In this document: one piece after another, positions 1-64,000 of the stretch | Layout: each line of letters starts with the position of its first letter | Numbering within the stretch: position 1 is the stretch's first letter | Virus record (IMG/VR): IMGVR_UViG_3300033182_000709 | Coordinates: 1 to 64,000 of that record | Strand: one strand, 5' to 3' | Length of the DNA stretch: 64,000 nt | Source: a virus | Notes under the pieces: generated by a model | Seen by the model: only the letters and a program-made list of their open reading frames with translations | What the model was told of the DNA's origin: nothing | Database searches by the model: none | Made by a program: the position numbers and the translations under genes

Positions 1-1831
1 AACTAGATGCAGTTCCCTCATTAGAAATTGGACTATAACTTGATTGATAGTATAATCTTCCAGAAGGACCAACTGATGCTAGTTCTGTATCTGAACTATT
101 TCTCCACTCTTGTAGATTAGCACTTTGAGCAGCAGCACCTTCAACCTTTAGAACGACATCTGAAGAATTTTGAGGTATAATATGTAGAGTTGCATCTGGA
201 CTATTAGTAATGCCATCTACATCTCCAATACCCGCTCTTTGGGTTGACTGATTACCAGCATAAATGTTTCCAATACAAAGTTCATTATCGCCCTGACCTC
301 TAAACTGAGACAAGGTGCCGTAACCACCAACAGAACGAATAATAAGATTACCGCTACCATTAGCGTCAGTACTAGCGAATGGACACTGATCTCCAATGTA
401 AATGTTGTGTTCTGTAGTTGTAGAAAAAGAAGAAGTGTAGTGTGCCTGATAACCTATAATAACACTATTTGAAACCTTGTCGGCATCATAACCTGCTTCG
501 TGACCAATAACAACATTACTACCGATACTGGAGGTACTAGCGGTAGCCATCGCATTATTTCCAATAACAACATTCTTAGCAAATGCGTTTGTGCTAAAGT
601 CACCACCAGCAAAGTAACCTATCAAGATGTTATCGTCTGCGGTAGTCATTGACTCACCAGCAGAATAACCAATAGCAATGTTTCTATCGCCCTCGGTTAA
701 AATCTGTGCCGCATCAATACCAATCGCAGTATTAAATGTAGGAGTAGAGTTAACCATACCACCAAAGTTACCACCACCAATACAAAAGTTATTTTGATAC
801 CAATAGTTAGTAACCTGTGCTCCAGAGGTATCATCCACACTCTGCCTACCAATATCTAAAGTATTAGTAGAGGTATCATAGATAAACCTATCACTATCAG
901 TAGCGGTCGTAAATCCTCCAGCACCATCATTAATCTGAATCTGATTGACAGAACCACCGGGACTTCCACCTCCAGCACCAGCAGTACCAGAAATAATTAC
1001 AGTATTAGCATTTCTAGTAGTTGTAATAGAACCCTGACCAGTAAATGTAACAGTTGCACCATCGGTAATCGTAACAGAATCACCAGTCACAGACAAATCC
1101 CAACTAGTCATACCTCCACCAGCACCGCCAGTATATGCAATAGTCTGCCTATTACCATCTGGGAAGATAATTCCACTACTAAATCTACCAGTACCAAATA
1201 CATCCAATTGATACTGAGGTGTTCCAGTGCCAACTCCAACATATCTGCCAAACTCAATAAGTTGCACATCACCAGAAGCATCTGCCTCTATTAATGGTAA
1301 TCCAGCAATATCAGCAACACTAAAAATAACACCACTAGAAAGATTGTCCGTAATAGCAAATAATTGCCCCTCAGTCCCATCAAAAACAAGTGCTGAACCA
1401 GAACTGCTCGCACTTTGATAACTAGAAAGAATATTAAGAGTGATAGGAGTATCATTAGACCCTGAGCCTAGAAAATAAATCTGAGGGTCTTGTGTGGAGG
1501 ATTTGAGTTCAATATATTGGAAGTTTCCACTCCCACCAAAAACATTAAACTCCGTTCCATCAAGAGTTAGTCCAGAACCAGCAGTATAAGTAGTTCCACC
1601 CCCACCCCCACCAGAGGTAATCATTTCAGTCCCATCAGCAAACCTAATAGTATGAAATGTTCCAGTTCCAGAAACATCCAAAGTATATTGAGGACTAGAA
1701 GTATTTATTCCTAATCTTGTATTTCCTGTATCATATACAAAATCAGTGACTGATTCAAATACCTGATCTGAACCATTATTTCCAAATAATACAACACCAG
1801 ACGGATTTTTATCTTTTGGATTATATGCCAT
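1..1831 (-). CDS. Tail fibre / adhesin-like virion protein, 3' end outside window
   Basis: Reading the minus strand from the ATG at 1831 gives an uninterrupted frame of 610 codons that runs off the window edge. The product is rich in Gly, Ser, Thr and Asn. Its C-terminal part as visible has many IGxxAG-like units (IGYSAG, IGYFAG, IGNNAM, IGHEAG), which resemble the left-handed head repeats of trimeric adhesins and phage tail fibres. The N-terminal part has repeated segments with Gly-rich turns and the motif QYTLDVSGTG, repeated later as QYQLDVFGTG. It is the last gene seen in the leftward virion operon. It is probably a trimeric host-recognition fibre; the C-terminal chaperone or binding domain cannot be seen. 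There is no frameshift. Confidence 0.75.
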   Translation of the reverse strand, partial: MAYNPKDKNPSGVVLFGNNGSDQVFESVTDFVYDTGNTRLGINTSSPQYTLDVSGTGTFHTIRFADGTEMITSGGGGGGTTYTAGSGLTLDGTEFNVFGGSGNFQYIELKSSTQDPQIYFLGSGSNDTPITLNILSSYQSASSSGSALVFDGTEGQLFAITDNLSSGVIFSVADIAGLPLIEADASGDVQLIEFGRYVGVGTGTPQYQLDVFGTGRFSSGIIFPDGNRQTIAYTGGAGGGMTSWDLSVTGDSVTITDGATVTFTGQGSITTTRNANTVIISGTAGAGGGSPGGSVNQIQINDGAGGFTTATDSDRFIYDTSTNTLDIGRQSVDDTSGAQVTNYWYQNNFCIGGGNFGGMVNSTPTFNTAIGIDAAQILTEGDRNIAIGYSAGESMTTADDNILIGYFAGGDFSTNAFAKNVVIGNNAMATASTSSIGSNVVIGHEAGYDADKVSNSVIIGYQAHYTSSFSTTTEHNIYIGDQCPFASTDANGSGNLIIRSVGGYGTLSQFRGQGDNELCIGNIYAGNQSTQRAGIGDVDGITNSPDATLHIIPQNSSDVVLKVEGAAAQSANLQEWRNSSDTELASVGPSGRLYYQSSYSPISNEGTASS

Positions 1832-1855
1832 TCCTAATAGTCCCCATTAAAACTA

Positions 1856-2161
1856 TTAAAGTTGAGGATCAGTAATATCAAAGTCTACAGCACTAAGAGC
1901 AGCTTCTCTAGCAGCAGCAGCAGCAACTTTAGCATTGTGTGCTTTAACATTTTCAATTAACCATTCTCTGGTTTTTCTATTAACAAACTGTGCAATATTT
2001 TCAGGATTAGTAATAGTTTCAGGATTCGTATCTGGATCAACAGGTAATTGATCATCAAAATCTGGATTAGCAACTTCTGCCTGATATCTATATTGAGATC
2101 CAATTGCATTTAAAACTTCATTAATTTTATCGTCTGGAATTTCCACACAGAATTGTGCCAT
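1856..2161 (-). CDS. Small virion-operon protein of unknown function (101 aa)
   Basis: I place the start at the ATG at 2161 (MAQFCVEIPDD) because GGGAGAA lies 6-7 bases before it; a longer in-frame start five codons upstream would overlap that site. The protein begins with a short strand-like segment containing 'EIPDDKINEVLNAIG', then an Ala-rich helix. It lies between the capsid gene and the tail fibre gene, after a terminator hairpin. Its position suggests a small head-completion or tail-associated protein, but I do not recognise a family. Confidence 0.6.
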   Translation of the reverse strand: MAQFCVEIPDDKINEVLNAIGSQYRYQAEVANPDFDDQLPVDPDTNPETITNPENIAQFVNRKTREWLIENVKAHNAKVAAAAAREAALSAVDFDITDPQL

Positions 2162-2176
2162 AGTATATTCTCCCAT

Positions 2177-2212
2177 AAAAAAAGCCAGTGGCAGCGAGTG
2201 CCACCACCGGCT
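2177..2212 (-). terminator. Rho-independent terminator after the capsid gene
   Basis: On the minus strand AGCC(G)GTGG.CA and TGCCACTGGCT form a GC-rich stem followed by seven T. It lies just downstream of the major capsid gene and just before the Shine-Dalgarno of the next gene. It could reduce read-through after the most heavily expressed virion gene. Confidence 0.75.
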
Positions 2213-2234
2213 ATAAAATTTAAATCAGAAGATA

Positions 2235-3236
2235 TTAGAGAGCACCCAAAAGAGTTCTTCTAGTATCAAGAGCAGCAAAACCTTGCTCTGCCCAACCATA
2301 CATACCAGCACGACGCTGACGATGCAAGGTAGGATCTTCCCAAATCTGAACACCCTGACGAACTGGCATGACAAAGCTATCACGGTTAGTCAAATCAAGA
2401 CCAACAACGATTTCTTGCTTACCAGCAGGAAGAGTTCCAGAAAGATCATCAAGATAATAATCGTTATATTCTTGACCATCTCCAAGTTCATCTAGAACGT
2501 GAAGGTTAACGCCAAACATTCTTGCTAAGAGACCACCTTCTTGAGTGATGACTTCTCTGCGAGAAACTTCATCAAGCTCATCAACACCGAAGTTGCGAAT
2601 ATCTTCTTCAGCTTCTGGTGAGATGTAAAGGTCAGTCAATTGACCACGATTGATAGAACTTGAGTTACCACCACCATTTCTTCTCATGACAACCTTCATC
2701 AAAGAGACAAGTCTCTTGGAGAAAGTACCATTAGAAGCATCTGCATCGTAGATCAAAATGTTACGATCTGCACCAGCAGAAAGAAGTGTGTGCCAACCGT
2801 CATCATTCATCTTCTTAACAAAAGACTTCTGAAGAACTTCGGTTGCACGACCAACAACATCCCAACGTGCATCTCTAGCATACTTCAAAAGGAAGTCGAT
2901 AGAAGCACCGATGTCATAAGTTGGAACCATGACATAATCACCTTCAACATGACGCTCAGGAATGCGACCATGATTAGGAATGGTGTAAGCAACAAACTCA
3001 GACTCAGTGCCGGGAGCGAGGAAATCCAAAGGAAATTCGCTAGTAGCACCGGGAGCAAGTTGAATTGCTTCAAAAATACCACCAAGGATGTCACCATCCA
3101 TAACACCTTTTCTCAAAGGCAACTCAAGAGCCTTGGCAATTTCAGCCATAGCGGTCATAGACTCATTAGAATCATAAGAACCTGCTTTTGCAAGCAACTG
3201 ATTCATTTCATCTGTATATTCAAAATACTTACTCAT
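2235..3236 (-). CDS. Major capsid protein (HK97 fold)
   Basis: A 333-residue product in the canonical position after portal, protease/scaffold and decoration genes. The N-terminal 60 residues are helical, followed by 'GVMDGDILGGIFEAI' and the 'TIPNHGRIPERHVEGDYVMVPTYDIG' stretch that resembles the E-loop and P-domain start of HK97-type capsids. A Gly/Asn-rich turn (RRNGGGNSSS) and a C-terminal 'MYGWAEQGFAALDTRR' fit the A-domain and terminal strand of phage capsid proteins. Size is typical for the family. The start is supported by a Shine-Dalgarno (AGGGAGTG) upstream. Identification rests on synteny and motif look rather than on an alignment. Confidence 0.85.
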   Translation of the reverse strand: MSKYFEYTDEMNQLLAKAGSYDSNESMTAMAEIAKALELPLRKGVMDGDILGGIFEAIQLAPGATSEFPLDFLAPGTESEFVAYTIPNHGRIPERHVEGDYVMVPTYDIGASIDFLLKYARDARWDVVGRATEVLQKSFVKKMNDDGWHTLLSAGADRNILIYDADASNGTFSKRLVSLMKVVMRRNGGGNSSSINRGQLTDLYISPEAEEDIRNFGVDELDEVSRREVITQEGGLLARMFGVNLHVLDELGDGQEYNDYYLDDLSGTLPAGKQEIVVGLDLTNRDSFVMPVRQGVQIWEDPTLHRQRRAGMYGWAEQGFAALDTRRTLLGAL

Positions 3237-3259
3237 AAAAACACTCCCTATCTATTTAA

Positions 3260-3709
3260 TTATACAATATCAACTGCAATTTTAACATAACCATCAGCAT
3301 CAGCGGTAGAAAGGAATCTACCAACTTGATCACTAGCAGTACCAGTAGTAAACTGACCATTAGCATCAAAGTATGCCTGACCTCCAACAGTAATGGTGAT
3401 ACCAGCAGCAACTTGATCAGTAACAATTGTACCACGACGAAGCAAGAGAACCTTGCTACCAATTTGAACTTCGTCTTGCATATAATTTAAATGCTGACGG
3501 GTCAAATCAAGATTAACAACATCATTCAAAAGAACACCAGCAGGATCTTCATTAGTTGCAGTTGCAACTTGTACAGTAGCATTACTGTCATCCATTGCTG
3601 CTCCAGAACCACCAGTATTGTGGGTAACAATAAGACCCCTCTCAGCAGTTTCATTCATGAAAAATGAAAGGTCTGTCAAATGTTCTTGTCTATCAGGTCT
3701 AAGTGCCAT
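3260..3709 (-). CDS. Head decoration/stabilisation protein
   Basis: A 149-residue, mostly beta protein (repeated alternating hydrophobic strands, few charged helices) immediately upstream of the capsid gene in transcription. 'MALRPDRQEHLTDLSFFMNE' followed by Gly/Ala/Thr/Val-rich strands is the pattern of small capsid decoration proteins that sit between protease/scaffold and capsid genes. It has no membrane segments or signal peptide. The role is inferred from position and composition. Confidence 0.6.
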   Translation of the reverse strand: MALRPDRQEHLTDLSFFMNETAERGLIVTHNTGGSGAAMDDSNATVQVATATNEDPAGVLLNDVVNLDLTRQHLNYMQDEVQIGSKVLLLRRGTIVTDQVAAGITITVGGQAYFDANGQFTTGTASDQVGRFLSTADADGYVKIAVDIV

Positions 3710-3738
3710 ATTACTATTCTCCTAAGTAAAGGAATAAA

Positions 3739-5310
3739 CTATTTCTTTAAAACTTTTTGATTAACCCAATCGGTAAGATTGGAACGTAATGAAGCGACTG
3801 CTTCTTCTTCAACATCTTCAGATGCAACAGAAAGATTGACTTCTTCTTGAACCTCAGCAGTGTCAAGAACTTCTTCAGATGCTTCAGTAACTTCGGCTTC
3901 TACTTCTTCAGTAGCAGCTTCGGTCTCTTCAACTTCTTCGGCTTTAGCTTCGTCATCTTTCTTCTTCTTATCGTGATCTTCGCACATTGCCTCAGTATCT
4001 TCTTCAGCCTTGACTTTTCCACCTTTCATGTACTTCTTCATTGCTGAAACAAATACATCAAATTGATCGTCAGAAAGACCAGCGAACTCTTCAACCTGAG
4101 CAGATGCTTCGGCTTCTTCAAGACCAGCTTCAACTAATGAAGCCATTCTCTTTTCTTTCTTTTCTTTATCTTTCATTTCACCCATCATTGCTTCAGCTTC
4201 GTTTAACTTTTCAGTCAACTCAGCAACAGTAGCTTCGAGAGAAGCAACCTTCTCTTCTGCTGCATTGGAAACTGCAACGAAAGACTCTTTTTCAGTCTCA
4301 ACATTCTCCAAGCTTGCTTTAAGCTCTTCAATTTGAGCCTCATATTCTTTAACAGAAGCTTCTGACAACTTTTCAGTCAACTCTTTAACTTCTGCCTTAG
4401 AAGAGTCAAGAGCAACTTTCAAGTCAGCAACTTCTTTTTCTAAATAATCTGACATTTCACTCTCCTGTTTAGGTTCAGAGATAGGATTTTCAACAACATT
4501 ATTTGATACACCTTTTTTGTTGAAACATAAACCATCTATACAAGACGCTTTACTAAATGGAAAATCTCTATCCGAATTAAAAATAATACTATCAGGATTT
4601 GCTGGATTAGCAACAAAACCTTTTCCACTAAATGTAATGTTTCTTAATAACCTACCAACTTTGTGATCTTGGTAAACACCTTCACCACCATAAGCTCGTA
4701 AGTGTTGGGTTAAAAATGCAGTATTCTCACCTCTAGCAACTACATGGTATTCACCATTGGGTGATTCTACGGCATAATCAAATCCCTTGAAGATACACTC
4801 CATTGAAACACATTTTTGACCAGACTGAATCTCTCTAATCAGTTGTTCAGATCTAGCCTTGTATTCTGGATCTTGCCACTGTCTATAAATAACAGAAGCA
4901 ACTAATATATGATATACATCAGGTAAATCTTTATTTCCGATTTCACCATCTAGTAAATCAAAATTTTTATCAATAGGCCAGTTTCCAATAATGTTACCAA
5001 CGATAACTTTCTCATCATGCTCCAAGTTAGTTGGTTTATACATTGGGGTTTCTCTAGATGCCCATACTTCTTCTGGACTAAAAACATCATCATTCTTATT
5101 CCATGAAGTACTTACAAGAATAGAGTAAACCTTAAAAACATCATCGTCATCCGCAGATGCTTTTGCCACAATATCTTTTATATCAGTACTAAATGTGTTA
5201 CTAGAAGCAACATCATTATCTAACATAGTAGGCATAGTGTAAGCAATAGAAGCATTCGCTTTGATTTGTGTTTCTAAACCAGCATCTATTTCTGCTTGAT
5301 AAATTTTCAT
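3739..5310 (-). CDS. Head maturation protease fused to scaffold
   Basis: A 523-residue fusion. Residues 1-260 are a prohead-type serine protease: a His in 'NLEHDEKVIVGNI' (about residue 98) and a Ser in 'CVSMECIF' (about residue 168) match the His and Ser-Met-Glu signatures of T4 gp21-like enzymes. Residues 285-400 are a long Glu/Lys/Ala coiled coil, and 400-510 are extremely acidic, as expected for an internal scaffold removed during maturation. The C-terminal 15 residues are basic. The protein would assemble inside the procapsid, then cleave itself and capsid partners. It lies between portal and decoration genes. Confidence 0.85.
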   Translation of the reverse strand: MKIYQAEIDAGLETQIKANASIAYTMPTMLDNDVASSNTFSTDIKDIVAKASADDDDVFKVYSILVSTSWNKNDDVFSPEEVWASRETPMYKPTNLEHDEKVIVGNIIGNWPIDKNFDLLDGEIGNKDLPDVYHILVASVIYRQWQDPEYKARSEQLIREIQSGQKCVSMECIFKGFDYAVESPNGEYHVVARGENTAFLTQHLRAYGGEGVYQDHKVGRLLRNITFSGKGFVANPANPDSIIFNSDRDFPFSKASCIDGLCFNKKGVSNNVVENPISEPKQESEMSDYLEKEVADLKVALDSSKAEVKELTEKLSEASVKEYEAQIEELKASLENVETEKESFVAVSNAAEEKVASLEATVAELTEKLNEAEAMMGEMKDKEKKEKRMASLVEAGLEEAEASAQVEEFAGLSDDQFDVFVSAMKKYMKGGKVKAEEDTEAMCEDHDKKKKDDEAKAEEVEETEAATEEVEAEVTEASEEVLDTAEVQEEVNLSVASEDVEEEAVASLRSNLTDWVNQKVLKK

Positions 5311-5360
5311 ATTTACCTCATATAGTTATAGGTGTCTTACCTATCCTAAATTACACCATT

Positions 5361-7481
5361 TCATTTTGAAACATAAAAATCTGCATAAAAAGCGGCCCTT
5401 ATGTTTCTAATTTCTTCAATACTCAATTTTCTATCTAAAGAAGAAGAGGTATCATCAATCCAATCTTTACACTGTCTACTATGACTTTGAGTAAATGCTT
5501 TAGTCATAGCTTGACCCATATTTTCCAATGTCAAATCCGCAAATGGTTGCAAATTCATCAATATGTTAAACTTGACCTCTTCTGCATTTTCAAACTCTTC
5601 AGCAGTAAGACTTCTCATACTTCCTTTAGTATATTGTTCTAGAATCCCCGGATTCATAAACTCTGCAATTTTGTATTGTGCATCTCTAGCCCATGTTTGT
5701 ATAGATGCCTTTAATGCAGGTTTAAATGTTCTCTCTTGCCTTGGACCAGAATCAGTAGAGTTCTTTGGTCTACCTCTTTGACCAGTATCCGCATTCTCTT
5801 GTGGTCTACCCTGAACACCGCCTTGATTCTTTTGTCTTTGTTTGGCCTCTTTCTGTCTCATAGTTAAAACAGAATCTTCTCCCTTTTTCTTCTCATCTAA
5901 CACAAGACCAACTTCACTTGGAGATGTAAGACCAGTTTGTAATGTAATCTTTTTCATTTGGAAATCTTGATCTGCCTGATGGAAAGGACTAACCTTCTCA
6001 TCTTTTCTATTATTCTCATTAGTAGTTCTTCTAGTTTCCATATCAGGATTAGCCTTAATGTATCTCTGTAGATACTCATCACTAAGAATATTTCTATCTG
6101 CCATACTCAAAAGAATATTCATAACAGAAGCAGGATCTTCCAAATTCATATAATCAAATTCAACAACAGCAGGATATCTGAAACCCATAGATTTCTGAAC
6201 TACTTTAATTTGCTCTTCCCAGAAGTTAATAACAATACTTCTTACATAATTTAACCTCTCAGTTAAAGTTTTCAAAGAAATAAAGTTATTAGTAGTTCCA
6301 CTAGCACCAAATGTCCCTGTTAATGTTGGAGGAATACCAAGTGCTGCATAGATAGCCATAAGAGTTGGACGATACTTTTCTTCTCCCAAGAAAGACTGAA
6401 CATCAGTGCTTGTTTCGATTAATTCAATATCTGGACCCCAGATAATGTCCTTTGTGCCACCTTGAACATTAGCCCCAAGAATACTCTCCAAGGCACTAGA
6501 AGCTGCTTGCGTAGGAGCAAGCTTATGATCCAAACTGCCAAGTTTCCATACCCTAATTTTTGAGATAGCACCATCCAACGCTGCTTGATCAGCAAGTTTC
6601 AATTTCTCATACAACATCAAATCTCTAAAACAGGCATAAGTCATAGGATCTGCCCATGATTGCCAGTCATCTTTTTTATAGTAATAGACAAAAGTCTTAT
6701 CTGGATCTAAAGGAATAGGTTTATTTTCACTAATAGCCCTTTTTAATTCTTTAGGAATCTCAGAAAGAATCTTCTGCATTTCAATGCTTGGATTATTAGT
6801 CATCTTACTCATGTGCATACCATAAGTAGGAGGCACCTTAATAGCATACTTAGTTTTATCTGTTAATGATGCTAAAGGTCCACCAATGACTTCTACCAAC
6901 AATGGATCAAGGAAATTGTATTTCCAAGGTATTTCGTTTTTAGCGTACTGTATGTCCCCTCCTATGGGTTGCATATCGGGGGACGCTACAGCACGTTGCA
7001 TCTCCAACCGCTTCTTAGCATTAATCTTAGCGGTCTTTGATTTTATTACGACATTTGCTTCTCTAAATAATAAGTTACATAATCTCTCAGAAACAGCCTG
7101 TCCATCAATCCTATTAAACCAATCTTTATAGAAATTCTCTACCCTTTTGTTTCTATGAGCTAACCTAACACCCTGACAAGCAAAATCACCCATCAAATCA
7201 ATAGAGTTACGAATTAACCCAATTCTTCTATAAGAATGCCTTGCATATCCAATAACTTCTTTAGGATTTGTTGGAACCCTAGAATCTGGACGAAACCAAT
7301 CAAAGTCTTGTTGTCGTAAACCGGGACGACCACTTAAATCACCTGTAAGGTCAGAAAAGTCCCTACGATAAGAAGAATAACTTCCTTTAGAAACTTGATT
7401 AGTGATAGCCTCGCCATAATCAGCAAAAGCTTGTTCCATATCTTTTTCAGATGCCCAACTACGATATGCTGGATCAGACAT
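5361..7481 (-). CDS. Portal protein
   Basis: A 706-residue product directly after the large terminase in the leftward operon. The segment 'HSYRRIGLIRNSIDLMGDFACQGVRL' (residues about 83-109) matches the opening of portal proteins, and a glycine/threonine-rich 'GTFGASGTTNNFISLKT' region (about 385-405) followed by a long helix is like the portal clip/stem region. The C-terminal 180 residues are Gln/Arg-rich and helical. Length is at the upper end for portals. It would form the dodecameric DNA entry ring. Confidence 0.85.
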   Translation of the reverse strand: MSDPAYRSWASEKDMEQAFADYGEAITNQVSKGSYSSYRRDFSDLTGDLSGRPGLRQQDFDWFRPDSRVPTNPKEVIGYARHSYRRIGLIRNSIDLMGDFACQGVRLAHRNKRVENFYKDWFNRIDGQAVSERLCNLLFREANVVIKSKTAKINAKKRLEMQRAVASPDMQPIGGDIQYAKNEIPWKYNFLDPLLVEVIGGPLASLTDKTKYAIKVPPTYGMHMSKMTNNPSIEMQKILSEIPKELKRAISENKPIPLDPDKTFVYYYKKDDWQSWADPMTYACFRDLMLYEKLKLADQAALDGAISKIRVWKLGSLDHKLAPTQAASSALESILGANVQGGTKDIIWGPDIELIETSTDVQSFLGEEKYRPTLMAIYAALGIPPTLTGTFGASGTTNNFISLKTLTERLNYVRSIVINFWEEQIKVVQKSMGFRYPAVVEFDYMNLEDPASVMNILLSMADRNILSDEYLQRYIKANPDMETRRTTNENNRKDEKVSPFHQADQDFQMKKITLQTGLTSPSEVGLVLDEKKKGEDSVLTMRQKEAKQRQKNQGGVQGRPQENADTGQRGRPKNSTDSGPRQERTFKPALKASIQTWARDAQYKIAEFMNPGILEQYTKGSMRSLTAEEFENAEEVKFNILMNLQPFADLTLENMGQAMTKAFTQSHSRQCKDWIDDTSSSLDRKLSIEEIRNIRAAFYADFYVSK

Positions 7482-7546
7482 TAAGTTTACTCCTTAGAAG
7501 AATAATGGGTATTGCAATACTATTTATTATATACACCAATACCTAT

Positions 7547-9625
7547 TTATTGTCCATTATTTTTATTGACCATGAAGCATGTGCTGGGAGTATAAGAATT
7601 TGCCCACTCTGGGCCTACATACATGCGTCCATCACCTTTATCACCTCCACCTTGACCAATTAATCTACCAACATTTACATAAGTAGGAGCAGGAATAGCT
7701 CTTTGCATGGAACGTGCAATCATATTTGCAATAACTAATGCAGAATAACGGTCTTTTCTCATTCGACCTTTTTTACCTGTATCAAGTTTTATTTCTGGAG
7801 TATCAAACCTCTCTCTTCCATTAGCTGTAACACTCACAACCACTGTAGTAAGTTCAGTTTTAAGCTCTTCAATATCCATAACACAGTCTTCAAGAGTATC
7901 ATACAGCTTCAGTGCTGCTGAATCTCCATAAGTTTCTTTTAAACTCTTGAATTGCATTTTATCTTTTTCAGTCATAAGAGAAAGTGTTACAGTGTCAAAT
8001 CTAGGAAATAATAATACCTTATCTTCAATATCTTTACGAAGACCATGATTTGCTTTACTAGTCCATTCAGCACTTGCAAAATTTATATATTCTAGAATAT
8101 GATCTCCAGCAATATCATCGGTGGGTTTTTTCTTATTATCTTCAATTATGGGTAGGATTTTTCTCTCTCCGGGTTGCAGCTTATCTTCATCTGCTAAACC
8201 TTCTGCGATGGCAAAACCACCACCTTGGGAGTCAATACCAATCCTCGCACATGGGAAGACCCTCATAAGTTCACGAACCTTCCTAACGCAGAAACTATAA
8301 TAGTCACTAACATCGGTAAGTCCCATTCTCATTCGTGCTTGAAAATCTTTTTTGTTCGTAGTCCATGAATAAACAAGTCTGTGATGCTCTGGATGGAGTT
8401 CTATGATGATTAGAGCAAAGTTATCCTGTTCACTAGCAGGGTCAATCCCATAGACATACTGCCTATCCTGCTGCCCTCTGGTGGTAACATCAAAAACAGA
8501 AGGACAATATGAAGGCCACTCAGGTTTCTCTACATTTTTATTGTGTGCAGTTGCTGCTTCAATCAGACTTCTTCTAAAGAAACCTTGAGAATCGGTCGTG
8601 AAGCACGCACCATATTCCATTTGATAGATACCATTATGCATAGTTGCTCTGGCTCTTGTAACCTGTTGATCATCCATAAAGCCCTCTGGAATGAGTTCAT
8701 ATGGTATTCTCACTACTGAGAATTGTTTCCAATCTAATCTTTTCATATAATCTGGAACTTCACCACCTTCATCAGAATCTGCCATTCTGCGGAAGTCCCC
8801 TTTATTTTTTATTGTAGAACAATATTTCTTCCAGTAGTCTGCGAATGGTTCAAAGTCATAACCACACGTTCCCGCTAGAATAGATTGGTTCTGTTGTCTA
8901 TCTCTGTATTCATCTTCTTGATCTTCTGTCCATCTGCCTTCTGCTTGCATCTTTTTACGCTTCGCTGCTTTCTTTACATTATCTGTAGGTTTAGCAGACA
9001 CAGCAGCAAAACCAGCAACAACAGTCTCATAGATATCCACAGGAATAGAATTAAATTCGTCAGCAATAATTGTATGAGCACGAAGACCTCTAATCTTGCT
9101 TCCATCGCCAAGAGGCACTGCCATGGCCCAAGACTCATTAATCTTCATTTGGCACCTGTCAACGTCTCTACGAGGCCCAGAAGCATCAGAACAGATACTT
9201 TGTAAGAGTGGAGCATTTCTCCAGATTGTATCCATATATTCAAATATAACTTTGGACTGCCTAAAGGCAGAACCTACAATAACTATTTTAGTTCCCGGCA
9301 CTAATGCACAGCGTAAAATGCAGTAAACCGCTAGAAGGAATGATTTACCAAAACCACGACTGGCAATATACATAGGGAATGCCTTACCCCATAGTTCTCT
9401 TAATACAACAACCTGCTCTGGTAAGAGTTCTATATTTAATAGAGTTTTAGCGGTCCAGTAGAAATACTTAGGATCTTTCATGAGAGATAGAGCATATAGA
9501 TGTAAATTATCCCTTGCTTTCTGTGGTAATTCCTTGAAGGGATTTTTTAGACCCTTAACATCCTCAGAAGATAGGTTAAGGTATGCTAGGTCATCACTAT
9601 CTACATCATAGAACTTATTTGTCAT
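7547..9625 (-). CDS. Terminase large subunit
   Basis: A 692-residue DNA-packaging motor. The N-terminal ATPase has a Walker A-like 'ASRGFGKS' (about residues 88-95) and Walker B 'IIADEF' (about 186-191). The C-terminal nuclease domain has Asp in 'YGIDPASEQD' and 'RIGIDSQGGG', which fit the RNase H-like metal-binding acids. The start overlaps the end of the ERCC4 nuclease gene by 11 bases, so the two are translationally coupled. Upstream HNH and small-terminase candidates complete a packaging block. Confidence 0.95.
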   Translation of the reverse strand: MTNKFYDVDSDDLAYLNLSSEDVKGLKNPFKELPQKARDNLHLYALSLMKDPKYFYWTAKTLLNIELLPEQVVVLRELWGKAFPMYIASRGFGKSFLLAVYCILRCALVPGTKIVIVGSAFRQSKVIFEYMDTIWRNAPLLQSICSDASGPRRDVDRCQMKINESWAMAVPLGDGSKIRGLRAHTIIADEFNSIPVDIYETVVAGFAAVSAKPTDNVKKAAKRKKMQAEGRWTEDQEDEYRDRQQNQSILAGTCGYDFEPFADYWKKYCSTIKNKGDFRRMADSDEGGEVPDYMKRLDWKQFSVVRIPYELIPEGFMDDQQVTRARATMHNGIYQMEYGACFTTDSQGFFRRSLIEAATAHNKNVEKPEWPSYCPSVFDVTTRGQQDRQYVYGIDPASEQDNFALIIIELHPEHHRLVYSWTTNKKDFQARMRMGLTDVSDYYSFCVRKVRELMRVFPCARIGIDSQGGGFAIAEGLADEDKLQPGERKILPIIEDNKKKPTDDIAGDHILEYINFASAEWTSKANHGLRKDIEDKVLLFPRFDTVTLSLMTEKDKMQFKSLKETYGDSAALKLYDTLEDCVMDIEELKTELTTVVVSVTANGRERFDTPEIKLDTGKKGRMRKDRYSALVIANMIARSMQRAIPAPTYVNVGRLIGQGGGDKGDGRMYVGPEWANSYTPSTCFMVNKNNGQ

Positions 9626-10109
9626 TATAATAATCCCATACTGATCTCATAATTCGGAATGCCATACGCTGTGCTCGTTCGCTATCTCCTGCTGCTATGA
9701 CATGAACACCTTTGTCTATTCTTAAAGTACTAAGCAAGGACATTATATAGTTTCCTTTAATCCGAATTTTACTTCTTATCTTTTTATCCTTTATCGGGTC
9801 TTTACTAAATATAACTCCATCAGGATATCTTTCTATATCTAACCATGTAAATTCTAATATAAGGAACTTATGTGGGAATGTTTCCATTCTGTCCATTTCT
9901 TTCCAAAATCTTTTCTCAGAGCAGTTACCAGCAAGTTCAGATACGGATTCTTTACGTTCTATACAAAGAAGATGTTCCATATCCTCTATGGTATAGTCAC
10001 CTATATGAACTTTGGCCTTGGTGGTGCCTGAGCAGTATTGGTCCTCCTCAAACCACCAACCATGACCTTCTTTCTCTCTCGTATCTTTTATTATATGAAA
10101 CTTACTCAT
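9615..10109 (-). CDS. ERCC4-family nuclease
   Basis: 164 residues with the XPF/ERCC4 nuclease signature in order: 'KDTREKEG' near residue 8, 'GDYTIED' near 38 and 'CIERKESVSEL' near 50. These supply the metal-binding acids and Lys of a structure-specific endonuclease. It has no helix-hairpin-helix tail, so it is a stand-alone catalytic domain. Next to terminase it may trim or debranch DNA before packaging; that role is inferred. Confidence 0.85.
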   Translation of the reverse strand: MSKFHIIKDTREKEGHGWWFEEDQYCSGTTKAKVHIGDYTIEDMEHLLCIERKESVSELAGNCSEKRFWKEMDRMETFPHKFLILEFTWLDIERYPDGVIFSKDPIKDKKIRSKIRIKGNYIMSLLSTLRIDKGVHVIAAGDSERAQRMAFRIMRSVWDYYNDK

Positions 10110-10446
10110 CTAAATACTCATCTATTTCTCTTGATATTTTTTCATACTGCTCAATCATGTCATCATAATCTTCAAAAGCATCTGGATCGGGAGCAGTAGG
10201 TTCATATGCAACATATCCAAAATCACCCCTTGCTCTCTTCATAAATAACTTACTAATTCTGTCATGCTCTTCATAAATCGTTTTGAGTTCTTTGAGGTCG
10301 CTTTCAACAGTATTCATTTTATTATATAGAAAAAAGAAACATACTAATATCACACCAGATGCAAGCAAGTTTCTCCAAATCCATCTCATTATGAGAATAA
10401 ACTTTTCCTCACCATCTTTTCCAATATCAGGCATCTTTATCTCCAT
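10102..10446 (-). CDS. Single-pass membrane protein (114 aa)
   Basis: One strong membrane segment near residues 27-47 (NLLASGVILVCFFFLY), then a coiled-coil-like charged region and an acidic C-terminus. It overlaps the ERCC4 gene by 8 bases and the HNH gene by 20. I do not recognise a family; the topology (short N-terminus, long charged C-terminus) is all that can be said. Confidence 0.6.
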   Translation of the reverse strand: MEIKMPDIGKDGEEKFILIMRWIWRNLLASGVILVCFFFLYNKMNTVESDLKELKTIYEEHDRISKLFMKRARGDFGYVAYEPTAPDPDAFEDYDDMIEQYEKISREIDEYLDE

Positions 10447-10735
10447 ATTTTTTAATTTTATCTAGCATTTGCCATTCTAAAACTTTGATAAAGAATTGTT
10501 CAAAATCACGTTCTTTACCTTTGATTTCAGCATGACATTTTTTACACAAAGTAATACCATTTGACAAATCATATCTAAGACCGGGATAAGACCCCCAAGT
10601 CTTTATATGATGGACTTCTAACCGCCCTTTACATTCACATCCGGGCCATTGGCATTTGAAGTCATCTCTTTCTCTAACTTGTCTCCTCCAACTTTTGTAA
10701 GCTGGGTCGTTCCAATTGCGTTTTTCGTGCGGCAT
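10427..10735 (-). CDS. HNH endonuclease near terminase
   Basis: 102 residues with a classic HNH fold: paired Cys 'CQWPGCECKG', 'LEVHHIKTWG' with the two histidines, 'NGITLCKKCH' with the Asn and the second zinc Cys pair. Small HNH proteins next to terminase and portal genes are needed for packaging cleavage in several phages. The gene start overlaps the 3' end of the dehydratase gene by 62 bases, a large overlap. Alternatively it is a free-standing homing nuclease. Confidence 0.85.
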   Translation of the reverse strand: MPHEKRNWNDPAYKSWRRQVRERDDFKCQWPGCECKGRLEVHHIKTWGSYPGLRYDLSNGITLCKKCHAEIKGKERDFEQFFIKVLEWQMLDKIKKYGDKDA

Positions 10736-11789
10736 CTATATCACTCCTTACCATACGTTGAACAAGTTCTTGGAAAGATACCTTGGGTCTCCAACCCAAC
10801 TGTTGGCGTGCCTTTCCGGTATGCCCAAGCAACCAGTCAACCTCACAGGGTCTATAATATTCTGGATCAATAAACACATATGGTTCAAAGTCTGTAATAC
10901 CAATTTCATTAAAAGCCTCCATTAAAAATTCACGAACAGAATGAGTTTCAGAAGTTGCAATAACATAGTCCTCTGGTTCATCTTGTTGAAGCATTAAATA
11001 CATAGCATCAACATAGTCCTGTGCGTGTCCCCAATCTCTATGTGCATCTAAGTTACCTAACCTAAGTTTTGGGAATGATTCTTGAATTCCTGAAGCAAAA
11101 AGAATTTCACTATCATTAGGGTTGCTAAGATATTGATAATTAAGATTCATTTCTTCAAGCCAATTTTTAAATTCACCAACCCACTTAGTTATTTTACGAG
11201 TTACGAATTGTTCACCCCGTCTTTCACTCTCATGATTGAACAAAATACCGCAGCAAGCAAATAAACCATAAGAATCACGGTAAATCCTTACCATCTCATG
11301 AGCAGCAAGCTTTGCTACTGCATATGGGCTTTGAGGCACAAAAGCGGTTGTTTCTGTCTGGTATTTAGTATCCCCCATCTGCTCATAATTCTTCCCAAAC
11401 ATTTCTGAGGTTGATGCTTGATAGAATTTAGTACTAGGTGAGAGTAACCTAATGGCTTCTAGAAAATTAATTGGACCTTGTAAATTAACTTGTGATGTAT
11501 ATGAAGGTTGTTGAAATGATGTCATTACATGTGACTGGGCAGCAAGATTATATACTTCATGTGGCATATATTCAGCAATAAGATTGTTTACACACCCAGA
11601 GTCGGTAATGTCTGCCTCAACAAGTTTAAAATTATCGTTATTTAAAAGATGTTGAATACGTTCTAATCCTTTCTCGCTAGAACTCCTACGTCGTAAACCT
11701 ACAACAGTATATCCTTTATCTAGTAATAACTCAGATAAGTAAGACCCATCTTGACCAGTGGCTCCAGTAATAATAGCAACTTTATTCAT
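10674..11789 (-). CDS. gmd: GDP-mannose 4,6-dehydratase
   Basis: 371 residues of the extended SDR family. The Rossmann motif is 'TGATGQDGSYL' (residues 8-18), the catalytic Thr/Tyr/Lys region is 'SEMFG' and 'SPYAVAK' (Y...K), and the NADP-specific 'LRRRSS' follows strand 2. The enzyme makes GDP-4-keto-6-deoxymannose, the precursor of GDP-fucose and related sugars. It sits oddly inside the packaging operon, between the small-terminase candidate (overlap 8 bases) and HNH. It probably serves surface glycosylation together with the 42-51 kb island. Length is normal. Confidence 0.92.
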   Translation of the reverse strand: MNKVAIITGATGQDGSYLSELLLDKGYTVVGLRRRSSSEKGLERIQHLLNNDNFKLVEADITDSGCVNNLIAEYMPHEVYNLAAQSHVMTSFQQPSYTSQVNLQGPINFLEAIRLLSPSTKFYQASTSEMFGKNYEQMGDTKYQTETTAFVPQSPYAVAKLAAHEMVRIYRDSYGLFACCGILFNHESERRGEQFVTRKITKWVGEFKNWLEEMNLNYQYLSNPNDSEILFASGIQESFPKLRLGNLDAHRDWGHAQDYVDAMYLMLQQDEPEDYVIATSETHSVREFLMEAFNEIGITDFEPYVFIDPEYYRPCEVDWLLGHTGKARQQLGWRPKVSFQELVQRMVRSDIDAARKTQLERPSLQKLEETS

Positions 11790-12582
11790 CTTCTTCTTCC
11801 TTTATAGTATCAGAATTTAATACAGGTTGATCCAAATTTCCATCTTCGTAAGAGTGGTAATCTCCAAGTCTTTGGAAGGCTTTATCTGCTGCAATAGCCT
11901 GCACTTCCATCTCATATCCATCTTCTTCCATAAACTCAGGCAACTGCTTGAGCCACATAGAGAAATTAGTCTTCGCATCTTCAGCATTTCTTTTTCTTTG
12001 CTCTCTAGTACCTTTCAAGTCCTTCAATAGACGCTCCTTCTTTGTAAGGAGTTTATCGTGTTCGTTGATGTAGGCGGATTTAGATGCGATAGCGGCACCA
12101 AGTTGAGTGTGGAAAGCGGCAAGTGCCTGTGTATCTTGGAAATCCTTGGGTTTTTCCATTTCCTCAGAAATGAGTCTTTCCAATTTTTCTATTCTTCGCA
12201 TATTGTCTTGACGGTCCTCCATACCCCTATTAATAAGGACTTCTGTGCGAATTGTCTCCAGAATCTGCATTTCCTCAGTATGAGTTACATCTTCATTAAA
12301 CTGCCGGAAGTAGTCAATCCACTGATGCTCGGCATAGATAAGTTCCGGGTCAGACATTTGTTTCTTTAATTCCCCGTAATAATATCTTGAACGCATTTCA
12401 TTAAGAAGATGTGCAGAGTCGTCAAGATCTCTAGCTTTTAAATTTTGCTCATCTATATATCTGCGAACTGGCTCCTCGGTCCTATTTAAATTATCCGCAA
12501 TCTCCTCAATAGATAAATCAAAGCAGTTCTCACGAATATATTTCATCTCTTCTAGCGATAGCTTACCCCTCTTCCGAGTCAA
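11782..12582 (-). CDS. Small terminase subunit candidate
   Basis: 266 residues. The N-terminus 'LSLEEMKYIRENCFDLSIEEIADNLNRTEEPVRRYI' is a helix-turn-helix as in DNA-recognition subunits. A long, highly charged coiled coil follows (about 95-200), then an acidic tail. Position two genes upstream of the HNH-nuclease-terminase run fits TerS. Another DNA-binding role is possible because TerS sequences are poorly conserved. Its start overlaps the sigma-like gene by 20 bases. Confidence 0.55.
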   Translation of the reverse strand: MTRKRGKLSLEEMKYIRENCFDLSIEEIADNLNRTEEPVRRYIDEQNLKARDLDDSAHLLNEMRSRYYYGELKKQMSDPELIYAEHQWIDYFRQFNEDVTHTEEMQILETIRTEVLINRGMEDRQDNMRRIEKLERLISEEMEKPKDFQDTQALAAFHTQLGAAIASKSAYINEHDKLLTKKERLLKDLKGTREQRKRNAEDAKTNFSMWLKQLPEFMEEDGYEMEVQAIAADKAFQRLGDYHSYEDGNLDQPVLNSDTIKEEEDE

Positions 12583-13138
12583 GATTATGCTCCTTTAAAA
12601 TAAGTGTTATTTCAAGCAGGACTTGTTCCCTTTTCTGTTTATTCAATTTTAGACCATGAATGAATCTAATCCAGTACTCTCTGAGTTCTACTGGCATATT
12701 ATAGTCAATTGTATCAAATAAGTGTTTCTTATCTAGTTGTGTTGTTATGTCGTTCTCATTGTAGTTAGTATCATTGTGTTCCACAGCAGTCATAAGTGAC
12801 TTTCTCTTTTCTGTGCGTTTTTCCCAACGTGAATATAAATCACATTCTAAACGGTCCTTAAATTTGGTGCATTCATCGTTGCGTAGCAACGGACAACGGT
12901 CACATGGCTTTTCTGGACGAAAATAGTTATCACGCTTAAAATTATACAATCTATTCCTTACATGCGTCCATAGAAAGTTTTCTAAAGGTCTTTTTCCATC
13001 GTAATCCTTTAGACCTTCCAGTGCAACCTGCCATGCTTGCTGCTTCATATCTTCTATCTCATGATAACCAAACTTGAAAGTACTAGCAAATCTGTTGGCT
13101 ATTTTATCTACAATAGCAATCAATTCTTCTTCTTGCAT
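12563..13138 (-). CDS. Sigma-70-like transcription factor (region 2 type)
   Basis: About 191 residues from the internal ATG at 13138 (MQEEELIAIV), which I prefer to the upstream frame start because that would read through the overlapping small gene. 'DMKQQAWQVALEGLKDYDGKR' followed by 'NFLWTHVRNRLYNFKRDNYFRP' resembles sigma region 2 (core binding and -10 melting). Four Cys in 'CDRCPLLRNDECTKFKDRLECDL' suggest a zinc-like knuckle. It opens the leftward virion operon, so it could direct late transcription; this is inference. Confidence 0.6.
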   Translation of the reverse strand: MQEEELIAIVDKIANRFASTFKFGYHEIEDMKQQAWQVALEGLKDYDGKRPLENFLWTHVRNRLYNFKRDNYFRPEKPCDRCPLLRNDECTKFKDRLECDLYSRWEKRTEKRKSLMTAVEHNDTNYNENDITTQLDKKHLFDTIDYNMPVELREYWIRFIHGLKLNKQKREQVLLEITLILKEHNLDSEEG

Positions 13139-13290
13139 CCACCACCGCCGCAACATCTTGTATTCTCGGATATTAAGTCAGATATGTTTGCACCAGAAGT
13201 AGGAATATTTAAATCTGCCTTAGCTTTTTCATATTCTACATCTTTTGCAACATAGTCGCAACTAGAAACTACTTTATTGTCATTACTCAT
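13120..13290 (-). CDS. 56-aa protein with Cys-Gly-rich C-terminus
   Basis: ATG at 13290 preceded by GGGAGGAGAATC, a strong Shine-Dalgarno. The product ends in a distinctive 'TRCCGGGGCKKKN' tail after a hydrophilic body. It overlaps the start of the sigma-like gene by 19 bases and is the first gene of the leftward block. The Cys-Cys-Gly-Gly-Gly-Gly-Cys motif could bind a metal. No family recognised. Confidence 0.6.
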   Translation of the reverse strand: MSNDNKVVSSCDYVAKDVEYEKAKADLNIPTSGANISDLISENTRCCGGGGCKKKN

Positions 13291-13533
13291 AATTTATGAT
13301 TCTCCTCCCTTACGGGTATATGAATTTCTTAACTCTCTCTATTATATCCAATATCTTGAATTTTGAGTATATTTGTATATACACTTTCAGTCTTAAAAAT
13401 GTGTTAAGTTTAAAGAAGTTAGTTTAGGTAATACTATTTTGTATATTTAAGGTTACTTTGTATGGACCGCCTTTGCATTTTACGCACCGGATATCTGACT
13501 GCTTTCATTTTATAAAAATACCCCTTTTATTTT

Positions 13534-13617
13534 GCGTAAGTCTTTATACTGCAATGACTTAGAGTTACTTACCCCCCGCCGCGAAGACCTAAGTCTTTAT
13601 CTGACAACGACTTAGAA
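13534..13617. repeat. Cassette repeat copy 1 (diverged)
   Basis: Two half-units of the form GTAAGTC...GACTTA flank a CCCCCCGCCGCG core. Each half can fold as TAAGTC/GACTTA. The core lacks the long G-runs seen in later copies. It precedes the promoter at 13655. Confidence 0.75.
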
Positions 13618-13654
13618 CTATTCTACTTTTTTTCTTTTTTATCCCCTAAAGTTC

Positions 13655-13682
13655 TTGACATGTGTTGCCGATAATGTATAAT
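13655..13682 (+). promoter_or_regulatory. Sigma70-like promoter, 16-bp spacer
   Basis: TTGACA at 13655, TATAAT at 13677, with CCGATAATG against the -10. It drives the gene at 13721. Confidence 0.85.
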
Positions 13683-13720
13683 GAAGGCATAACGAACAAC
13701 ACTTTTTTGGAGACTGTAAA

Positions 13721-13918
13721 ATGATGATGATCAGCGTTAACTTCACCGACAAAAATGGCGAATCTTGCTGGGCCGATTTCTCTTCTGCTCAAGCTGCGGT
13801 TGAATACTGCGGTATTGAGAATATCCTATCGTGGGAACACTACGACGAATACGAAGACGAATACGACGGCCAACCCGATTGGGCACAGGAATGGCACGAT
13901 TTTGACCCTGACTGCTAA
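13721..13918 (+). CDS. Small acidic protein (65 aa)
   Basis: Preceded by TTTTTTGGAGACTGTAAA with GGAG at normal spacing. Acidic and aromatic, with two tandem Asp/Glu-Tyr runs (EHYDEYEDEYDG) and a Trp-rich end (PDWAQEWHDFDPDC). The pattern (acidic, W/Y-rich, short) recurs in neighbours and resembles DNA-mimic or host-takeover peptides, but no family is recognised. Single gene in its cassette. Confidence 0.7.
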   Translation: MMMISVNFTDKNGESCWADFSSAQAAVEYCGIENILSWEHYDEYEDEYDGQPDWAQEWHDFDPDC

Positions 13919-13924
13919 TCAAAT

Positions 13925-14014
13925 CGACCTAAGTCCTTACCCCACAAGGGGTTAGGGCGATGGGGGCCGGGGCCGCTGGCCCTAAGTCCTTATCTGACAA
14001 CGACTTACGACGAT
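13925..14014. repeat. Cassette repeat copy 2
   Basis: First half-unit is a CCCC-ACAA-GGGG hairpin within CCTAAGTC...GTTAGG. The core GGGGTTAGGGCGATGGGGG and following GGGG make four G-runs. The second half-unit is CTAAGTC...GACTTACGACG. It starts shortly after the stop at 13918. Confidence 0.9.
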
Positions 14015-14057
14015 TGCGAAATACTTTTCTTTTTTTCTTTTTTATCCCCTAAAGTTC

Positions 14058-14085
14058 TTGACATTGAATGACGATAATGTATAAT
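14058..14085 (+). promoter_or_regulatory. Sigma70-like promoter, 16-bp spacer
   Basis: TTGACA at 14058, TATAAT at 14080, ACGATAATG in the spacer. It drives 14110-14671. Confidence 0.85.
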
Positions 14086-14109
14086 AGAAGCAACAAAGGA
14101 GATAAGAGA

Positions 14110-14259
14110 ATGGTCAAGATTACTGTCAATGGAAAATGGATCGGATACATTGTCTCAACGGGGTTGACAACCTCAGAGGTAAACGCTAAAGTAAACCGTA
14201 TAGTTAACCGTAACTTTCCACCCGGAACCGTTACCACTTCTAAATGGGAATTTGTTTAG
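14110..14259 (+). CDS. Small basic protein (49 aa)
   Basis: The start at 14110 follows AAAGGAGATAAGAGA; an upstream in-frame ATG lies inside the promoter and cannot be used. Beta-hairpin-like opening (MVKITVNGKWIGYIV) and a basic, Asn/Val-rich middle. No family recognised. Confidence 0.65.
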   Translation: MVKITVNGKWIGYIVSTGLTTSEVNAKVNRIVNRNFPPGTVTTSKWEFV

Positions 14260-14276
14260 TACTAAATGAGGAATGC

Positions 14277-14555
14277 ATGATGAATATCTGCCCTATTGAA
14301 AATGGCTATGCTATCAATGGCACAAGGATTGAAAAGGCTCCAGACTTTGTTCAATACACAAAAAACATATCACTTAGAGTTGGTGATGTTTATATTAGAA
14401 GAAAGGAAGGAGATGCGAAAAGGACGATCAAGGCGATGTATTATATTAATGGCATATTGAGTATAAAATATATAGAAGAGGGTTTAGGACAACTTAACTT
14501 TACTGTTAATGGTAACTGCCTACCTGAAACCCTTAGAGCATGGGGAAGAACATAA
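14277..14555 (+). CDS. Hypothetical protein (92 aa)
   Basis: Start chosen at the first of two adjacent ATGs behind GAGG. Mixed alpha/beta with a run of strands ('ISLRVGDVYIRRKEG', 'TIKAMYYINGILSIKYIEEG'). Its codon use is AT-richer than that of the genes on either side. Overlaps the next gene by TAATG. No family recognised. Confidence 0.65.
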   Translation: MMNICPIENGYAINGTRIEKAPDFVQYTKNISLRVGDVYIRRKEGDAKRTIKAMYYINGILSIKYIEEGLGQLNFTVNGNCLPETLRAWGRT

Positions 14556-14671
14556 TGGAAGAAACTATTACACAAGCAATCTGGAATGGGTTTTGTATTA
14601 TTACTTTTGTTGGCACAATGTTTGGTGCTATTATGATTACTTTAGTTAACTGTTTTAGAAAAGGATGGTAA
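14555..14671 (+). CDS. Membrane peptide (38 aa)
   Basis: TAATG-coupled to the gene before it. One membrane segment (FCIITFVGTMFGAIMITLV) and a basic C-terminus (CFRKGW), so the N-terminus is likely outside. Its stop touches the next cassette repeat. Confidence 0.6.
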   Translation: MEETITQAIWNGFCIITFVGTMFGAIMITLVNCFRKGW

Positions 14672-14759
14672 CGTAAGTCCTTATCCCCCAACGACTTAGG
14701 TCTACGGGGGGCCGGGGCCGCCGCCCTAAGTCCTTATGTAGCAACGACTTACGACGATT
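14671..14759. repeat. Cassette repeat copy 3
   Basis: Half-units ACGTAAGTC...AACGACTTAG and CCTAAGTC...AACGACTTACGACG flank GGGGGGCCGGGGCCG. It begins on the last base of the stop codon of the gene at 14555. Confidence 0.9.
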
Positions 14760-14801
14760 CAGGATTTCTTTTCTTTTTTCTTTTATTTGGGGTGGATTCT
14801 C

Positions 14802-14829
14802 TTGACATGTTCTGCCGATAATGTATACT
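14802..14829 (+). promoter_or_regulatory. Sigma70-like promoter, 16-bp spacer
   Basis: TTGACA at 14802, TATACT at 14824, CCGATAATG in the spacer. Confidence 0.85.
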
Positions 14830-14870
14830 AGAGGCATAAGACAGCACGTTACTTTTTAGGAGATTGCAAG

Positions 14871-15077
14871 ATGAACAGCTTCAACACTCAGAACCAATGC
14901 GACGATTTCAGCAACGAGCCTACTCAAGAGCAGATCATTGAATTGATGCGAGAGGCGGCAGAGATCCAAGATGCCCAGCAAACTTTCTTTGATGACTTGT
15001 TTGAAGAAGGTCACACCGATGAGGCTCACGACGCTTGGAAGGATTCCAAAGTATTCGGCGGAATCTTTTTAGATTAG
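14871..15077 (+). CDS. Small acidic helical protein (68 aa)
   Basis: AGGAGATTGCAAG precedes the ATG. Acidic (many Glu/Asp), helical, Gln-rich N-terminal half 'EPTQEQIIELMREAAEIQDAQ'. Similar in character to other first genes of these cassettes. No family recognised. Confidence 0.7.
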   Translation: MNSFNTQNQCDDFSNEPTQEQIIELMREAAEIQDAQQTFFDDLFEEGHTDEAHDAWKDSKVFGGIFLD

Positions 15078-15079
15078 GA

Positions 15080-15109
15080 TTGACAAGCCTATGGTTCAGG
15101 GGCTATAAT
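15080..15109 (+). promoter_or_regulatory. Internal promoter, 18-bp spacer
   Basis: TTGACA at 15080 and TATAAT at 15104, starting a few bases after the stop of the previous gene. It lacks CGATAA and has a longer spacer than the cassette promoters. Confidence 0.65.
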
Positions 15110-15148
15110 GGTCCCTGTTCTTTCACTTTCTCTTTTGAGGTTTTTATT

Positions 15149-15379
15149 ATGTTCAAGCTCACCCTGACCACTGTTGAATGCTGCTATGATGGTTATCACA
15201 ATGATACTACCATCGCTTTCGGTAAGTCGCCCAAGGAGTGTTGGGCTAAAATGCGTGGACCTAACTACGGTCAACGTATCAACCGTGGGGGTTGTCCCCT
15301 TGGTTATGGCGGTACGCCCGTTCTCTGCGGTGAGAAGCTGGAGAAGAATGGGAAGGTCATCAAAGAGATTTGGGATTGA
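15149..15379 (+). CDS. Small Gly/Cys-rich protein (76 aa)
   Basis: The start at 15149 follows TTTTGAGG and the internal promoter; longer in-frame starts would lie upstream of the promoter. Four Cys in the body (VECCYDG, KECWAK, GGCPLGYG, VLCGEK) could form a zinc site or disulfides. Codon use is GC-richer than in later genes. No family recognised. Confidence 0.65.
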   Translation: MFKLTLTTVECCYDGYHNDTTIAFGKSPKECWAKMRGPNYGQRINRGGCPLGYGGTPVLCGEKLEKNGKVIKEIWD

Positions 15380-15467
15380 CGTAAGTCCTTGCCCCGTAAC
15401 GACTTAGGGCGACGGGGGCCGGGGCCGCTGGCCCTAAGTCCTGATACCACAAGGGTTTACGACGATT
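15379..15467. repeat. Cassette repeat copy 4
   Basis: Half-unit ACGTAAGTC...AACGACTTAGGGC, core GACGGGGGCCGGGGCCG, second half CCCTAAGTC...GGGTTTACGACG. It starts at the last base of the preceding stop codon. Confidence 0.9.
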
Positions 15468-15499
15468 TGGATTATTTCTAAAAATCTTTTCAATATCTA

Positions 15500-15527
15500 T
15501 TGACATTCATTCACGGTATGCTAAAAT
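15500..15527 (+). promoter_or_regulatory. Sigma70-like promoter, 16-bp spacer
   Basis: TTGACA at 15500, TAAAAT at 15522; the spacer has the variant CACGGTATG instead of CGATAA. Confidence 0.7.
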
Positions 15528-15555
15528 TGGGTATCAACAACACAAGGAGTTTGAG

Positions 15556-15870
15556 ATGCACGAAGAACTGAAGAGACTAGAAGATGCCGTTATTGATTGC
15601 TTCATGGTCCCTAAAGAGTGGCTCCCTGAATCGTATCAAGGCAAGCGTTCCCACCGTTCTCTAAAATCAGTCGTCAAGGAAGCACAAAAACGTGGAGTAC
15701 TTGAAACGGAACACAAAAAGCTGAAACGGACCAAGGTAGAAAAGATTGCCATTTATCGAGAAAATGTTGAAAATGGTGTGGAGATTGATTGGCAGATAGA
15801 CGATAATAAACTATATAAGAATCAAATGTGTTTCGCACAACTCATGGAGCTAGATTTAGATGAAGATTAG
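15556..15870 (+). CDS. Basic helical protein (104 aa)
   Basis: CAAGGAGTTTGAG precedes the ATG. Lys/Arg-rich centre (KSVVKEAQKRGVLETEHKKLKRTKVEK) and acidic C-terminus. Could bind nucleic acid. The next gene starts inside its end. No family recognised. Confidence 0.65.
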   Translation: MHEELKRLEDAVIDCFMVPKEWLPESYQGKRSHRSLKSVVKEAQKRGVLETEHKKLKRTKVEKIAIYRENVENGVEIDWQIDDNKLYKNQMCFAQLMELDLDED

Positions 15871-16036
15871 TTTTTTCCTGTTTCATTTTGTTTTGTTTGT
15901 TATTTGCGTGTTGACTTTTTGTTCGGGATGCAGTAACATTAAGAGTAAGCGAGTTGAGGTTATGACTGGCTCTCCAAATGTTTGGACCGCTAACCCTTCT
16001 CAATCCGTTAATGTCAAGGTGGTGTGCGAACTATGA
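15860..16036 (+). CDS. Predicted lipoprotein (58 aa)
   Basis: Begins MKISFFLF with a hydrophobic segment to 'LTFCSGCSN', where CSGC or LTFC would serve as a lipobox; a short hydrophilic tail follows. Overlaps the genes on both sides (11 and 4 bases), so it belongs to one coupled operon. A small phage lipoprotein of this kind could act in superinfection exclusion or as a spanin partner; this is speculative. Confidence 0.6.
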   Translation: MKISFFLFHFVLFVICVLTFCSGCSNIKSKRVEVMTGSPNVWTANPSQSVNVKVVCEL

Positions 16037-16287
16037 CAACTAAAATCAGAATGATGCGAAAATTAACCGACAAAGTTTCACCAACTGTGATCTGTGAATC
16101 ATTGCTTGAGTATGAACTACCAAAAGAATTTCAAGAGATGATGGTTGAATGTGACCAAATGATGATGGATGAAGATCCTGAAGCCGAGCTTTATATTCAG
16201 CACATTTTCTCGCAAGTGAATGAACATGTCAATGAATTGTTCGCTGACAGTGGCTTTTTTCCCATAGGATTAGTTGGTCATGAATGA
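16033..16287 (+). CDS. Acidic helical protein (84 aa)
   Basis: ATGA overlap with the lipoprotein gene fixes the start at 16033. Met/Glu-rich helices (EFQEMMVECDQMMMDEDPEAE). No family recognised. Confidence 0.6.
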   Translation: MTTKIRMMRKLTDKVSPTVICESLLEYELPKEFQEMMVECDQMMMDEDPEAELYIQHIFSQVNEHVNELFADSGFFPIGLVGHE

Positions 16288-16594
16288 ACATTGGAAGCCA
16301 TCAAAAGAGTTTACTTCAATGGCACAAAAACGACGTTTTGAACAACAGCAAAAAGACTTGGAGAAAATCAGAATGAATAAGCAACTAGCAAAGACCGAAT
16401 CACAACAGGCACTTGAAAGATTGGAAATCGTTGAGGGTATCATGGAACAAGTGGAGCAACTAGCAGACCAACCCTTGTCGTGGTATGAAATGAGTCAACT
16501 CGGTCAGGCTCATGAGCACCTACAAAATATTGCTAAAAAATTAAGTTTTGATTATCATCTTGAGGCAATGAAGGTTGATCCCGACTGTCAATAA
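16280..16594 (+). CDS. Coiled-coil protein (104 aa)
   Basis: Starts at 16280 inside the end of the previous gene. Long Gln/Lys/Glu helix (residues 14-70) with heptad-like pattern. No family recognised. Last gene of its cassette. Confidence 0.6.
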   Translation: MNEHWKPSKEFTSMAQKRRFEQQQKDLEKIRMNKQLAKTESQQALERLEIVEGIMEQVEQLADQPLSWYEMSQLGQAHEHLQNIAKKLSFDYHLEAMKVDPDCQ

Positions 16595-16600
16595 TCGAAT

Positions 16601-16690
16601 CGTCCTAAGTCCTTACCCCGCAAGGGGTTAGGGCGAGGGGGGCCGGGGGCCGTCGCCCTAAGTCCTTACGCTACAACGACTTACGACAAT
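16601..16690. repeat. Cassette repeat copy 5
   Basis: First half has CCCC-GCAA-GGGG (GNRA-type loop). The core GGGGTTAGGGCGAGGGGGG then GGGGG gives four G-runs. The second half is CCCTAAGTC...AACGACTTACGAC. Confidence 0.9.
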
Positions 16691-16734
16691 CCCAAGTATT
16701 TTTATTTTTCTGATAAATAACTCAAGAGAAAGGC

Positions 16735-16762
16735 TTGACATTCCGATAAATAGTAGTAGAAT
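16735..16762 (+). promoter_or_regulatory. Sigma70-like promoter, 16-bp spacer
   Basis: TTGACA at 16735, TAGAAT at 16757, CCGATAA immediately after the -35 region. Confidence 0.85.
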
Positions 16763-16803
16763 AAGAGCATACAACACAACGCTACTTTTTAGGAGAATGT
16801 AAG

Positions 16804-17370
16804 ATGGCTACCGTAACTTTCAAAGAATTTGATTTTATCAAGAAAAACATGGAATTTTCCAAACAAGCAGAGAAAGGATACTCAGTTAAGAAAGATCGAG
16901 TAGCATGGAATCTTGTCACAGCAGGAAATAACTGTGGTGATTTTGTGGAAGAAATCGTAGCCCAGAAGTTTCGAGATATGGGATATAAAGCAGAAACTAC
17001 TGTTGGCAAGCATCCTTATGATATAGACCTTACCGATAATGATGGAAATAAATTAACTGTTGAAGTAAAATCTGCCCAATATATCCCGTCGCAGGAAAAA
17101 TTTAAGTTTGCACACATTAAACCAAGTCAAGCTGATATTTTTGTATTCTGTGCAATTACAGCCACAGGTTTAGAAATTCGATTTGCAACTAAGGCAGAGG
17201 TAATTCGATATATCAAACAAAGAGGTTTACGCAATCAAGGAAACGGATGGAATCTGACTTGGATGTCTTCAGGTAATTCTAGAGAAGACTTGCGGATTCA
17301 GTGGCCTACCGAAGATCTTGACACCTTCCCACCTGCGTGGGCTATGAAGCTATCTAGATTTATGAATTAA
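16804..17370 (+). CDS. PD-(D/E)XK nuclease-like protein (188 aa)
   Basis: After AGGAGAATGTAAG. Residues about 60-80 read 'GKHPYDIDLTDNDGNKLTVEVKSAQY', matching the nuclease core D...(E/D)xK with catalytic Asp in YDIDL and Glu-Val-Lys in VEVKSA. The following 'FKFAHIKPSQADIFVFCAI' resembles the fold's next strand/helix. It could be a restriction-like or recombination nuclease. The only gene in its cassette. Confidence 0.7.
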   Translation: MATVTFKEFDFIKKNMEFSKQAEKGYSVKKDRVAWNLVTAGNNCGDFVEEIVAQKFRDMGYKAETTVGKHPYDIDLTDNDGNKLTVEVKSAQYIPSQEKFKFAHIKPSQADIFVFCAITATGLEIRFATKAEVIRYIKQRGLRNQGNGWNLTWMSSGNSREDLRIQWPTEDLDTFPPAWAMKLSRFMN

Positions 17371-17457
17371 TGTAACTCCTTACGCCCCAACGACTTAGGT
17401 CTGCGGGGCCGGGGGCGGCTCGCCCTAAGTCCTTACACCACAACAACTTACGTCAAT
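17371..17457. repeat. Cassette repeat copy 6
   Basis: TGTAACTCC...AACGACTTAG, core GCGGGGCCGGGGGCGGC, second half CCCTAAGTC...AACAACTTACG. It follows the previous stop directly. Confidence 0.85.
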
Positions 17458-17482
17458 TTGGATTTTCTTTAAAGTTTGTTGC

Positions 17483-17510
17483 TTGACAATGCCGATAACT
17501 ATAGTAGAAT
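17483..17510 (+). promoter_or_regulatory. Sigma70-like promoter for a small RNA
   Basis: TTGACA at 17483, TAGAAT at 17505, GCCGATAACTATAG spacer. No ORF with a ribosome site follows before the hairpin terminator at 17573. Confidence 0.8.
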
Positions 17511-17515
17511 GATAC

Positions 17516-17594
17516 TTGGGTGGGCAGCACTTACAGGCCGATGCCCACATGTGACAAATCCGAAACCTGCGGGACAGTGAGAGGCTGTCTTTTC
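17516..17594 (+). ncRNA. Candidate small RNA (about 80 nt)
   Basis: Transcript predicted from a promoter at 17483 to a terminator. It contains a GTGGGC/GCCCAC hairpin (17520-17525 with 17543-17548), a single-stranded middle (AAATCCGAAACC) and a terminal hairpin GACAG/CTGTC (17573-17577 with 17585-17589) followed by TTTTC. No good Shine-Dalgarno plus start codon lies inside. Could be an antisense or protein-binding RNA. Confidence 0.55.
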
Positions 17595-17619
17595 TATTCT
17601 AGCTTCTTTAGATTATTAC

Positions 17620-17648
17620 TAAATAGCACGCGAGCACGCGAGTTTTTT
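17620..17648. repeat. TAGCACGCGAG repeat, doubled copy
   Basis: AATAGCACGCGAGCACGCGAGTTTTTT. The same TAGCACGCGAGTTT word recurs at 23467, 23660 and 23854. Here GCACGCGA is doubled. Confidence 0.7.
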
Positions 17649-17660
17649 CTAAAGTTTTAC

Positions 17661-17688
17661 TTGACAATTAGCCGATAAATGTTATACT
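17661..17688 (+). promoter_or_regulatory. Sigma70-like promoter, 16-bp spacer
   Basis: TTGACA at 17661, TATACT at 17683, GCCGATAAATG spacer. Confidence 0.85.
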
Positions 17689-17724
17689 GGAAGAGTAAAC
17701 AACACTACTTTTAGGAGAAGCGAA

Positions 17725-17970
17725 ATGAGAGTTATGGAAAAGAATGGAAAACCGCTTGAGGTTAAAGAGCACATTATGACCAAGAACTTTTGGGAATTCT
17801 TTTTACTGGAGGAACCAGACGAGAATGGAGTGGCATTTGCCTTAGTGTGTGGAGATTATGACGAATTGGGTTATGTATCCTTGGACGAGATTAAACCATT
17901 CATTATTTCTAGAACAAAACAAATGGATGGAATTATGCCCGCTCCCGGTTATTCTTGGCTTGACAATTAG
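17725..17970 (+). CDS. DUF2958-like protein (81 aa)
   Basis: After TTAGGAGAAGCGAA. Central 'FFLLEEPDENGVAFALVCGDYDELGYVSLDEI' (residues about 25-56) resembles the 'F.LV.G...ELGYFSL.EL' core of DUF2958 proteins common on plasmids and phages. Function of that family is unknown. The next promoter's -35 overlaps the end of this gene. Confidence 0.6.
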   Translation: MRVMEKNGKPLEVKEHIMTKNFWEFFLLEEPDENGVAFALVCGDYDELGYVSLDEIKPFIISRTKQMDGIMPAPGYSWLDN

Positions 17971-17987
17971 GATTTGTATAGTACAAT
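17960..17987 (+). promoter_or_regulatory. Promoter overlapping a gene end, 16-bp spacer
   Basis: TTGACA at 17960 lies in the last codons of the previous gene; TACAAT at 17982. The spacer lacks CGATAA (AGGATTTG). Confidence 0.65.
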
Positions 17988-18021
17988 AGAAGCACAACAT
18001 TACTTTTTTAGGAGAATGGAA

Positions 18022-18345
18022 ATGAGTAAGATTGAGGAAGCTATTGAAGATGTTATCAATGGGCATATTAGTGAATTGGACTTTCATGATATGATTACCA
18101 CTGAGGTTCGTGATACTTGGGACATGGATGAACTGGATCGTGTAGATGAGACAGTTGATAGAGTGGATGCTCTTGAGGCATGGATAGTTGATGCAGAGGA
18201 TAAACTGAGTATTCAAAATGTTATTAACTTGGAAAGTTCAGTTAAGAATCTTACTAAGTATACCCAGCAACTAGAACTTCGTATTACAGAACTTGAGCAA
18301 CAAGCAAACAAGTCCTTTATTGAGAAACTTATGTTTTGGAGGTAG
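18022..18345 (+). CDS. Acidic protein with C-terminal coiled coil (107 aa)
   Basis: The start at 18022 follows AGGAGAATGGAA. Asp/Glu/Val-rich first half (DELDRVDETVDRVDALEAW) then a coiled coil 'LTKYTQQLELRITELEQQ' and basic end. First of a six-gene run to 19064. No family recognised. Confidence 0.65.
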   Translation: MSKIEEAIEDVINGHISELDFHDMITTEVRDTWDMDELDRVDETVDRVDALEAWIVDAEDKLSIQNVINLESSVKNLTKYTQQLELRITELEQQANKSFIEKLMFWR

Positions 18346-18347
18346 TG

Positions 18348-18494
18348 ATGAGATACACAAATATGGTAGGAAATCCAGTTGACGGATTCAAATGTTATGG
18401 TATCTTTGATAATCTACAGGATGCTATTGACTGGCAGGATGGATGTGACGAGTCTTGTTGGGTTGTAGAATTGGAGGTTGAAGATGACAATTAA
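18348..18494 (+). CDS. Small acidic protein (48 aa)
   Basis: Follows the previous stop by two bases, with GGAGG just inside that gene. 'FDNLQDAIDWQDGCDESCWVVELEVED' looks like a helix then strand. Overlaps the next gene by 11 bases. Confidence 0.6.
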   Translation: MRYTNMVGNPVDGFKCYGIFDNLQDAIDWQDGCDESCWVVELEVEDDN

Positions 18495-18618
18495 AGAATT
18501 GATAAAAGAATTTGTTGATGACCACAAAGCACACTTTGACTGTTATCCAATGGAAGTTGAAGTAAACGATATTGTTTATTCTTGGGATCAGTATTGGGAG
18601 ATTTTGGACAATGAGTAA
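18484..18618 (+). CDS. Small acidic protein (44 aa)
   Basis: GGAGG lies before the ATG at 18484. Helical, acidic, aromatic end (YSWDQYWEILDNE). Coupled to both neighbours by overlaps. No family recognised. Confidence 0.6.
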   Translation: MTIKELIKEFVDDHKAHFDCYPMEVEVNDIVYSWDQYWEILDNE

Positions 18619-18784
18619 ACCTGAATACACACCAGAGAATTGCGAAACATTAGCTAATACTGTTGTAGATAGTATGTCATGGGATGAACTTAGACAATTT
18701 GTTTATGATGATGTTTATTCTATTATGATGGAAGAAAAAGATGTTTTCCTTGCTAACGTAGAACATTATTGGGAGGGAGATTGA
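18611..18784 (+). CDS. Small acidic protein (57 aa)
   Basis: The start at 18611 lies inside the previous stop region (AATGAGTAA). Acidic helices, C-terminal 'NVEHYWEGD'. No family recognised. Confidence 0.6.
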   Translation: MSKPEYTPENCETLANTVVDSMSWDELRQFVYDDVYSIMMEEKDVFLANVEHYWEGD

Positions 18785-18785
18785 A

Positions 18786-19064
18786 ATGAAGAAGAAGTAT
18801 AGACTTTTTAGTGATCCCGGTCACGCTTGGCTTGAGGTTGACTTTAACGAACTGGTTAGTTTAGGAATAAATAAAAAGATTACTGCTTGGTCCTACCATA
18901 AGGGTAACAATGTGTATCTGGAAGAGGATTGTGATGCTCCTTTATTTTTACAAACTAAAAAAGATCTTACAGGTGAGGTAACACAGTATGAAGAGATTAC
19001 AAGCGATTACAATTCTCCAATACGAAACTACAGTCCATATTATTTTGGGACTATGTATGATTAG
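18786..19064 (+). CDS. Hypothetical protein (92 aa)
   Basis: GGAGGGAGATTGAA precedes the ATG. Begins 'MKKKYRLFSDPGHAWLEVDFNELVSLGI', a strand-turn-strand-helix pattern, then Tyr-rich C-terminus. Last gene of its cassette, before a TGTGTTG microsatellite and repeat copy 7. No family recognised. Confidence 0.6.
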   Translation: MKKKYRLFSDPGHAWLEVDFNELVSLGINKKITAWSYHKGNNVYLEEDCDAPLFLQTKKDLTGEVTQYEEITSDYNSPIRNYSPYYFGTMYD

Positions 19065-19100
19065 TTGATTCTCCTTGTTGTGTGTTGTGTGTTGTGTGTG

Positions 19101-19190
19101 GCCCTAAGTCCTTACCCCGCAAGGGGTTAGGGCGGCGGGCCGGGGGGCGGATCGACCTAAGTCCTTACGACACAAGGATTTACGACTATT
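19101..19190. repeat. Cassette repeat copy 7
   Basis: CCCC-GCAA-GGGG hairpin, then GGGGTTAGGGCGGCGGGCCGG and GGGG (four G-runs), then CCTAAGTC...GGATTTACGAC. Preceded by a short TGTGTTG tandem (19077-19099). Confidence 0.9.
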
Positions 19191-19224
19191 TGGGTTTTTT
19201 CTGGTTTTGACTGGAGAAAATCCC

Positions 19225-19252
19225 TTGACAATGACGATAAGTATTGTATAAT
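19225..19252 (+). promoter_or_regulatory. Sigma70-like promoter, 16-bp spacer
   Basis: TTGACA at 19225, TATAAT at 19247, ACGATAAGTATTG spacer. Confidence 0.85.
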
Positions 19253-19260
19253 GGTAGCAC

Positions 19261-19368
19261 AGGAGAGGATGGTTTTCCTACTGTGGACGCTCGATCAGAA
19301 GCGTAGTCCCAGAGCGGGGATGGGCGTGATGATCCCACGGTATTCTGGTTCGATCCCAGTTTTTCCTA
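19261..19368 (+). ncRNA. tRNA-like element, identity unclear
   Basis: Lies just after the promoter. Ends 261-267 (AGGAGAG) and 361-367 (TTTTCCT) pair over 7 bp with two G-U. A T-arm with loop TTCGATC and stem CTGG/CCAG sits directly before the 3' acceptor strand, with the exact tRNA geometry, and A73 follows. In between, ACGCT/AGCGT closes an 8-nt loop and GGGAT/ATCCC could be a long variable arm. I cannot place a normal D-arm or a sure anticodon. It could be a degenerate class II tRNA or another tRNA-like RNA. T-run at 19371. Confidence 0.35.
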
Positions 19369-19412
19369 CTTTTTTCACTTTTGTTTAGTACTTTAAAAGG
19401 AAAGAAAATGTT

Positions 19413-19703
19413 ATGCGATCTTATACAACTGATGACGGATTTACTGTCCGTGTGTTTAGCACTATGTATCTTGATTGGGGTCTCGAAATTTTGGCACCTA
19501 GTGGGGAATCTTTGTATTATAATCCCCATTGTATCGCTTCTGATTGTGTAGGATTCTATTGGGAAGATGATGAAGGAGAACCATTAGAGGAAGGTATTGA
19601 TTGGAGCGATGAAGATTGGCAGGAGTATCTTGAATGTGAAGCAGATTCACTAATTGAGTGCTTTGTTGCCGAAGATGATTTTGGAGAAGCATTAAATGAA
19701 TAA
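19413..19703 (+). CDS. Acidic protein (96 aa)
   Basis: Very acidic, Trp/Cys-containing C-terminal half (GIDWSDEDWQEYLECEADSLIECF). An ATG at 19408 in another frame is closer to AGGAAAG (see findings). Overlaps the next gene by 8 bases. No family recognised. Confidence 0.65.
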   Translation: MRSYTTDDGFTVRVFSTMYLDWGLEILAPSGESLYYNPHCIASDCVGFYWEDDEGEPLEEGIDWSDEDWQEYLECEADSLIECFVAEDDFGEALNE

Positions 19704-19920
19704 TGAGATTGAAACCGTATCTATTTGGTGTGACGCACCTGATAGTTATGATGAGATGGTAGGCCAAGAACCATATTTCAGTTGGTTTTGTTGTGACTCT
19801 TGTAATGAGCGTTTAGGTGGTAGTCGATATGACGTTGTGGGTTTCAACCCCGGCGATGATCCTGACGACTACCTTGAGTTGTCAGTTTGTGTTGATTGTT
19901 ATTGTGAGTTAGTTGGTTAG
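19696..19920 (+). CDS. Small zinc-ribbon-like protein (74 aa)
   Basis: Two Cys pairs, 'FCCDSCNER' and 'CVDCYCEL', about 38 residues apart, suggest a single zinc ribbon; the rest is acidic. Coupled to the previous gene. No family recognised. Confidence 0.65.
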   Translation: MNNEIETVSIWCDAPDSYDEMVGQEPYFSWFCCDSCNERLGGSRYDVVGFNPGDDPDDYLELSVCVDCYCELVG

Positions 19921-19925
19921 TTAAT

Positions 19926-20015
19926 CGCCCTAAGTCCTTACCCCGCAAGGGGTTAGGGCTACGGGCCGGGGGGCGGCTCGCCCTAAGTCCTTATACTGCA
20001 ACAACTTACGGCTAT
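19926..20015. repeat. Cassette repeat copy 8
   Basis: CCCC-GCAA-GGGG hairpin; GGGGTTAGGGCTACGGGCCGG and GGGG give four G-runs; then CCCTAAGTC...AACAACTTACGG. Confidence 0.9.
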
Positions 20016-20050
20016 TTGCTTTTTTTCTTATTTTGAGTGAAGATTGCCCC

Positions 20051-20078
20051 TTGACTTTGACGATAACTATTGTATAAT
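20051..20078 (+). promoter_or_regulatory. Sigma70-like promoter, 16-bp spacer
   Basis: TTGACT at 20051, TATAAT at 20073, ACGATAACTATTG spacer. Confidence 0.85.
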
Positions 20079-20097
20079 GGAAGCAAAGGAGAACGCT

Positions 20098-20445
20098 ATG
20101 CTTAAAATCGTTACTAACAATGTGCCTAGAGATGTTTTGAGTGGGTATGAAATGGACCCGCAGATTCTGAGAGATGAATTTGATATTGAAGTCGAAGGTA
20201 TGAATGATGACCAGATTGGTGATCTTTGCTCAATGCAGTTTGTAAAGTTTCGGGGTGTTTGGTATGATGTTAGTGACTTTATCACAACGTCACCCGGACC
20301 TTGGAATCATGGATTGCCTGAAGAATTTAGACAGTGGGATGGGTATGCTTCCGATAGTTTCTTTTCTGGCACCCTCTTGAAATATGCAAGAGACGATGAT
20401 AGAATGGACTTTGACCGAGTGGTTATGGCAACTTATTACAGTTAA
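20098..20445 (+). CDS. Hypothetical protein (115 aa)
   Basis: The start at 20098 follows AAAGGAGAACGCT; upstream in-frame ATGs lie in the promoter. Mixed alpha/beta; 'MQFVKFRGVWYDVSDFITTSPGPWNHGLPEEFRQWDGYASDSFF' contains a WYDVxDF turn. First of two genes in its cassette. No family recognised. Confidence 0.65.
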   Translation: MLKIVTNNVPRDVLSGYEMDPQILRDEFDIEVEGMNDDQIGDLCSMQFVKFRGVWYDVSDFITTSPGPWNHGLPEEFRQWDGYASDSFFSGTLLKYARDDDRMDFDRVVMATYYS

Positions 20446-20456
20446 GGAGAAATCGC

Positions 20457-20681
20457 ATGAATGGTTGGAGAAATCGTGAAACGTGGTTAATTAATCTTTG
20501 GTTTGGAGATCATTGGACAGAAGAAGGAGATGTCCAAACGACCAGAGATTACATTGAAGAAATGATAGACGAGCAAAGAGAAAAGATGCCTGATTGGATG
20601 GTTGATATTTTGGGCGTAAATTTTGTGATGGAAGAAATCGACTGGGATGAATTAGGGGGACATATAGAAGCTATGCCGTAA
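20457..20681 (+). CDS. Small 'NRETW' phage protein (74 aa)
   Basis: AAGGAGAAATCGC precedes the ATG. The opening 'WRNRETWLINLWFGDHW' is the signature of a small family found widely in phages (W-x-N-(R/Y)-x-T-W-x-V-x-L-W, DUF7249-like). Function unknown. Confidence 0.7.
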   Translation: MNGWRNRETWLINLWFGDHWTEEGDVQTTRDYIEEMIDEQREKMPDWMVDILGVNFVMEEIDWDELGGHIEAMP

Positions 20682-20692
20682 GTGGTGCTGAT

Positions 20693-20783
20693 TGCCCTAA
20701 GTCCTTACCCCGCAAGGGGTTAGGGCGACGGGGGCCGGGGCCGCTGGCCCTAAGTCCTTACGCCACAACGATTTACGACGATT
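20693..20783. repeat. Cassette repeat copy 9
   Basis: CCCC-GCAA-GGGG hairpin; GGGGTTAGGGCGACGGGGG then GGGG (four G-runs); then CCCTAAGTC...CGATTTACGACG. Confidence 0.9.
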
Positions 20784-20828
20784 TAGAAATACTTTGGGAA
20801 TATTCCCGTTTTGTTCTCATGTTTCTCC

Positions 20829-20856
20829 TTGACAATGACGATAACTATAGTATAAT
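20829..20856 (+). promoter_or_regulatory. Sigma70-like promoter, 16-bp spacer
   Basis: TTGACA at 20829, TATAAT at 20851, ACGATAACTATAG spacer. Confidence 0.85.
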
Positions 20857-20870
20857 CAAAGGAGTAAGAC

Positions 20871-20957
20871 ATGAGTGAGTTTTTTACCTTAGCAGGGTGT
20901 GTCACCCTCATCTTTATTTGGAGTTTATGGAATGAAGCTGCTAGGAATTGGGTCTGA
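20871..20957 (+). CDS. Membrane peptide (28 aa)
   Basis: AAAGGAGTAAGAC precedes the ATG. One membrane segment (FFTLAGCVTLIFIWSLW). Overlaps the next gene by 26 bases. Too short for family assignment. Confidence 0.6.
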   Translation: MSEFFTLAGCVTLIFIWSLWNEAARNWV

Positions 20958-21099
20958 TTTGGGAACGGGAAAAGTTACGGCAATCCTGAAAAATAAGGTT
21001 GAGATTTCTTATCAGGATGGTACAATAGAGTTTGTAAGTTTCAAGGAAGCAGAACGAAGGTTGTACTTCGATAACCTGCAAGGTTGGAAAAGCGTTTAA
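20932..21099 (+). CDS. Small beta protein (55 aa)
   Basis: Start at 20932 (MKLLGIGSDLGTGKVTAIL) behind GGAG. The rest is a compact beta-barrel-like pattern 'GKVTAILKNKVEISYQDGTIEFVSFKEAE', reminiscent of SH3-like or Tudor-like folds. No family recognised. Confidence 0.55.
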   Translation: MKLLGIGSDLGTGKVTAILKNKVEISYQDGTIEFVSFKEAERRLYFDNLQGWKSV

Positions 21100-21128
21100 G
21101 TTTCTTTCTTTTTTAGGAGTTGTTTGCT

Positions 21129-21413
21129 ATGCAAAAGCGAACCAGTTACGAGTTTGAGGGCAAGTGCGGTTATAGTTACGTCACCAAGGCGTATTCCTCC
21201 AACGATGTGAAGTTTGAGGTTCATTTTCGAGCGAATGAGAATGACACCGATACCGTCCAGTTTGGAGTGGATGCCTCTACTGCTCGCAACATCTTGCGGT
21301 CTTTGACTCGCGCAGTTATCGAATCCGATCCTGAATTGGGTATTGACGCTCTCCGATGCATTGTCGATGAGCATAAGGAAAAGTTGGAACAATCTTCCGA
21401 TTGTGAAGAATAA
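21129..21413 (+). CDS. Hypothetical protein (94 aa)
   Basis: ATG at 21129 behind AGGAG. Strand-rich N-terminal half, then a helix 'ASTARNILRSLTRAVIESDPELG'. GC-richer codon use. No family recognised. Confidence 0.6.
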   Translation: MQKRTSYEFEGKCGYSYVTKAYSSNDVKFEVHFRANENDTDTVQFGVDASTARNILRSLTRAVIESDPELGIDALRCIVDEHKEKLEQSSDCEE

Positions 21414-21416
21414 TCC

Positions 21417-21444
21417 TTGACTTCTGTTTGTTGTGTGCTACAAT
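21417..21444 (+). promoter_or_regulatory. Promoter, 16-bp spacer, no CGATAA
   Basis: TTGACT at 21417, TACAAT at 21439. Confidence 0.65.
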
Positions 21445-21474
21445 GGGGTAAAGGCAACAAGGTGTTGCCGCCCC
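21445..21474 (+). terminator. Promoter-proximal hairpin
   Basis: GGGGTAAAGGCAACA AGG TGTTGCCGCCCC followed by TTCTTTC, at the very start of the transcript from 21417. Either an attenuator or a 5'-end stabilising hairpin for the gene at 21506. Confidence 0.5.
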
Positions 21475-21505
21475 TTCTTTCTCTCTCTTTATGAGGTATT
21501 TTGTT

Positions 21506-21745
21506 ATGGCTAATGTTAAAAACTTTCGTGACCTTCGTTCCACTCGCTACATCAATGTTGGAGAGGTCGTTTCCGTCAATTATCCCAAACATGGCAAGCG
21601 TAACGTCTTGACCAAGCACTCTGGTGAAGTGGTTGCTACTGGAACTGGTCCCGGTGGTCGATACATTACAATCAAGGGTGAAGGCGGGATTATTCGCTCG
21701 CTATCCGAGGCCAAGATGGTAAAGCTCCGCAAACACCTTGCATGA
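21506..21745 (+). CDS. Small basic beta protein (79 aa)
   Basis: Start at 21506 (MANVKNFRDL) behind GAGG. Basic, with KOW/SH3-like strands 'INVGEVVSVNYPKHGKRNVLTKHSGEVVATGTGPGGRYITIKGEGG'. Possibly nucleic acid binding. Followed by a strong terminator. Confidence 0.6.
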   Translation: MANVKNFRDLRSTRYINVGEVVSVNYPKHGKRNVLTKHSGEVVATGTGPGGRYITIKGEGGIIRSLSEAKMVKLRKHLA

Positions 21746-21786
21746 TTTTACTGCTCTTTGTTTTATTTATATTTCTTACGTTTTAC

Positions 21787-21811
21787 GGGGTCGCCTAGCG
21801 GCCCCTTTTTT
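21787..21811 (+). terminator. Rho-independent terminator
   Basis: GGGGTCGC-CTA-GCGGCCCC followed by six T. Confidence 0.85.
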
Positions 21812-21828
21812 ATTAGCATAAGAGAAAT

Positions 21829-21919
21829 CGACGTAAACCCTTACCAGTAAACGACTTAGGACGACGGGGGGCCGGGGCCGCTGCCCTAAGTCCTTATATA
21901 GCAACAACTTACGACGATT
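21829..21919. repeat. Cassette repeat copy 10
   Basis: GACGTAAACCC...AACGACTTAGG, core GGGGGGCCGGGGCCG, then CCCTAAGTC...AACAACTTACGACG. It comes after a true terminator, so the repeat family is not simply the cassette terminator. Confidence 0.9.
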
Positions 21920-21962
21920 TACTTTTTCTAGAAAATAATTCTATTCTGCTAAAGAAAAACGC

Positions 21963-21990
21963 TTGACATAGACGATAAATATAGTAGAAT
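21963..21990 (+). promoter_or_regulatory. Sigma70-like promoter, 16-bp spacer
   Basis: TTGACA at 21963, TAGAAT at 21985, GACGATAAATATAG spacer. Confidence 0.85.
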
Positions 21991-22040
21991 TAAGGCATAA
22001 CCAAGTCTGTTACTTTTTTCTTTTTTGAAAGGTGAGCAAT

Positions 22041-23009
22041 ATGTCTCATGAAATCGAGTCTGTAAACGGTCGTGCTTCTATGGTTTTCGCTGGGGAAACC
22101 CCTTGGCATGGTTTGGGTCATCGTCTTGAGGGCAACGAGTCCGCAAACGAGATCCGCGAATTGGCGGGTCTAGATTGGAATGTTGAGGTTGAACCGTTGT
22201 ATCGTAAGATCGATGGGGAGTTCGTTGAGTTCCCATTGGCAAACGCCAGCGTCCGCGATATGGATAACTCAAATCTAGGTTGCGTCGGTCCACGTTGGAC
22301 ACCGTATCAAAACGAATCGATGTTTGAGTGCTTCCGGCCTATGGTCGAAAATGGTCTAATGAAGTGGCATACTGCCGGATCGCTTCGCAATGGTCAACGT
22401 GTTTGGTGCTTGTGCGAATTGAATCTTGATAATTCGGAAATCACTCCGGGCGACGAAATTCGCAAGTTCGCTATGCTTTCCAACGGTCACGATGGCAAGC
22501 TTGCGGTTCACTTTGGTTTCACTCCGATTCGCGTTGTGTGTGCAAACACTGAAGCAATGGCAAGGGGTTCCAAAGCGTCAAAACTGATTCGCGTGCGTCA
22601 CTCGCGTATGGTCGAGCAGAATGTTGAGCGGTTGCGTGACATCATGAATGTCGCCAATCAAGAGTTTGAAGCAACGTGCGATCAATATCGTTTCCTCGCT
22701 TCGCGTGACATCAACAAAGCGGATCTTGAGAAATATATCAAGGTTGTCTTTGACCTTCAGACCAAGAAAGACGATGACATCTCTACCCGTCAGAAAAATA
22801 TCAACTCTCGCATTGTCGAGTTGTTTGAGACTGGTCGCGGTTCTGATGTTGCCGGTTCGACTTGGTGGGGTGCTTACAATGCTATGACCGAATACGCGAA
22901 TTGGGAAAAGGGACGAAACGAAGAAAACCGCATGGACTCTGTGTGGTTTGGGCAAAATGCCACGTTTGTCTCAAAGTCGCTAGATGCCGCTCTTGCGTTG
23001 TCTGCCTAA
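22041..23009 (+). CDS. DUF932 protein (322 aa)
   Basis: Start at 22041 behind GAAAGGTGAG. Residues 1-40 'AGETPWHGLGHRL' and later 'VRDMDNSNLGCVGPRWTPYQNESMFECFRPM' are hallmarks of the phage/plasmid-like DUF932 (TIGR03299) family. 'VVCANTEAMARG' and 'IRVRHSRMVEQNVERL' complete it. Length is normal. The molecular function is unknown. Codon use is GC-richer than most of the window, suggesting separate origin or strong expression. Own promoter and terminator. Confidence 0.88.
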   Translation: MSHEIESVNGRASMVFAGETPWHGLGHRLEGNESANEIRELAGLDWNVEVEPLYRKIDGEFVEFPLANASVRDMDNSNLGCVGPRWTPYQNESMFECFRPMVENGLMKWHTAGSLRNGQRVWCLCELNLDNSEITPGDEIRKFAMLSNGHDGKLAVHFGFTPIRVVCANTEAMARGSKASKLIRVRHSRMVEQNVERLRDIMNVANQEFEATCDQYRFLASRDINKADLEKYIKVVFDLQTKKDDDISTRQKNINSRIVELFETGRGSDVAGSTWWGAYNAMTEYANWEKGRNEENRMDSVWFGQNATFVSKSLDAALALSA

Positions 23010-23028
23010 CTTATCACTAACCTTTGCG

Positions 23029-23051
23029 GGGGACTTCGGTCCCCTTTTTTT
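23029..23051 (+). terminator. Rho-independent terminator
   Basis: GGGGAC-TTCG-GTCCCC, a UUCG tetraloop hairpin, then seven T, right after the DUF932 gene. Confidence 0.92.
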
Positions 23052-23067
23052 ATGCCGTGACACAAAT

Positions 23068-23155
23068 CGTCGTAAGTCCTTATGTAGCAACAACTTAGGG
23101 CGACGGGGGCGGGGGCGGCTCACCCTAAGTCCTTATGTAGCAACGACTTACGTCA
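23068..23155. repeat. Cassette repeat copy 11
   Basis: TCGTAAGTC...AACAACTTAGGG, core CGACGGGGGCGGGGGCGG, then CCCTAAGTC...AACGACTTACG. A degenerate half-unit (TGTAAGTC...GGGTTTAGG) follows at 23274-23301 inside the next leader, and another at about 23201-23224. Confidence 0.85.
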
Positions 23156-23238
23156 AATTCCTAAATTAAGTACTAAACAGGAAGTATTTAGAATAGCTGT
23201 AAGTCTAATAATAGTAAGGGTTTATGTCAAGTTATGTA

Positions 23239-23266
23239 TTGACTATGCCGATGTATATACTATAAT
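23239..23266 (+). promoter_or_regulatory. Sigma70-like promoter, 16-bp spacer
   Basis: TTGACT at 23239, TATAAT at 23261, GCCGATGTATATAC spacer. Confidence 0.8.
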
Positions 23267-23332
23267 AGGTGATGTAAGTCCTTATGTGGTAAGGGTTTAG
23301 GTTAAATTACTCTTTTTTAAAACGGAGGTTCT

Positions 23333-23389
23333 ATGATTCTAGGCTTGATGGTAATCTTTATAATCTTAGTAACTTACGGTGGTGTGTAA
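23333..23389 (+). CDS. 18-aa membrane micropeptide
   Basis: ATG behind AACGGAGGTTCT, reading MILGLMVIFIILVTYGGV. It has its own promoter (23239) and its own terminator (23399-23430), so the transcript seems dedicated to this hydrophobic peptide. Confidence 0.55.
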   Translation: MILGLMVIFIILVTYGGV

Positions 23390-23398
23390 ACTTAGGTA

Positions 23399-23430
23399 AG
23401 CTGGGCAGCTTTGGCTGTCTGGCTTTTTTT
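23399..23430 (+). terminator. Rho-independent terminator
   Basis: AGCTGGGCAGC-TTTG-GCTGTCTGGCT pairs along 11 positions with some G-U, then seven T. Confidence 0.88.
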
Positions 23431-23466
23431 GTATCATCTATTCTAGATTCTTACCGTTCTTATAGT

Positions 23467-23483
23467 GTAGCACGCGAGTTTTT
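23467..23483. repeat. TAGCACGCGAGTTT repeat
   Basis: TAGCACGCGAGTTTTTA, just beyond the end of the minus-strand gene at 23490. Confidence 0.75.
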
Positions 23484-23489
23484 ATAGTA

Positions 23490-23618
23490 CTAAGTGAAAA
23501 ACAGATAAAACAAAAATCCTAACAATACATAAGACATACTATATATAACTCCCATTGTTACTATTATATATAATAATACTTGCATATCATCTACTGGATC
23601 TCTTCTGGGTAACTTCAT
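23490..23618 (-). CDS. Membrane peptide (42 aa)
   Basis: Minus-strand frame starting MKLPRRDPVDDMQ, then two hydrophobic stretches (VLLYIIVTMGVIY and MSYVLLGFLFYLFF). No strong Shine-Dalgarno is visible. It is one of three tandem leftward membrane-peptide genes separated by the TAGCACGCGAG repeat. Confidence 0.5.
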   Translation of the reverse strand: MKLPRRDPVDDMQVLLYIIVTMGVIYSMSYVLLGFLFYLFFT

Positions 23619-23659
23619 GTATGTATTTCCTAATATAGATTTTTACGGTCCATAAATGA

Positions 23660-23675
23660 TAGCACGCGAGTTTAT
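23660..23675. repeat. TAGCACGCGAGTTT repeat
   Basis: TAGCACGCGAGTTTAT, between leftward genes; about 45 bases upstream of the start at 23618. Confidence 0.75.
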
Positions 23676-23812
23676 ATAAAATTATCTTTTGCCTGTTGTC
23701 TTAGTTCTTTAGGATAACACTTAAGAGATATAATTAGTACAAGTGAAGCAAGTAAATAAAATAATGAACCAATTAAAATTCTAAATGTTTTCCACATTCT
23801 TGAAACTGACAT
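23672..23812 (-). CDS. Membrane peptide (46 aa)
   Basis: MSVSRMWKTFRILIG then a membrane segment (SLFYLLASLVLIISL) and a charged C-terminus. AGGTGATACAAAT precedes the ATG on the minus strand. Confidence 0.55.
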   Translation of the reverse strand: MSVSRMWKTFRILIGSLFYLLASLVLIISLKCYPKELRQQAKDNFI

Positions 23813-23853
23813 ATTTGTATCACCTTATATATCTTGATACGCCTAATAGAAGA

Positions 23854-23869
23854 TAGCACGCGAGTTTAT
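23854..23869. repeat. TAGCACGCGAGTTT repeat
   Basis: TAGCACGCGAGTTTAT, about 45 bases upstream of the start at 23812, the same spacing as at 23660. Confidence 0.75.
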
Positions 23870-23874
23870 GCCGC

Positions 23875-23964
23875 TTATTGTCTTTTACTATAAATATAAA
23901 GTGAAGCAAGTATTATAGCAAAAAAAATAAACGAACCATATAACTCAATATAAAAATTCCCCAT
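23875..23964 (-). CDS. Membrane peptide (29 aa)
   Basis: MGNFYIELYGSFIFFAIILAS with basic end; AGGACAGGT precedes the ATG. Its first codons are duplicated at 24560-24580 as an abortive frame (MGNFYLDMGY). Confidence 0.5.
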   Translation of the reverse strand: MGNFYIELYGSFIFFAIILASLYIYSKRQ

Positions 23965-24067
23965 ACCTGTCCTCCCCGCTTCCAGATCTAGACCAAGACC
24001 TAGACCCGGACCCAGCCCAAGACTTAGACCTAGACCTAGACCAAGACCCAGACATCTTTCCTCTCAT
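23945..24067 (-). CDS. Short Arg/Gly/Trp-Ser repeat ORF (40 aa)
   Basis: Starts MRGKMSGSWSRSRSKSW and continues as alternating X-Ser dipeptides before ending DRYGEFLY. TGATG-coupled to the larger repeat ORF upstream and overlapping the peptide gene at 23875-23964. The start resembles that of the larger ORF (MRGKVS), so the two are tandem duplicates. Confidence 0.4.
   Translation of the reverse strand: MRGKMSGSWSRSRSKSWAGSGSRSWSRSGSGEDRYGEFLY
23949..23977. repeat. Direct repeat, left copy
   Basis: ATAAAAATTCCCCATACCT followed by GTCCTCCCC; matches 24558-24586 except two bases. The pair brackets the GC-richer module. Confidence 0.8.
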
Positions 24068-24243
24068 CAACCACCCTCCCTGCTTCCAGATCTAGACATA
24101 GACCTAGACCTAGACCTAGACCAAGACCCAGACCTAGACCCAGACCAAGACCTAGACCCAGACCAAGACCAAGACCACGACCACGACCACGACCCAGACC
24201 TAGACCTAGACCTAGACCTAGACCTAGACCTAGACCTAGATCC
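23987..24243. repeat. Hexanucleotide tandem repeat AGACCN
   Basis: Two tracts (about 23987-24051 and 24091-24243) of the 6-mer AGACC(T/C/A). On the minus strand this reads NGG TCT, i.e. (Arg/Trp/Gly)-Ser. Only the first codon base varies. The tracts sit in duplicated flanks (CTTCCAGATCTAGAC, TTTCCTCTCAT). Confidence 0.9.
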
Positions 24244-24273
24244 AGGCCAACACCAAGACACCTTTCCTCTCAT
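24067..24273 (-). CDS. Arg/Trp/Gly-Ser dipeptide repeat ORF (68 aa)
   Basis: MRGKVSWCWPGS then about 25 X-Ser dipeptides in which X is Arg, Gly or Trp, ending REGG. TAATG-coupled to the 84-aa gene upstream and TGATG-coupled to a second repeat ORF downstream. It could be an RS-like RNA-binding peptide or merely a repeat expansion with an open frame; coupling at both ends argues mildly for translation. Confidence 0.45.
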   Translation of the reverse strand: MRGKVSWCWPGSRSRSRSRSRSRSRSGSWSWSWSWSWSGSRSWSGSRSGSWSRSRSRSMSRSGSREGG

Positions 24274-24527
24274 TATTTCATCACCCCATAGCTCTCAATA
24301 GCCGATGTGCGAATGTGCCAATCGCTGGGTAATGGCTGTGCATCCTGAAATCCATCCTCAGCAAGCGGGCCAGTCTCGTAAATTATTTTGGCATCAGACA
24401 GTTTAATGTCGCTGTCACTAACCCCGTCCAGCACTCCAGCGTAAATATAATTCATGCACCAGATTGCCACTCGCTCACCCAGCAAGCCGTCCAATCCGCC
24501 ACCAGTCGTTTCCACAATAGTTTTCAT
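24273..24527 (-). CDS. Hypothetical protein of foreign composition (84 aa)
   Basis: AGGGAGATTTGAA precedes the ATG. About half GC, clearly above its neighbours. 'GLDGLLGERVAIWCMNYIYAGVLDGVSDSDIKLSDAKIIYETG' has the beta-barrel turn look of a small ligand- or nucleic-acid-binding domain. C-terminal 'PLPSDWHIRTSAIESYG'. Lies between direct repeats. No family recognised. Confidence 0.65.
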   Translation of the reverse strand: MKTIVETTGGGLDGLLGERVAIWCMNYIYAGVLDGVSDSDIKLSDAKIIYETGPLAEDGFQDAQPLPSDWHIRTSAIESYGVMK

Positions 24528-24557
24528 TTCAAATCTCCCTTTAGTATCCCATGTCCA

Positions 24558-24586
24558 AATAAAAATTCCCCATACCTACCCTCCCC
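24558..24586. repeat. Direct repeat, right copy
   Basis: ATAAAAATTCCCCATACCT followed by ACCCTCCCC, matching 23949-23977. Confidence 0.8.
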
Positions 24587-24605
24587 TTGCGGGTACTCCT
24601 AAATA

Positions 24606-24682
24606 ATGTATCGTTACCTTGTGGATGAGACAAGATTGAAGGGGTCATCCCCTGCCGAAACAGGCCGCACTTCTAGATACAT
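24606..24682. ncRNA. Cloverleaf-like structured element
   Basis: ATGTATC (24606-24612) pairs with GATACAT (24676-24682). Inside are three hairpins: CTTG/CAAG, GGGG/CCCC and CCTG/CAGG. It fits neither strand as a tRNA (no TTCRANY T-arm). It sits between two leftward genes. Function and strand unknown. Confidence 0.35.
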
Positions 24683-24691
24683 GTAATTATA

Positions 24692-24898
24692 CTATGAATC
24701 TGACTGATTATCATATACATTCTTGAGTGTTTCGTAAAATTCTCCAGCACTGGACTTGTGCTCATGTAATTCATCTACTGTTATAATTCCTTTTTCAATT
24801 AAAATATTAGATATGGCCCATAACATAATAGTTAACTCTTTATCTTTATTAGTACTAAATACATTCAATGATATGTCTTTAAGTAATTCTTCTGACAT
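24692..24898 (-). CDS. Small helical protein (68 aa)
   Basis: Weak leader (AACAGGATTTTAA). Acidic helices 'MSEELLKDISLNVF' and 'LWAISNILIEKGIITVDELHEHKSS'. First of the leftward small-gene block. No family recognised. Confidence 0.6.
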   Translation of the reverse strand: MSEELLKDISLNVFSTNKDKELTIMLWAISNILIEKGIITVDELHEHKSSAGEFYETLKNVYDNQSDS

Positions 24899-25528
24899 TT
24901 AAAATCCTGTTTAAAAAAGTATATACTTCGGGCCACGAAGTAAAAATATAATTTAGTATTATTTAGAATAGTCTTACTCACTCTTACTTACTACTATATC
25001 TGTATATCCCATATTACAATACGTTCTATACTGTTATCGGATTGAGTATGTGCCTTACAGTTATCTATTTAATAAGGAAAGTATACTATTACTACTGTTC
25101 GTAAGTACTATTATTATACCTGTGGCGAATGTTAATCAAGGAAATAAAATATAAAGAAAGTGTAAAATTGTCAAAATCTCAAGATTCTCATGGACTTTGT
25201 AGAAACTGATGGTATAATTACTTGAAGCAAGTTAGGATGACATAAACAAGCTGATTACTGTGTTTTAGGTCATTTTTTAGGTATTTTTACTACTAAGGGT
25301 TACTATTACCGCATTGGAGGTGTGTCCAGACGTTACTAAGTTAATAAAATACGCCCTTAAGTTATTCAAATATACACTATTTGAGTACTAAAATGTGGTG
25401 TAAAATGGGGAAAAGTGGGGTAAAATGTGCTAAAAACCCTCTTATTGGGGGGTGCCCACCTTAAATCTGATTAAAACAACTGTTTAAAACAACTGTTTGA
25501 AACACATGTTTAACTAGTATATATATAT
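24899..25528. other. AT-rich non-coding region
   Basis: No convincing gene on either strand. It holds direct repeats of ACAACTGTTTAAA/ACAACTGTTTGAA/ACACATGTTTAA (25477-25513), repeated GTGGTGTAAAATGGGG/GTGGGGTAAAATGTG (25392-25430), a TATAATTACTTG -10-like box near 25214, and a (TA)n run at 25517-25530. It separates leftward from rightward genes. A replication origin or divergent control region is possible. Confidence 0.5.
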
Positions 25529-25591
25529 ATGATTGTATTACTATTATTGTTATTTATGTTTTTGTTAATGTATGGATGTATGAATGAGTAG
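25529..25591 (+). CDS. Membrane micropeptide (20 aa)
   Basis: MIVLLLLLFMFLLMYGCMNE, wholly hydrophobic until the end. No clear Shine-Dalgarno; it overlaps the next ORF by 8 bases. Confidence 0.35.
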   Translation: MIVLLLLLFMFLLMYGCMNE

Positions 25592-25688
25592 ATTTTTGAA
25601 GAGTAGTTTATACTTTATCTTATGGGTAGTATTTATCGTTATTCCCTGTGTTTTTTGGGGTTTTTACTTCTATTATATGGTATCTTAG
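25584..25688 (+). CDS. Membrane peptide (34 aa)
   Basis: MSRFLKSSLYFILWVVFIVI then aromatic residues (CVFWGFYFYYM). One membrane segment, positive-inside N-terminus. Confidence 0.45.
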   Translation: MSRFLKSSLYFILWVVFIVIPCVFWGFYFYYMVS

Positions 25689-25698
25689 GGCGTGAAGA

Positions 25699-25830
25699 AT
25701 GGACTTACATATTAAATTTATCTTGACACTTATTGCTTGTATGCTATCCTATTATATCGGGTATAAAGTTGGTATTTATATGACCTTTAAGAACTTTATT
25801 GAACGGGCCTTAAAATCAAAAAAGAAGTAA
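25699..25830 (+). CDS. Membrane peptide (43 aa)
   Basis: MDLHIKFILTLIACMLSYYIG, one membrane segment, basic C-terminus (RALKSKKK). GGGCG precedes the ATG weakly. Confidence 0.5.
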   Translation: MDLHIKFILTLIACMLSYYIGYKVGIYMTFKNFIERALKSKKK

Positions 25831-25934
25831 ATCAAATATCCTTATTTCAGACTTATATATCTAATTAGAAAGTAATTGAATGTTAATCAACTTGGTAATC
25901 ATTTATGTAATGGATTATAAAGGACTTTATACTG

Positions 25935-26108
25935 ATGACAGAGACTGAACTAAAATATTATGAAATAAAAAGGTTCGTAATGAAGGTTATCAGGTTATAT
26001 AATAATGAAGAGAATGAATGGGAAAGAGGTTATAGTGCATGTGCAAAGGTTATTTTATCAAAAATGAATCCTAATAGTGATTGGAAACATTGTGGAGAAA
26101 AGAAATGA
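25935..26108 (+). CDS. Hypothetical protein (57 aa)
   Basis: Starts MTETELKYYEIKRFVMKVI; helical, with a Cys near each end of the C-terminal half. ATGA overlap with the next gene. No family recognised. Confidence 0.55.
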   Translation: MTETELKYYEIKRFVMKVIRLYNNEENEWERGYSACAKVILSKMNPNSDWKHCGEKK

Positions 26109-26416
26109 GTTGGTTAGATTTAGTTACTGCTTATCTTGGTGCTATTGCATCTGGAGATGTTAGGGCAGTTAAACAGTTAGTATCAGAAGATGTTCAGTAC
26201 AAAGATGAGATTATAGAACTCAATGGTATTGATGAGTTATTAACTATTGTTGGACCTGACTATAGGATGCAAATACAAAATTGGGCATATAAAAATAAAC
26301 TAGTATTTGTAGAATATACTTACTGGGACTATACAGGCGATTATTCAAAAGATATGGTTGGTGTATATAATATTAACCCCATGGGAAAGATTTCACAAAT
26401 TAGGATGTATTCATGA
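26105..26416 (+). CDS. NTF2/SnoaL-like domain protein (103 aa)
   Basis: Pattern 'LVTAYLGAIASGDVRAVKQLVSEDVQYKDEI' followed by 'LNGIDELLTIVG' and three strands 'LVFVEYTYWDYTGDY', 'MVGVYNINPMGKISQIRMY' is that of the NTF2-like/SnoaL cone fold. Catalytic or binding role not assignable. Coupled to both neighbours by ATGA overlaps. Confidence 0.6.
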   Translation: MSWLDLVTAYLGAIASGDVRAVKQLVSEDVQYKDEIIELNGIDELLTIVGPDYRMQIQNWAYKNKLVFVEYTYWDYTGDYSKDMVGVYNINPMGKISQIRMYS

Positions 26417-26664
26417 AGATTCCAAATGTAGAAGATAAACACATGGATAGGGCATTGGAGTTTGTATTAAAACTTCCTGATAATGATTCTTTAAAAAAAC
26501 TAATACAAAAAGAAAACCCCGGAATGTATGAAGTACTAAAAGGACAACTAAAAGTATTAGCATACAATGGAGAATCAGAAGAATACATTCAAACGTATCT
26601 TACTGGATTTTATAGTTGTTTCTTTATGGTTAGGGAAGCAATGAAAGATGAAAATTTGAATTAA
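26413..26664 (+). CDS. Helical protein (83 aa)
   Basis: ATGA-coupled start. Helical, amphipathic, 'ALEFVLKLPDNDSLKKLIQKENPGMYEVLKGQLK'. No family recognised. Confidence 0.55.
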   Translation: MKIPNVEDKHMDRALEFVLKLPDNDSLKKLIQKENPGMYEVLKGQLKVLAYNGESEEYIQTYLTGFYSCFFMVREAMKDENLN

Positions 26665-26826
26665 ATGTATTTTAATATATTGGTATATAGTATTTTTAAT
26701 TTAGTTGCCATGACCGCTTATTTCAAGAATTTTTGGCATAAGAATGCCGAAGCACAAGATATCATGGTATACTTAATTATACATATTTTGATGTGTCTTA
26801 TTTTTATAAAGGTGTTTGGAATATGA
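26665..26826 (+). CDS. Two-pass membrane peptide (53 aa)
   Basis: ATG follows the previous stop directly. Two hydrophobic stretches (NILVYSIFNLVAMTAYF and IMVYLIIHILMCLIFIKVF) around a polar turn. ATGA overlap with the next gene. Confidence 0.5.
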   Translation: MYFNILVYSIFNLVAMTAYFKNFWHKNAEAQDIMVYLIIHILMCLIFIKVFGI

Positions 26827-26981
26827 AAGGTTCGGTTGAGTCGATTAAAGATAGGATTTATGAATTGAGTTTAAGGATTGATAAGGAAACTTATAATCCA
26901 AATGGATCAAGGAGTGAGATCAAAAAACTTATTAAACAAAAATCTAAACTGGAGAAACAACTAGAAAAGATTAATCGTTAA
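26823..26981 (+). CDS. Small coiled-coil protein (52 aa)
   Basis: Basic coiled coil 'SRSEIKKLIKQKSKLEKQLEKIN'. Coupled to the gene before it. No family recognised. Confidence 0.55.
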   Translation: MKGSVESIKDRIYELSLRIDKETYNPNGSRSEIKKLIKQKSKLEKQLEKINR

Positions 26982-27000
26982 TTTTTTTTGGAGTTTCAAA

Positions 27001-27150
27001 ATGTTAAAGTATCTTCATAGTTGTGATTATGAGGAATTGATTGCAAGGGTATCTTTTTGTGTCTTTATTGGTTTTTGTTTTTATCTATTAGTAAATAGAG
27101 CAGTTTTTTCAGTAGTAATGAAATACTTTAATGATGGGGTCTATTTTTAG
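27001..27150 (+). CDS. Membrane peptide (49 aa)
   Basis: TTTTTTGGAGTTTCAAA precedes the ATG. One membrane segment (RVSFCVFIGFCFYLLV). Confidence 0.55.
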   Translation: MLKYLHSCDYEELIARVSFCVFIGFCFYLLVNRAVFSVVMKYFNDGVYF

Positions 27151-27198
27151 TGTATAAATAGTTGTAACTATTCTTTGTTCAACTATGGAGGTATGAAA

Positions 27199-27348
27199 AT
27201 GCCCAGAAAACCACTTTTTAATGGTCCTATCATGACTTTTGTTAGAAAGCACAGGATTATCAGAAGAGTCGCTTTGGTAGGTGGTATCGTAGTTGGAGTT
27301 TACTTTGCCGGAGTAGCAATGGGATGGTGGCCTAATATTTTAGGATGA
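27199..27348 (+). CDS. Membrane peptide (49 aa)
   Basis: Start at the second of two in-frame ATGs, seven bases after GGAGG. Basic N-terminus (FVRKHRIIRR), one membrane segment (VALVGGIVVGVYFAGVAMGWW). Followed by a terminator. Confidence 0.6.
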   Translation: MPRKPLFNGPIMTFVRKHRIIRRVALVGGIVVGVYFAGVAMGWWPNILG

Positions 27349-27386
27349 AATATAAAAGGTCTTATGACCTAGCTTTGTGGCACTAG

Positions 27387-27425
27387 GGGTGGGCCTTGTA
27401 TCTTTCAAGTAACCCACCTTTTTTT
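27387..27425 (+). terminator. Rho-independent terminator
   Basis: GGTGGG/CCCACC outer stem and CTTG/CAAG inner stem, then seven T. Confidence 0.88.
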
Positions 27426-27446
27426 GGATTTCTATCAAGTAGTCTG

Positions 27447-27474
27447 TTGACAATACCGATATCTATTGTAGAAT
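27447..27474 (+). promoter_or_regulatory. Sigma70-like promoter, 16-bp spacer
   Basis: TTGACA at 27447, TAGAAT at 27469, ACCGATATCTATTG spacer. Confidence 0.82.
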
Positions 27475-27511
27475 CAAAGCGTTGTCACTAACTTACTTTC
27501 TGGAGAATGGA

Positions 27512-27697
27512 ATGAGTAAAAAAATGACTATTGCTTACTTTAAAGAAGCAATCAAACAAGATGGTAATGTACACTATGGAATTAATGCATTACTCTATGT
27601 TTTACGACAAATTGAATATGCACATACAGATGGTCAAATAACTGATAAACAAAAGGATAAACTTTGGCATTGGGCTTATGATAAATATGCAGAATAG
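27512..27697 (+). CDS. Small helical protein (61 aa)
   Basis: Start at 27512 behind CTGGAGAATGGA. Helical with Tyr/His/Trp-rich C-terminus (LWHWAYDKYAE). No family recognised. Single-gene cassette like those at 13-23 kb but without the double-hairpin repeat. Confidence 0.6.
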   Translation: MSKKMTIAYFKEAIKQDGNVHYGINALLYVLRQIEYAHTDGQITDKQKDKLWHWAYDKYAE

Positions 27698-27711
27698 TTT
27701 CAAGAATCCAC

Positions 27712-27739
27712 TTGACACTGACGATACCTATAGTATAAT
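27712..27739 (+). promoter_or_regulatory. Sigma70-like promoter, 16-bp spacer
   Basis: TTGACA at 27712, TATAAT at 27734, GACGATACCTATAG spacer. Confidence 0.85.
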
Positions 27740-27778
27740 TGAAGCATAACCTGTTACTTACTTTACGGAGTTTTTACG

Positions 27779-27976
27779 ATGGCACTCTTTGATGACTTGA
27801 AAAATGCGGCACAGGAAATGTTTGACTGCGAGCAGAAAGAAGATCAAAAGATTGGTAATGTTCAGATACCATACAAGATCTGGATTAATTTTAAGAAAGA
27901 GTTTGAGATTAACTTTGTTGAGCCAGAAGATGATCAGGATTGGCAAGATTACAAGGGGGATATTCATGCGACATGA
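27779..27976 (+). CDS. Small acidic protein (65 aa)
   Basis: TACGGAGTTTTTACG precedes the ATG. Acidic ends, central 'QIPYKIWINFKKEFEINF'. ATGA overlap with the next gene. No family recognised. Confidence 0.65.
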   Translation: MALFDDLKNAAQEMFDCEQKEDQKIGNVQIPYKIWINFKKEFEINFVEPEDDQDWQDYKGDIHAT

Positions 27977-28605
27977 TTGATGATGAAATTGCTTTTGTTA
28001 GTATTTGTCTTGTATTGTTTGTATCTACTTTATTAATCGCTTTTAGTTTTAGGAAAAAGAAAATGGGAACTGATATCTATTCTGGTAAAGGTGTTATTGC
28101 TGATATTGATGATATTGTTCGTTTCGTAAATGGTAAGAATAAAAGGATAGTTATTAAAACCTGCCAAGAATGGTATAATGGAGTTCTTGATGAATATAAA
28201 GAGAATCCAGATGAATGGAGAAAACAGGTTGTAGATGATTTTGATGGGATTTATAACATCTCTACTAAAGCAACTATTGCTGAGGTTCGTAGAGCATTAC
28301 AATCAGTTGTTAAAGTTGAAGGTGAAGTTGCAAAGTATGGTGACTGCTATGTGGAACACTCTGATTACTTGATGGATTTATTTAGTACACTATTTGAAGT
28401 ATGTGGTTTAGATGTGCCATACTTAGAGAATGTTACTGCTTTTGGTAGTGCTAGGTATAATGGTTGGGATGTACCTCTTGGAGTTGCTTGTTTTATCTTT
28501 TCCTCTGACGAATGTTTTGTAAGGACTTTATCAGAAAAGGGCGAGAGCCTACAGAAAATGATTGGTCATTGTCATGAAACTGAGTGGACTGAAATGAGTT
28601 ATTAA
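27973..28605 (+). CDS. Single-pass membrane protein with alpha/beta domain (210 aa)
   Basis: Start at 27973 by ATGA overlap. Membrane segment 'VSICLVLFVSTLLIAFSF' (residues 8-25) followed by an Arg/Lys stop-transfer, then a soluble domain of about 180 residues with many acidic turns and several Cys. No family recognised. Followed by the structured element at 28614 and the tRNA cluster. Confidence 0.65.
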   Translation: MIDDEIAFVSICLVLFVSTLLIAFSFRKKKMGTDIYSGKGVIADIDDIVRFVNGKNKRIVIKTCQEWYNGVLDEYKENPDEWRKQVVDDFDGIYNISTKATIAEVRRALQSVVKVEGEVAKYGDCYVEHSDYLMDLFSTLFEVCGLDVPYLENVTAFGSARYNGWDVPLGVACFIFSSDECFVRTLSEKGESLQKMIGHCHETEWTEMSY

Positions 28606-28613
28606 TTATACAG

Positions 28614-28670
28614 ATTGGGATTCAGCCGATAATTTAGGCATGATCTAAATTCACGTCGTAATCCCAACTT
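28614..28670 (+). ncRNA. Three-copy bulged-hairpin element, copy A
   Basis: P1 TTGGGATT/AATCCCAA (28615-28622 with 28660-28667), linker CAGC, P2 CGAT/GTCG (28627-28630 with 28655-28658), P3 AATTTAG/CTAAATT with 7-nt loop GCATGAT, and an unpaired CAC between P3 and P2. A single T joins P2 to P1. Ends two bases before the tRNA at 28673. Confidence 0.7.
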
Positions 28671-28672
28671 AT

Positions 28673-28743
28673 AGGACAGAGAATCGGTTATTCAAGTAAT
28701 TCTTATAAAGTTGCCTCCGCAGGTTCAACTCCTGCCTGTCCTA
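28673..28743 (+). tRNA. tRNA-Ile(UAU), atypical D-arm
   Basis: Acceptor AGGACAG/CTGTCCT, T-arm GCAGG-TTCAACT-CCTGC, anticodon loop CTTATAA with anticodon TAT. The D-arm (GAAT/ATTC, 5-nt loop) is short and the linkers are unusual, so the anticodon call is moderate. CCA not encoded. Confidence 0.6.
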
Positions 28744-28778
28744 CTTTTTGTTTCTTTTTACTTTTTTGGAGTATAATT

Positions 28779-28982
28779 ATGAAGACGTTTCTAGCAGGTG
28801 CATTAGGATTTTTTCTTTCTCAAACTTTATGTCTCACTACATATATAGTATGGGAAGAGTTTAGACCTCAAAAACCTATGCAGTTCAATCTTATGTTGGT
28901 TCCACCCGGAACACAGGTTGATCCTAATAAGTTTAGTAGTGAAGAAATTTATAAAGTAGAAGAATATAAAAGTGTAAGTTAG
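28779..28982 (+). CDS. Membrane-anchored peptide (67 aa)
   Basis: N-terminal membrane or signal segment (FLAGALGFFLSQTLCLTTYIVW) then a polar tail with Pro turns. GGAG precedes the ATG. It interrupts the tRNA cluster. No family recognised. Confidence 0.6.
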   Translation: MKTFLAGALGFFLSQTLCLTTYIVWEEFRPQKPMQFNLMLVPPGTQVDPNKFSSEEIYKVEEYKSVS

Positions 28983-28989
28983 TTTTATT

Positions 28990-29060
28990 GGCACTATAGT
29001 TAAATGGTATAACTATTGATTTGTAATCAATGATTTTCAGTTCGATTCTGAATGGTGCCT
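28990..29060 (+). tRNA. tRNA-Thr(UGU)
   Basis: Acceptor GGCACTA/TGGTGCC, anticodon stem ATTGA/TCAAT with loop TTTGTAA (anticodon TGT), T-loop TTCGATT. Confidence 0.88.
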
Positions 29061-29065
29061 CTTAC

Positions 29066-29139
29066 GGTTGCGTAGCTCAGTGGATCAGAGCAAGCGGTTT
29101 CTACCCGCTAGGTCGGGGGTTCAAATCCCTCCGCAACTA
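29066..29139 (+). tRNA. tRNA-Arg(UCU)
   Basis: Acceptor GGTTGCG/CGCAACT (G1-U72), D-stem GCTC/GAGC, anticodon stem AGCGG/CCGCT with loop TTTCTAC (anticodon TCT), T-arm GGGGG-TTCAAAT-CCCTC. Confidence 0.9.
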
Positions 29140-29159
29140 CTTCCCTCTATGGGAATAAA

Positions 29160-29216
29160 CATGTAGATGTTATTATTGAAATTATTCTGGACGGGGCTTC
29201 GATGCCCCCACCTCCA
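29160..29216 (+). ncRNA. ssrA: Split tmRNA, acceptor piece
   Basis: The 3' tRNA-like half of a circularly permuted tmRNA. CACCTCC (29209-29215) pairs with GGGGGTG at 29835-29841, placing U70 opposite G3, the alanyl-tRNA synthetase identity pair; A73 is 29216. The T-arm is GGGGC-TTCGAT-GCCCC (29193-29208), with a loop one base short of canonical. Upstream, GTTATTAT, TTATT and CTG (29169-29189) form the 3' strand of H2 with 29854-29874. CCA is not encoded; a T-run follows. See the coding piece at 29835. Confidence 0.85.
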
Positions 29217-29284
29217 CTTTTTTTCGACCATCTCCACTATTTTTGGTATATAATAAGATATACTATTAAATAAAGGGGGTTGGA

Positions 29285-29842
29285 ATGTCAAAGATAACTT
29301 TAACATGTGATACTTGTAACAAAGAATTTGAAAAAGAGAGGAACGAATATAACAGAAGAATAAGGTTGGGTAAGAATAAGTTTTACTGTGGGTTGTCTTG
29401 TGCTGGTAAAAGTCCTGACAATACCAAACACATTAATGATGTTAGGTCTAATTTTCCAGTTTGGAAACTTTCCAATCCAAAAAAGCATGACCAATACAGT
29501 ATATTTCGTCCAACCTTAAAAGCTATCAGACAAAGAGTCAAAGATAAACCAAAAGATTTTGACCTTACGGCTGAATATCTCAAAGAAATTTGGGATGAGC
29601 AAGACGGTAAATGTCCTTTCACTGGTTTTGACCTTGAGTTAAGAACATACTCTTCAAGACGCAACTTTAGAGATAAAACACTTCATATCAAGAGTGCAAG
29701 TCTTGACAGAATAGACAACACAAAAGGGTATGTTCAAGGTAATGTTAGATGGGTTTCTGTTATGTTTAATTTTGCTCGCAATACTTTTTCAGATGAAGAT
29801 GTTGTTGAGTTTGCACAGGCCATTGTAGAAAATCGGGGGTGA
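29285..29842 (+). CDS. HNH endonuclease inside the split tmRNA locus
   Basis: 185 residues behind GGGGGTTGGA. N-terminal Cys pairs 'CDTCNKEF' and 'FYCGLSCAGKS' form a zinc finger; the nuclease core is 'GKCPFTGFDLEL' and 'SASLDRIDNTKGYVQGNVRWVS' with N-terminal part of a phage HNH/endonuclease VII-like homing enzyme. Its TGA stop (29840-29842) overlaps the first 7 bases of the tmRNA coding piece. This is the intervening segment between the two tmRNA halves, so it looks like a homing endonuclease that colonised the tmRNA gene. Confidence 0.9.
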   Translation: MSKITLTCDTCNKEFEKERNEYNRRIRLGKNKFYCGLSCAGKSPDNTKHINDVRSNFPVWKLSNPKKHDQYSIFRPTLKAIRQRVKDKPKDFDLTAEYLKEIWDEQDGKCPFTGFDLELRTYSSRRNFRDKTLHIKSASLDRIDNTKGYVQGNVRWVSVMFNFARNTFSDEDVVEFAQAIVENRG

Positions 29843-30002
29843 ATTGGTTTCGACAGGTAATAAGATATAATAACTGCATGTGGTAGTTGGTCCAAGGCTA
29901 CCTTAAAATGGACTAAACTTTATTTGCAGAGGAAACTCTTGCACTTGCAGCGTAAGCTGTCTGGGGCGGTCTGAGCCTTATTACCCAATCAGACCAGTTT
30001 TT
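29835..30002 (+). ncRNA. ssrA: Split tmRNA, tag-coding piece
   Basis: Starts GGGGGTGAATTGGTTTCGACAG, the classic tmRNA 5' motif. An H-type pseudoknot PK1 (GGTAG/CTACC at 29882-29902 and TTGGTCC/GGACTAA at 29887-29916) is followed nine bases later by the tag frame GCA...GCG TAA (29926-29955), tag AEETLALAA. The stop lies in the loop of a GCAGC/GCTGT hairpin. A final stem GGTCTGA/TCAGACC with T5 (29968-30001) probably marks the 3' end. No T-arm or acceptor 3' strand follows, because these lie upstream at 29160-29216. Confidence 0.88.
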
Positions 30003-30038
30003 ATGCCCAACCGTTTTCTGTAAAAAAACGGGGATTAT

Positions 30039-30110
30039 TCCGAAGTAGCTCAATGGTAGAGCGGGTGGCTGTTAACCACTAGGTTACTGGTTCAAGTCCA
30101 GTCTTCGGAG
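30039..30110 (+). tRNA. tRNA-Asn(GUU)
   Basis: Acceptor TCCGAAG/CTTCGGA, D-stem GCTC/GAGC, loop CTGTTAA (anticodon GTT), T-arm ACTGG-TTCAAGT-CCAGT. A CCGTTTT/AAAACGG hairpin (30011-30031) lies between it and the tmRNA coding piece, suggesting co-transcription and processing. Confidence 0.92.
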
Positions 30111-30133
30111 CTTTACTTTTATAGGAGTTTATT

Positions 30134-30532
30134 ATGTCAGAAAAAAAGAATAGTATCGGAACCATTGTATTTGGTTGGTGTTGTTTAATAGGTTTCTTTA
30201 TTGGTGGTATGTGGTTAGGAGATTACAGGGCAGATAGGAAAACTAAAGAACAAATAACTGAGATGTATGAGGAGCAATACAAAAAAGAATTAGATGCAGT
30301 CTATGAGCTACTGTCTGCTCAAGCATTTAGTATTAGGGCAAATATGAACTTGTCTTTAAAGACTAATCATTATCTTACACATGAGTTCCATGAAAAACTT
30401 TGTCCTGACTGTATAGAACATTACCAATATATAGTTGAAAAAATGCCACCTATGCCAGAAAGAGATCAGGTTTGGTTTGATTACTTTAATAAAACTTTAA
30501 CGGAAATTGCAGAGGAGATTGCAGATGAATAA
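30134..30532 (+). CDS. Single-pass membrane protein (132 aa)
   Basis: TATAGGAGTTTATT precedes the ATG. Membrane segment 'TIVFGWCCLIGFFIGGMWLG' (residues 9-28), then a helical domain with Cys pair 'CPDC'. Overlaps the next gene by 8 bases. No family recognised. Confidence 0.65.
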   Translation: MSEKKNSIGTIVFGWCCLIGFFIGGMWLGDYRADRKTKEQITEMYEEQYKKELDAVYELLSAQAFSIRANMNLSLKTNHYLTHEFHEKLCPDCIEHYQYIVEKMPPMPERDQVWFDYFNKTLTEIAEEIADE

Positions 30533-30947
30533 GTACATTATTATTTTAGTTGTTTTTATCTTGGGTTGTGTTGCATCTAGTGCTGTAGGTCAAGATAGAA
30601 CTTATAAAGATGATATTGAGCAAAGAAAGAAAGTTGCTGAACAGGTTAGAAAATATCGTCAAAAAACTATTGAATTTAAACAGGGACCATTCCCACCACC
30701 TAAGATTGAAAGAGGATATCAATATCTAAGACCTGAACTTCCTAGACCAGATTATTATAGGCACAGAGGTATCCATCCTAATGTTGGATATAGACCAGTG
30801 ATTACATGGCTACCACAAGGCACTATAATGGGTGTTGGTGGTTACGTTACTCCTGATAGAAGAAGAGTTATCATTGGTGGCAATTTTGGATTTTATGGGA
30901 TTCAGGGAGTAAATACATTTAATTTTAGAACTGGAGAATACCGATAA
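30525..30947 (+). CDS. Secreted protein with planctomycete-like beta motif (140 aa)
   Basis: Start at 30525. Signal peptide 'MNKYIIILVVFILGCVASSAVGQ'. The mature part has a Pro/Arg/Tyr-rich segment then 'VGYRPVITWLPQGTIMGVGGYVTPDRRRVIIGGNFGFYGIQGVNTFNF'. A motif of the type 'V..PVIT.LPEG..M...AVVS.DRRYVRI...P.FSGI..V.TFNF' is one I associate with secreted Planctomycete proteins; this supports a host hint but is from memory. Probably exported; function unknown. Confidence 0.65.
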   Translation: MNKYIIILVVFILGCVASSAVGQDRTYKDDIEQRKKVAEQVRKYRQKTIEFKQGPFPPPKIERGYQYLRPELPRPDYYRHRGIHPNVGYRPVITWLPQGTIMGVGGYVTPDRRRVIIGGNFGFYGIQGVNTFNFRTGEYR

Positions 30948-30948
30948 A

Positions 30949-31140
30949 ATGAATAACAGGATTGCTGAAAGGTTAAGAGCAAAAGGTATGAATGAAGAAG
31001 CGATGTATATTATGTCTCTTGAACAAATTAATAATGAACTAAAAAAAGAAAGAGATAGATATAAGGATATACTTGATGACATTAGGGCTTTTGGCTCATT
31101 AAGACCTAAAACGATTGAAGATATTCGGGATTTGAAGTAG
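30949..31140 (+). CDS. Small coiled-coil protein (63 aa)
   Basis: Follows the previous stop with one base between. Helical, coiled coil 'EQINNELKKERDRYKDILDDIRAF'. No family recognised. Confidence 0.55.
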   Translation: MNNRIAERLRAKGMNEEAMYIMSLEQINNELKKERDRYKDILDDIRAFGSLRPKTIEDIRDLK

Positions 31141-31148
31141 GATTTTGT

Positions 31149-31176
31149 TTGACATATACAATTGGTAATGTATAAT
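31149..31176 (+). promoter_or_regulatory. Sigma70-like promoter, 16-bp spacer
   Basis: TTGACA at 31149, TATAAT at 31171; spacer has GGTAATG in the place of CGATAATG. Confidence 0.8.
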
Positions 31177-31179
31177 TAA

Positions 31180-31209
31180 GGGGTAAGCTAATTTACCCCT
31201 TTCTTTTTA
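31180..31209 (+). terminator. Promoter-proximal terminator-like hairpin
   Basis: GGGGTAA-GCTAAT-TTACCCC then TTTCTTTTT, in the first 30 bases of the transcript and directly before the next Shine-Dalgarno. Possible attenuator. Confidence 0.6.
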
Positions 31210-31219
31210 GGACTAGGAA

Positions 31220-31513
31220 ATGAAAACAAAAACAGAACACAGAATGGAAAAAAGTCTTCACAAGATTGCTGAGAAGATTTGTTGGAACTTTGGAGATAAC
31301 TTCGGTTATGCTTTTCAAGGTGCTCCACTAACTATGTTTGTTTATGATTTTGACAAAGATACTTTTCATGAGAAAGAAGTATTGAAGATTAGATTGTGGC
31401 AAGATAAGTATCACATTTTTAAGAGATTGCCTACGGGTAATTATAAAACTCTTGGTTCTACTTCTGAAACTGATAAACTTTACTCTTTTATTAAGAAAGC
31501 TTGCAATGTTTAA
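31220..31513 (+). CDS. Hypothetical protein (97 aa)
   Basis: TAGGACTAGGAA precedes the ATG. Mixed helix then strands 'LTMFVYDFDKDTFHEKEVLKIRLWQDKYHIFKRL'. Overlaps the next gene by 8 bases. No family recognised. Confidence 0.6.
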   Translation: MKTKTEHRMEKSLHKIAEKICWNFGDNFGYAFQGAPLTMFVYDFDKDTFHEKEVLKIRLWQDKYHIFKRLPTGNYKTLGSTSETDKLYSFIKKACNV

Positions 31514-31847
31514 ACAAATCTCTATTGTTTGGGATCAACTTCCACTTCACATTCAAGAGTGGTATCGTGATTTGCCTGATGAAGATGTTGATTACATGGA
31601 TAATGTTATTTATCAAATAATGCAGGCACGACATGATGAAATCCTTGAGCAAGGTACAGATCTTGGATTTAGTGATGGTTATGATGAGGGATTTAAAGAA
31701 GGTAAGTTGGAAGGTGATTCAGATGGTTATGAAAGAGGACTTGAAGACTCGTCTGCACAAAGTTATAATGACGGTTATGATGATGGATTTGCTGATGGAT
31801 ATGCGGAGGGTGTCAAGTATGAAATGGAGAGGAAAAATGGTCATTGA
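31506..31847 (+). CDS. Gly-repeat acidic protein (113 aa)
   Basis: Start at 31506. Residues 50-105 consist of four-residue units with Gly and an aromatic: 'DLGFSDGYDEGFKEGKLEG' and 'DGYDDGFADGYAEG'. The period-4 Gly pattern resembles GxxxG repeats of some effector and yeast prion-like proteins. Overlaps the next gene by 11 bases. Confidence 0.6.
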   Translation: MFKQISIVWDQLPLHIQEWYRDLPDEDVDYMDNVIYQIMQARHDEILEQGTDLGFSDGYDEGFKEGKLEGDSDGYERGLEDSSAQSYNDGYDDGFADGYAEGVKYEMERKNGH

Positions 31848-32031
31848 TTATAAAAAAGTATTGCTTCAAAATGTTATGGACTGTTCTGGTATGGGACTTG
31901 ATAACCATGAAGAGATTATTAAACAAGCAATTGAATGGACTGTTGATGATTGCATGAACCATTTAAATAATGAACTAAAAGATTATATTGAAACAGAAGA
32001 GTTCTCAAAAAAGATGGAGAGAGTAATATGA
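31837..32031 (+). CDS. Small acidic protein (64 aa)
   Basis: ATG at 31837 behind GGAGAGG. Helical and acidic, no family recognised. ATGA overlap with the next gene. Confidence 0.6.
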   Translation: MVIDYKKVLLQNVMDCSGMGLDNHEEIIKQAIEWTVDDCMNHLNNELKDYIETEEFSKKMERVI

Positions 32032-32234
32032 CAGTAGATGAAGCTATTAAAGTACTTCAAGAAATCAAGGATAGAGGTCATGGAGACTTTGAATTAAGGG
32101 CATGGAATGATACTGGTTATTATTGTGAAGTAAGTATTGGTTCTGAATATTTGCAAAGGAAGCGTATCATTGAACCAATTGAAGATAAGGATATCAATAG
32201 TGAGAATTGTTTTGTAATGATTTATGAATGTTGA
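32028..32234 (+). CDS. Small phage protein (68 aa)
   Basis: Opening 'MTVDEAIKVLQEIKDRGHGDFELRAW' with a helix then strand is common to small phage proteins of unknown function ('L..lk..g.gd..v...d'). Ends just before copy B of the structured element. Confidence 0.6.
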   Translation: MTVDEAIKVLQEIKDRGHGDFELRAWNDTGYYCEVSIGSEYLQRKRIIEPIEDKDINSENCFVMIYEC

Positions 32235-32243
32235 GTTTTTTTG

Positions 32244-32305
32244 ATGGGGATTCGGGGTTTAACTTAGACTAGATCTAAATTCACAAACTAATCCCCACTT
32301 TTTTA
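32244..32305 (+). ncRNA. Three-copy bulged-hairpin element, copy B
   Basis: P1 TGGGGATT/AATCCCCA (32245-32252 with 32290-32297), linker CGGG, P2 GTTT/AAAC (32257-32260 with 32285-32288), P3 AACTTAG/CTAAATT with loop ACTAGAT, unpaired CAC. A T-run follows, so it could double as a terminator here. Confidence 0.7.
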
Positions 32306-32329
32306 CTTTTTTTAGAAGGATTGACGCAT

Positions 32330-33448
32330 ATGTCAACAATGTTAATTCCAGTTTTAATAGCTAAGTGTTTTACAGATGTAAAAGATGCTTATACTATGGA
32401 TTTTGGTGCTAAAGGAATTACCATTAGAACATGGAGATATGGTAAGAGCATTAGTGTAGATAGAGTTAATGGAACTGATTTATCGACTATGCTTAGTATT
32501 CTAAAGAGCTTGCCATCAGGAGCAGTACTTGTAGTTGAGGATGCACATCTAGGTATTCCAAGAGCAGGTAGATTATCTTTAGCCCAATACTATGAAGCAG
32601 AAGAACTAATTACTATTTATCAAACAGCAGAAGAACTCGGTATTCATCTTCGATTAATTTCTCAAGTAGTTACTCCTAAAGGTAGAGCTATGATGGGGGT
32701 AGAGAGTGACAAGTCAGATGAAATTGATACCATGGCTATTGGTGAATACTTGAAAAAAGTCCCAAATGCTTTTCAATCTCTAAAAAAACCACGATATAAT
32801 TTTGAATACTCACCTAAAGATCTGAGTTATTTTGAGATAAAAAGAGATATTGATGAAGAACTAAATTTTATGAGGGCTTTTCATCATGAACATGAGGATG
32901 ATAAGTGTAGTGAATTTGTTGAAAATAATTTATTAGAAATTGCAAGGCAAATGTCACCAGAAGCAAGATATTTTTTCAATATTCATTTAGATGCTATAGA
33001 ATCTAATTGGGATATTAGTATAAATAAAAGTTTTAGATACAGTAAAAGATCTAAACTTAGAGAAGGTCAGATTCACGACGACTATTGGCCTGATAAGCAA
33101 TTTTTCTCTTTGATGAGTATTTGGTTGAAAATGGATGGTGGACCAAGACTACACCCACACACTAAAAGACTACCCGGAATGGATAATGTATTTCAATATC
33201 TGATAACTACTGGACCATTTCATTTGAGAGGTGGTGTGGCAAGAAGTAATATGTATCATCACAAATTTAAACATGTGATTGCTACAAAGATTGGTAAAGT
33301 AAAAGGTCAACCAAAGAAAAGATATTCATATAGTAAAGACGATTGGAAGACCCATCAACTTACCATGAAAGAATGCAAGGTGGCAATGAGAAATACTTTA
33401 CAAGCTATGAAAAGAGTTGTTGTATCTAAGTTCAACTTGGATTATTAA
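32330..33448 (+). CDS. RuvC/RNase H-like domain protein (372 aa)
   Basis: Start at 32330 behind AGAAGGA. The first 150 residues have the order of an RNase H-like resolvase: an Asp-containing first strand 'AYTMDFGAKGITIRTW', 'AVLVVEDAHLGIPRAG' with Glu-Asp after a hydrophobic strand, 'LRLISQVVTPKGRAMMG' and 'KSDEIDTMAIGEYL', like the K-x-D-E-x-D-A helix of RuvC. The C-terminal 200 residues are basic and unassigned. A Holliday-junction-type nuclease is my best guess; not proven. Confidence 0.5.
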   Translation: MSTMLIPVLIAKCFTDVKDAYTMDFGAKGITIRTWRYGKSISVDRVNGTDLSTMLSILKSLPSGAVLVVEDAHLGIPRAGRLSLAQYYEAEELITIYQTAEELGIHLRLISQVVTPKGRAMMGVESDKSDEIDTMAIGEYLKKVPNAFQSLKKPRYNFEYSPKDLSYFEIKRDIDEELNFMRAFHHEHEDDKCSEFVENNLLEIARQMSPEARYFFNIHLDAIESNWDISINKSFRYSKRSKLREGQIHDDYWPDKQFFSLMSIWLKMDGGPRLHPHTKRLPGMDNVFQYLITTGPFHLRGGVARSNMYHHKFKHVIATKIGKVKGQPKKRYSYSKDDWKTHQLTMKECKVAMRNTLQAMKRVVVSKFNLDY

Positions 33449-33453
33449 AATAG

Positions 33454-33510
33454 ATTGGGGTTCAACGTCAAACTTAGACTAGATCTAAATTCACGGACTA
33501 ACCCCAACTT
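33454..33510 (+). ncRNA. Three-copy bulged-hairpin element, copy C
   Basis: P1 TTGGGGTT/AACCCCAA (33455-33462 with 33500-33507), linker CAAC, P2 GTC/GAC (33467-33469 with 33496-33498), P3 AACTTAG/CTAAATT with loop ACTAGAT, unpaired CAC. Ends two bases before the tRNA at 33513, as copy A does. Confidence 0.7.
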
Positions 33511-33512
33511 AT

Positions 33513-33597
33513 GGCATGATGGTGGAATTGGCAGACACTCAGGATTTAAAATCCTGTGCTCATTTAGAGCGTGCGGGTTCAAGTCCCGCTCATGCTA
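33513..33597 (+). tRNA. tRNA-Leu(UAA)
   Basis: Class II. Acceptor GGCATGA/TCATGCT, anticodon stem CAGGA/TCCTG with loop TTTAAAA (anticodon TAA), variable arm GCTC/GAGC, T-arm GCGGG-TTCAAGT-CCCGC. Confidence 0.92.
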
Positions 33598-33642
33598 CTT
33601 AGGTGTATAAAATGATATTTAACCTTGGAGTTATATATCAAA

Positions 33643-33948
33643 ATGAAAGAAAAAATAATATTTATAACATGCTGTATAATTATAGTCTTAGTGGCAGCAG
33701 TTGATATTTATTGGTTAATTAAAAACTCAGAAGTGATTCTTGAGTACGAAAAGAATCCTATGGGGACTTGGTTAATTAATAGAGATAATGGTTCTGTTGC
33801 TCTCTTTACAAGTCTAAAGATGCTTGGGACTTTTATAGTTATTACAACTTTATCTGTATTGTATAAATTACATGCCATTAAAACAATAATAGTGGCAGGT
33901 ATTTTAGCATTAGCACAACTCTTACTATTATGTGTGCTATTATGGTAA
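33643..33948 (+). CDS. Membrane protein, three segments (101 aa)
   Basis: Hydrophobic segments at about 4-26, 59-79 and 81-101 (IIFITCCIIIVLVAAVDIYW, LKMLGTFIVITTLSVLY, IIVAGILALAQLLLLCVLL). No family recognised. Overlaps the next gene by 7 bases. Confidence 0.6.
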   Translation: MKEKIIFITCCIIIVLVAAVDIYWLIKNSEVILEYEKNPMGTWLINRDNGSVALFTSLKMLGTFIVITTLSVLYKLHAIKTIIVAGILALAQLLLLCVLLW

Positions 33949-34256
33949 AGTTTCTTTTACTAGCGATGTCTTTAGTAAACACTTCTTTACTAGATGATAG
34001 AATAGTTGAGATGCAACCGTTACAGTGGAAGGAATATGAAAAGAAAGCTTACCCTACAACATTAAGACAGTTTATCTTTCCTATTCCAAAACCAAAACCA
34101 TTTAATAAACCAGACCCACTTCCACCATATTATCCCATGTCTGATTATACAATGAGGTGGATAAAGGAAAAGCAGGCATGTATAGATGCCTTTTATTTAA
34201 CCACACCACAATATTACATGACACCATTTATAACAAGGGAACACACACGGGAATGA
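33942..34256 (+). CDS. Secreted or anchored small protein (104 aa)
   Basis: Start at 33942. Signal-like 'MVKFLLLAMSLVNTSLL', then Pro/Lys-rich 'FPIPKPKPFNKPDPLPPYYP'. No family recognised. ATGA overlap with the next gene. Confidence 0.55.
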   Translation: MVKFLLLAMSLVNTSLLDDRIVEMQPLQWKEYEKKAYPTTLRQFIFPIPKPKPFNKPDPLPPYYPMSDYTMRWIKEKQACIDAFYLTTPQYYMTPFITREHTRE

Positions 34257-34483
34257 TTTATAAAAAATACGAAATAACTAAGCAAAAGGATGTATTTACA
34301 GGTAAAGGATTTCTTTATGTAGTTCATAGTCCAAATAAGGATGATTATTATCATCATGCTAAGAGTTTACAAACATGTAAAAAATGGATTGATGAGAATG
34401 ATTTTCCTGTTAGACCATTAACTCCAGCAAGAAAAGCTAAGTTAGAGAAGGAAAAAAGGAGAAAAAGAGCTAAGAAAAGGTAG
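34253..34483 (+). CDS. Basic small protein (76 aa)
   Basis: ATGA start. Strand-rich first half and strongly basic tail (KAKLEKEKRRKRAKKR), suggesting nucleic-acid binding. No family recognised. Confidence 0.6.
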   Translation: MIYKKYEITKQKDVFTGKGFLYVVHSPNKDDYYHHAKSLQTCKKWIDENDFPVRPLTPARKAKLEKEKRRKRAKKR

Positions 34484-34580
34484 AACTATCCCTGTATTGA
34501 CCTATAAATATTTAATTCCAGTGGCGAAAACAGTGTATATACTTATAGACTGTTTCTTTATTTAACCTCTGGAGGTTCCA

Positions 34581-35033
34581 ATGAGACATACCAAAATGGT
34601 ATATGGGAACTGTTTATTAGGAGGGATGTACTTATGTTTAAGGGGAAAAGCTAAAAAAGTTGGTCTAGTTTCTTCACATGTATGGTATGTGCCTGCACAT
34701 GTCGTAGTTGAAACAAAGAACCATAACATTCTTCATTTTAAATATGCAATGGAACAGAACCCATTGTACTTTAAAGGCTCCTTTGAAGGTGTCAAGTCAA
34801 GTGAGATATTTGATTATCTTGAACGAGAAAAGCGGAAGATCGTAGCAGTTATGAATCCGTTTACTTTTCTTTTACTTGGTTTGTTTTGTTTCGCCTTCTT
34901 ACTAATCCCATGGATTATGTATTGGCCTTGTGAAGTTTTATTATGGAGAATCCCCAATGATATCTTTAATCTGGTTAAAAGATCTATTACTAGATTGGCT
35001 TTTAATCTTTTTAGCAATCGCGATAGGTCTTAA
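34581..35033 (+). CDS. Membrane protein (150 aa)
   Basis: TCTGGAGGTTCCA precedes the ATG. A soluble beta-rich first half, then a membrane segment (FTFLLLGLFCFAFLLIPWIMYW). The gene for the desaturase starts inside its last 77 bases. Might partner the desaturase; unknown. Confidence 0.6.
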   Translation: MRHTKMVYGNCLLGGMYLCLRGKAKKVGLVSSHVWYVPAHVVVETKNHNILHFKYAMEQNPLYFKGSFEGVKSSEIFDYLEREKRKIVAVMNPFTFLLLGLFCFAFLLIPWIMYWPCEVLLWRIPNDIFNLVKRSITRLAFNLFSNRDRS

Positions 35034-35703
35034 TTTCTGGTATCTTATTCCTGTTTCAATTTTTATTATAGGTAATCGTCAACATGCGTTGGCGATTTTA
35101 GGTCATGATGCAACACATAAATTGGTTAGTAAAAACAATAATATTAATTATTTGCTTGGCAACTTCCTATGCTATACCCCTCTTGGACTTCCATGGGAAG
35201 GCTATCGTAAATTTCATATGTCTCACCATCGTTGGTTGGGTACGGTTCAAGACCCTGAGCTTGAACGTAAGATAGCATCAGGTATGGTTGTTAAAAATGC
35301 AACTAAAAAGAATATTATAATCCAGTTCATCAAAGATCTACTTGGTTTAAATGTCTTTAACTTGAAAAAATTTCAAATCAAAGGCACAAAAATTGATGAA
35401 GCTTGGATTGAATTTACTCACATATTTATTATTTTAAGTGGCCTTATTGATTGGAGAATACCATTAATGTGGTATATCTCTATGGGTACAAGTTTATTGG
35501 CATGTTCAAGATTAAGAATATGGCATGAACATGTTGGTACAGATAAAACTCATATGATTAAAGCAACTTGGTGGCAGAGATTATTATTCCTACCACATTA
35601 TGCAGAGTATCATCATGAGCATCATGAGAAACCAAATGTTCCTTATAATAAACTAAAAGATATTGCGACTGGACCCCGCAAGAAAGTTTCTGAAATCCAT
35701 TAA
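34957..35703 (+). CDS. Fatty acid desaturase family protein
   Basis: 248 residues with the membrane desaturase histidine boxes: 'GHDATH' (about 46-51), 'HMSHH' (about 84-88) and 'HHEHH' (about 227-231), plus 'WHEH'. Several membrane segments surround them. The family uses a di-iron centre to desaturate or hydroxylate acyl chains or carotenoids. Start at 34957 behind GGAGA. An auxiliary metabolic gene that could alter host membrane lipids. Length is short but complete for the family. Confidence 0.85.
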   Translation: MISLIWLKDLLLDWLLIFLAIAIGLNFWYLIPVSIFIIGNRQHALAILGHDATHKLVSKNNNINYLLGNFLCYTPLGLPWEGYRKFHMSHHRWLGTVQDPELERKIASGMVVKNATKKNIIIQFIKDLLGLNVFNLKKFQIKGTKIDEAWIEFTHIFIILSGLIDWRIPLMWYISMGTSLLACSRLRIWHEHVGTDKTHMIKATWWQRLLFLPHYAEYHHEHHEKPNVPYNKLKDIATGPRKKVSEIH

Positions 35704-35712
35704 AGATTTTAG

Positions 35713-35758
35713 TTGACAAGGGCCGATTGAGTATTATAATCAAGATACAATTTCGGCC
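35713..35758 (+). promoter_or_regulatory. Promoter spanned by an inverted repeat
   Basis: TTGACA at 35713 and TATAAT at 35735 (16-bp spacer). AAGGGCCGA (35719-35727) and TCGGCCCTT (about 35753-35761) are exact inverted repeats flanking the -10. Confidence 0.75.
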
Positions 35759-35777
35759 CTTACTTATAGGACTTCTT

Positions 35778-36293
35778 ATGAACATCTTCGTATTGGATAA
35801 AGACCCCGTTAAAGCTGCCCAGATGCATTGTGACAAGCATTGTGTCAAAATGGTATTGGAACTCTATCAACAACTTGGAAGTGCGTTACGTCGCCATGGA
35901 GCAACTGATAGCATGATGCCAAAGACACAGAAGGGAACTCCACTTAAAGGGGGTTATCATAATCACCCATGCACCCGTTGGGTTGGCGATAGCAGAGCAA
36001 ACTTTGAGTGGGCATGTAAACATGCTATTGCTTTAGCAGAAGAATATACTTATCGTTATGGTAAGCGTCATTCATGTTTAAATGGAATTTTGCAAATGAA
36101 GGACTTGACAAACGTCATTCCTCATGGTAAAATGACACCATTCGCACAAGCGATGCCAGATGAATACAAGCATGAAGATGCGGTAGTTGCTTACAAGCAG
36201 TATTACTGGTATGATAAGAGAGAAAACATTTCTATGACTTGGAAGTGTGACCGTAAACCATCGTGGTTTATGGCAAACGAAGTTTTTGCTTGA
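35778..36293 (+). CDS. Conserved phage protein, 'HCDKH' family (171 aa)
   Basis: Start at 35778. The opening 'MNIFVLDKDPVKAAQMHCDKHCVKMVLE' is a widespread phage signature (IFVLD.DP..AA..HCDKH..KM). 'GGYHNHPCTRWVG' and 'KPSWF' complete it. Conserved His/Cys/Asp suggest a metal or nucleotide enzyme; the family has no established role that I can name. Confidence 0.75.
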   Translation: MNIFVLDKDPVKAAQMHCDKHCVKMVLELYQQLGSALRRHGATDSMMPKTQKGTPLKGGYHNHPCTRWVGDSRANFEWACKHAIALAEEYTYRYGKRHSCLNGILQMKDLTNVIPHGKMTPFAQAMPDEYKHEDAVVAYKQYYWYDKRENISMTWKCDRKPSWFMANEVFA

Positions 36294-36303
36294 AAGGATG
36301 ATT

Positions 36304-36399
36304 ATGGGATTTATTGAATTGGTTGTTACTTTTAGTGTTGTGTTTGGTGTTGCTGGTTTGGCAGCATTTATTAGTTCTTTTTTTATCTTGAGGAAGTAG
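36304..36399 (+). CDS. Membrane peptide (31 aa)
   Basis: AAAGGATGATT precedes the ATG. One membrane segment (FIELVVTFSVVFGVAGLAAF). Confidence 0.55.
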   Translation: MGFIELVVTFSVVFGVAGLAAFISSFFILRK

Positions 36400-36400
36400 A

Positions 36401-36640
36401 ATGGCTAAATATTCTAACAAAAAGCGTCATGAAACTGGTAGGCAGATTACCACTGAAACTTGGTTTGGTAGTCATGCGTCAATGGTAGTAGACCATACGG
36501 AGTTTGGTTTGGAACTTAATAATAATGAGGTGCTATTGAAGGATGATACGCATTATTACGTTACTACGAAAGATAGATTGGATACTGGTATCTCTGACCC
36601 AAATCGTTACGCAAACTCCAAGGCCACTTATGTACCGTGA
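36401..36640 (+). CDS. Hypothetical protein (79 aa)
   Basis: TTGAGGAAGTAGA precedes the ATG. Strand-rich, polar. Overlaps the next gene by 11 bases. No family recognised. Confidence 0.6.
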   Translation: MAKYSNKKRHETGRQITTETWFGSHASMVVDHTEFGLELNNNEVLLKDDTHYYVTTKDRLDTGISDPNRYANSKATYVP

Positions 36641-36779
36641 AAGTTATCCTGCTGAACAAGATTTTTGTGATCTATGTGGTTGTAGCGGTAATACTTATTT
36701 AGTTGAAGACGAAGGTCTTAGAGTTTGTCAAAGTTGTTTAGAAGTTTCTTTTTTTGAGGATTTACCTAATGAAGAATGA
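36630..36779 (+). CDS. Zinc-ribbon peptide (49 aa)
   Basis: Start at 36630. 'DFCDLCGCSGNTYLVEDEGLRVCQSCLE' has two CxxC knuckles 18 residues apart, a complete zinc ribbon. Overlaps both neighbours. Confidence 0.65.
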   Translation: MYRESYPAEQDFCDLCGCSGNTYLVEDEGLRVCQSCLEVSFFEDLPNEE

Positions 36780-37062
36780 TATTTTGAAGAAAGTTTATTC
36801 TATTATTCCACCTGATTCTCTGCACTACATTGAAGGAGAAGATCATCGGACTCTTTTATCTGAAGAGGAAGTTGAGGTGGTTGTTGAGTATTGTGTTGAA
36901 AATGATATGGATGATATGGACAAATATATTCTCCCTATTATTCGTAAGTTGGAACTTGCTAGAGTTGCCAGTATCACCAGCGAAAGATTTTTCAAAGGCG
37001 AATTAGATATTCTTGAACTAAACGAAAACGGCGATATTATTTGGAGTCCTAAAGATGCCTAA
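36769..37062 (+). CDS. Acidic protein (97 aa)
   Basis: Start at 36769. Helical acidic 'EEEVEVVVEYCVENDMDDMDKYILPIIRKLE'. Overlaps the next gene by 8 bases. No family recognised. Confidence 0.6.
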   Translation: MKNDILKKVYSIIPPDSLHYIEGEDHRTLLSEEEVEVVVEYCVENDMDDMDKYILPIIRKLELARVASITSERFFKGELDILELNENGDIIWSPKDA

Positions 37063-37441
37063 ACGTACCTCAACGAAAAAGTATAAATTTAATCCAGATC
37101 CTCTTGAAGAAGTGACAAAGAATAAAAAGGAGATTAAAAAAGAAAAAGATCCTCAACCTGTAATTGATTATGTACTTGAAAAACTTGGAACTCCTGATAA
37201 TCTTGTAAAGGTAGAAGCCTTTCATTATGATTGGGGTGAAGGTAGAGATAATCGTTGGCGAGTGAATATTGTTACTGAAGAGATGTTAAGGACTGATCTT
37301 GGTAACTTAATTCCTACTTGGAAAAGAAACCATTGTTACTTTTTACGTTTTGATGATGATATGGGAGTTGCAACTTATTGTAATCCACCTATTGAAAGAG
37401 CATATGACTCAGAAGGAGAACTAATTGATGGAACAGTATAA
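37055..37441 (+). CDS. Hypothetical protein (128 aa)
   Basis: Basic N-terminus (PKRTSTKKYKF, NKKEIKKEKD) then an alpha/beta domain with 'NRWRVNIVTEE' and 'NHCYFLRFDDDMGVATYCNPP'. Directly upstream of, and overlapping, the sigma factor gene. No family recognised. Confidence 0.6.
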   Translation: MPKRTSTKKYKFNPDPLEEVTKNKKEIKKEKDPQPVIDYVLEKLGTPDNLVKVEAFHYDWGEGRDNRWRVNIVTEEMLRTDLGNLIPTWKRNHCYFLRFDDDMGVATYCNPPIERAYDSEGELIDGTV

Positions 37442-38159
37442 AAAAGAAATTACTAAACTATTTGATAAGATGACTAAGGATGATCAAATAGAACTCCATG
37501 GAAAGATTGTTAGGGGAGATGTCAATGCTAGAAATAAAGTTATTGAAAACTGTTTACCTCTAGCTTACAGGATTGCTGATAACTATCATGTAAACAATAA
37601 GCATATTGACTTTGAGGATTTGCTCCAAGAGGCTAATATGGCATTGATTAGGGCAGTTGATAAGTGGGATGTAGAAAGAGGTAATATCACTACTGTTGCT
37701 ACATTCTATATTCGTAATGCTCTAAACGACATGATTAATGATGCTCGTTATAAAGTTATTAGTCCTTATACCTTGAGTCGTACAGCAGCAGAAGATTTAC
37801 GAAAGATTAAAAGTGTAGATTCAACTGATGCCTATGAGATTGCTACAAGAATTAACATGAAACCCAAGCGAGTTAAAAGACTTATTAACTCTAAAGCCAG
37901 TCGTGTTGATTTTGATTATGCAAAAGATGTATCTGGGGAAGAGCAAGAGGAACCAAGGAAATGTATCTCTGACCTCTATGAACTTTGTGAAAATCATCTA
38001 GAAGGTATTGATAAACAGGTATTTGGATTGTATATTGGTATGCATGGTCATCGTATGAAGATTAAACAGATCTGCACTAATCTAAATATGATTGAGCAAG
38101 ATGTGCGTTCTATTATCAATCGGTGTAAAACTATGTTAAAGGGGATTGCAAATGCCTAA
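37428..38159 (+). CDS. RNA polymerase sigma-70 family factor
   Basis: About 243 residues. Region 2 is 'HIDFEDLLQEANMALIRAVDKWDVERGNITTVATFYIRNALNDMIND', with core-binding and -10-melting helices. A region 3-like 'ATRINMKPKRVKRLINS' and a region 4-like 'MKIKQICTNLNMIEQDVRSIINR' helix-turn-helix follow. Phage-encoded sigma of this type would redirect host polymerase to middle or late promoters. Confidence 0.85.
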   Translation: MEQYKKEITKLFDKMTKDDQIELHGKIVRGDVNARNKVIENCLPLAYRIADNYHVNNKHIDFEDLLQEANMALIRAVDKWDVERGNITTVATFYIRNALNDMINDARYKVISPYTLSRTAAEDLRKIKSVDSTDAYEIATRINMKPKRVKRLINSKASRVDFDYAKDVSGEEQEEPRKCISDLYELCENHLEGIDKQVFGLYIGMHGHRMKIKQICTNLNMIEQDVRSIINRCKTMLKGIANA

Positions 38160-38388
38160 GTATTATATTCAAGATGATGTAAAGGGTTGGATTATTGATG
38201 GTAAAGATCCTTTCTCTGCTTGTGTTAAAGGTATTTATTTTAAAATGATTGATAGTTTCCAGTTCAATACAAAAACTAAACAGATTGATGGAAATTATCT
38301 TGTATCAGAAACTGGTTTTGATGACCCTAAAGGTGAAGTTATTCCTACTAAAAAGGTGATACAAAAATGTCTGGAGCTAATGGGATGA
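38152..38388 (+). CDS. Hypothetical protein (78 aa)
   Basis: Start at 38152 inside the end of the sigma gene. 'MPKYYIQDDVKGWIIDGKDPFSACVKGI' resembles a small beta-type protein. No family recognised. Confidence 0.6.
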   Translation: MPKYYIQDDVKGWIIDGKDPFSACVKGIYFKMIDSFQFNTKTKQIDGNYLVSETGFDDPKGEVIPTKKVIQKCLELMG

Positions 38389-38555
38389 GTTGGTTTGATG
38401 CATTTGTAAATGCTGCTCTTATGAGTTTGTGCTTGGGTTGGTTATTCTTTGATGAGGGTGATACTCTTGTAGAAACTGAAGGGGAAGTGATTGATTGGGA
38501 TGGTGATTCCGGTTGTGAAGTTGAAGACTATGATTGGGAGTATATAGATGAGTAA
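38367..38555 (+). CDS. Small membrane-anchored acidic protein (62 aa)
   Basis: Hydrophobic 'FVNAALMSLCLGWLFF' then very acidic C-terminus (DWDGDSGCEVEDYDWEYIDE). Overlaps neighbours on both sides. Confidence 0.55.
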   Translation: MSGANGMSWFDAFVNAALMSLCLGWLFFDEGDTLVETEGEVIDWDGDSGCEVEDYDWEYIDE

Positions 38556-38712
38556 ACATAACTTAAGTGTTGGTGTTGTTATGATGTTAATCAACGAAGG
38601 TTTTATTCAAGAGAAAGATGAAGAAGAGGCAGTTGATGCAGTAAACGATTTGCTTGATGATTGGTTTGCACTTTCTAATGCTGACTTGGATTTTCCTTGG
38701 GATGAGGATTAG
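38548..38712 (+). CDS. Small acidic protein (54 aa)
   Basis: Start at 38548 inside the previous stop. Helical 'DEEEAVDAVNDLLDDWFALSNADLDFPWDED'. Overlaps the next gene by 11 bases. Confidence 0.6.
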   Translation: MSKHNLSVGVVMMLINEGFIQEKDEEEAVDAVNDLLDDWFALSNADLDFPWDED

Positions 38713-39019
38713 AGTCAAAGGTTCTGACCTAAAACAAGATAATCCTGTTGCATATCGTATCTGGAAAGATACAGGTATTGACCAGCATTACATTGAATTT
38801 ACTCAAAAGGTTATTACTTTTCGTAAGGATGACATTACTATTTTGGCAACTCTAAAAAATACTAAATGTCTTGAAAGAATCTGGAAAGACATAACTGAAG
38901 GTAGAAGCCCAAAAAAATGTTCATTTGAAATTTCTGACAGTATTATTATGGCAGTGCTTTATGGTTTAGACCCATCGTTAGATTGGTATGATTTTGATTG
39001 GTTGGATTACTCTAACTAG
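38702..39019 (+). CDS. Hypothetical protein (105 aa)
   Basis: Start at 38702. Alpha/beta, Trp/Asp-rich end (LDWYDFDWLDYSN). No family recognised. Confidence 0.55.
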   Translation: MRIRVKGSDLKQDNPVAYRIWKDTGIDQHYIEFTQKVITFRKDDITILATLKNTKCLERIWKDITEGRSPKKCSFEISDSIIMAVLYGLDPSLDWYDFDWLDYSN

Positions 39020-39029
39020 GTTGATGAGA

Positions 39030-39461
39030 ATGGAAATAAAGAGATTATTCGTTGCGTTATTATTTTTATTGTTTGTTTTTTATAGTTGTTTAGATTTTAG
39101 TAAAGTTTCCTATCGTGGATTACCGATAACTATTGAACACGAAAAGGGAACTATTAGGTCTGGTGTTGATAGAGAGGGTAATCCTTGGCAACAAGAGATG
39201 TTTCATCACTATGGATACTTTAATGGTATTATAGGAGCAGATGAAAAAGAGTTAGATGTTTATTATAATCCAGATGGTAAATCTGATAAAATCTTTCGTG
39301 TTATTCAACTTGATACCTTGACAAAAGAGTTTGATGAGTATAAAATAATGATAGGCTTTGACACTATTGAAGATGCCAAACAAGGATACTTGGTTCATTA
39401 TCCAGATGGATGGGTTGGTTTTGGTGGTATTGAAGAAATAACTTTGGAGGAAATAAAATGA
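39030..39461 (+). CDS. Membrane-anchored protein with InPase-like domain (143 aa)
   Basis: N-terminal 'MEIKRLFVALLFLLFVFYSCLDF' is a signal anchor with a possible lipobox Cys. The soluble part has 'GADEKELDVYYNP', 'KIFRVIQLDTLTKEFDEYKIMIGFDTIEDAKQGYLVHYPDGWVGFGGIEEITLEE', which matches the inorganic-pyrophosphatase-like (InPase) domain of phage multidomain proteins (D.Y.G....F.V.Q.....FDE.K.MLGF.....A...Y......G.......). Whether it is catalytic is uncertain. Confidence 0.65.
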   Translation: MEIKRLFVALLFLLFVFYSCLDFSKVSYRGLPITIEHEKGTIRSGVDREGNPWQQEMFHHYGYFNGIIGADEKELDVYYNPDGKSDKIFRVIQLDTLTKEFDEYKIMIGFDTIEDAKQGYLVHYPDGWVGFGGIEEITLEEIK

Positions 39462-39574
39462 CATTATTAGGATGTAGTCAGTGTTGGTTTAGTATTACTC
39501 AAGTAGTAAGTTTTGCTGTTGTTTTTGGTGGTTCTATGCTTTATTGTATAAAAGATTTTACGAAACGGAGTTGA
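39458..39574 (+). CDS. Membrane peptide (38 aa)
   Basis: TTGGAGGAAATAAA precedes the ATG; ATGA overlap with the gene before. One membrane segment with Cys residues (CWFSITQVVSFAVVFGGSMLYC). Confidence 0.55.
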   Translation: MTLLGCSQCWFSITQVVSFAVVFGGSMLYCIKDFTKRS

Positions 39575-39577
39575 CAA

Positions 39578-39796
39578 ATGATAGGTGGTAAACAATTAAC
39601 AGTTGTAATTCTAGGTATTGTTATCATCTTTCTCATCATTTATGATATTTTTGCTTTGACATTCTTTGGTATTGACAGTACAATAAGTGTTGTGCTTAAT
39701 GAATGGTCTTTTCAGGCACATCCACTCTTTGTATTTTCTTTTGGTATGATTATTGGTGGTTTGATTGTTCACTTTTTTAGATGGAAACCTAAATAA
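39578..39796 (+). CDS. Two-pass membrane protein (72 aa)
   Basis: Two membrane segments (LTVVILGIVIIFLIIYDIFAL and PLFVFSFGMIIGGLIVHFF). TAATG overlap with the next gene. Confidence 0.6.
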   Translation: MIGGKQLTVVILGIVIIFLIIYDIFALTFFGIDSTISVVLNEWSFQAHPLFVFSFGMIIGGLIVHFFRWKPK

Positions 39797-40218
39797 TGAA
39801 ACTTAAACGAGGTCAGAAACTTTGTCCTAAGTGTGGAGAGGTTCAAGCTGCTCGTCAATGTGAGTGTAAACATTGTGGTTATCAGATGCGTCAGCGTAAG
39901 AATAGAACACAAACAGTTCACGATTGGACAGAACTGGAGAAGGGAGACTTCATTAAAGTATTTCAAGGGACTGGTTCTTATTATCTCAATAGTGAAGGTG
40001 ATAAGGTTTATCTATCTGTTCCGGGTGCATATAAAGTTTATTCAACAGATGAAAATGGTATTCATTGTTATGGAGTAGGTAAAAGAAATAGTGGTATGAA
40101 CTACGTCTACATGGGACCACATATGAAATCCCCTGTATTTAGTAGCATCTATCGTAACCCACACAAAATTGTAAAAATTAAGGCACCAAGAGCATTTATT
40201 TCTAAAAATGGGGTATAA
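39796..40218 (+). CDS. Zinc-ribbon protein (140 aa)
   Basis: Double CxxC ribbon at 9-28 ('LCPKCGEVQAARQCECKHCG'), then a beta domain with 'LEKGDFIKVFQGTGSYYLNSEGDKVYLSVPGAYKVY'. A zinc ribbon fused to a small beta domain; function unknown. Confidence 0.65.
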   Translation: MKLKRGQKLCPKCGEVQAARQCECKHCGYQMRQRKNRTQTVHDWTELEKGDFIKVFQGTGSYYLNSEGDKVYLSVPGAYKVYSTDENGIHCYGVGKRNSGMNYVYMGPHMKSPVFSSIYRNPHKIVKIKAPRAFISKNGV

Positions 40219-40252
40219 TTATTTATGTCCCACATATTTTTGGAGGTAAAAG

Positions 40253-40834
40253 ATGGCAACAACAGCAACAGTTACAATATCTTCCGATATTTACTATACT
40301 GTGGTAGAGGAAGTAGATCAGTTTAATGTAAATAGGTATTCTAATTCTTTAGATTATTCTCTAGTATATAATTATGGAACAGGGCAACTCGGTAGTGGTA
40401 TCAATAGTGGAACTCCAACTACTTCTCAAGTAAATTTATTTGTAAAGAGTTCTGGAACTATATCTGGTGGTGAGAATGTTGTAATAGACTTTGAGGCATA
40501 TCCAAAATACAATATAGGTCTTGAGTCTACAATTTCTTTTAGTGGGTTAAAAGGTCTTGTTATAGAAAATGTGAATAGTGGAACTGGAGAAATATTAAAT
40601 ATAAGAGCAACAGGGTCAAATGCTTTTACAAATATGTTTAATGGTGGTAGTGGCAACGTAAATATTAACCCATTAGGGACATATATGTATACAGATATAT
40701 ACGATACAGATGTAACATCTTCTAATAGATTATTATACATTCATAACGACACTTCAACTGGTATAGATTATCAAATTGTAGCAGTTGGTGTTGATCCTAG
40801 TATATTAGTAACAGATTCTATTGGAACTCCTTAA
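40253..40834 (+). CDS. Virion-like beta protein (193 aa)
   Basis: TTGGAGGTAAAAG precedes the ATG. Ser/Thr/Gly/Asn-rich with alternating strands and 'SGLKGLVIENVNSGTGEILNIRATGS', the pattern of small fibre or baseplate proteins. No homolog recalled. Confidence 0.55.
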   Translation: MATTATVTISSDIYYTVVEEVDQFNVNRYSNSLDYSLVYNYGTGQLGSGINSGTPTTSQVNLFVKSSGTISGGENVVIDFEAYPKYNIGLESTISFSGLKGLVIENVNSGTGEILNIRATGSNAFTNMFNGGSGNVNINPLGTYMYTDIYDTDVTSSNRLLYIHNDTSTGIDYQIVAVGVDPSILVTDSIGTP

Positions 40835-40844
40835 AGAGGTAATT

Positions 40845-41453
40845 ATGAAGGGTAGACTTAAAGGGATGAGGGCTTATCTGATAGGTCCAATGGATGAGTG
40901 TGGAGATTTAGGTAAAGGTTGGAGATTAGATATACAAAAGTTCCTATGGGGTCTGAGATGCGGAGTTTTGAATCCTTGCGACAAGGCAATTAATGTAGGA
41001 ATTGAAGATGAAGAACTCCACCTAAAATTAGGTAAATTAAGAGAACTAATTAAGTACAATGAAAATGCAGGTTGTGGCAAACTTGTAGATGATTGCTATG
41101 ATGAAATAGAAAAGTTAATGAACCCTGTTGTTGCTATTGACTTTGCCATGGTTGATAGGGCAGATTTTATTGTAATGTTTATTGATAGAGATATGCATAT
41201 GTGTGGAACTTATGCAGAAGAGACTTTAGCAGTTTCACAAAAGAAACCAGTTGTTATTTGTTGTCGTCAAGGAAAACATGCTATTCCTAATTTTTGCTTT
41301 AAAAGAATGGGAAGGCATAACATGATGTTTAGTAACTGGGATGGTGTTAAAAGTTATTTAATTAGTGTTGATGCCAATCCACAGTTTGAAGATCCAAGTA
41401 ATACATGGAAGTTTTTCGATTACGATAAAGTATATAATGGAAAATTAAAATGA
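40845..41453 (+). CDS. Nucleoside 2-deoxyribosyltransferase-like protein (202 aa)
   Basis: Start at 40845. 'MRAYLIGPMDECGDLGKGWR' (strand then Gly-Pro), 'IDFAMVDRADFIVMFIDRDMHMCGTYAEETLAVSQKKPVVI' fits the family's D-x-A-x(4)-D and G-T-x-x-E active-site pattern. Such phage enzymes may exchange bases in nucleosides or sense nucleotides. ATGA overlap with the next gene. Confidence 0.7.
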   Translation: MKGRLKGMRAYLIGPMDECGDLGKGWRLDIQKFLWGLRCGVLNPCDKAINVGIEDEELHLKLGKLRELIKYNENAGCGKLVDDCYDEIEKLMNPVVAIDFAMVDRADFIVMFIDRDMHMCGTYAEETLAVSQKKPVVICCRQGKHAIPNFCFKRMGRHNMMFSNWDGVKSYLISVDANPQFEDPSNTWKFFDYDKVYNGKLK

Positions 41454-41878
41454 AACAGTATAACATACCAAATGGTGGGTATATACCAGTAGATAATGTT
41501 ACTTATTTGATGGAAAATGATATCAGTCAAATAAATAAAATACCATACCTACAAGATTATGAAGGTTATGCGGTTATAACAGTTGGACCGATTTATCTGG
41601 ATAAAGAAATAAATATAGAAGATTTTATACAAGACAAAGCTATAGTGACCAATGAAGACAAAAATATATTCATTATAAATTGTCAGCATCGAGACCTTTC
41701 AGATAAATCCTTAATGATGTCACAAAAGTTTAATATAGATGATGCACTATGTAACAATTCTTTAACGGATCACTTTTCTGAAAGGTGTGTTAAAGATTTA
41801 GAAGTAGATATAGGACATCAGGATTTACATGAAGAACTAAAAAAATATTGTTATAAGGAGCATGTATATGAAAGTTGA
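41450..41878 (+). CDS. Hypothetical protein (142 aa)
   Basis: ATGA-coupled. Strand-rich first half ('EGYAVITVGPIYLDKEINI'), His/Glu-rich C-terminus. Its end resembles the next gene in layout ('DEDKNIFIINCQHRDLSD' vs 'DKKVFVVNCDHLWLT'), so the two may be diverged paralogs. Confidence 0.6.
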   Translation: MKQYNIPNGGYIPVDNVTYLMENDISQINKIPYLQDYEGYAVITVGPIYLDKEINIEDFIQDKAIVTNEDKNIFIINCQHRDLSDKSLMMSQKFNIDDALCNNSLTDHFSERCVKDLEVDIGHQDLHEELKKYCYKEHVYES

Positions 41879-42269
41879 ATTTTATGTAGTAGAAAACTTA
41901 ACAGATGTTTGGACTCTTGCTGGTGAGCAAGGGGAAGGACTTGCTATATGTCATGCGGCAGATGTTGAACCAAAAGTAGATTTTAATCCTGAAAATTATA
42001 AAGCAGATTTTCCTTTGGTTTACTTATCTCCTGATAAGAAAGTTTTTGTTGTAAATTGTGACCATTTATGGTTAACTAATGTATTAGATTTGAAGAGACC
42101 AGAAGACTATATATCATTTGATATTGGTGGTCCAAAGAGATGTGTGGTTAGTATGGATCTTGCAAATGATTTTGTTGGATGTGAAGTGCCTTCTGCACCA
42201 GCACCTGAACCTGAATCATTCACACCAGTAGATTATCCAGTAGACGAATTGCCAGATAATGAAGAATAA
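41868..42269 (+). CDS. Hypothetical protein (133 aa), paralog-like
   Basis: Start at 41868. Contains 'SPDKKVFVVNCDHLWL', close to the motif in the gene before; acidic Pro/Ala/Glu tail. No family recognised. Confidence 0.6.
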   Translation: MKVEFYVVENLTDVWTLAGEQGEGLAICHAADVEPKVDFNPENYKADFPLVYLSPDKKVFVVNCDHLWLTNVLDLKRPEDYISFDIGGPKRCVVSMDLANDFVGCEVPSAPAPEPESFTPVDYPVDELPDNEE

Positions 42270-42271
42270 TC

Positions 42272-42300
42272 TTCACTTATCATAAAATTAATGGTATAAT
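42272..42300 (+). promoter_or_regulatory. Sigma70-like promoter, 17-bp spacer
   Basis: TTCACT at 42272 and TATAAT at 42295. It leads into the glycan island. Confidence 0.65.
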
Positions 42301-42302
42301 TA

Positions 42303-42328
42303 GGGGTAGAGAAATCTGCCCCTTTTTT
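42303..42328 (+). terminator. Promoter-proximal terminator (attenuator)
   Basis: GGGGTAGA-GAAA-TCTGCCCC, 8 bp with a GAAA tetraloop, then six T, starting at about the first transcribed base after the promoter. The Shine-Dalgarno of the first glycan gene lies right after it, so read-through must be regulated or partial. Confidence 0.75.
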
Positions 42329-42340
42329 ATTGGAGTTGTA

Positions 42341-42700
42341 ATGCAAAATATAGTAAGTAAAGGTTGGGGATATGAACTTTGGGTAGAGAATAATGAACTC
42401 TACTGTGGTAAGCATTTACATGTATTACCTACTAAATGGTGCTCTGTTCATTATCATAAAAATAAGAAAGAAACATTCTATGTTATCGGTGGTGAACTAA
42501 AATTAGAATATTCTAACAATTTAGAGTGGAGTAGTCCTCATGATATTGAGACTATAATTTTAAAAAAGGGAGATTGCTTTACTTTAGAGACTTTAGTCGC
42601 ACACAGATTTACAAGTAATACAAGTTATCCATGCGACTTTATAGAATTTTCTACTCATCACGAAGATTCAGATTCTTACAGGGTAATAAAGGGTGACTAA
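42341..42700 (+). CDS. Cupin sugar-isomerase-like protein (119 aa)
   Basis: TTGGAGTTGTA precedes the ATG. Cupin motif 1 'VHYHKNKKETFYVIGGELKL' (H-x-H...E..G) and motif 2 'DCFTLETLVAHRFTS'. The opening 'KGWGYELWVENNELYCGKHLHV' is typical of mannose-6-phosphate isomerase-like and D-lyxose-isomerase-like cupins. It might supply the sugar phosphate for the heptose pathway, replacing a missing GmhA; inference. Ends directly at the next start. Confidence 0.75.
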   Translation: MQNIVSKGWGYELWVENNELYCGKHLHVLPTKWCSVHYHKNKKETFYVIGGELKLEYSNNLEWSSPHDIETIILKKGDCFTLETLVAHRFTSNTSYPCDFIEFSTHHEDSDSYRVIKGD

Positions 42701-43456
42701 ATGAAGATTGCTATTGTAGGAGATGCATGTACGGATATCTATGTCTATGGATCATGTGAGAGATTGTGCCCAGAAGGTCCGGTGCCAGTATTAAATAAAA
42801 TGCATCAAATTGATTCTGGTGGTATGGCATTGAACGTATTTAATAATTTAAAAACATTTTTTGGAAAAGATATTCGTCTTTATTCTAACGATATCAATAA
42901 TATGATGAAGGTAAGATATGTCGATGAGAAAACAAATCAGTTATTATTAAGAGTAGATCACAATGATATCTGTGATAGGATTACTAAAACTACAATACAG
43001 GAAGTTAAAGATGAAAAGTATGATGCAATAGTTGTTTCGGATTATTGCAAAGGGTTTATGACTGATGAAGATTTAATCGAACTTGGTCAGGCGGCACCTA
43101 TATCATTCTTAGACTCAAAAAGAAAACTTACTACAGATATTGCATTCTCCTATAATCTAATTAAACTTAACGAATACGAATATCATCAAAATATGAGAAT
43201 TGTAAAAGCATCGCCTCAGAGATTTGTTATTACTTTAGGTAGTAAGGGTGTGAAATTTATGGATAATAAATATGATCCACCTAAAGTATTACAAACATAT
43301 GATGTATCTGGTGCTGGAGATACATTTTTAGCAGCAGTTGTGGCCCAAGTTATTCAAAATGAAGGTATACATACGGCAATAAAGTTTGCTCAAGAATGTT
43401 GTAATAAAGTTATTCAAGAAAGAGGTACATGTGTCTACAAAAAAGATATGGACTAA
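42701..43456 (+). CDS. hldA: PfkB-family heptose kinase (HldE N-domain-like)
   Basis: 251 residues. 'GDACTDIYVYGSCERLCPEGPVPVL' is the RfaE/HldE signature; 'DSGGMALNVFNNL' follows; the C-terminal 'DVSGAGDTFLAAV' is the PfkB GAGD with the catalytic Asp. It would phosphorylate D-glycero-D-manno-heptose 7-phosphate at C1. The domain is separate here, not fused to the transferase. Confidence 0.85.
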   Translation: MKIAIVGDACTDIYVYGSCERLCPEGPVPVLNKMHQIDSGGMALNVFNNLKTFFGKDIRLYSNDINNMMKVRYVDEKTNQLLLRVDHNDICDRITKTTIQEVKDEKYDAIVVSDYCKGFMTDEDLIELGQAAPISFLDSKRKLTTDIAFSYNLIKLNEYEYHQNMRIVKASPQRFVITLGSKGVKFMDNKYDPPKVLQTYDVSGAGDTFLAAVVAQVIQNEGIHTAIKFAQECCNKVIQERGTCVYKKDMD

Positions 43457-43826
43457 TGGTTGTTACGATATACTTCATGTAGGTCATATTGCTTTATTTG
43501 AATATGCTAAATCTTTAGGTGGTCAACTGATTGTTGGTATTGATAGTGACAAAAGAGTTAAGAAATTAAAGGGAGAAGATAGACCTTTCAATTGTGAGTC
43601 TGATAGAAAGAAAATGCTTGAGTCTATTAAGTATATAGACAAAGTATTTATTTTTGATAGTCAGGAGCAAATGTGTAATATTGTAAGGTATAATTCTATA
43701 GATGCCATTGTGGTAGGTGATGAATATAAAGGTCGTCATGTGACTGCTTCAGATATTGTTGATGAGGTCATCTACTTTACAAAAATTAAAGGTTATTCTA
43801 CTACTTCAATCTTGGATCAAAAATGA
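43431..43826 (+). CDS. hldC: Heptose-phosphate cytidylyltransferase-fold enzyme (HldE C-domain-like)
   Basis: 131 residues from a GTG at 43431 behind GAAAGAGG. 'NGCYDILHVGHIALFEYAKSLG' holds the HxGH nucleotidyl-transfer motif, and 'GIDSDKRVKKLKGEDRPFN' and 'DRKKMLESIKYID' match the HldE/RfaE2 domain that activates heptose 1-phosphate with ATP or another NTP. It overlaps the kinase gene by 26 bases: a split hldE. Confidence 0.85.
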   Translation: MSTKKIWTNGCYDILHVGHIALFEYAKSLGGQLIVGIDSDKRVKKLKGEDRPFNCESDRKKMLESIKYIDKVFIFDSQEQMCNIVRYNSIDAIVVGDEYKGRHVTASDIVDEVIYFTKIKGYSTTSILDQK

Positions 43827-44665
43827 AAAAAATTCTTATTACAGGGCATATGGGATTCATAGGTTCTTGTTTCTTAAAGTCTCTCTCGGACACATATGAA
43901 ATTATCACATCTGATTATAAGGGTGGAGACTATTGTCCAGATAACCTACCAGACTTGTCTGATGTAGATATTGTCGTCCATATGGGTGCAATGTCATCTA
44001 CAAACTCTACGGATAGAGAAGAGGTGTTTACAAGGAATATTATGAGCACCTTAAACATAATTGAAAAGGCAAAGAACGCTAAAATTATCTATGCGTCTTC
44101 CGCTTCTACATATGGATCTATTAATGCAAAGAGATCAGAGTCTGATAAACTACAACCTGAATCACTATATGCTAAATCAAAAGCAGTTATTGATGATATA
44201 GTACTAAAATATCTTCCTCATAGAAAGATTGTTGGACTACGATTTTTTAATGTTTGCAGTTTTAGTTTTGAAGGACATAAGACACAGCCTAGCCCAACCT
44301 ATAGTTTTTATAAGCAATTAAATGAAACGGGTCAGGTTAAGTTATTTAATGGCTCTGACAATATCTTTAGAGACTTCATTTATATAGAAGATGTTGTAAA
44401 AGTTATGCACTACTTTATTGATAATCAAGTAAATGGAAGTGTTGTTGTCAATGTAGGAACAGGTAAGCCAGTATCGTTTGAGCAGATCGCTGATAAGATG
44501 ATTGATAAACTTGGTTTTGGTGAAAAAGTATATATTGATAGACCTTCAGATATACTCAACTCTTATCAGACCTATACTGAAGCGGATTTGAAATACTTAA
44601 GAACTTTAGGATATGATAATAAAATTCCAACGATCCTTGATTATATAGAGGAAAGAGCACTGTGA
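43823..44665 (+). CDS. hldD: NDP-heptose/sugar epimerase (HldD-like)
   Basis: 280 residues. Rossmann 'GHMGFIGSCFL', catalytic 'YAKSK' after 'SSASTYGS', 'GLRFFNVCSFSFEGHKTQPSPTYSFYKQL' and the C-terminal 'YQTYTEADLKYLRTLGYD' are characteristic of ADP-glycero-manno-heptose 6-epimerase. Third consecutive heptose enzyme. Coupled by ATGA to the gene before. Confidence 0.82.
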   Translation: MKKILITGHMGFIGSCFLKSLSDTYEIITSDYKGGDYCPDNLPDLSDVDIVVHMGAMSSTNSTDREEVFTRNIMSTLNIIEKAKNAKIIYASSASTYGSINAKRSESDKLQPESLYAKSKAVIDDIVLKYLPHRKIVGLRFFNVCSFSFEGHKTQPSPTYSFYKQLNETGQVKLFNGSDNIFRDFIYIEDVVKVMHYFIDNQVNGSVVVNVGTGKPVSFEQIADKMIDKLGFGEKVYIDRPSDILNSYQTYTEADLKYLRTLGYDNKIPTILDYIEERAL

Positions 44666-45045
44666 TAGATAATGATCAAGTAAAACACATAGCAGGACAA
44701 TTAAATAATAACGATAAGAAAAAGCTACTATTTATAGTTCCCGAAAGTGCAGGAGATATATTTTTATCTACAAGCTTGTTGCCTTCTATGTCTAAAAATT
44801 ATGATGAGTATGAGATTTATTTTGCTTGCAAACCAGAGTATAAGGATATACTAATTAATAATCCATACATTACTAAAGTTTTAGACTATCTACCTATTAT
44901 GGATAATCAAATACTAATGGAAGGAACTGCTCAATGGAAGGGACTCTTTGATATTTCAATTATGGCGACTGTATTAACTCAAAGGGTTATTAACTATTTA
45001 AATAATGGTGAAACAAGAATTATGTTTGACTTGAGGGAAGATTAA
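44662..45045 (+). CDS. GT9-like heptosyltransferase, N-terminal half
   Basis: 127 residues from GTG at 44662 (overlap 4 bases). 'LLFIVPESAGDIFLSTSLLPSMSKNYDEYEIYFACKPEYKDIL' is the N-terminal Rossmann domain of family 9 (G-D-x-x-L-x-S). It ends where the C-domain gene begins (TAATG). Either a natural two-subunit enzyme or one gene split. Confidence 0.65.
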   Translation: MIDNDQVKHIAGQLNNNDKKKLLFIVPESAGDIFLSTSLLPSMSKNYDEYEIYFACKPEYKDILINNPYITKVLDYLPIMDNQILMEGTAQWKGLFDISIMATVLTQRVINYLNNGETRIMFDLRED

Positions 45046-45599
45046 TGCACATTTTAGAAACTTATGCTTTACTGTCTGGATGTAAGATTAGTAAGTGTTT
45101 TATTCAAGAGATGCCAACTGTATTGCCAATTGGAAAATACATTACCTTTCATCCTCATAGCACAAAGGGTGACAGTAAGCAGTACGATAAATGGGATCTC
45201 GTTTTAAATTTATTAAATGACAATGATAAGTTTGACTATGAAATAATTCAAGTGGGAGATACTAATGACAGAAAGTATGTAGATAATACATCTTACTTGG
45301 GAAATACAAATAGGTGGCAACTCGCGTATCTAATCAAAAATAGTTCTTTACATCTGGGCTATGATAGCTTTCCTATACATCTAGCATCTCATTATGATAT
45401 ACCTCTTGTAGGCTTGTATTCGTATCATATCAATACATGCGGCCCATATTTCTCTAGTAAAGATAAGGCTAGATTATTTGAGCCAGACTTTACAAAGATC
45501 AAGCCAACATTTAGCTATAATGATCCTCATAGACTTATCAATACAATTGACCATATGGATGTATACAATTCTATAATTGACCTTTTGGGGATTAAGTAA
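45045..45599 (+). CDS. GT9-like heptosyltransferase, C-terminal half
   Basis: 184 residues. 'YITFHPHSTKGDSKQYDKWD', 'NRWQLAYLIKNSSLHLGYDSFPIHLASHYDIPLVGLYS' is the donor-binding domain of GT9 enzymes (D-S-x-x-x-H-x-A). It directly follows the N-domain gene by TAATG overlap, and overlaps the next gene similarly. Confidence 0.65.
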   Translation: MHILETYALLSGCKISKCFIQEMPTVLPIGKYITFHPHSTKGDSKQYDKWDLVLNLLNDNDKFDYEIIQVGDTNDRKYVDNTSYLGNTNRWQLAYLIKNSSLHLGYDSFPIHLASHYDIPLVGLYSYHINTCGPYFSSKDKARLFEPDFTKIKPTFSYNDPHRLINTIDHMDVYNSIIDLLGIK

Positions 45600-46519
45600 T
45601 GAATATTAATGTAAGGATGGAGGGCGGATTAGGAGATCATCTACTAGCTAATAGATTTATTCCTGCTATACTTGATAAGTACCCTAATGCCAATATAAAT
45701 GTGTTCTCAGATACAGAGGGGAATCACAGGACTTTAAATTTATTATTAAAACTTTTCCCACATTTTTATAGAAGTGGAGAGGTTATAGAAGAGAGGGAAA
45801 GTAAAGAATTTTTAATCAATAGTAAGTTTGGGCGAGAAAATTATCCTGCTCATATCAAAAATCACAAAAAAGAAACATTAAATAAGCTGTATGATTGCGA
45901 TAAATTTTATGACTTACACATTGACGGCTTGAAATGGTTGGACTATGATTTTGAATGGTTAAGGTATTATTATCATTTCCCCAAACCGCTATTTGATTTT
46001 GAAGAAAATGGATATAAAGATGATTATTTACTAGTACATCTACATTCAAGACCAAATTCGCCGTATAATTTAGAACAGGGATATGTAAATGCGTTATTGC
46101 ATACTCTTAGTAGGTATATTAAAATAGTTATTGTTATAGAAAAACAATATATGGATTACTATAATGATTTTTTCAATCATCCAAATATAACTATTAATAC
46201 AGCAGATTCTATTGAGGATATTTTTCAATTAGCAAAAAATTGTAAATGTTTTTTAGGTATAGATAGCGGTATTAGATATATACCATATCATTTTGGTAAA
46301 CCCGTTTTCTTATTCAGTAAATATTGTAGTCAATACGGACAAGTTGCACCATCGCATTTAGTTAGATGGCTTATATTTGATAAAAATGTATTCCCTTTAA
46401 ATTTTGATGTGAACATTGTTAGTCAAATGATTCAAAATGTGTTTAATAATCCCGCGAGCGCTTTGTTTCCTGAAATATTAAATGATCTTAATTCTTATAT
46501 TGTTAAAAGGAATATATAA
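45599..46519 (+). CDS. GT9-like glycosyltransferase (306 aa)
   Basis: 'MEGGLGDHLLANRFIPAILDKYPNANINVFSD' and 'AKNCKCFLGIDSGIRYIPYHFGKPVFLFS' are the N- and C-domain signatures of the ADP-heptose:glycan transferase fold. Full-length. TAATG overlap with the gene before. Confidence 0.7.
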   Translation: MNINVRMEGGLGDHLLANRFIPAILDKYPNANINVFSDTEGNHRTLNLLLKLFPHFYRSGEVIEERESKEFLINSKFGRENYPAHIKNHKKETLNKLYDCDKFYDLHIDGLKWLDYDFEWLRYYYHFPKPLFDFEENGYKDDYLLVHLHSRPNSPYNLEQGYVNALLHTLSRYIKIVIVIEKQYMDYYNDFFNHPNITINTADSIEDIFQLAKNCKCFLGIDSGIRYIPYHFGKPVFLFSKYCSQYGQVAPSHLVRWLIFDKNVFPLNFDVNIVSQMIQNVFNNPASALFPEILNDLNSYIVKRNI

Positions 46520-47248
46520 ATGTTAGGTATCCAGTTAGATAGTTATTTAGGTATTGGAGATGCTATTCAATTTACTCATATACCTGAAAATATTTACCAC
46601 AACACAGGGCAGAAAGTATATGATGTTTCTAACTCGTGGGTTTTTGATCACAACCCATATGTTATTAGAGGGTCTGTACCAAGTAATATCAATACGCTGA
46701 ATATGTGGAATGTATCTCGCCATTTTCCAGCAGAGGGCTTTAAGTCTCATGCTGATAGATTTTTTATGTTTTTCAATAATGCGTTCAAAACATCATATTC
46801 TCCCTGTTTAAGGCACCCTAGACTATACTATAATGAAGAAGGAAAAATAAATACTAATAGGATTCTTGTACATACAACTGGCAAGTCAGAAACAGAACCG
46901 ATGCACGATAATGTCATTAATCATATCTCAGAAACATATAAGGATTTTGAGATAGTGCAAATAGGTGGACCCAAAGATAAACCAACTCCATTCAAGAAAA
47001 TGTTGGGGTTGGGACTATGGGAGACAGCCAAGTTGATATCTGAATCTATGATGTTTATTGGTATTAATAGTAGTATGATGAATATGGCGAATTGCTACAC
47101 AAGGGTTCAGAAAAAAATACTCTTGCCGAGAGACATCGAAAGTTTTTTACCTATGTCTCATCATAACGTATGGTTTGACCATGGAAATATGTATTATAAC
47201 AATACAGAAATAGATACTGGTGCAACTTATTCATATACTAAAATCTAG
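46520..47248 (+). CDS. GT9-like glycosyltransferase (242 aa)
   Basis: Follows the previous stop with no gap. 'LDSYLGIGDAIQFTHIPENIYH', 'RILVHTTGKSETEPMHDNVINHISETYKDFEIVQIGG' and 'ETAKLISESMMFIGINSSMMNMANCY' show a divergent GT9 fold. Acceptor unknown. Confidence 0.6.
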   Translation: MLGIQLDSYLGIGDAIQFTHIPENIYHNTGQKVYDVSNSWVFDHNPYVIRGSVPSNINTLNMWNVSRHFPAEGFKSHADRFFMFFNNAFKTSYSPCLRHPRLYYNEEGKINTNRILVHTTGKSETEPMHDNVINHISETYKDFEIVQIGGPKDKPTPFKKMLGLGLWETAKLISESMMFIGINSSMMNMANCYTRVQKKILLPRDIESFLPMSHHNVWFDHGNMYYNNTEIDTGATYSYTKI

Positions 47249-47260
47249 AGGATAATTATT

Positions 47261-47835
47261 ATGGGTTCATTAAAAAGATTTGACGTATGTAAATATGGAT
47301 GTAATATCTATATCGAAACAGGTACGGGTTCCGGGTCATGTCTAGACAAGGCAGTTAATTCTAAATGCTTTGATAAGTGTTATTCGGTAGATATAGATGC
47401 AAAAATGGTTAATCGTGCTAGGCAAAGATTTCCTTCTTCGCAAATAGAAATAGGTACTTCTGTTGAAATTTTAGAAAAATGGTTAAGTTCTGGTGATATC
47501 AAGCAGGAAGATAATGTTCTGTTTTTTTAGATGCTCATTTTCCAAATGCAGATTTTAATGGTGCAAAATTCGATGTATCGGCTCTAAATGCCGTCCCCTT
47601 ACAAGAGGAACTCGCATTAATTAAGAAATACAGAGGTAGTTCTAATAACTATATTATTTGTGATGATGCTAGAATTTATAGAATTGATGAGTATCAAAAT
47701 GGTAATGTTGAATGGCTACAGGTTCCCGGTGGTATGTCATTTATTTATAATATGTTTTCAAAGGATCAGGTTTCAATAAACCTTTTGGATGAAGGTTATA
47801 TTCTTATAGATGATAGGGGAAATAATGAATATTGA
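47261..47835 (+). CDS. SAM methyltransferase-like, frameshifted at a T7 run
   Basis: The first frame (47261-47530) ends 'EDNVLFF*' at a run of seven T. The next frame continues exactly where expected: 'LDAHFPNADF' then 'ICDDARIYR' up to 47835. Joined by a -1 shift the product is about 190 residues with 'IYIETGTGSGSCLDKAV' (SAM loop) and 'LDAHFP' acidic loop, as in phage/environmental methyltransferases of this type. Programmed -1 shift, transcriptional slippage or a real/sequencing deletion cannot be told apart here. Confidence 0.6.
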
Positions 47836-48484
47836 TAACTCGGTAGATAATTTTTATCAAAAAAATGCATCATCTAACTACGAAGATCATTATGATGTAG
47901 AACACGGTCCAAGAATTGATTGGATTGTTGATAGATTCAATCTAAAATCAATAGAAAATAAAAGAATTATTGATGTTGGGTGTGGAAAAGGAAACTTTTT
48001 CAAGAGACTTAATCCTAACAATTTTTTTGTGGGTATAGATGGTGCTAAAATTAATAAGAAGTTATGTGATTTCTTTTTACTTAAAGTAAATCTAGACTAT
48101 CCATTCTCTTATCTATTCGACAATGAGGAGAAGTTCGATTTCTTAATCGCTAGTGAAGTTATAGAACATATCTCTGGTCTAGATAATATTTTATTAGAGA
48201 TGAAAGGATTGTTAAAAGAAAATGAGAAAGCTTTATTTACAATACCTCACGTTTCAATTACCCATCCAACTATTTATCCCGGTATATTTTATCCAGAAAA
48301 TAATTTTAAAACATTTATTGAGCAATATGGTTGGATTGTTGAGGAAGTAGATTATTGTAATATCGGTTGTAAGTCTGTCTGTTTTCTAGTTAGAAATGCC
48401 CCACTTACAGAGTCAAGACCTATGTTTGTAAAAAATGAACCAAAGTTTTATGGTAAAACACCAAGGGAGTATACGAATCTATGA
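47825..48484 (+). CDS. Class I SAM methyltransferase (219 aa)
   Basis: Start at 47825, 11 bases inside the frameshifted gene. 'RIIDVGCGKGNFFKRLNPNNFFVGID' is motif I; 'FDFLIASEVIEHISGLDNILLEMKGLLK' is motif II-III as in UbiG/Methyltransf_11-like enzymes. Probably methylates a sugar or glycan end. Confidence 0.82.
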   Translation: MNIDNSVDNFYQKNASSNYEDHYDVEHGPRIDWIVDRFNLKSIENKRIIDVGCGKGNFFKRLNPNNFFVGIDGAKINKKLCDFFLLKVNLDYPFSYLFDNEEKFDFLIASEVIEHISGLDNILLEMKGLLKENEKALFTIPHVSITHPTIYPGIFYPENNFKTFIEQYGWIVEEVDYCNIGCKSVCFLVRNAPLTESRPMFVKNEPKFYGKTPREYTNL

Positions 48485-49302
48485 GGGCTATAGGTTGGAA
48501 TTTGGGTCAACGTGGAGATATTATTATGAACACCGTAGTTGCTAGGGGGTTCAAAGAGATGTATCCTAATAGTCATTTGACGCTGGGGATATATAAAGAA
48601 TATAGTGATATGCAAAGTTTATTTAAAAATCATAAATACATAGATGCGGTTCACTGCTACGACAGTTACCACGGTTGGCCTAATACAAAAGATGTGGACT
48701 TCCTGAGAAAAGAAAATTTTGATATAGTATTCAATGGAATGCCTCAACATAAAAGAGCAGATTGGTATAATCATTGTGTATCTCAGACAGAAGAATCCTG
48801 TCTGATGAACGATATTACTCCACCTAAAGATTTACAATGTAATCTAATAAAATGGTTTAACGACAATGAGAATTACAAAAATTGTGTATGCATAGCCCCT
48901 TTTACATCGTCAGCACCTAAAGATTTATCTATTGATAGAGCAAATGAAATCGTATCTATGGTAAGGAGACAGGGTTATGAGGTACTTCAACTTAGTTCTG
49001 CTAATCAGCCCCTGTTAGAAAATGTTATTTATGAAGATACAGACTATTTCAATAGCGTAGTCAATATGTTAAGTTGTAAGTTACTTATCACTGTCAATAC
49101 TGGTATGTCTTGGGTAGCTTCTGCGTATAGTCATAAAACATTAGGTCTTTATTCTATAGAAAGTTGGGGTTATAAAGGTTTAAACTCTTCAGTGATTTAT
49201 GAACCAATTAATCCAAATGCCGTTTATCTTAGGGGGAACCATCCTAATACTATTGATATGAATTTAATTGAAAGCACCTTCCAAAAAATTATAAAGGAAT
49301 AA
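48481..49302 (+). CDS. GT9-like glycosyltransferase (273 aa)
   Basis: 'RAIGWNLGQRGDIIMNTVVARGFKEMYPNSHLTLGIYKEY' and 'LSCKLLITVNTGMSWVASAYSHKTLGLY' are the two GT9 domain signatures. ATGA overlap with the gene before. Fifth GT9-related gene of the island. Confidence 0.7.
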   Translation: MRAIGWNLGQRGDIIMNTVVARGFKEMYPNSHLTLGIYKEYSDMQSLFKNHKYIDAVHCYDSYHGWPNTKDVDFLRKENFDIVFNGMPQHKRADWYNHCVSQTEESCLMNDITPPKDLQCNLIKWFNDNENYKNCVCIAPFTSSAPKDLSIDRANEIVSMVRRQGYEVLQLSSANQPLLENVIYEDTDYFNSVVNMLSCKLLITVNTGMSWVASAYSHKTLGLYSIESWGYKGLNSSVIYEPINPNAVYLRGNHPNTIDMNLIESTFQKIIKE

Positions 49303-49305
49303 AAT

Positions 49306-50118
49306 ATGTTAGTTGATTGTTTTCCGTTTTTTAATGAATTAGATTTACTCGATATTAGGCTTCACGAATTAGATGAAATTGTAGATTATTTTATCATCGC
49401 AGAGGCAAACAAGACACAAAGTCTTATAGATAAACCCTTTTTCCTTGAGGCAAATATGGATAGATTTGCTAGATTTAAAGAAAAAATTATCTATCTAAAA
49501 ATTACAGAATGCCCTAGTAATGATGGCAACTTATGGACTATGGAAAATTTCCAAAGGAACTATCTAATTAACGGTCTGTCTCAACTAAACATATGTTCTA
49601 CTGATAGAATTATGATTTCAGATCTCGATGAGATTCCAAATGCTAAAGTGTTAAAGAATGCGTTAGATAATGATTATAGAGATCTAGATGTGTTCACTTG
49701 CGACATAGATTTCTTTGTTTACTTTATGAATCTAAAGGCAAAAAATAAAATTTGGCCCGGAACAGCAGTGTTTAAGCCAGAGCTATTACAACGTGCGACT
49801 ATCCAAAATATCAAAGATGGTAAAAATCATTATCAAAAATTACCAAACGCTGGATGGCATCTAAGTTGGCTGGGAGGTTATAAGAAAATTATTGAAAAGG
49901 CTTATTCGTGTATTGAGCCGTATGATAAAACAAAGATTCCTAGTGAAGAGCAGTTCAAGGTTTATTTCGACCAGTACTTGAAAAATCCAGATAAAAAATT
50001 CATCCATATTGAAAATTTAAATATGGTAGGTATCGAGCTAGGGATTACTGACGATACTAATTATCCGTCTTACGTTGTTAATAATCCACATATTTACAAA
50101 AAATACTTTTACAAATAA
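49306..50118 (+). CDS. Glycosyltransferase family 17
   Basis: 270 residues. 'LVDCFPFFNELDLLDIRLHELDEIVDYFIIAEANKT' is the GT17 opening; 'ISDLDEIPN' is the DxD region; 'AGWHLSWLGG' recurs in the family. GT17 is named for beta-1,4-mannosyl-glycoprotein GlcNAc-transferase; bacterial and phage members probably add sugars to glycans or proteins. Confidence 0.85.
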   Translation: MLVDCFPFFNELDLLDIRLHELDEIVDYFIIAEANKTQSLIDKPFFLEANMDRFARFKEKIIYLKITECPSNDGNLWTMENFQRNYLINGLSQLNICSTDRIMISDLDEIPNAKVLKNALDNDYRDLDVFTCDIDFFVYFMNLKAKNKIWPGTAVFKPELLQRATIQNIKDGKNHYQKLPNAGWHLSWLGGYKKIIEKAYSCIEPYDKTKIPSEEQFKVYFDQYLKNPDKKFIHIENLNMVGIELGITDDTNYPSYVVNNPHIYKKYFYK

Positions 50119-50133
50119 TATTAGAGGCTAATT

Positions 50134-50877
50134 ATGAATGATAAAATTAATACCATTAAATCTCTACTAGTGCCATATGAATATAAACATCTACAGAGAT
50201 ATGGTGGTAATTATGATGGTGCCTATATACTTTCATCCGCCCTACTAGATGATACAGACATAATCTACTCATATGGAGTTGGTCCTGAAGAAAGCTGGAT
50301 CACTTTTGACAGGCATATGACAAAATTACAAAAGCACGTTTATATGTATGACAATTTAAAAAATGGATTTTGGACATCCGATCCATACATTCATTTCAAA
50401 AGTCAATATGTAAATTCTACAAATATTTACAAGCATATTGTAGATAATAATCATACAGAAAAAACAAATATGGTTTTAAAAATGGATATTGAAGGGAATG
50501 AGTTTGAGACACTTTTATATTGTCCAGAGAAAATTTTTGATCATTTTAATCAATTAGCCATTGAGATACATGATGTCGTGAACTCTCATCTTGAACCACA
50601 ATATTTGATCAATGCCTATAATCAAGAGTTAAGATGGCAAAATAAGATTGACCTATTAACCCTTATTAACAAACACTATAAATTAGTACATATTCACGGT
50701 AATAATAATTCTGCTGCTGTTGTAGAGGGGATTCCAGATGTATTAGAGCTACTTTATATTAGAAATGATTGCATTTTTGAAGAATCGTTGTTGCAAGAAA
50801 GTTTTCCAAGGTACGGGTTGGATTTTCCAAATAATCCTGCTGCGGCAGACATAACATTAGATTGGTGGATTAAATAA
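50134..50877 (+). CDS. FkbM-type methyltransferase (247 aa)
   Basis: 'LQRYGGNYDGAYILSSALL' and 'DIIYSYGVGPEESWITFDR' then 'MVLKMDIEGNEFETLLYC' (the K-x-D-I-E-G signature) place it in the FkbM/Methyltransf_21 group, which often methylates polysaccharide sugars. TTAGAGGCTAATT precedes the ATG. Confidence 0.8.
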   Translation: MNDKINTIKSLLVPYEYKHLQRYGGNYDGAYILSSALLDDTDIIYSYGVGPEESWITFDRHMTKLQKHVYMYDNLKNGFWTSDPYIHFKSQYVNSTNIYKHIVDNNHTEKTNMVLKMDIEGNEFETLLYCPEKIFDHFNQLAIEIHDVVNSHLEPQYLINAYNQELRWQNKIDLLTLINKHYKLVHIHGNNNSAAVVEGIPDVLELLYIRNDCIFEESLLQESFPRYGLDFPNNPAAADITLDWWIK

Positions 50878-50888
50878 GGGTTTATATT

Positions 50889-51239
50889 ATGATTGAATTA
50901 TTGGTAGATGAGGCGTATGCATTTGATTACTTGGCTATTTTAGATGTAAAAAACACACTACATCCTTCTGTGGAAAAAAAAGAAACATATAATGAATGCT
51001 GTAATCATTTGAGTTCACAGGTTGATAATTTTGACGAGATTGTATCTTCTCAAGAATATCAGGAGTTATTTGATATCAATAAGATAACATTTTTTCTAAT
51101 TGATGAAATGAGGTGCGGTAACGAGATTACTGCAAAACAAATTGATGATGCAAATATCGAAAGATTTAATAAGAAAAAAGCTTTACAGGATAAATTTTTC
51201 AATAGTAAATTGAGAGAAGAAAAAATCTTGTATAAATAG
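50889..51239 (+). CDS. Helical protein in the glycan operon (116 aa)
   Basis: Weak Shine-Dalgarno. Helical, Glu/Asn/Lys-rich. Small accessory proteins of this type occur in glycan clusters; no family recognised. Confidence 0.6.
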   Translation: MIELLVDEAYAFDYLAILDVKNTLHPSVEKKETYNECCNHLSSQVDNFDEIVSSQEYQELFDINKITFFLIDEMRCGNEITAKQIDDANIERFNKKKALQDKFFNSKLREEKILYK

Positions 51240-51251
51240 GAGTAGATAATA

Positions 51252-51680
51252 ATGAAGAGATATGGAATAGTTTCTGGATATTTTAATCCAATCCATAGAG
51301 GGCATATCGAATATATTAATGCTGCCAAGCAGGATTGCGATCATCTTGTAGTTATTGTTAATAACGATTATCAGGTTAAGCTAAAAGGTTCTACTCCTTT
51401 TATGGATACTAAGCATAGGGCGTTTATTGTTAAAAATCTAAAATCTGTAGATGAAGTATTTTTATCTATTGATGACGATAGATCTGTTGCTAAAAGTATT
51501 AGTATGTTGGCACTAGATTATAATGATAAAAATTTAGTATTTTACAATAGTGGTGATAGAAATCCAGAAAATTATGAAAGTCAAGAAGATATTGTCTGTC
51601 ATAAATATCATATAGAGACAAAGTTCCTAGATTTACCCAAAGTTTATTCTTCTAGTGAACTTAAAAAAAGTGTATATTAA
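51252..51680 (+). CDS. Cytidylyltransferase-fold enzyme (142 aa)
   Basis: 'GIVSGYFNPIHRGHIEYINAAKQ' carries the HxGH motif, and 'LKGSTPFMDTKHRAFIVKNL' follows. Related to glycerol-3-phosphate or sugar-phosphate cytidylyltransferases. It is the second HxGH enzyme of the island, so a second activated sugar or alditol is possible. Confidence 0.8.
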   Translation: MKRYGIVSGYFNPIHRGHIEYINAAKQDCDHLVVIVNNDYQVKLKGSTPFMDTKHRAFIVKNLKSVDEVFLSIDDDRSVAKSISMLALDYNDKNLVFYNSGDRNPENYESQEDIVCHKYHIETKFLDLPKVYSSSELKKSVY

Positions 51681-51715
51681 TATATAAGATTTCTTTTTTA
51701 AATGAGGATAGAAAT

Positions 51716-51988
51716 ATGCCTTTGAAAAAATGTTCTGAGGATAAACAAAGTGGATGGAAGTGGGGAGATGAAGGAAAATGCTATACTGGACCAGAAGGTA
51801 AGAAAAAAGCAATTAGGCAAGGAGTTGCTATTGAAGGTCCAGAAAAGTTTTCTAAGAAAGTCAAGGCAGGCGAACTAGAATTTGCAGAAAAAGATTGGGA
51901 ATATATTGATGATGCATTGGGTCATATTGGTTTAGGTATTGGTGATAGACTTGCTTATGCAGTTGATTTACAGAGGTATTTAAAATGA
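51716..51988 (+). CDS. Small conserved phage protein (90 aa)
   Basis: 'MPLKKCSEDKQSGWKWGDEGKCYTG' is a recurrent opening in small phage proteins near virion or protease genes (K-C-x-W-G-x-x-G-K-C-Y). Acidic C-terminal helix. ATGA overlap with the protease gene. Confidence 0.65.
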   Translation: MPLKKCSEDKQSGWKWGDEGKCYTGPEGKKKAIRQGVAIEGPEKFSKKVKAGELEFAEKDWEYIDDALGHIGLGIGDRLAYAVDLQRYLK

Positions 51989-52911
51989 GTGATTATAACA
52001 GTCCTAGAGAATTATTAAATGCTTATAGGAATGGTTTTGTAGGAGTTGATTGTGATGAAGAAGATGTAAGAAAACTTCTTGGTGAACTTCCTATGCCTAT
52101 GTTTGGTGCTGCGGCATACGAACTTTATGGTGCTGGAGAAGGTAAAGTCAGTGCTCCATTTAAATCTTTACTTAAATTTGATCCCGGCTTTGGTCCTTCT
52201 GAGAGACAAACTACAGGTGATTGTGTATCTCATTCTACTAGAAATGCTGTAGATATTACTAGAGCAGTAGAAATTGATATTAAAAAACAACCTGAAGAGT
52301 TTGATGCTAGAGGTGCTACTGAAGCAATCTACCAATCTAGAGGTCACAGAGGTCAAGGAATGTCTTGTTCTGGTGCTGCTAGATATGTTCATCAGAATGG
52401 TGGATTATTGATTAGAAAAGATTATGGTAAAGTAGATTTATCTAAATATAATTCTAGTCTTGGTGCAAATCATCGCATCCCTAATAGTATTTATAAAGAT
52501 GAAGCAAAGAAACATCAAGTCAAAACTATCTCATTGATTACAACTGTATCAGAGGCTAGAGATGCCTTAGCTAATGGTTATGGAATTTCAGTTTGTTCTG
52601 GTTATGGTTTTTCAAGTAAAAGAGATAAATATGGTATTGCTAAAAGGAGTGGTGGTTGGTCACATGCTATGGCATGGATTGCTTGTGATGATAGTCATGA
52701 AGTTTATAAAGAAACTCTCTTTTTAGTACAAAACTCATGGGGTAAATGGAATAGTGGTCCTAAAAGATTAGGTCAACCAGATGGTAGCTTTTGGATTAGA
52801 GAAAAAGATGCTAGAGGTATGTTGTCTGGTAGAGGTTCATGGGTATTTAGTGATGTTGATGGATTCCCTGCAAGAAAATTACCTGATTATGGAACAGGAG
52901 ATTACCTATAA
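51985..52911 (+). CDS. Papain-like cysteine peptidase (308 aa)
   Basis: Catalytic triad visible: Cys in 'TTGDCVSHSTRNAVD' (about residue 75), His in 'GGWSHAMAWIA' (about 228) and Asn in 'LFLVQNSWGKWNSG' (about 252), the C1 papain order. No signal peptide. It lies upstream of membrane genes resembling a lysis region, so it may be a virion peptidase or act on a peptide layer of the host; the role is inferred. Confidence 0.82.
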   Translation: MSDYNSPRELLNAYRNGFVGVDCDEEDVRKLLGELPMPMFGAAAYELYGAGEGKVSAPFKSLLKFDPGFGPSERQTTGDCVSHSTRNAVDITRAVEIDIKKQPEEFDARGATEAIYQSRGHRGQGMSCSGAARYVHQNGGLLIRKDYGKVDLSKYNSSLGANHRIPNSIYKDEAKKHQVKTISLITTVSEARDALANGYGISVCSGYGFSSKRDKYGIAKRSGGWSHAMAWIACDDSHEVYKETLFLVQNSWGKWNSGPKRLGQPDGSFWIREKDARGMLSGRGSWVFSDVDGFPARKLPDYGTGDYL

Positions 52912-53276
52912 TGAATAAAATACTTTTAGTTATTGCTGGTTTATTAGGTATGGGTGCTGCTATTGAAAAGGAACACCTTGATTTTAGACCTGAAATATCT
53001 ACTGGGATTACAAATGTCGTTCTTGGTGGAGAGGACGACATCCCAGTGGTTCCTCCAGATGAAAACAATAATTGTCCATGCAATAAAAAAACGGGTATAA
53101 TTACTCAAGGTGATGGTCATCAAACTAAATGTCCATGTGACAATGGTGAATGTGGATGTGTAAATAAACCATCAGGACCAGAACCACCAACACCAGAACA
53201 AGAGGATTGTGATCAAAATACAAGTTCTCCTCGTAAGGGTTTATTGCAAAGAATTTTTGGAATTTTTAGGAGATAA
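52911..53276 (+). CDS. Secreted Cys-rich protein (121 aa)
   Basis: Signal peptide 'MNKILLVIAGLLGMGAA'. Central 'NCPCNKKTG', 'KCPCDNGECGC' could form disulfides or bind metal; basic tail 'LLQRIFGIFRR'. Coupled (TAATG) to the protease gene. No family recognised. Confidence 0.65.
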   Translation: MNKILLVIAGLLGMGAAIEKEHLDFRPEISTGITNVVLGGEDDIPVVPPDENNNCPCNKKTGIITQGDGHQTKCPCDNGECGCVNKPSGPEPPTPEQEDCDQNTSSPRKGLLQRIFGIFRR

Positions 53277-53278
53277 GT

Positions 53279-53626
53279 ATGTCAGATCCATCCAAGCAAG
53301 TTATAGATTTTACTAATAAGGTATTTGATGATATTGATAATGATAAGTATGGATTTGATCCATTATTGATTATTGCAATCGCTAATATTATTATTAATCT
53401 TATCAAAGCAATAAATGTTATTTACTTTTCTAAATCTTCTAAAAACATTCATAACTTCATTAAAAAACGTGGTTTAATGATGAGGATATTAATGAGGAGA
53501 GAAGCAAGAAAAGAACTGAAAGAATATACTGATGATGAAAGAGATGCTGTTATCTCTTCTATTGGTAATGTAGTTCGTGACTATGGAGAAAGCGAATTTA
53601 AAGATTTAGTTTCCTCAATTAGATAA
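53279..53626 (+). CDS. Membrane-linked helical protein (115 aa)
   Basis: Hydrophobic stretch 'DPLLIIAIANIIINLIKAINVIYF' and strongly charged C-terminal helix (RREARKELKEYTDDERD). Between secreted protein and holin-like gene. No family recognised. Confidence 0.6.
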   Translation: MSDPSKQVIDFTNKVFDDIDNDKYGFDPLLIIAIANIIINLIKAINVIYFSKSSKNIHNFIKKRGLMMRILMRREARKELKEYTDDERDAVISSIGNVVRDYGESEFKDLVSSIR

Positions 53627-53639
53627 TGGGAGAAAAGTT

Positions 53640-53813
53640 ATGGATAAATTGCAAAGTATTTGGAAAAGTCGTCGTGTTTGGGTTGCTGTTGCTGGTGTTG
53701 CTGTAGCATGTGCAAATAGCCTTGGAGTTGAAGTTGATCCAGAAACAGTTCAGTATGTTGTTCTTTTAGCTGCCTCTTGGATTGTTGGTGACTCACTACG
53801 CAAAACGGAGTAA
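53640..53813 (+). CDS. Holin-like two-helix membrane protein (57 aa)
   Basis: Two membrane segments 'VWVAVAGVAVACANSLGV' and 'VQYVVLLAASWIVGDSL' with a short turn, ending in charged residues. 'IWKSRRVWVAVAGV...YVVLLAASWIVGDSLR' is the pattern of small phage holins or tail-end membrane proteins seen near lysis genes. GGGAGAAAAGTT precedes the ATG. Confidence 0.65.
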   Translation: MDKLQSIWKSRRVWVAVAGVAVACANSLGVEVDPETVQYVVLLAASWIVGDSLRKTE

Positions 53814-53814
53814 T

Positions 53815-54123
53815 ATGATGTTTGAAAATCTAGATATTGTTCAGGTGATCTTGATTGGATTAGGACTTGTTATTGTTGCTTCTGTATTTTTGAAGTCTGA
53901 TGAAAAGAAACCTGATCCTGTAATTCCTCCTCCGGTTGTACCACCACCTGTTGTGCCTTCACCAGTTTTGGATGACGGTCACGATTTTATGTGTTTGGTG
54001 CAGAAATGGCATGATCTCAAAGCATGTGCTCACGAACAGGGATTGCATGAGGTATGTAAAGTACTTGATACAGATGTATTTCCCTTGTTGAATAAGCCAG
54101 AAAAACATGAGGTTAAATCATGA
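53815..54123 (+). CDS. Membrane-anchored Pro-rich protein (102 aa)
   Basis: Start at 53815 (MMFENLDIVQ). One membrane segment (VILIGLGLVIVASVFL), Pro/Val repeat 'PPPVVPPPVVPSPV', then a Cys-containing soluble domain. Spanin-like layout. ATGA-coupled to the next gene. Confidence 0.6.
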   Translation: MMFENLDIVQVILIGLGLVIVASVFLKSDEKKPDPVIPPPVVPPPVVPSPVLDDGHDFMCLVQKWHDLKACAHEQGLHEVCKVLDTDVFPLLNKPEKHEVKS

Positions 54124-54641
54124 AAGATTCTACTAAATTAAGCATTGGGTTACTTATTGTAGCCCTTGGTTTATTTTGGCCTAAAATTAAAGAAGGAGTT
54201 CTAAATAACTTACCTGATGATAGCTTTGGTTCTTCTACAGTAAATGTGGTTTTTGAAAAGGTTGATGAGCCATCTGATGCCTTGAAAGAAGAAGTTGCTG
54301 GTATTCGTGATCTTGTTATTGGTGATACTGCGGAAACTATTCGCGAAGCTGATGATGATAGAATCAGATTAGCACAGTTCTATGCACAATTATCACATAT
54401 TGTTAGAAAAGAACCGGGATTTTTGAAGACTACAGGACAATTTAGAGAGTATAATTCTACTGCTGGTCAGATTAACTACGCAGGTATTTCCTTGAAAGGT
54501 AAATATACAGGTCTTGGTCAAGCAATTGATCAAGCAATTGTGGATCAGATAGGTCTAGAAAATATTGAATTAGATATTGACAGACGGGATGATCTTGCTA
54601 AAATACTTGCAGCTATTTCATGGGAACTCTGGCATGAGTAA
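54120..54641 (+). CDS. Membrane-anchored protein (173 aa)
   Basis: N-terminal membrane segment (LSIGLLIVALGLFW) and a helical domain of 150 residues. Last of the putative lysis-linked set. No family recognised. Confidence 0.6.
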   Translation: MKDSTKLSIGLLIVALGLFWPKIKEGVLNNLPDDSFGSSTVNVVFEKVDEPSDALKEEVAGIRDLVIGDTAETIREADDDRIRLAQFYAQLSHIVRKEPGFLKTTGQFREYNSTAGQINYAGISLKGKYTGLGQAIDQAIVDQIGLENIELDIDRRDDLAKILAAISWELWHE

Positions 54642-54831
54642 TGAAGAAGAGAGATTTGGCGGTGGCATTATAGAAAATGCCATTGATGGTATCTTAAAGA
54701 AATATAATATTTCTCGTAAAGATATTGATAAGGTTAAGTCGATTATAGATAAAGTTGAGATTAGTCATGTTGGTAAATCTACTGTAATCGAAATTAATCT
54801 GAAAAAACTCAAGATTGTAATTGACAGTTAG
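54634..54831 (+). CDS. Small protein (65 aa)
   Basis: Start at 54634 inside the previous gene. Helix then strands 'SHVGKSTVIEINLKKLKIVI'. The next promoter's -35 overlaps its end. No family recognised. Confidence 0.55.
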   Translation: MSNEEERFGGGIIENAIDGILKKYNISRKDIDKVKSIIDKVEISHVGKSTVIEINLKKLKIVIDS

Positions 54832-54848
54832 TGAATTTGACGTATAAT
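54821..54848 (+). promoter_or_regulatory. Sigma70-like promoter, 16-bp spacer
   Basis: TTGACA at 54821 (inside the last codons of the gene before), TATAAT at 54843; spacer without CGATAA. Confidence 0.75.
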
Positions 54849-54896
54849 TAAGCATACGTTTTTAGTGTTTCTTCACTTTTTATAGAGGACTGTTTC

Positions 54897-55127
54897 ATGA
54901 GAACTAGTGAAACTACAGATTGGAATGTTTTGTTGGGATGCGATAACACTTTGCAAGCATTAGCAGATTTTGCGTTTAATGACGTTTCTGCAAGTGCTAC
55001 GACTAAAGCACTATCATTTACTGATGCTGCTGGTCAGTTTCGCAATTTGCTTCGTTCCAACGGGACGCAGTACGCTCGTCGCCTTGCTCGTAAGGCTTTA
55101 CGTTATCGTGGTTATGATGTTGTTTAG
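54897..55127 (+). CDS. Small basic protein before ssb (76 aa)
   Basis: ATAGAGGACTGTTTC precedes the ATG. Ala/Arg-rich helices, basic end (YARRLARKALRYRGYDVV). Co-transcribed with ssb, GC-richer codons. Could be DNA-binding. No family recognised. Confidence 0.6.
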   Translation: MRTSETTDWNVLLGCDNTLQALADFAFNDVSASATTKALSFTDAAGQFRNLLRSNGTQYARRLARKALRYRGYDVV

Positions 55128-55136
55128 GAGATTTGT

Positions 55137-55532
55137 ATGAGTGATTTGAATCAAGTTATTATTAGTGGTCGCTTGACTAGGGATGCTTCTTTGAAAACCC
55201 TTCCTTCTGGATCTAGTGTGGCAGAACTATCTGTTGCTTCTAATCGTATTTGGAATGATAGGAATGGTGAAAAACAAGAAGAGACTGTTTTTGTAGACGT
55301 TGATCTATGGGGTAAGCAGTCAAACTATTTTGGTAACAATCTAAAGAAGGGTGATTACGTCATGGTGACTGGTCGTCTTCGTCGTGAAACATGGGAAACT
55401 GATGGGCAAAAGCGTTCAAAGATTTCCTTGCGTGCTGACAAGATTGATCTCCCTCCAAAGGTTGTAAATAGTTCTGTTGCTAAAGAACCGGAAGTAAACT
55501 TTGATGAGCCAGTAGGTTCTGCTCCATTTTAG
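55137..55532 (+). CDS. ssb: Single-stranded DNA-binding protein
   Basis: 131 residues. OB-fold 'VIISGRLTRDASLKTLPSGSSVAELSVASNRIW' and 'FVDVDLWGKQSNYFGNNLKKGDYVMVTGRLRRETWE' are canonical SSB. The acidic tip reads DEPVGSAPF rather than the DDDIPF of cellular SSB, with the terminal Pro-Phe kept. Expected to coat ssDNA during replication and recruit partners through that tail. Confidence 0.93.
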   Translation: MSDLNQVIISGRLTRDASLKTLPSGSSVAELSVASNRIWNDRNGEKQEETVFVDVDLWGKQSNYFGNNLKKGDYVMVTGRLRRETWETDGQKRSKISLRADKIDLPPKVVNSSVAKEPEVNFDEPVGSAPF

Positions 55533-55550
55533 TTGATTTCTCTTTATAGA

Positions 55551-55588
55551 AACCCATCAGTGACACTGTTTGCTGGTGGGTTTTTTTA
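55551..55588 (+). terminator. Rho-independent terminator after ssb
   Basis: AACCCATCAG...CTGGTGGGTT pairs around a loop, then seven T. Confidence 0.9.
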
Positions 55589-55597
55589 GGTATTATT

Positions 55598-56059
55598 ATG
55601 GATAAAGTTATAAATAAGAAAGTTGTCCTAAATACCCTAGATTTGTTTCAAAATCAATTTGGTTGGACAACTGATGAAGATCAAAAATCTATCTTTCTAG
55701 ATGAGTTTCTTTTCTTAAAAGATTTTGAAGATAATGAATTTGCAGTAAGAGCAGAAATAAAAGACGAACTTTGGAAAAAAGGTGGTAGAATTAGATATAG
55801 CACCATCATTACTTCTGCTCACGATGACTATATTAATTATGATATAAATACAGAGGTAGATTACTTTGTTTTCTTGAATAAGAAATGTGACCAAGCATTC
55901 ATTTGTAAGAGAGAAGATTTAGTACAGAAAGACAACCTTATCTTCCGTAATCAGGAACATGAAGGTAAGACACATTATAATAAACCTTGTTATGAAATAC
56001 ACATGAGTATGTGTGAACTTTATGAAAAAAGAGAGGATGGATGGTATGAAAAAGATTAA
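55598..56059 (+). CDS. Hypothetical protein (153 aa)
   Basis: 'RYSTIITSAHDDYINYDINTEVDYFVFLNKKCDQAFICKREDL' has a pattern seen in some restriction-endonuclease-fold proteins, but the catalytic residues are not clear. Overlaps the next gene by 14 bases. No firm assignment. Confidence 0.55.
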   Translation: MDKVINKKVVLNTLDLFQNQFGWTTDEDQKSIFLDEFLFLKDFEDNEFAVRAEIKDELWKKGGRIRYSTIITSAHDDYINYDINTEVDYFVFLNKKCDQAFICKREDLVQKDNLIFRNQEHEGKTHYNKPCYEIHMSMCELYEKREDGWYEKD

Positions 56060-57116
56060 TGTTATGGCAGCAGTGAATCCTTTAGGTTACGGTGTTGCCG
56101 GATTGAATATCTTAAAGGAACTAGATAAAGTTGCTGATGTAGCATTGTTTCCTATTGGTCAACCTCAACCAACAACACAAGAGGATGCTGATTTTGTTCA
56201 AGGTCTCATGAATAAACAAAATGACTTTGACGCTTCTGCTCCTTGTTTGAAAATTTGGCATGAGCATAGTCTCGCAGAAAGAATTGGTAGAGGTAAATAT
56301 TATGGATTTCCAATATTTGAATTGAATAAATTTGATAAACGTAGATTGAAAAATCTAGACTGTTGTGATGAAGTCATTACATGTACCGATTGGGCCAGAG
56401 ATATTGTCTTAGAGCAAACTGGAAGACCTGAAAATGAAGTTCACACTATTCCACTGGGAGTCGATAGATCAGTCTTTAATGAAGATAAAAGTAATGTTTC
56501 TGGGACTCAGTTTGTAATATTTAATTGCGGTAAGTGGGAAGTGCGTAAAGGTCATGATGTGCTTTTTAGGGCATTTAAAATGGCATTCCCAGATGAAGTT
56601 AGGGATGTTAAACTTTTCATGATGTGTGAAAATCCTTTCCCTCAAGCGAAGCAGCAATCAGAACAGTTCCAAAATATGTATGCTTCTGATATTAGAGTGA
56701 AACTTATTCCAAGGGTGAATACTTCTGAAGAGGTTGCACAAATTATGGGGCAGGTTGATTGTGGAGTTTTCCCTGCAAGAGGTGAAGGTTGGAATCTAGA
56801 ACTACTAGAAATGATGAGTATGGGTAAGCCAGTCATCGCTACTAACTATTCTGGTCACACACAATTCTGTGATACATTGAATTGTGCTCTTGTTGACATT
56901 GAAAAAACAGAACCGGCATTTGATGGTGTTTGGTTTGACGGTAAGGTTGGAGAGTGGGCAAGTCTTGGTCAAGATCAAGTTAAGCAACTTGCTGATCATA
57001 TGAGAACTGCTTATGAAAGTTGGAAAAAAGAACCAGTAACTAATCCTGCTGGTATTGAAACTGCAAAGAAATTTACTTGGGCACATACAGCAGAAAAACT
57101 ATTAGGTGTACTATGA
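56046..57116 (+). CDS. Glycosyltransferase group 1 (GT4-like, 356 aa)
   Basis: Start at 56046. 'NPLGYGVAGLNILKEL' opening, 'GVDRSVFNEDKS', 'FVIFNCGKWEVRKGHDVLFRAFKMAFP' and 'CGVFPARGEGWNLELLEMMSMGKPVIATNYSGHTQF' (E-x7-E) are GT4 features. It lies apart from the glycan island, between ssb and dCMP deaminase. ATGA overlap with the next gene. Confidence 0.85.
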   Translation: MKKINVMAAVNPLGYGVAGLNILKELDKVADVALFPIGQPQPTTQEDADFVQGLMNKQNDFDASAPCLKIWHEHSLAERIGRGKYYGFPIFELNKFDKRRLKNLDCCDEVITCTDWARDIVLEQTGRPENEVHTIPLGVDRSVFNEDKSNVSGTQFVIFNCGKWEVRKGHDVLFRAFKMAFPDEVRDVKLFMMCENPFPQAKQQSEQFQNMYASDIRVKLIPRVNTSEEVAQIMGQVDCGVFPARGEGWNLELLEMMSMGKPVIATNYSGHTQFCDTLNCALVDIEKTEPAFDGVWFDGKVGEWASLGQDQVKQLADHMRTAYESWKKEPVTNPAGIETAKKFTWAHTAEKLLGVL

Positions 57117-57658
57117 CAGATGATATGTGGGATTTTGAGTATACAAATCCTATAAAGACTCGTAAATATTATTGGGATAATGTCTATCTTTTAGATGCAG
57201 TTTATTGGTCTAGAAAAAGTCATGACCCAGAAACTCAATGTGGATGTGTTATCGTAAATCCTATGGATAACACTCCCGTTTCTCACGGTTACAATGGATT
57301 CATTAGGGGTATTAATAACTCTAAACTACCAAATAAAAGACCTGATAAGTATCCATTTATGATACATGCTGAAGCGAATGCAATTTATAATGCAGTTCGT
57401 CAAGGTAAATCTACACAAGGCATGAGGGTTTATGTTACAGGTAAACCCTGTGCCTCTTGTTATCAGATGATGCATCAGTGTGGTATTGATGAAATAGTTT
57501 ATACTAATGTTTCTAAACCAAAAATGATTGACAATTGTGAATCTTTTGATAGAATAAGAGATGTTCTTGGCCTTGGTGGTCCTGAACTTATTTTTATTGA
57601 CAAGTCCACATTGGACTACTCTTTTTTCAATGAATGTATAAGGGAGATTAATAAATGA
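57113..57658 (+). CDS. dCMP/cytidine deaminase family protein
   Basis: 181 residues. Zinc site 'HAEANAI' and 'KPCASCYQMM' (HAE...PCxxC). Makes dUMP from dCMP for the ThyX encoded downstream. Also possible as a ComE-like deaminase, but context favours dCMP deaminase. Confidence 0.88.
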   Translation: MTDDMWDFEYTNPIKTRKYYWDNVYLLDAVYWSRKSHDPETQCGCVIVNPMDNTPVSHGYNGFIRGINNSKLPNKRPDKYPFMIHAEANAIYNAVRQGKSTQGMRVYVTGKPCASCYQMMHQCGIDEIVYTNVSKPKMIDNCESFDRIRDVLGLGGPELIFIDKSTLDYSFFNECIREINK

Positions 57659-58071
57659 GTGGATTGGACGATCATAACGCAAGAATGAACATGTTGAATA
57701 ACGATACTGTATTGCAAGCCTTTGTTGAGGATGATATTATTTATATAAACGAAGAAGATAAACCAGAACCCACATTGTCTTTATTTATTGATAATGTTGT
57801 TCAGTGGCATCATGATAGAAATCTTATTGATGGGAGTACTGATAAAGACCAGACTCTAAAACTACTACAGGAACTTGGTGAGTTATCTGATAGTGTTTGC
57901 AAAGGTAAAGATATCAAAGATGATATTGGTGATATGTTGGTTGTAATGCTCAACATCACTACTCGTAATGGAGTTACTCTATCTGAATGTTTAGCAAGAG
58001 CATGGGATGATATCAAAGACCGTAAAGGCAAAATGGTTGATGGCATTTTTGTGAAAGAAGCAGATCTATGA
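57655..58071 (+). CDS. MazG-like nucleotide pyrophosphohydrolase (138 aa)
   Basis: ATGA-coupled. 'QTLKLLQELGELSDSVCKGKDIKDDIGDMLVVMLNI' with the E-x-x-E...D-x-x-D metal pattern (EELxEL / DDxGDxL), and 'RAWDDIKDRKGKMVDGIFV', match phage MazG-type all-alpha NTPases. It may cleanse or deplete NTPs or (p)ppGpp. ATGA overlap with the next gene. Confidence 0.8.
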   Translation: MSGLDDHNARMNMLNNDTVLQAFVEDDIIYINEEDKPEPTLSLFIDNVVQWHHDRNLIDGSTDKDQTLKLLQELGELSDSVCKGKDIKDDIGDMLVVMLNITTRNGVTLSECLARAWDDIKDRKGKMVDGIFVKEADL

Positions 58072-58256
58072 TTTTTAGACTTGGGGAAAAGTATCGGATA
58101 TACCCTCCCGGTTCTTTATGGACTTATGAGGGCATAGATACTGGAGAGCATGTTTTTACTATGGCAGAGGGAAAAATATCTTGGAAGATCCCTCCTCATT
58201 TACTTAAACATTACAAGATTGTAGAAGATGAAAATACAAAACGAGACGAAACTTGA
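58068..58256 (+). CDS. Small protein (62 aa)
   Basis: ATGA-coupled. Compact beta protein 'FRLGEKYRIYPPGSLWTYEGIDTGEHVFTMAEG'. Overlaps guaC by 29 bases. No family recognised. Confidence 0.6.
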   Translation: MIFRLGEKYRIYPPGSLWTYEGIDTGEHVFTMAEGKISWKIPPHLLKHYKIVEDENTKRDET

Positions 58257-59295
58257 CTTTGATGATGTTTTACTTGTGCCTCAAAGATCAAGAACGGCGA
58301 GTAGGAAACAAGTAGATATTCAAAAGAAGTATCTATTCTATCATTCTCATCGTGAATGGAATGGTGTTCCTATCATGGCGGCGAATATGGATACTACTGG
58401 AACTTTCGCTATGGCAGAAGCAATGGCGAGAATGGGACATATCTGTTGTCTACATAAACATTATGATGTTAGAGATCTTGTTGGATTTTATGATCAACAT
58501 AATATCGCTGCTCTTCAATACATTTGGTATTCTATGGGTATGAAGCCTACTGAGTTTATTAAACTAAAACAATTTCATACTGATAGTGGTCTACAACCGA
58601 ACATTTGTATTGATGTGGCGAATGGTTATAGTGAAGGATTTGTAGACTTCTGTAGAATGGTCAGGAAAGACTTTAGAAAGTCTATTATTATGGCAGGTAA
58701 TGTTGCTACTCCAGAAATGGTTCAGGAACTTATTCTTCATGGTGGAGTTGACATTGTAAAAGTTGGTATCGGTCCCGGTTCTGCTTGCACTACAAGATTG
58801 AAAACTGGAGTTGGCTATCCTCAACTTTCTGCTATTGATGAATGTGTTCATGCAGCACACGGTTTAAAATCAGAAGATAAGCGTCACGGTCTTGTATGTG
58901 GAGATGGTGGTTGTAGACTACCTGCTGATGTAGTCAAGGGATTCGCTGCGGGTGCTGACTTTATGATGCTTGGTGGTATGCTTGCTGGTACAGATGAGTG
59001 TGATGGCGAGTGGGAATACAGCCAAGAAACAAAAGAAAAGAAAAACCTTGTCTTCTATGGTATGTCTTCTAAGAAAGCACAAGAGAAACATGGAACTGGA
59101 TTAAAAGACTACAGAAGTAGCGAAGGAAGAGTTATGAAAGTCCCTTATAAAGGTCCAGTTGCTGATGTTCTTAGAGATATTGATGGTGGTATTAGAAGTG
59201 GTTGCACTTATACTGGTGCTACAACACTAAAAGATTTACCTAAAACTGCTATGTTTGTAAGAGTGAATAGAACTCATCATGATAGGAGCGTGTAA
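58228..59295 (+). CDS. guaC: GMP reductase
   Basis: 355 residues. 'FDDVLLVPQRS' opening, 'ICIDVANGYSEGFVDF', 'GNVATPEMVQELILHGGVDIVKVGIGPGSACTTRLKTGVGYPQLSAI' (catalytic Cys loop), 'GLVCGDGGCRLPADVVKGFAAGADFMMLGGMLAG', 'FYGMSSKKAQEKH' and 'SEGRVMKVPYKGPV' are the GMP reductase arrangement, without the CBS domains of IMP dehydrogenase. Converts GMP to IMP, so the phage can shift guanine nucleotides toward adenine. Confidence 0.92.
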   Translation: MKIQNETKLDFDDVLLVPQRSRTASRKQVDIQKKYLFYHSHREWNGVPIMAANMDTTGTFAMAEAMARMGHICCLHKHYDVRDLVGFYDQHNIAALQYIWYSMGMKPTEFIKLKQFHTDSGLQPNICIDVANGYSEGFVDFCRMVRKDFRKSIIMAGNVATPEMVQELILHGGVDIVKVGIGPGSACTTRLKTGVGYPQLSAIDECVHAAHGLKSEDKRHGLVCGDGGCRLPADVVKGFAAGADFMMLGGMLAGTDECDGEWEYSQETKEKKNLVFYGMSSKKAQEKHGTGLKDYRSSEGRVMKVPYKGPVADVLRDIDGGIRSGCTYTGATTLKDLPKTAMFVRVNRTHHDRSV

Positions 59296-59297
59296 GG

Positions 59298-59765
59298 ATG
59301 CATTTAGACTACATCAATTGTAAGTTTCTCCATAGATATAATAATGCTCGTAAATTAGTAGATGCAGAACTTGGAGAAGGTTATTTTAGTGAGCATTTAG
59401 AAGTTATTGACCATGCATGGATGTCTTTTGCTGGAAAATTAGTTGCTTGGGCATCTGTTGTAATTGAAGGTTATGTAGGTATACTTAAGTGTGTTGTAGT
59501 TCATCCAGACTATAGAGGCAAAGGTATTGCAAAAGAATTAACTGACATTAGATTAAAATATCTAAAAGATCAAGGTTGTAAATATGTTAGATCATATGCT
59601 TGGGTAAGACCAGATGGTAGTTGTCCAAGTTGTAGTATTTTAGAAAAGAATGGTTTTGAAGTGATAGAAGAACTAAACGGATACTATGATAGTTATAAAC
59701 ATAGTTGTCCTTATTGTGATAAAGATTGTCAATGTATTGCTAGAGTTTACCAGAAGGAGTTATAA
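59298..59765 (+). CDS. GNAT acetyltransferase with Cys-rich C-terminus (155 aa)
   Basis: 'VGILKCVVVHPDYRGKGIAK' is the acetyl-CoA (R/Q-x-x-G-x-G/A) motif, 'NGFEVIEE' ends the fold. The C-terminus 'CPYCDKDCQCIARVYQKEL' adds a zinc-like cluster. Substrate unknown. TAATG overlap with the next gene. Confidence 0.8.
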   Translation: MHLDYINCKFLHRYNNARKLVDAELGEGYFSEHLEVIDHAWMSFAGKLVAWASVVIEGYVGILKCVVVHPDYRGKGIAKELTDIRLKYLKDQGCKYVRSYAWVRPDGSCPSCSILEKNGFEVIEELNGYYDSYKHSCPYCDKDCQCIARVYQKEL

Positions 59766-60133
59766 TGAAATTAGAAATGCCTGCCAACAGAAAAACTTAT
59801 TTATTAGACATTGATGGAACACTTATTCATCATAAGAATAATTTAGCGGATATGATTAGAGGTAATATGGAAGTACTTGATGGAACGGTAGAAAAACTCC
59901 TAGAGTGGAGAATGGGCGGTCATTATATTATTTTGACAACTGCTAGACCTGAAGGTGTAAGGGCATCTACGGAAAGGCAATTGCATGAGGCGGGAATTTT
60001 TTATGACCAACTAGTAATGGGATTGCCAACTGGTCCTAGAGTACTTGTTAATGATGCTAAACCAGATGGTATGAAGACCGCACATGCTGTGAATTTAGTA
60101 AGAGATACTGGCATTTACGAAATAAAGGAATAA
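59765..60133 (+). CDS. HAD-family phosphatase-like protein (122 aa)
   Basis: 'YLLDIDGTLIHH' (DxDGT nucleophile), 'IILTTARPEG' (motif II Thr) and 'GPRVLVNDAKPDG' (motif III/IV acid) form a short HAD fold without a large cap, like phage polynucleotide 3'-phosphatase or sugar phosphatase domains. A missing GmhB role for the heptose pathway is possible; inference. Confidence 0.75.
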   Translation: MKLEMPANRKTYLLDIDGTLIHHKNNLADMIRGNMEVLDGTVEKLLEWRMGGHYIILTTARPEGVRASTERQLHEAGIFYDQLVMGLPTGPRVLVNDAKPDGMKTAHAVNLVRDTGIYEIKE

Positions 60134-60134
60134 G

Positions 60135-60767
60135 ATGAAAAATAGTGTAGAACTATTAGGTTATTATGGTAGTGATGAAGTTATTGCTTGCTCTGCTTGG
60201 ACATCTACATCAAGGGATTTGACAGATGAGAAAAGACAAAGAGTTGGAAAACTTATTGATATGCTTTGGTCAAACGGGCACGAAACACCATTTGAAAAAG
60301 GCGTTGTGCATTTCTTGGTTGATACAGATATTGCTAGTCATATACATCTGCTCAAACATCGTGTTTCATCACTAAATGCAGAGTCTGCTCGTTATAAAGA
60401 ACTAAAAGAAGATAAGTATTATATTCCAGAAGATTGGTCTGATGAATGGGCAAGGAAACTTTCTCTTTATACTCAAGAAGGTAATCAACTGTATCATGAG
60501 TGTATTGCAGACCTTGAACCAGTCTTGGGGCGTAAAAGAGCAAAAGAGTCAGCACGATTCTTCAAAACCTATAACAGTCAAATCCAAGCAGATATTATGT
60601 TTAATATGCGTAGTTTTGCAAACTTTATCAAACTTCGTAACTCTGAACATGCACAAGTAGAGATTAGAGAGATTGCACAGCAGATGTGGGATCTGGTTGC
60701 TACTATTGATGGTGAGCCTTTCAAGCACACATTAGATACTATTTGGAAACGAATAAGTGGTGTATAA
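60135..60767 (+). CDS. thyX: FAD-dependent thymidylate synthase
   Basis: 210 residues. The ThyX signature is 'KHRVSSLNAESARYKEL' (R-H-R-x(7)-S-x-R-Y variant with Lys first) near residue 73, and 'HETPFEKGVVHFLVDTD' precedes it. Makes dTMP from dUMP using FAD and methylene-tetrahydrofolate. Fits with the deaminase and MazG upstream. Confidence 0.92.
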   Translation: MKNSVELLGYYGSDEVIACSAWTSTSRDLTDEKRQRVGKLIDMLWSNGHETPFEKGVVHFLVDTDIASHIHLLKHRVSSLNAESARYKELKEDKYYIPEDWSDEWARKLSLYTQEGNQLYHECIADLEPVLGRKRAKESARFFKTYNSQIQADIMFNMRSFANFIKLRNSEHAQVEIREIAQQMWDLVATIDGEPFKHTLDTIWKRISGV

Positions 60768-60806
60768 TATATAGTATTTCTACTATACTTATTAGGAGTT
60801 CTACCA

Positions 60807-62126
60807 ATGAAACAAGAAGATTTATTTAATAGCTTATCAGAACATTTTGAGTCCAAGGCAGCAGATTTAGGTGATACTGAAGAATTGACAGAGGCAAACT
60901 TTGTTATTCCTGAAGAATCAGATTATGTTGATTTTGGAGAGGAAACAGAAGAAGTTGATGTTGCTGGTCTATGGGAAAATATTCGTAAAAAGAAAGAAAG
61001 AGAAGGTAAAAACTATCGTCCTGCAAAACCGGGAGATAAGGATAGACCATCTCAAGAAGCTCTAAAAAGAGCACAAGGAGCATTTAAATATAAAGACCCT
61101 GTAACCGGAGAGTTGTTTTATTTTGAGAGAAGAGGTAACTATAAGAAAAATGGTAGAATGTTATCCTTTGTCTCTAAAGCAGATTTAAGTGAACCTGATT
61201 CAGTTTGTAAAGACCCTGAACCTAAAAAGAAAGATACCTCTTTTGTAGGCAAACATCAAGTAACTGCTCCTCCAACTATGACTTGGCAAGGTGCTACAGC
61301 AGAAGAACTTTCTAAAGATGTATTTGATAATCCCGGTGAAGCTATGGAAAGAGCAAAAGAGCTTGGATTAGATGATATTCATTCTCATAAAAGTGAAGAT
61401 GGTAAAAATGTATTTATGCCCGGAAAAGATCATGGAGAGTACATGAAAGCAATTAAGGGTAAGGCAGACTATGCAGAAGCAGATAAACCGGGACCAAAAG
61501 ATCCTAGAAGAACCCCTGCTCCTAAGAAAGATCAAAAGAAAGGATCTAAAAAGAACAAGCCTGATAGTGCTAAGGATAAGTCAGGTAAGATTACTTTTAG
61601 CAAAGAAACTACTGCAAAGTTGTCAAAGAAAGTAGCAGAGCATAATGCAAAAGGTAAAGGCTCAAAAGCAACTTTAGGTATGCTTAAGGCTGTCTATCGT
61701 CGTGGTGCAGGAGCGTACTCATCAAGTCATGCCCCTAAAATGTCTAGAGATGGATGGGCTATGGCTAGAGTAAATGCATTCCTTACTCTATTGAGAACTG
61801 GTAAGCCATCTAATTCTGCCTATACTACAGATAATGATCTTTTGCCGAAGGGTCATCCAAGAGCTAAAGCATCTACATTTGCTGCTGAATATAAAGGTAG
61901 AAAAGTTACTCTTAATAAGCCTTTTAGAACCCCTAAAGGTCCAAAAAAGTTCGCTGTTTATACCAAGAATCAAAGTGGTAATGTAGTTATTGTTCGTTTT
62001 GGTGATCCTAATATGAAAATCAAAAAGAATATTCCTGAACGTAGAAAAAGTTTTAGAGCAAGACATAATTGTGATAACCCCGGTCCAAAGTGGAAGGCAC
62101 GATACTGGTCTTGTAGAGCTTGGTAA
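60807..62126 (+). CDS. Virion-associated-like multidomain protein (439 aa)
   Basis: TTAGGAGTTCTACC precedes the ATG. An acidic N-terminus is followed by basic modules: 'AGLWENIRKKKEREGKNYRPAKPGDKDRP', a Lys/Pro-rich linker (residues 225-270), 'TLGMLKAVYRRGAGAYSSSHAPKMSRDGWAMARVNAFL' and a C-terminal 'ARHNCDNPGPKWKARYWSCRAW'. These are modules I have seen repeatedly fused in phage head proteins. Probably packaged with DNA or a head maturation accessory; unproven. Confidence 0.65.
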   Translation: MKQEDLFNSLSEHFESKAADLGDTEELTEANFVIPEESDYVDFGEETEEVDVAGLWENIRKKKEREGKNYRPAKPGDKDRPSQEALKRAQGAFKYKDPVTGELFYFERRGNYKKNGRMLSFVSKADLSEPDSVCKDPEPKKKDTSFVGKHQVTAPPTMTWQGATAEELSKDVFDNPGEAMERAKELGLDDIHSHKSEDGKNVFMPGKDHGEYMKAIKGKADYAEADKPGPKDPRRTPAPKKDQKKGSKKNKPDSAKDKSGKITFSKETTAKLSKKVAEHNAKGKGSKATLGMLKAVYRRGAGAYSSSHAPKMSRDGWAMARVNAFLTLLRTGKPSNSAYTTDNDLLPKGHPRAKASTFAAEYKGRKVTLNKPFRTPKGPKKFAVYTKNQSGNVVIVRFGDPNMKIKKNIPERRKSFRARHNCDNPGPKWKARYWSCRAW

Positions 62127-62140
62127 ATTGGAGGTTTATA

Positions 62141-63373
62141 ATGGATAGAAGAAATTTTCTATTGACTACTGGTGCCATGGGAGGCATGTTAACTCAAGGG
62201 AATGTTTCATTCGCACAAGATACGAATGAGAAGGATAAAAATGCAGTTATTTATGTTTTTCTTGGTGGTGGTGCTACCCATATTGAAACTTTTAACCCAA
62301 TTCCCCTTGCTCCATCTAACTACAGGTCTGTCACTGGCACTGCTCGCACTAATGTTGCTGGTATGGAACTTGGCGGTTTATTTAAGGAACTTGCGAAAAA
62401 GGGAGATAAAATTGCTCTCGCGAGGGCTTTCCATCATAGGGATGCTAATCATGCTAGTGCTACTCATTGGGTGATGACTGGAGAACCTAATTTTGGTGCA
62501 GGAACTACTCAAAAGTGGCCTAGTTATGGCAGCGTAACTGCTGGTGCTCATGGAACCAATGCTCCTAATGGCTTGCCAACTTATATTAAAGTAAATAGCA
62601 TTCAACATGACGATGCTGCTTGGATGGGTGGTAGATATACTGGATATGATGCTACTAGAGAAGGTAGAAAAGACCTGCAACTTGGAGTACCTGATAAAAG
62701 GTTTGCTGCTCGTATTGCCATGTTAAATAAGGTTGAATCAAACTTCCAAAACAAAAGTATGCTTGCTAAATCATGGAAAGAGTTGAGAGGTCAGGCAGTA
62801 GAGGTTATCTTGGGTGAGGCATCAAAAGCCTTCAAAGTAGAACAAGATACTGAATACGAAGATTATAAAGAGACAAGTTTTGGTAAAGACTTACTAACTG
62901 CTGTAAGATTGATAGAAACCGGATCAAAGTTTATTACTATCAATTATGGCGGTTGGGATATGCACAATAACATTTCTGCTGGTTTAAATAATAGACAAGT
63001 AGAACTAGATACTTATCTTGCTAAACTTATTGATACATTAGAGAAAAGAGGACTATATGAAAGAGTTATGCTGGTTGTAACATCAGAGTTTGGTAGAACT
63101 CCTAAAGTTAATGCTAATGGTGGTCGTGACCACTGGGCAAGACTTGCTCCACTCATGATTAGTTGTGGTAGTTATGATATGGGTAGAATTATTGGAAGTT
63201 CTGATAAGAACGCAGAGGCACCAGATGATGGGTCATGTGAACCAGAGGATTTGAAGTGGACTATCTTTGACCATCTTGGCATTGACAAAAAAATGTCATG
63301 GTCATCAATTGAAGGTCGCCCAATGTATATAGTAAAAGAAGAAGCAAAGAATATATTGACAGATATAGTATAA
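62141..63373 (+). CDS. DUF1501 protein with twin-arginine signal (410 aa)
   Basis: Start at 62141 behind GGAGGTTTATA. Residues 1-25 'MDRRNFLLTTGAMGGMLTQG' are a Tat signal (RRNFL). 'VYVFLGGGATHIETFNP', 'ALARAFHHRDANHASATHWVMTG', 'YGGWDMHNNI' and 'TSEFGRTPKVNANGGRDHW' are the conserved blocks of DUF1501, an alkaline phosphatase/sulfatase-superfamily group abundant in Planctomycetes. I have no prior example in a phage. It is codon-matched to its neighbours, so long established. Confidence 0.9.
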   Translation: MDRRNFLLTTGAMGGMLTQGNVSFAQDTNEKDKNAVIYVFLGGGATHIETFNPIPLAPSNYRSVTGTARTNVAGMELGGLFKELAKKGDKIALARAFHHRDANHASATHWVMTGEPNFGAGTTQKWPSYGSVTAGAHGTNAPNGLPTYIKVNSIQHDDAAWMGGRYTGYDATREGRKDLQLGVPDKRFAARIAMLNKVESNFQNKSMLAKSWKELRGQAVEVILGEASKAFKVEQDTEYEDYKETSFGKDLLTAVRLIETGSKFITINYGGWDMHNNISAGLNNRQVELDTYLAKLIDTLEKRGLYERVMLVVTSEFGRTPKVNANGGRDHWARLAPLMISCGSYDMGRIIGSSDKNAEAPDDGSCEPEDLKWTIFDHLGIDKKMSWSSIEGRPMYIVKEEAKNILTDIV

Positions 63374-63383
63374 ATACTATAAT
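63356..63383 (+). promoter_or_regulatory. Sigma70-like promoter, 16-bp spacer
   Basis: TTGACA at 63356 (in the end of the DUF1501 gene), TATAAT at 63378. Confidence 0.7.
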
Positions 63384-63413
63384 GTCAGAAAAACTTCAAT
63401 AGGAACTACTTTA

Positions 63414-63441
63414 GGGGGTATAATTGTATATCCCCTTTTTT
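63414..63441 (+). terminator. Promoter-proximal terminator-like hairpin
   Basis: GGGGGTATA-ATTG-TATATCCCC then six T, directly before the TTAGGAG ribosome site of the next gene. Same layout as 31180 and 42303. Confidence 0.75.
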
Positions 63442-63454
63442 ATTAGGAGTATAT

Positions 63455-63886
63455 ATGTTTAACTTTTTAAGAAAAAAAGAACAACCTAAAGAAGTAAAAG
63501 AAGAACAAATAAAATTTAGAGCAGAAGAAGCATTGATGGATAATCCCTCTTTTTCTCTGCTATTACAACTTAACCAAGAAACTGGAGAATATATTTTTGC
63601 AGTAGATGCAAATGATAAAAGTGTAGAGAGTGCAGAAATGACAGCAACTCTAATATGTAACCTAGTTCATGGTGAATTAAATCCAGTACTAATTGATGCA
63701 ATTAAAAATTATGCAGAAAGTGAAGATGAACAAGTATTTACAGAGGCAACACTTAGTTTTTGGAAAGAATACGAAATACAAATATTAGATGCACTACAAG
63801 AACAAGTAAAAGAATTAGAAAAAGAAAAAAAACGTAAAATAGACCCCACCAAAATATTTAATATAAGAGGTGAGAAAAATGAGTGA
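63455..63886 (+). CDS. Acidic helical protein (143 aa)
   Basis: TTAGGAGTATAT precedes the ATG. Basic first 12 residues, then helices with heptad-like end 'DALQEQVKELEKEKKRKID'. No family recognised. Confidence 0.6.
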   Translation: MFNFLRKKEQPKEVKEEQIKFRAEEALMDNPSFSLLLQLNQETGEYIFAVDANDKSVESAEMTATLICNLVHGELNPVLIDAIKNYAESEDEQVFTEATLSFWKEYEIQILDALQEQVKELEKEKKRKIDPTKIFNIRGEKNE

Positions 63887-64000
63887 TGATATGAAATACT
63901 CTGATGATTATGATATTGGATGGGAAAAGTGGATTGATGCTTACGATCAGACACTAGAAGATCTTGCAGAAGAGATGGATGATTTTGATGATGAGATTGA
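63879..64000 (+). CDS. Acidic protein, 3' end outside window
   Basis: Starts at 63879 inside the previous gene, reading 'MSDDMKYSDDYDIGWEKWIDAYDQTLED' and on to the window edge. Acidic. Partial. Confidence 0.5.
   Translation, partial: MSDDMKYSDDYDIGWEKWIDAYDQTLEDLAEEMDDFDDEI

What the first reader, a model, noticed from the sequence alone, without database searches (positions are those of the whole stretch)
29160..30002. Permuted two-piece tmRNA with an HNH gene in its intervening segment
Seen: the upstream piece supplies CACCTCC-A and a T-arm, the downstream piece supplies GGGGGTG, PK1 and a tag frame. The pairing gives G3-U70 (the alanine identity pair), A73, and an H2 helix of CAG/CTG, AATAA/TTATT and ATAATAAC/GTTATTAT. 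Permuted tmRNAs are known from alphaproteobacteria and some cyanobacteria and betaproteobacteria, with short intervening loops. Here the loop is about 620 nt, encodes a homing-type HNH endonuclease, and the HNH stop codon lies inside the mature tmRNA 5' end. I know of no such arrangement. It could be a way for a homing gene to sit harmlessly in an RNA gene, or of tuning tmRNA maturation by translation.
Basis: partly seen in the sequence, partly recalled or inferred. Interest (0 to 1): 0.96.

Follow-up and report, generated by a model that had tools for sequence, protein, structure and literature searches.

The report
Homing gene inside split rescue RNA
This phage carries a ribosome-rescue RNA (tmRNA) whose gene is written in two swapped halves, with a mobile DNA-cutting-enzyme gene in the gap between them; the same arrangement recurs in at least ten other phage contigs, and the enzyme belongs to a family that nearly always sits beside tmRNA genes, an association I found no published report of.

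Summary
Window 29160-29216 is the acceptor piece and 29835-~30000 the coding piece of a permuted two-piece tmRNA (tag AEETLALAA), separated by 618 nt that encode a 185-aa nuclease whose stop codon is tmRNA nt 6-8. It is not a one-off: at least ten further distinct phage loci have the same layout. Across the nuclease gene the two halves co-vary: the acceptor stem pairs 7/7 everywhere with compensatory changes, and H2 strands pair best with their own partners (0 of 100,000 shuffles as good). The nuclease is PacI-like (HNH superfamily fold, no invariant His), under purifying selection, and near-identical copies, together with T-arm, acceptor and 5' tRNA-like end, sit in otherwise diverged tmRNA genes: a homing signature. 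Its family is a tmRNA specialist: 32 of 40 relatives tested lie beside a tmRNA by covariance model, mostly just after the 3' end of standard tmRNAs, including cyanobacterial chromosomal ones. Its start site is buried in a hairpin with a promoter-like box in the loop, as in T4 homing genes. Most likely it is a mobile endonuclease that targets tmRNA genes and survives in the discarded spacer. Control through the shared stop codon, and an independent origin of this permutation, are open.

The parts
29160..29216 (+). tmRNA acceptor (3') piece, transcribed first: H2 3' strand 29160-29191, T-arm 29193-29208 (6-nt loop TTCGAT), acceptor strand CACCTCC 29209-29215, discriminator A73 at 29216; CCA not encoded; exact 5' end of the mature piece not defined
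   Evidence: RF00023 29140-29219, 35.4 bits; ARAGORN on joined flanks; 7/7 acceptor pairing
29217..29834 (+). intervening segment of the permuted tmRNA gene, 618 nt, expected to be discarded on maturation
   Evidence: RF04321 alignment with ~640-nt insertion; positions
29222..29284 (+). leader hairpin that sequesters the nuclease Shine-Dalgarno sequence (AAAGGGGG, 29272-29279)
   Evidence: RNA fold -17.9 kcal/mol, z -2.8, 3 of 200 shuffles as good; similar hairpins in most relatives, z down to -9
29241..29255 (+). promoter-like TTTTGGTATATAATA in the hairpin; a transcript starting just after it would lack the hairpin's 5' arm
   Evidence: only exact match in the window; 6 sites with up to 2 mismatches vs 1.2 expected; near-identical box in occupied relatives
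29285..29842 (+). PacI-like HNH-superfamily endonuclease, 185 aa; N-terminal Cys motif (C8, C11, C35, C39), catalytic-type motif SLDRIDNxKGY..GN (139-153); stop TGA 29840-29842 lies in the tmRNA
   Evidence: phrog_3322 E 2.5e-27; AF2 pLDDT 87.7; Foldseek PacI 3ldy E 1.4e-3, prob 1.0; dN/dS 0.10-0.29
29835..29998 (+). tmRNA coding (5') piece: GGGGGTG 29835-29841, H2 5' strand ~29852-29884, PK1 (29882-29886/29898-29902 and 29890-29893/29910-29913), tag, PK2-like element ending ~29997; exact 3' end not defined
   Evidence: RF00023 29835-30040, 43 bits, E 1.3e-15; H2 partner test
29926..29955 (+). tag reading frame GCA GAG GAA ACT CTT GCA CTT GCA GCG TAA = AEETLALAA*
   Evidence: ARAGORN; tags ending ALAA, SLAA or AMAA in all occupied relatives

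Best explanation
A phage-encoded, very probably working, permuted two-piece tmRNA carries in its discarded spacer a free-standing mobile endonuclease gene. The nuclease belongs to a PacI-like HNH-superfamily group that specialises in tmRNA genes. The likely course (inferred except where noted): the enzyme cuts tmRNA genes that lack it, probably at the T-arm/acceptor end, and recombination repair copies the gene plus flanking tRNA-like sequence into the cut gene (the moved block is shown by sequence, the cutting is not). In standard tmRNAs the gene ends up just after the 3' end. In permuted genes the same place relative to the acceptor is the intervening segment, which tRNA-processing enzymes remove, so the tmRNA keeps working (constraint on the RNA is shown, processing is not). 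Long read-through transcripts fold the leader so that the nuclease start is blocked; a promoter in the hairpin loop would give translatable messages (predicted structure shown, use inferred).
For: tmRNA halves by covariance model and ARAGORN. Same layout in other contigs with sequence-diverse halves: L001, L119, L256-L259, L261, L262, L267, L273, L081/L153. Compensatory acceptor changes across the gene: GGGCGTG/CACGTCC, GGGGGCG/CGCCTCC, GGGGATG/CATCTCC; own-partner H2 test 0/100,000. Tags kept. Family attached to tmRNA: 32/40 relatives by Rfam model, about five more by eye, bacterial chromosomes too; more distant nucleases tested had none. Empty versus occupied spacer in syntenic phages L077/L099 versus L153 (33 versus 577 nt). 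Homing signature: L257 versus L259 are 100% in T-arm/acceptor, 99.6% in the nuclease gene and 100% in tmRNA nt 1-48, but 67% in the H2 3' strand, 81% in nt 49-130 and unrelated upstream. Purifying selection. T4-type leader architecture (PMC2988022).
Against: No expression, processing or cleavage data. All occupied permuted cases are metagenomic phage contigs. RF04321 stays below its gathering score, probably because of the insert. T-loop and D-loop consensus bases are altered in some relatives (L001 TGCAAT, L119 ATCGTT), so some copies may be decaying. No invariant histidine, so catalytic competence is inferred from the PacI-like fold only. The cut site is unknown. From the tmRNA side the element is rare: 1 of 35 distinct tmRNA genes found by DNA pattern.
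Confidence: 0.83

Rival explanations
1. Regulatory reading: the shared stop codon matters. RNase P cutting before tmRNA nt 1 removes the nuclease stop codon, so the mature tmRNA and a complete nuclease message cannot come from one transcript; the truncated message is non-stop, and its product would be tagged by the very tmRNA just made, limiting the nuclease. This can be true together with the homing explanation.
For: In all 12 occupied permuted genes examined, from about three separate lineages, the stop lies inside the 5' piece, at nt 6-8, 11-13, 21-25 or 53-55. Copies beside standard tmRNAs have their own stop. L262 lost the TGA of GGGGGTGA and stops at the next in-frame TAG, still inside the tmRNA. 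ArfA is a precedent for a non-stop message held down by tmRNA (own knowledge).
Against: The window lineage inherited its overlap, so there are only about three independent cases, and compact insertion next to nt 1 would give the same. No processing or protein data.
Confidence: 0.25
2. Weapon rather than homing: the phage supplies its own tmRNA and uses the nuclease to cut the host's or a rival phage's tmRNA gene.
For: Family tied to tmRNA genes; many phages pair it with their own tmRNA.
Against: The moved block and the empty/occupied pair are what homing predicts; related genes also sit beside chromosomal tmRNAs of bacteria, where attack on ssrA would be self-harm. Both uses could coexist.
Confidence: 0.12
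3. Decaying tmRNA: the insertion broke the gene and the halves are remnants.
For: Altered T-loops in some relatives; ARAGORN and strict Rfam thresholds miss it.
Against: Acceptor compensations, H2 partner specificity, PK1 rebuilt with different bases and conserved tags.
Confidence: 0.05
4. Assembly artefact or chance: an unrelated nuclease joined to tmRNA pieces.
For: Metagenomic source.
Against: At least ten distinct contigs from different samples with the same order and sequence divergence.
Confidence: 0.01

Closest known systems
Permuted two-piece tmRNA (alpha-, betaproteobacteria, cyanobacteria, and marine/aquatic phages such as Melnitz)
   Same: Gene order acceptor piece - spacer - coding piece, paired by acceptor stem and H2, tag, PK1; permuted tmRNAs in phages already reported (PMC9004378)
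   Different: Spacer 618 nt with a protein gene. PMC11915505 reports one spacer with a tRNA-Ala and one with a repeat. The window's RNA groups with standard phage tmRNAs (86/93), not with the known permuted types in my sample; AU test of one permuted clade p=0.052
Group I introns in the tmRNA T-loop, some with LAGLIDADG genes (PMC11915505)
   Same: Mobile endonuclease gene carried in a tmRNA gene without destroying it
   Different: No intron at this locus; different nuclease family; the spacer would be removed by tRNA processing rather than splicing
T4/Aeh1 free-standing homing endonucleases (segB in the tRNA region, mobE splitting nrdA; PMC2988022)
   Same: Free-standing nuclease near or inside split genes; leader hairpin on the start site with a promoter placed so that its transcripts escape the hairpin
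   Different: Different nuclease family, and an RNA gene that is already split; homing not yet shown by experiment
PacI restriction endonuclease (3ldy)
   Same: Best fold match (Foldseek E 1.4e-3, prob 1.0), profile match over the DRID..N region; Cys motif; superfamily member with a non-His general base (PMC4081073)
   Different: 15% identity; sequence profile E only 0.21; no restriction-modification context seen here

Membership tests
Permuted two-piece tmRNA | acceptor piece upstream of coding piece on one strand | tested here: met
Permuted two-piece tmRNA | 7-bp acceptor stem with G3-U70 and A73 joining the two pieces | tested here: met
   7/7, compensatory variants in relatives
Permuted two-piece tmRNA | H2 helix between the pieces | tested here: met
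   matched duplexes better than swapped ones, 0/100,000
Permuted two-piece tmRNA | tag reading frame with stop | tested here: met
   AEETLALAA*
Permuted two-piece tmRNA | match to RF04321 at gathering score | tested here: inconclusive
   34.5 bits against 47, with a 640-nt insert
Permuted two-piece tmRNA | maturation into two RNAs, alanine charging, tagging | not testable with these tools
   needs RNA from infected cells
Known permuted lineages (alpha, beta, cyano) | common descent with one of them | tested here: inconclusive
   groups with standard phage tmRNAs 86/93; single permuted clade not formally rejected, p-AU 0.052
HNH superfamily (beta-beta-alpha-metal) endonuclease | fold and family match | tested here: met
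   phrog_3322 E 2.5e-27; PacI best in PDB, though weak; no Pfam match
HNH superfamily (beta-beta-alpha-metal) endonuclease | literal H-N-H motif | tested here: not met
   no invariant His in 41 relatives; DR where DH would be expected; PacI is a precedent for a non-His base (PMC4081073)
Homing endonuclease gene | empty and occupied alleles in related genomes | tested here: met
   L077/L099 versus L153, syntenic both sides
Homing endonuclease gene | gene plus near flanks more alike than their surroundings (co-conversion) | tested here: met
   L257 versus L259
Homing endonuclease gene | cleaves the empty allele, biased inheritance | not testable with these tools
   needs enzyme and crosses
T4-type regulated homing gene | start site sequestered by a hairpin, promoter inside it | tested here: inconclusive
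   hairpin predicted; promoter only a consensus-like box
Group I intron with endonuclease | intron core at the locus | tested here: not met
   no RF00028 match in the window

The most novel reading that the evidence does not exclude
The nuclease element made this split gene: in the window's phage lineage a standard tmRNA with the nuclease gene just after it was duplicated in tandem and lost its outer halves, giving a fourth, independent origin of two-piece tmRNA in which the nuclease gene was the spacer from the start; and because its stop codon sits in the mature RNA, maturation of the tmRNA limits production of the nuclease. Not excluded by the tmRNA tree, by the nuclease tree that mixes permuted and standard hosts in one clade (L265) or by the stop positions.
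Probability: 0.2. Interest if true: 0.93.

Novelty: new variant of a known kind. Interest (0 to 1): 0.82.

Why it matters
It shows why a split RNA gene is a safe harbour for mobile DNA: what lies between the pieces is thrown away. It reveals a nuclease family tied to tmRNA genes in phages and cyanobacteria, which gives a handle on how tmRNA genes move between phages and hosts, how RNA genes come to be permuted, and why standard annotation tools miss such tmRNAs. The target should be predictable and easy to test with a 185-residue enzyme and tmRNA DNA.

Tried and rejected
ARAGORN and Rfam at gathering thresholds on the window miss the tmRNA; ARAGORN finds it once the spacer is shortened. DNA similarity to isolated phages found only tRNAs. 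Pfam and direct PDB sequence search gave no family. crAss-like phage relatives of the nuclease (L115-L117) lie beside group I introns or other RNAs, not tmRNA, so the tmRNA link holds for a clade, not for every relative. Group I intron explanation rejected. Single origin of all permuted tmRNAs: not formally rejected (p 0.052), so an independent origin is kept as a possibility only. From the tmRNA side, occupancy is low, 1/35, so the element is not a general part of phage tmRNA genes. One alignment step failed on wrong coordinates and was repeated.

Full report
WHAT IS THERE. The window is part of an 81,448-base virus record. Between tRNA-Arg (29066-29140) and tRNA-Asn (30039-30111) lie two halves of a tmRNA in swapped order. 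Rfam's standard tmRNA model matches the 5' half at 29835-30040 (E 1.3e-15) and the 3' half at 29140-29219 (E 1.9e-12); the permuted model RF04321 spans both, 29159-29955, at 34.5 bits (E 3.8e-5; gathering score 47) with the long insertion unaligned. ARAGORN sees nothing in the full sequence but calls a permuted tmRNA, tag AEETLALAA*, when the flanks are joined in a script. The spacer is 618 nt. The ORF 29285-29842 fills most of it and its TGA is tmRNA nt 6-8.

IT RECURS. The closest relative of the protein found first (L001, 61%) has the same layout in a 130-kb contig. Further scans gave L119/L263/L264, L256, L257, L258, L259, L261, L262, L267, L273 and L081/L088/L103/L153. With the window that is twelve loci, or eleven if L257 and L259, whose nuclease genes are nearly identical but sit in different tmRNA genes, are counted once.

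THE RNA IS UNDER CONSTRAINT ACROSS THE INSERT. The acceptor stem pairs 7/7 in every locus, with compensatory changes (C4-G69 in L261, C6-G67 in L262, A5-U68 in L273). Each 3' piece pairs best with its own 5' piece: the summed H2 duplex energy was matched by 0 of 100,000 shuffles of partners (related sequences and one empty relative are included, so the number is a guide, not a strict probability). PK1 is rebuilt with different bases (window GGUAG/CUACC and GUCC/GGAC; L001 ACUGG/CCAGU; L119 CGAGG/CCUCG). All tags end in ALAA, SLAA or AMAA.

THE PROTEIN. No Pfam family; PHROG endonuclease families, best E 2.5e-27. An alignment of 41 relatives has four invariant Cys near the N-terminus and SxDRID...GY...N near the C-terminus, and no invariant His. 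The AlphaFold2 model (pLDDT 87.7, pTM 0.63) matches PacI best (E 1.4e-3, probability 1.0; the superposition is loose, so this is a superfamily assignment); the PDB profile search lists PacI at E 0.21 over the C-terminal region. PacI is an HNH-superfamily homodimer with a tyrosine in place of the general-base His (PMC4081073). dN/dS between window-clade copies is 0.10-0.29.

THE FAMILY IS A tmRNA SPECIALIST. Of 40 non-redundant relatives scanned with Rfam at gathering scores, 32 have a tmRNA next to the gene, usually ending 40-70 nt before its start codon; about five more show a tmRNA end by eye; three lie by tRNAs. Some copies lie upstream of permuted tmRNAs (L150, L162, L164, L169) or tail-to-tail with the tmRNA (L148, L159). 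Chromosomal tmRNAs of cyanobacteria and others carry relatives in the same position. More distant nucleases tested in the same way had no tmRNA. About 2.3% of phage genomes carry any tmRNA (PMC9004378), so this is far from chance. From the tmRNA side only 1 of 35 distinct tmRNA genes found by DNA pattern is occupied: a rare element with a strict preference.

MOBILITY. Phages L077/L099 and L153 are syntenic on both sides of the tmRNA (72-90% identity), with a spacer of 33 nt in one and 577 nt with the nuclease in the other. L257 and L259 share T-arm, acceptor, leader, nuclease gene and the first 48 nt of the 5' piece at 97-100%, while the H2 3' strand (67%), the rest of the 5' piece (81%) and upstream DNA (unrelated) differ. 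This is what repair copying after a cut in the tmRNA gene predicts. In L133 and L140 a copy of the tmRNA 3' end follows the nuclease stop, as if the original end had been displaced.

EXPRESSION. In most relatives the nuclease start site is predicted to be buried in a hairpin (window z -2.8) whose loop carries a TATAAT- or TATTTATA-like box. T4 I-TevI, segB and Aeh1 mobE use the same logic (PMC2988022). The stop codon lies inside the mature tmRNA in all 12 occupied permuted genes, at several positions. If RNase P cuts before nt 1, the nuclease message loses its stop. Whether this matters is unknown; the independent cases are only about three.

ORIGIN OF THE PERMUTATION. In a tree of tmRNA halves the window clade falls with ten standard, mostly nuclease-bearing phage tmRNAs (86/93), while L153 falls with short-spacer permuted tmRNAs. 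Much of the window clade keeps the standard-type CATGTAG segment. A single clade of all permuted genes is 41 log units worse but p-AU is 0.052, so independence is likely rather than shown. L240 is a window-clade permuted tmRNA with a 36-nt spacer free of this nuclease. The nuclease tree needs at least two arrivals in permuted spacers.

LITERATURE. Permuted phage tmRNAs are known (PMC9004378); the 2025 tmRNA database reports a permuted spacer with a tRNA-Ala, one with a repeat, and LAGLIDADG genes in group I introns (PMC11915505). Searches for tmRNA with homing or HNH endonucleases gave no report of this association; subscription journals are largely outside the library, and most hits were judged by title and abstract only.

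VERDICT. Observation confirmed, interpretation supported and widened. New variant of known kinds (permuted tmRNA; free-standing homing endonuclease), with two open and more novel readings.

Noticed in passing
L240 (reverse strand) 5760-6254: A different, canonical HNH-type ORF (EFHHF..CANCHREIH) reads through the whole acceptor piece of an otherwise empty window-clade permuted tmRNA and stops in its 36-nt spacer.
   Followed up: partly
L133 2501-3028 and L140 2501-3028, just after the stop: A 16-nt copy of the tmRNA 3' end (ATTCTCGCCGCCTCCA / ATTCCCGCCACCTCCA) follows the nuclease gene, a direct repeat flanking it.
   Followed up: no
L150, L162, L164, L169: Nuclease gene directly upstream of, or overlapping the start of, a permuted tmRNA acceptor piece rather than in the spacer.
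   Followed up: partly
L278, L281, L283, L285, L286, L304 (cyanobacterial chromosomes): Relatives of about 270-335 aa lie directly downstream of the chromosomal tmRNA.
   Followed up: partly
L107, L148, L171: GOLLD RNA (RF02032) lies on contigs that also carry a tmRNA or tmRNA-linked nuclease.
   Followed up: no
G000:80074-80343 (outside the window; L114): A second, more distant nuclease (36%) in the same phage, with a similar TTTTGGTGTATAGTA box upstream but no tmRNA.
   Followed up: partly
window 29198-29203: The T-loop has 6 nt instead of 7 (TTCGAT); relatives have further altered T-loops (L001 TGCAAT, L119 ATCGTT).
   Followed up: no
L156, L301, L305: tmRNA with a group I intron match overlapping its 3' part and a nuclease relative just downstream: intron and nuclease at one gene.
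   Followed up: no
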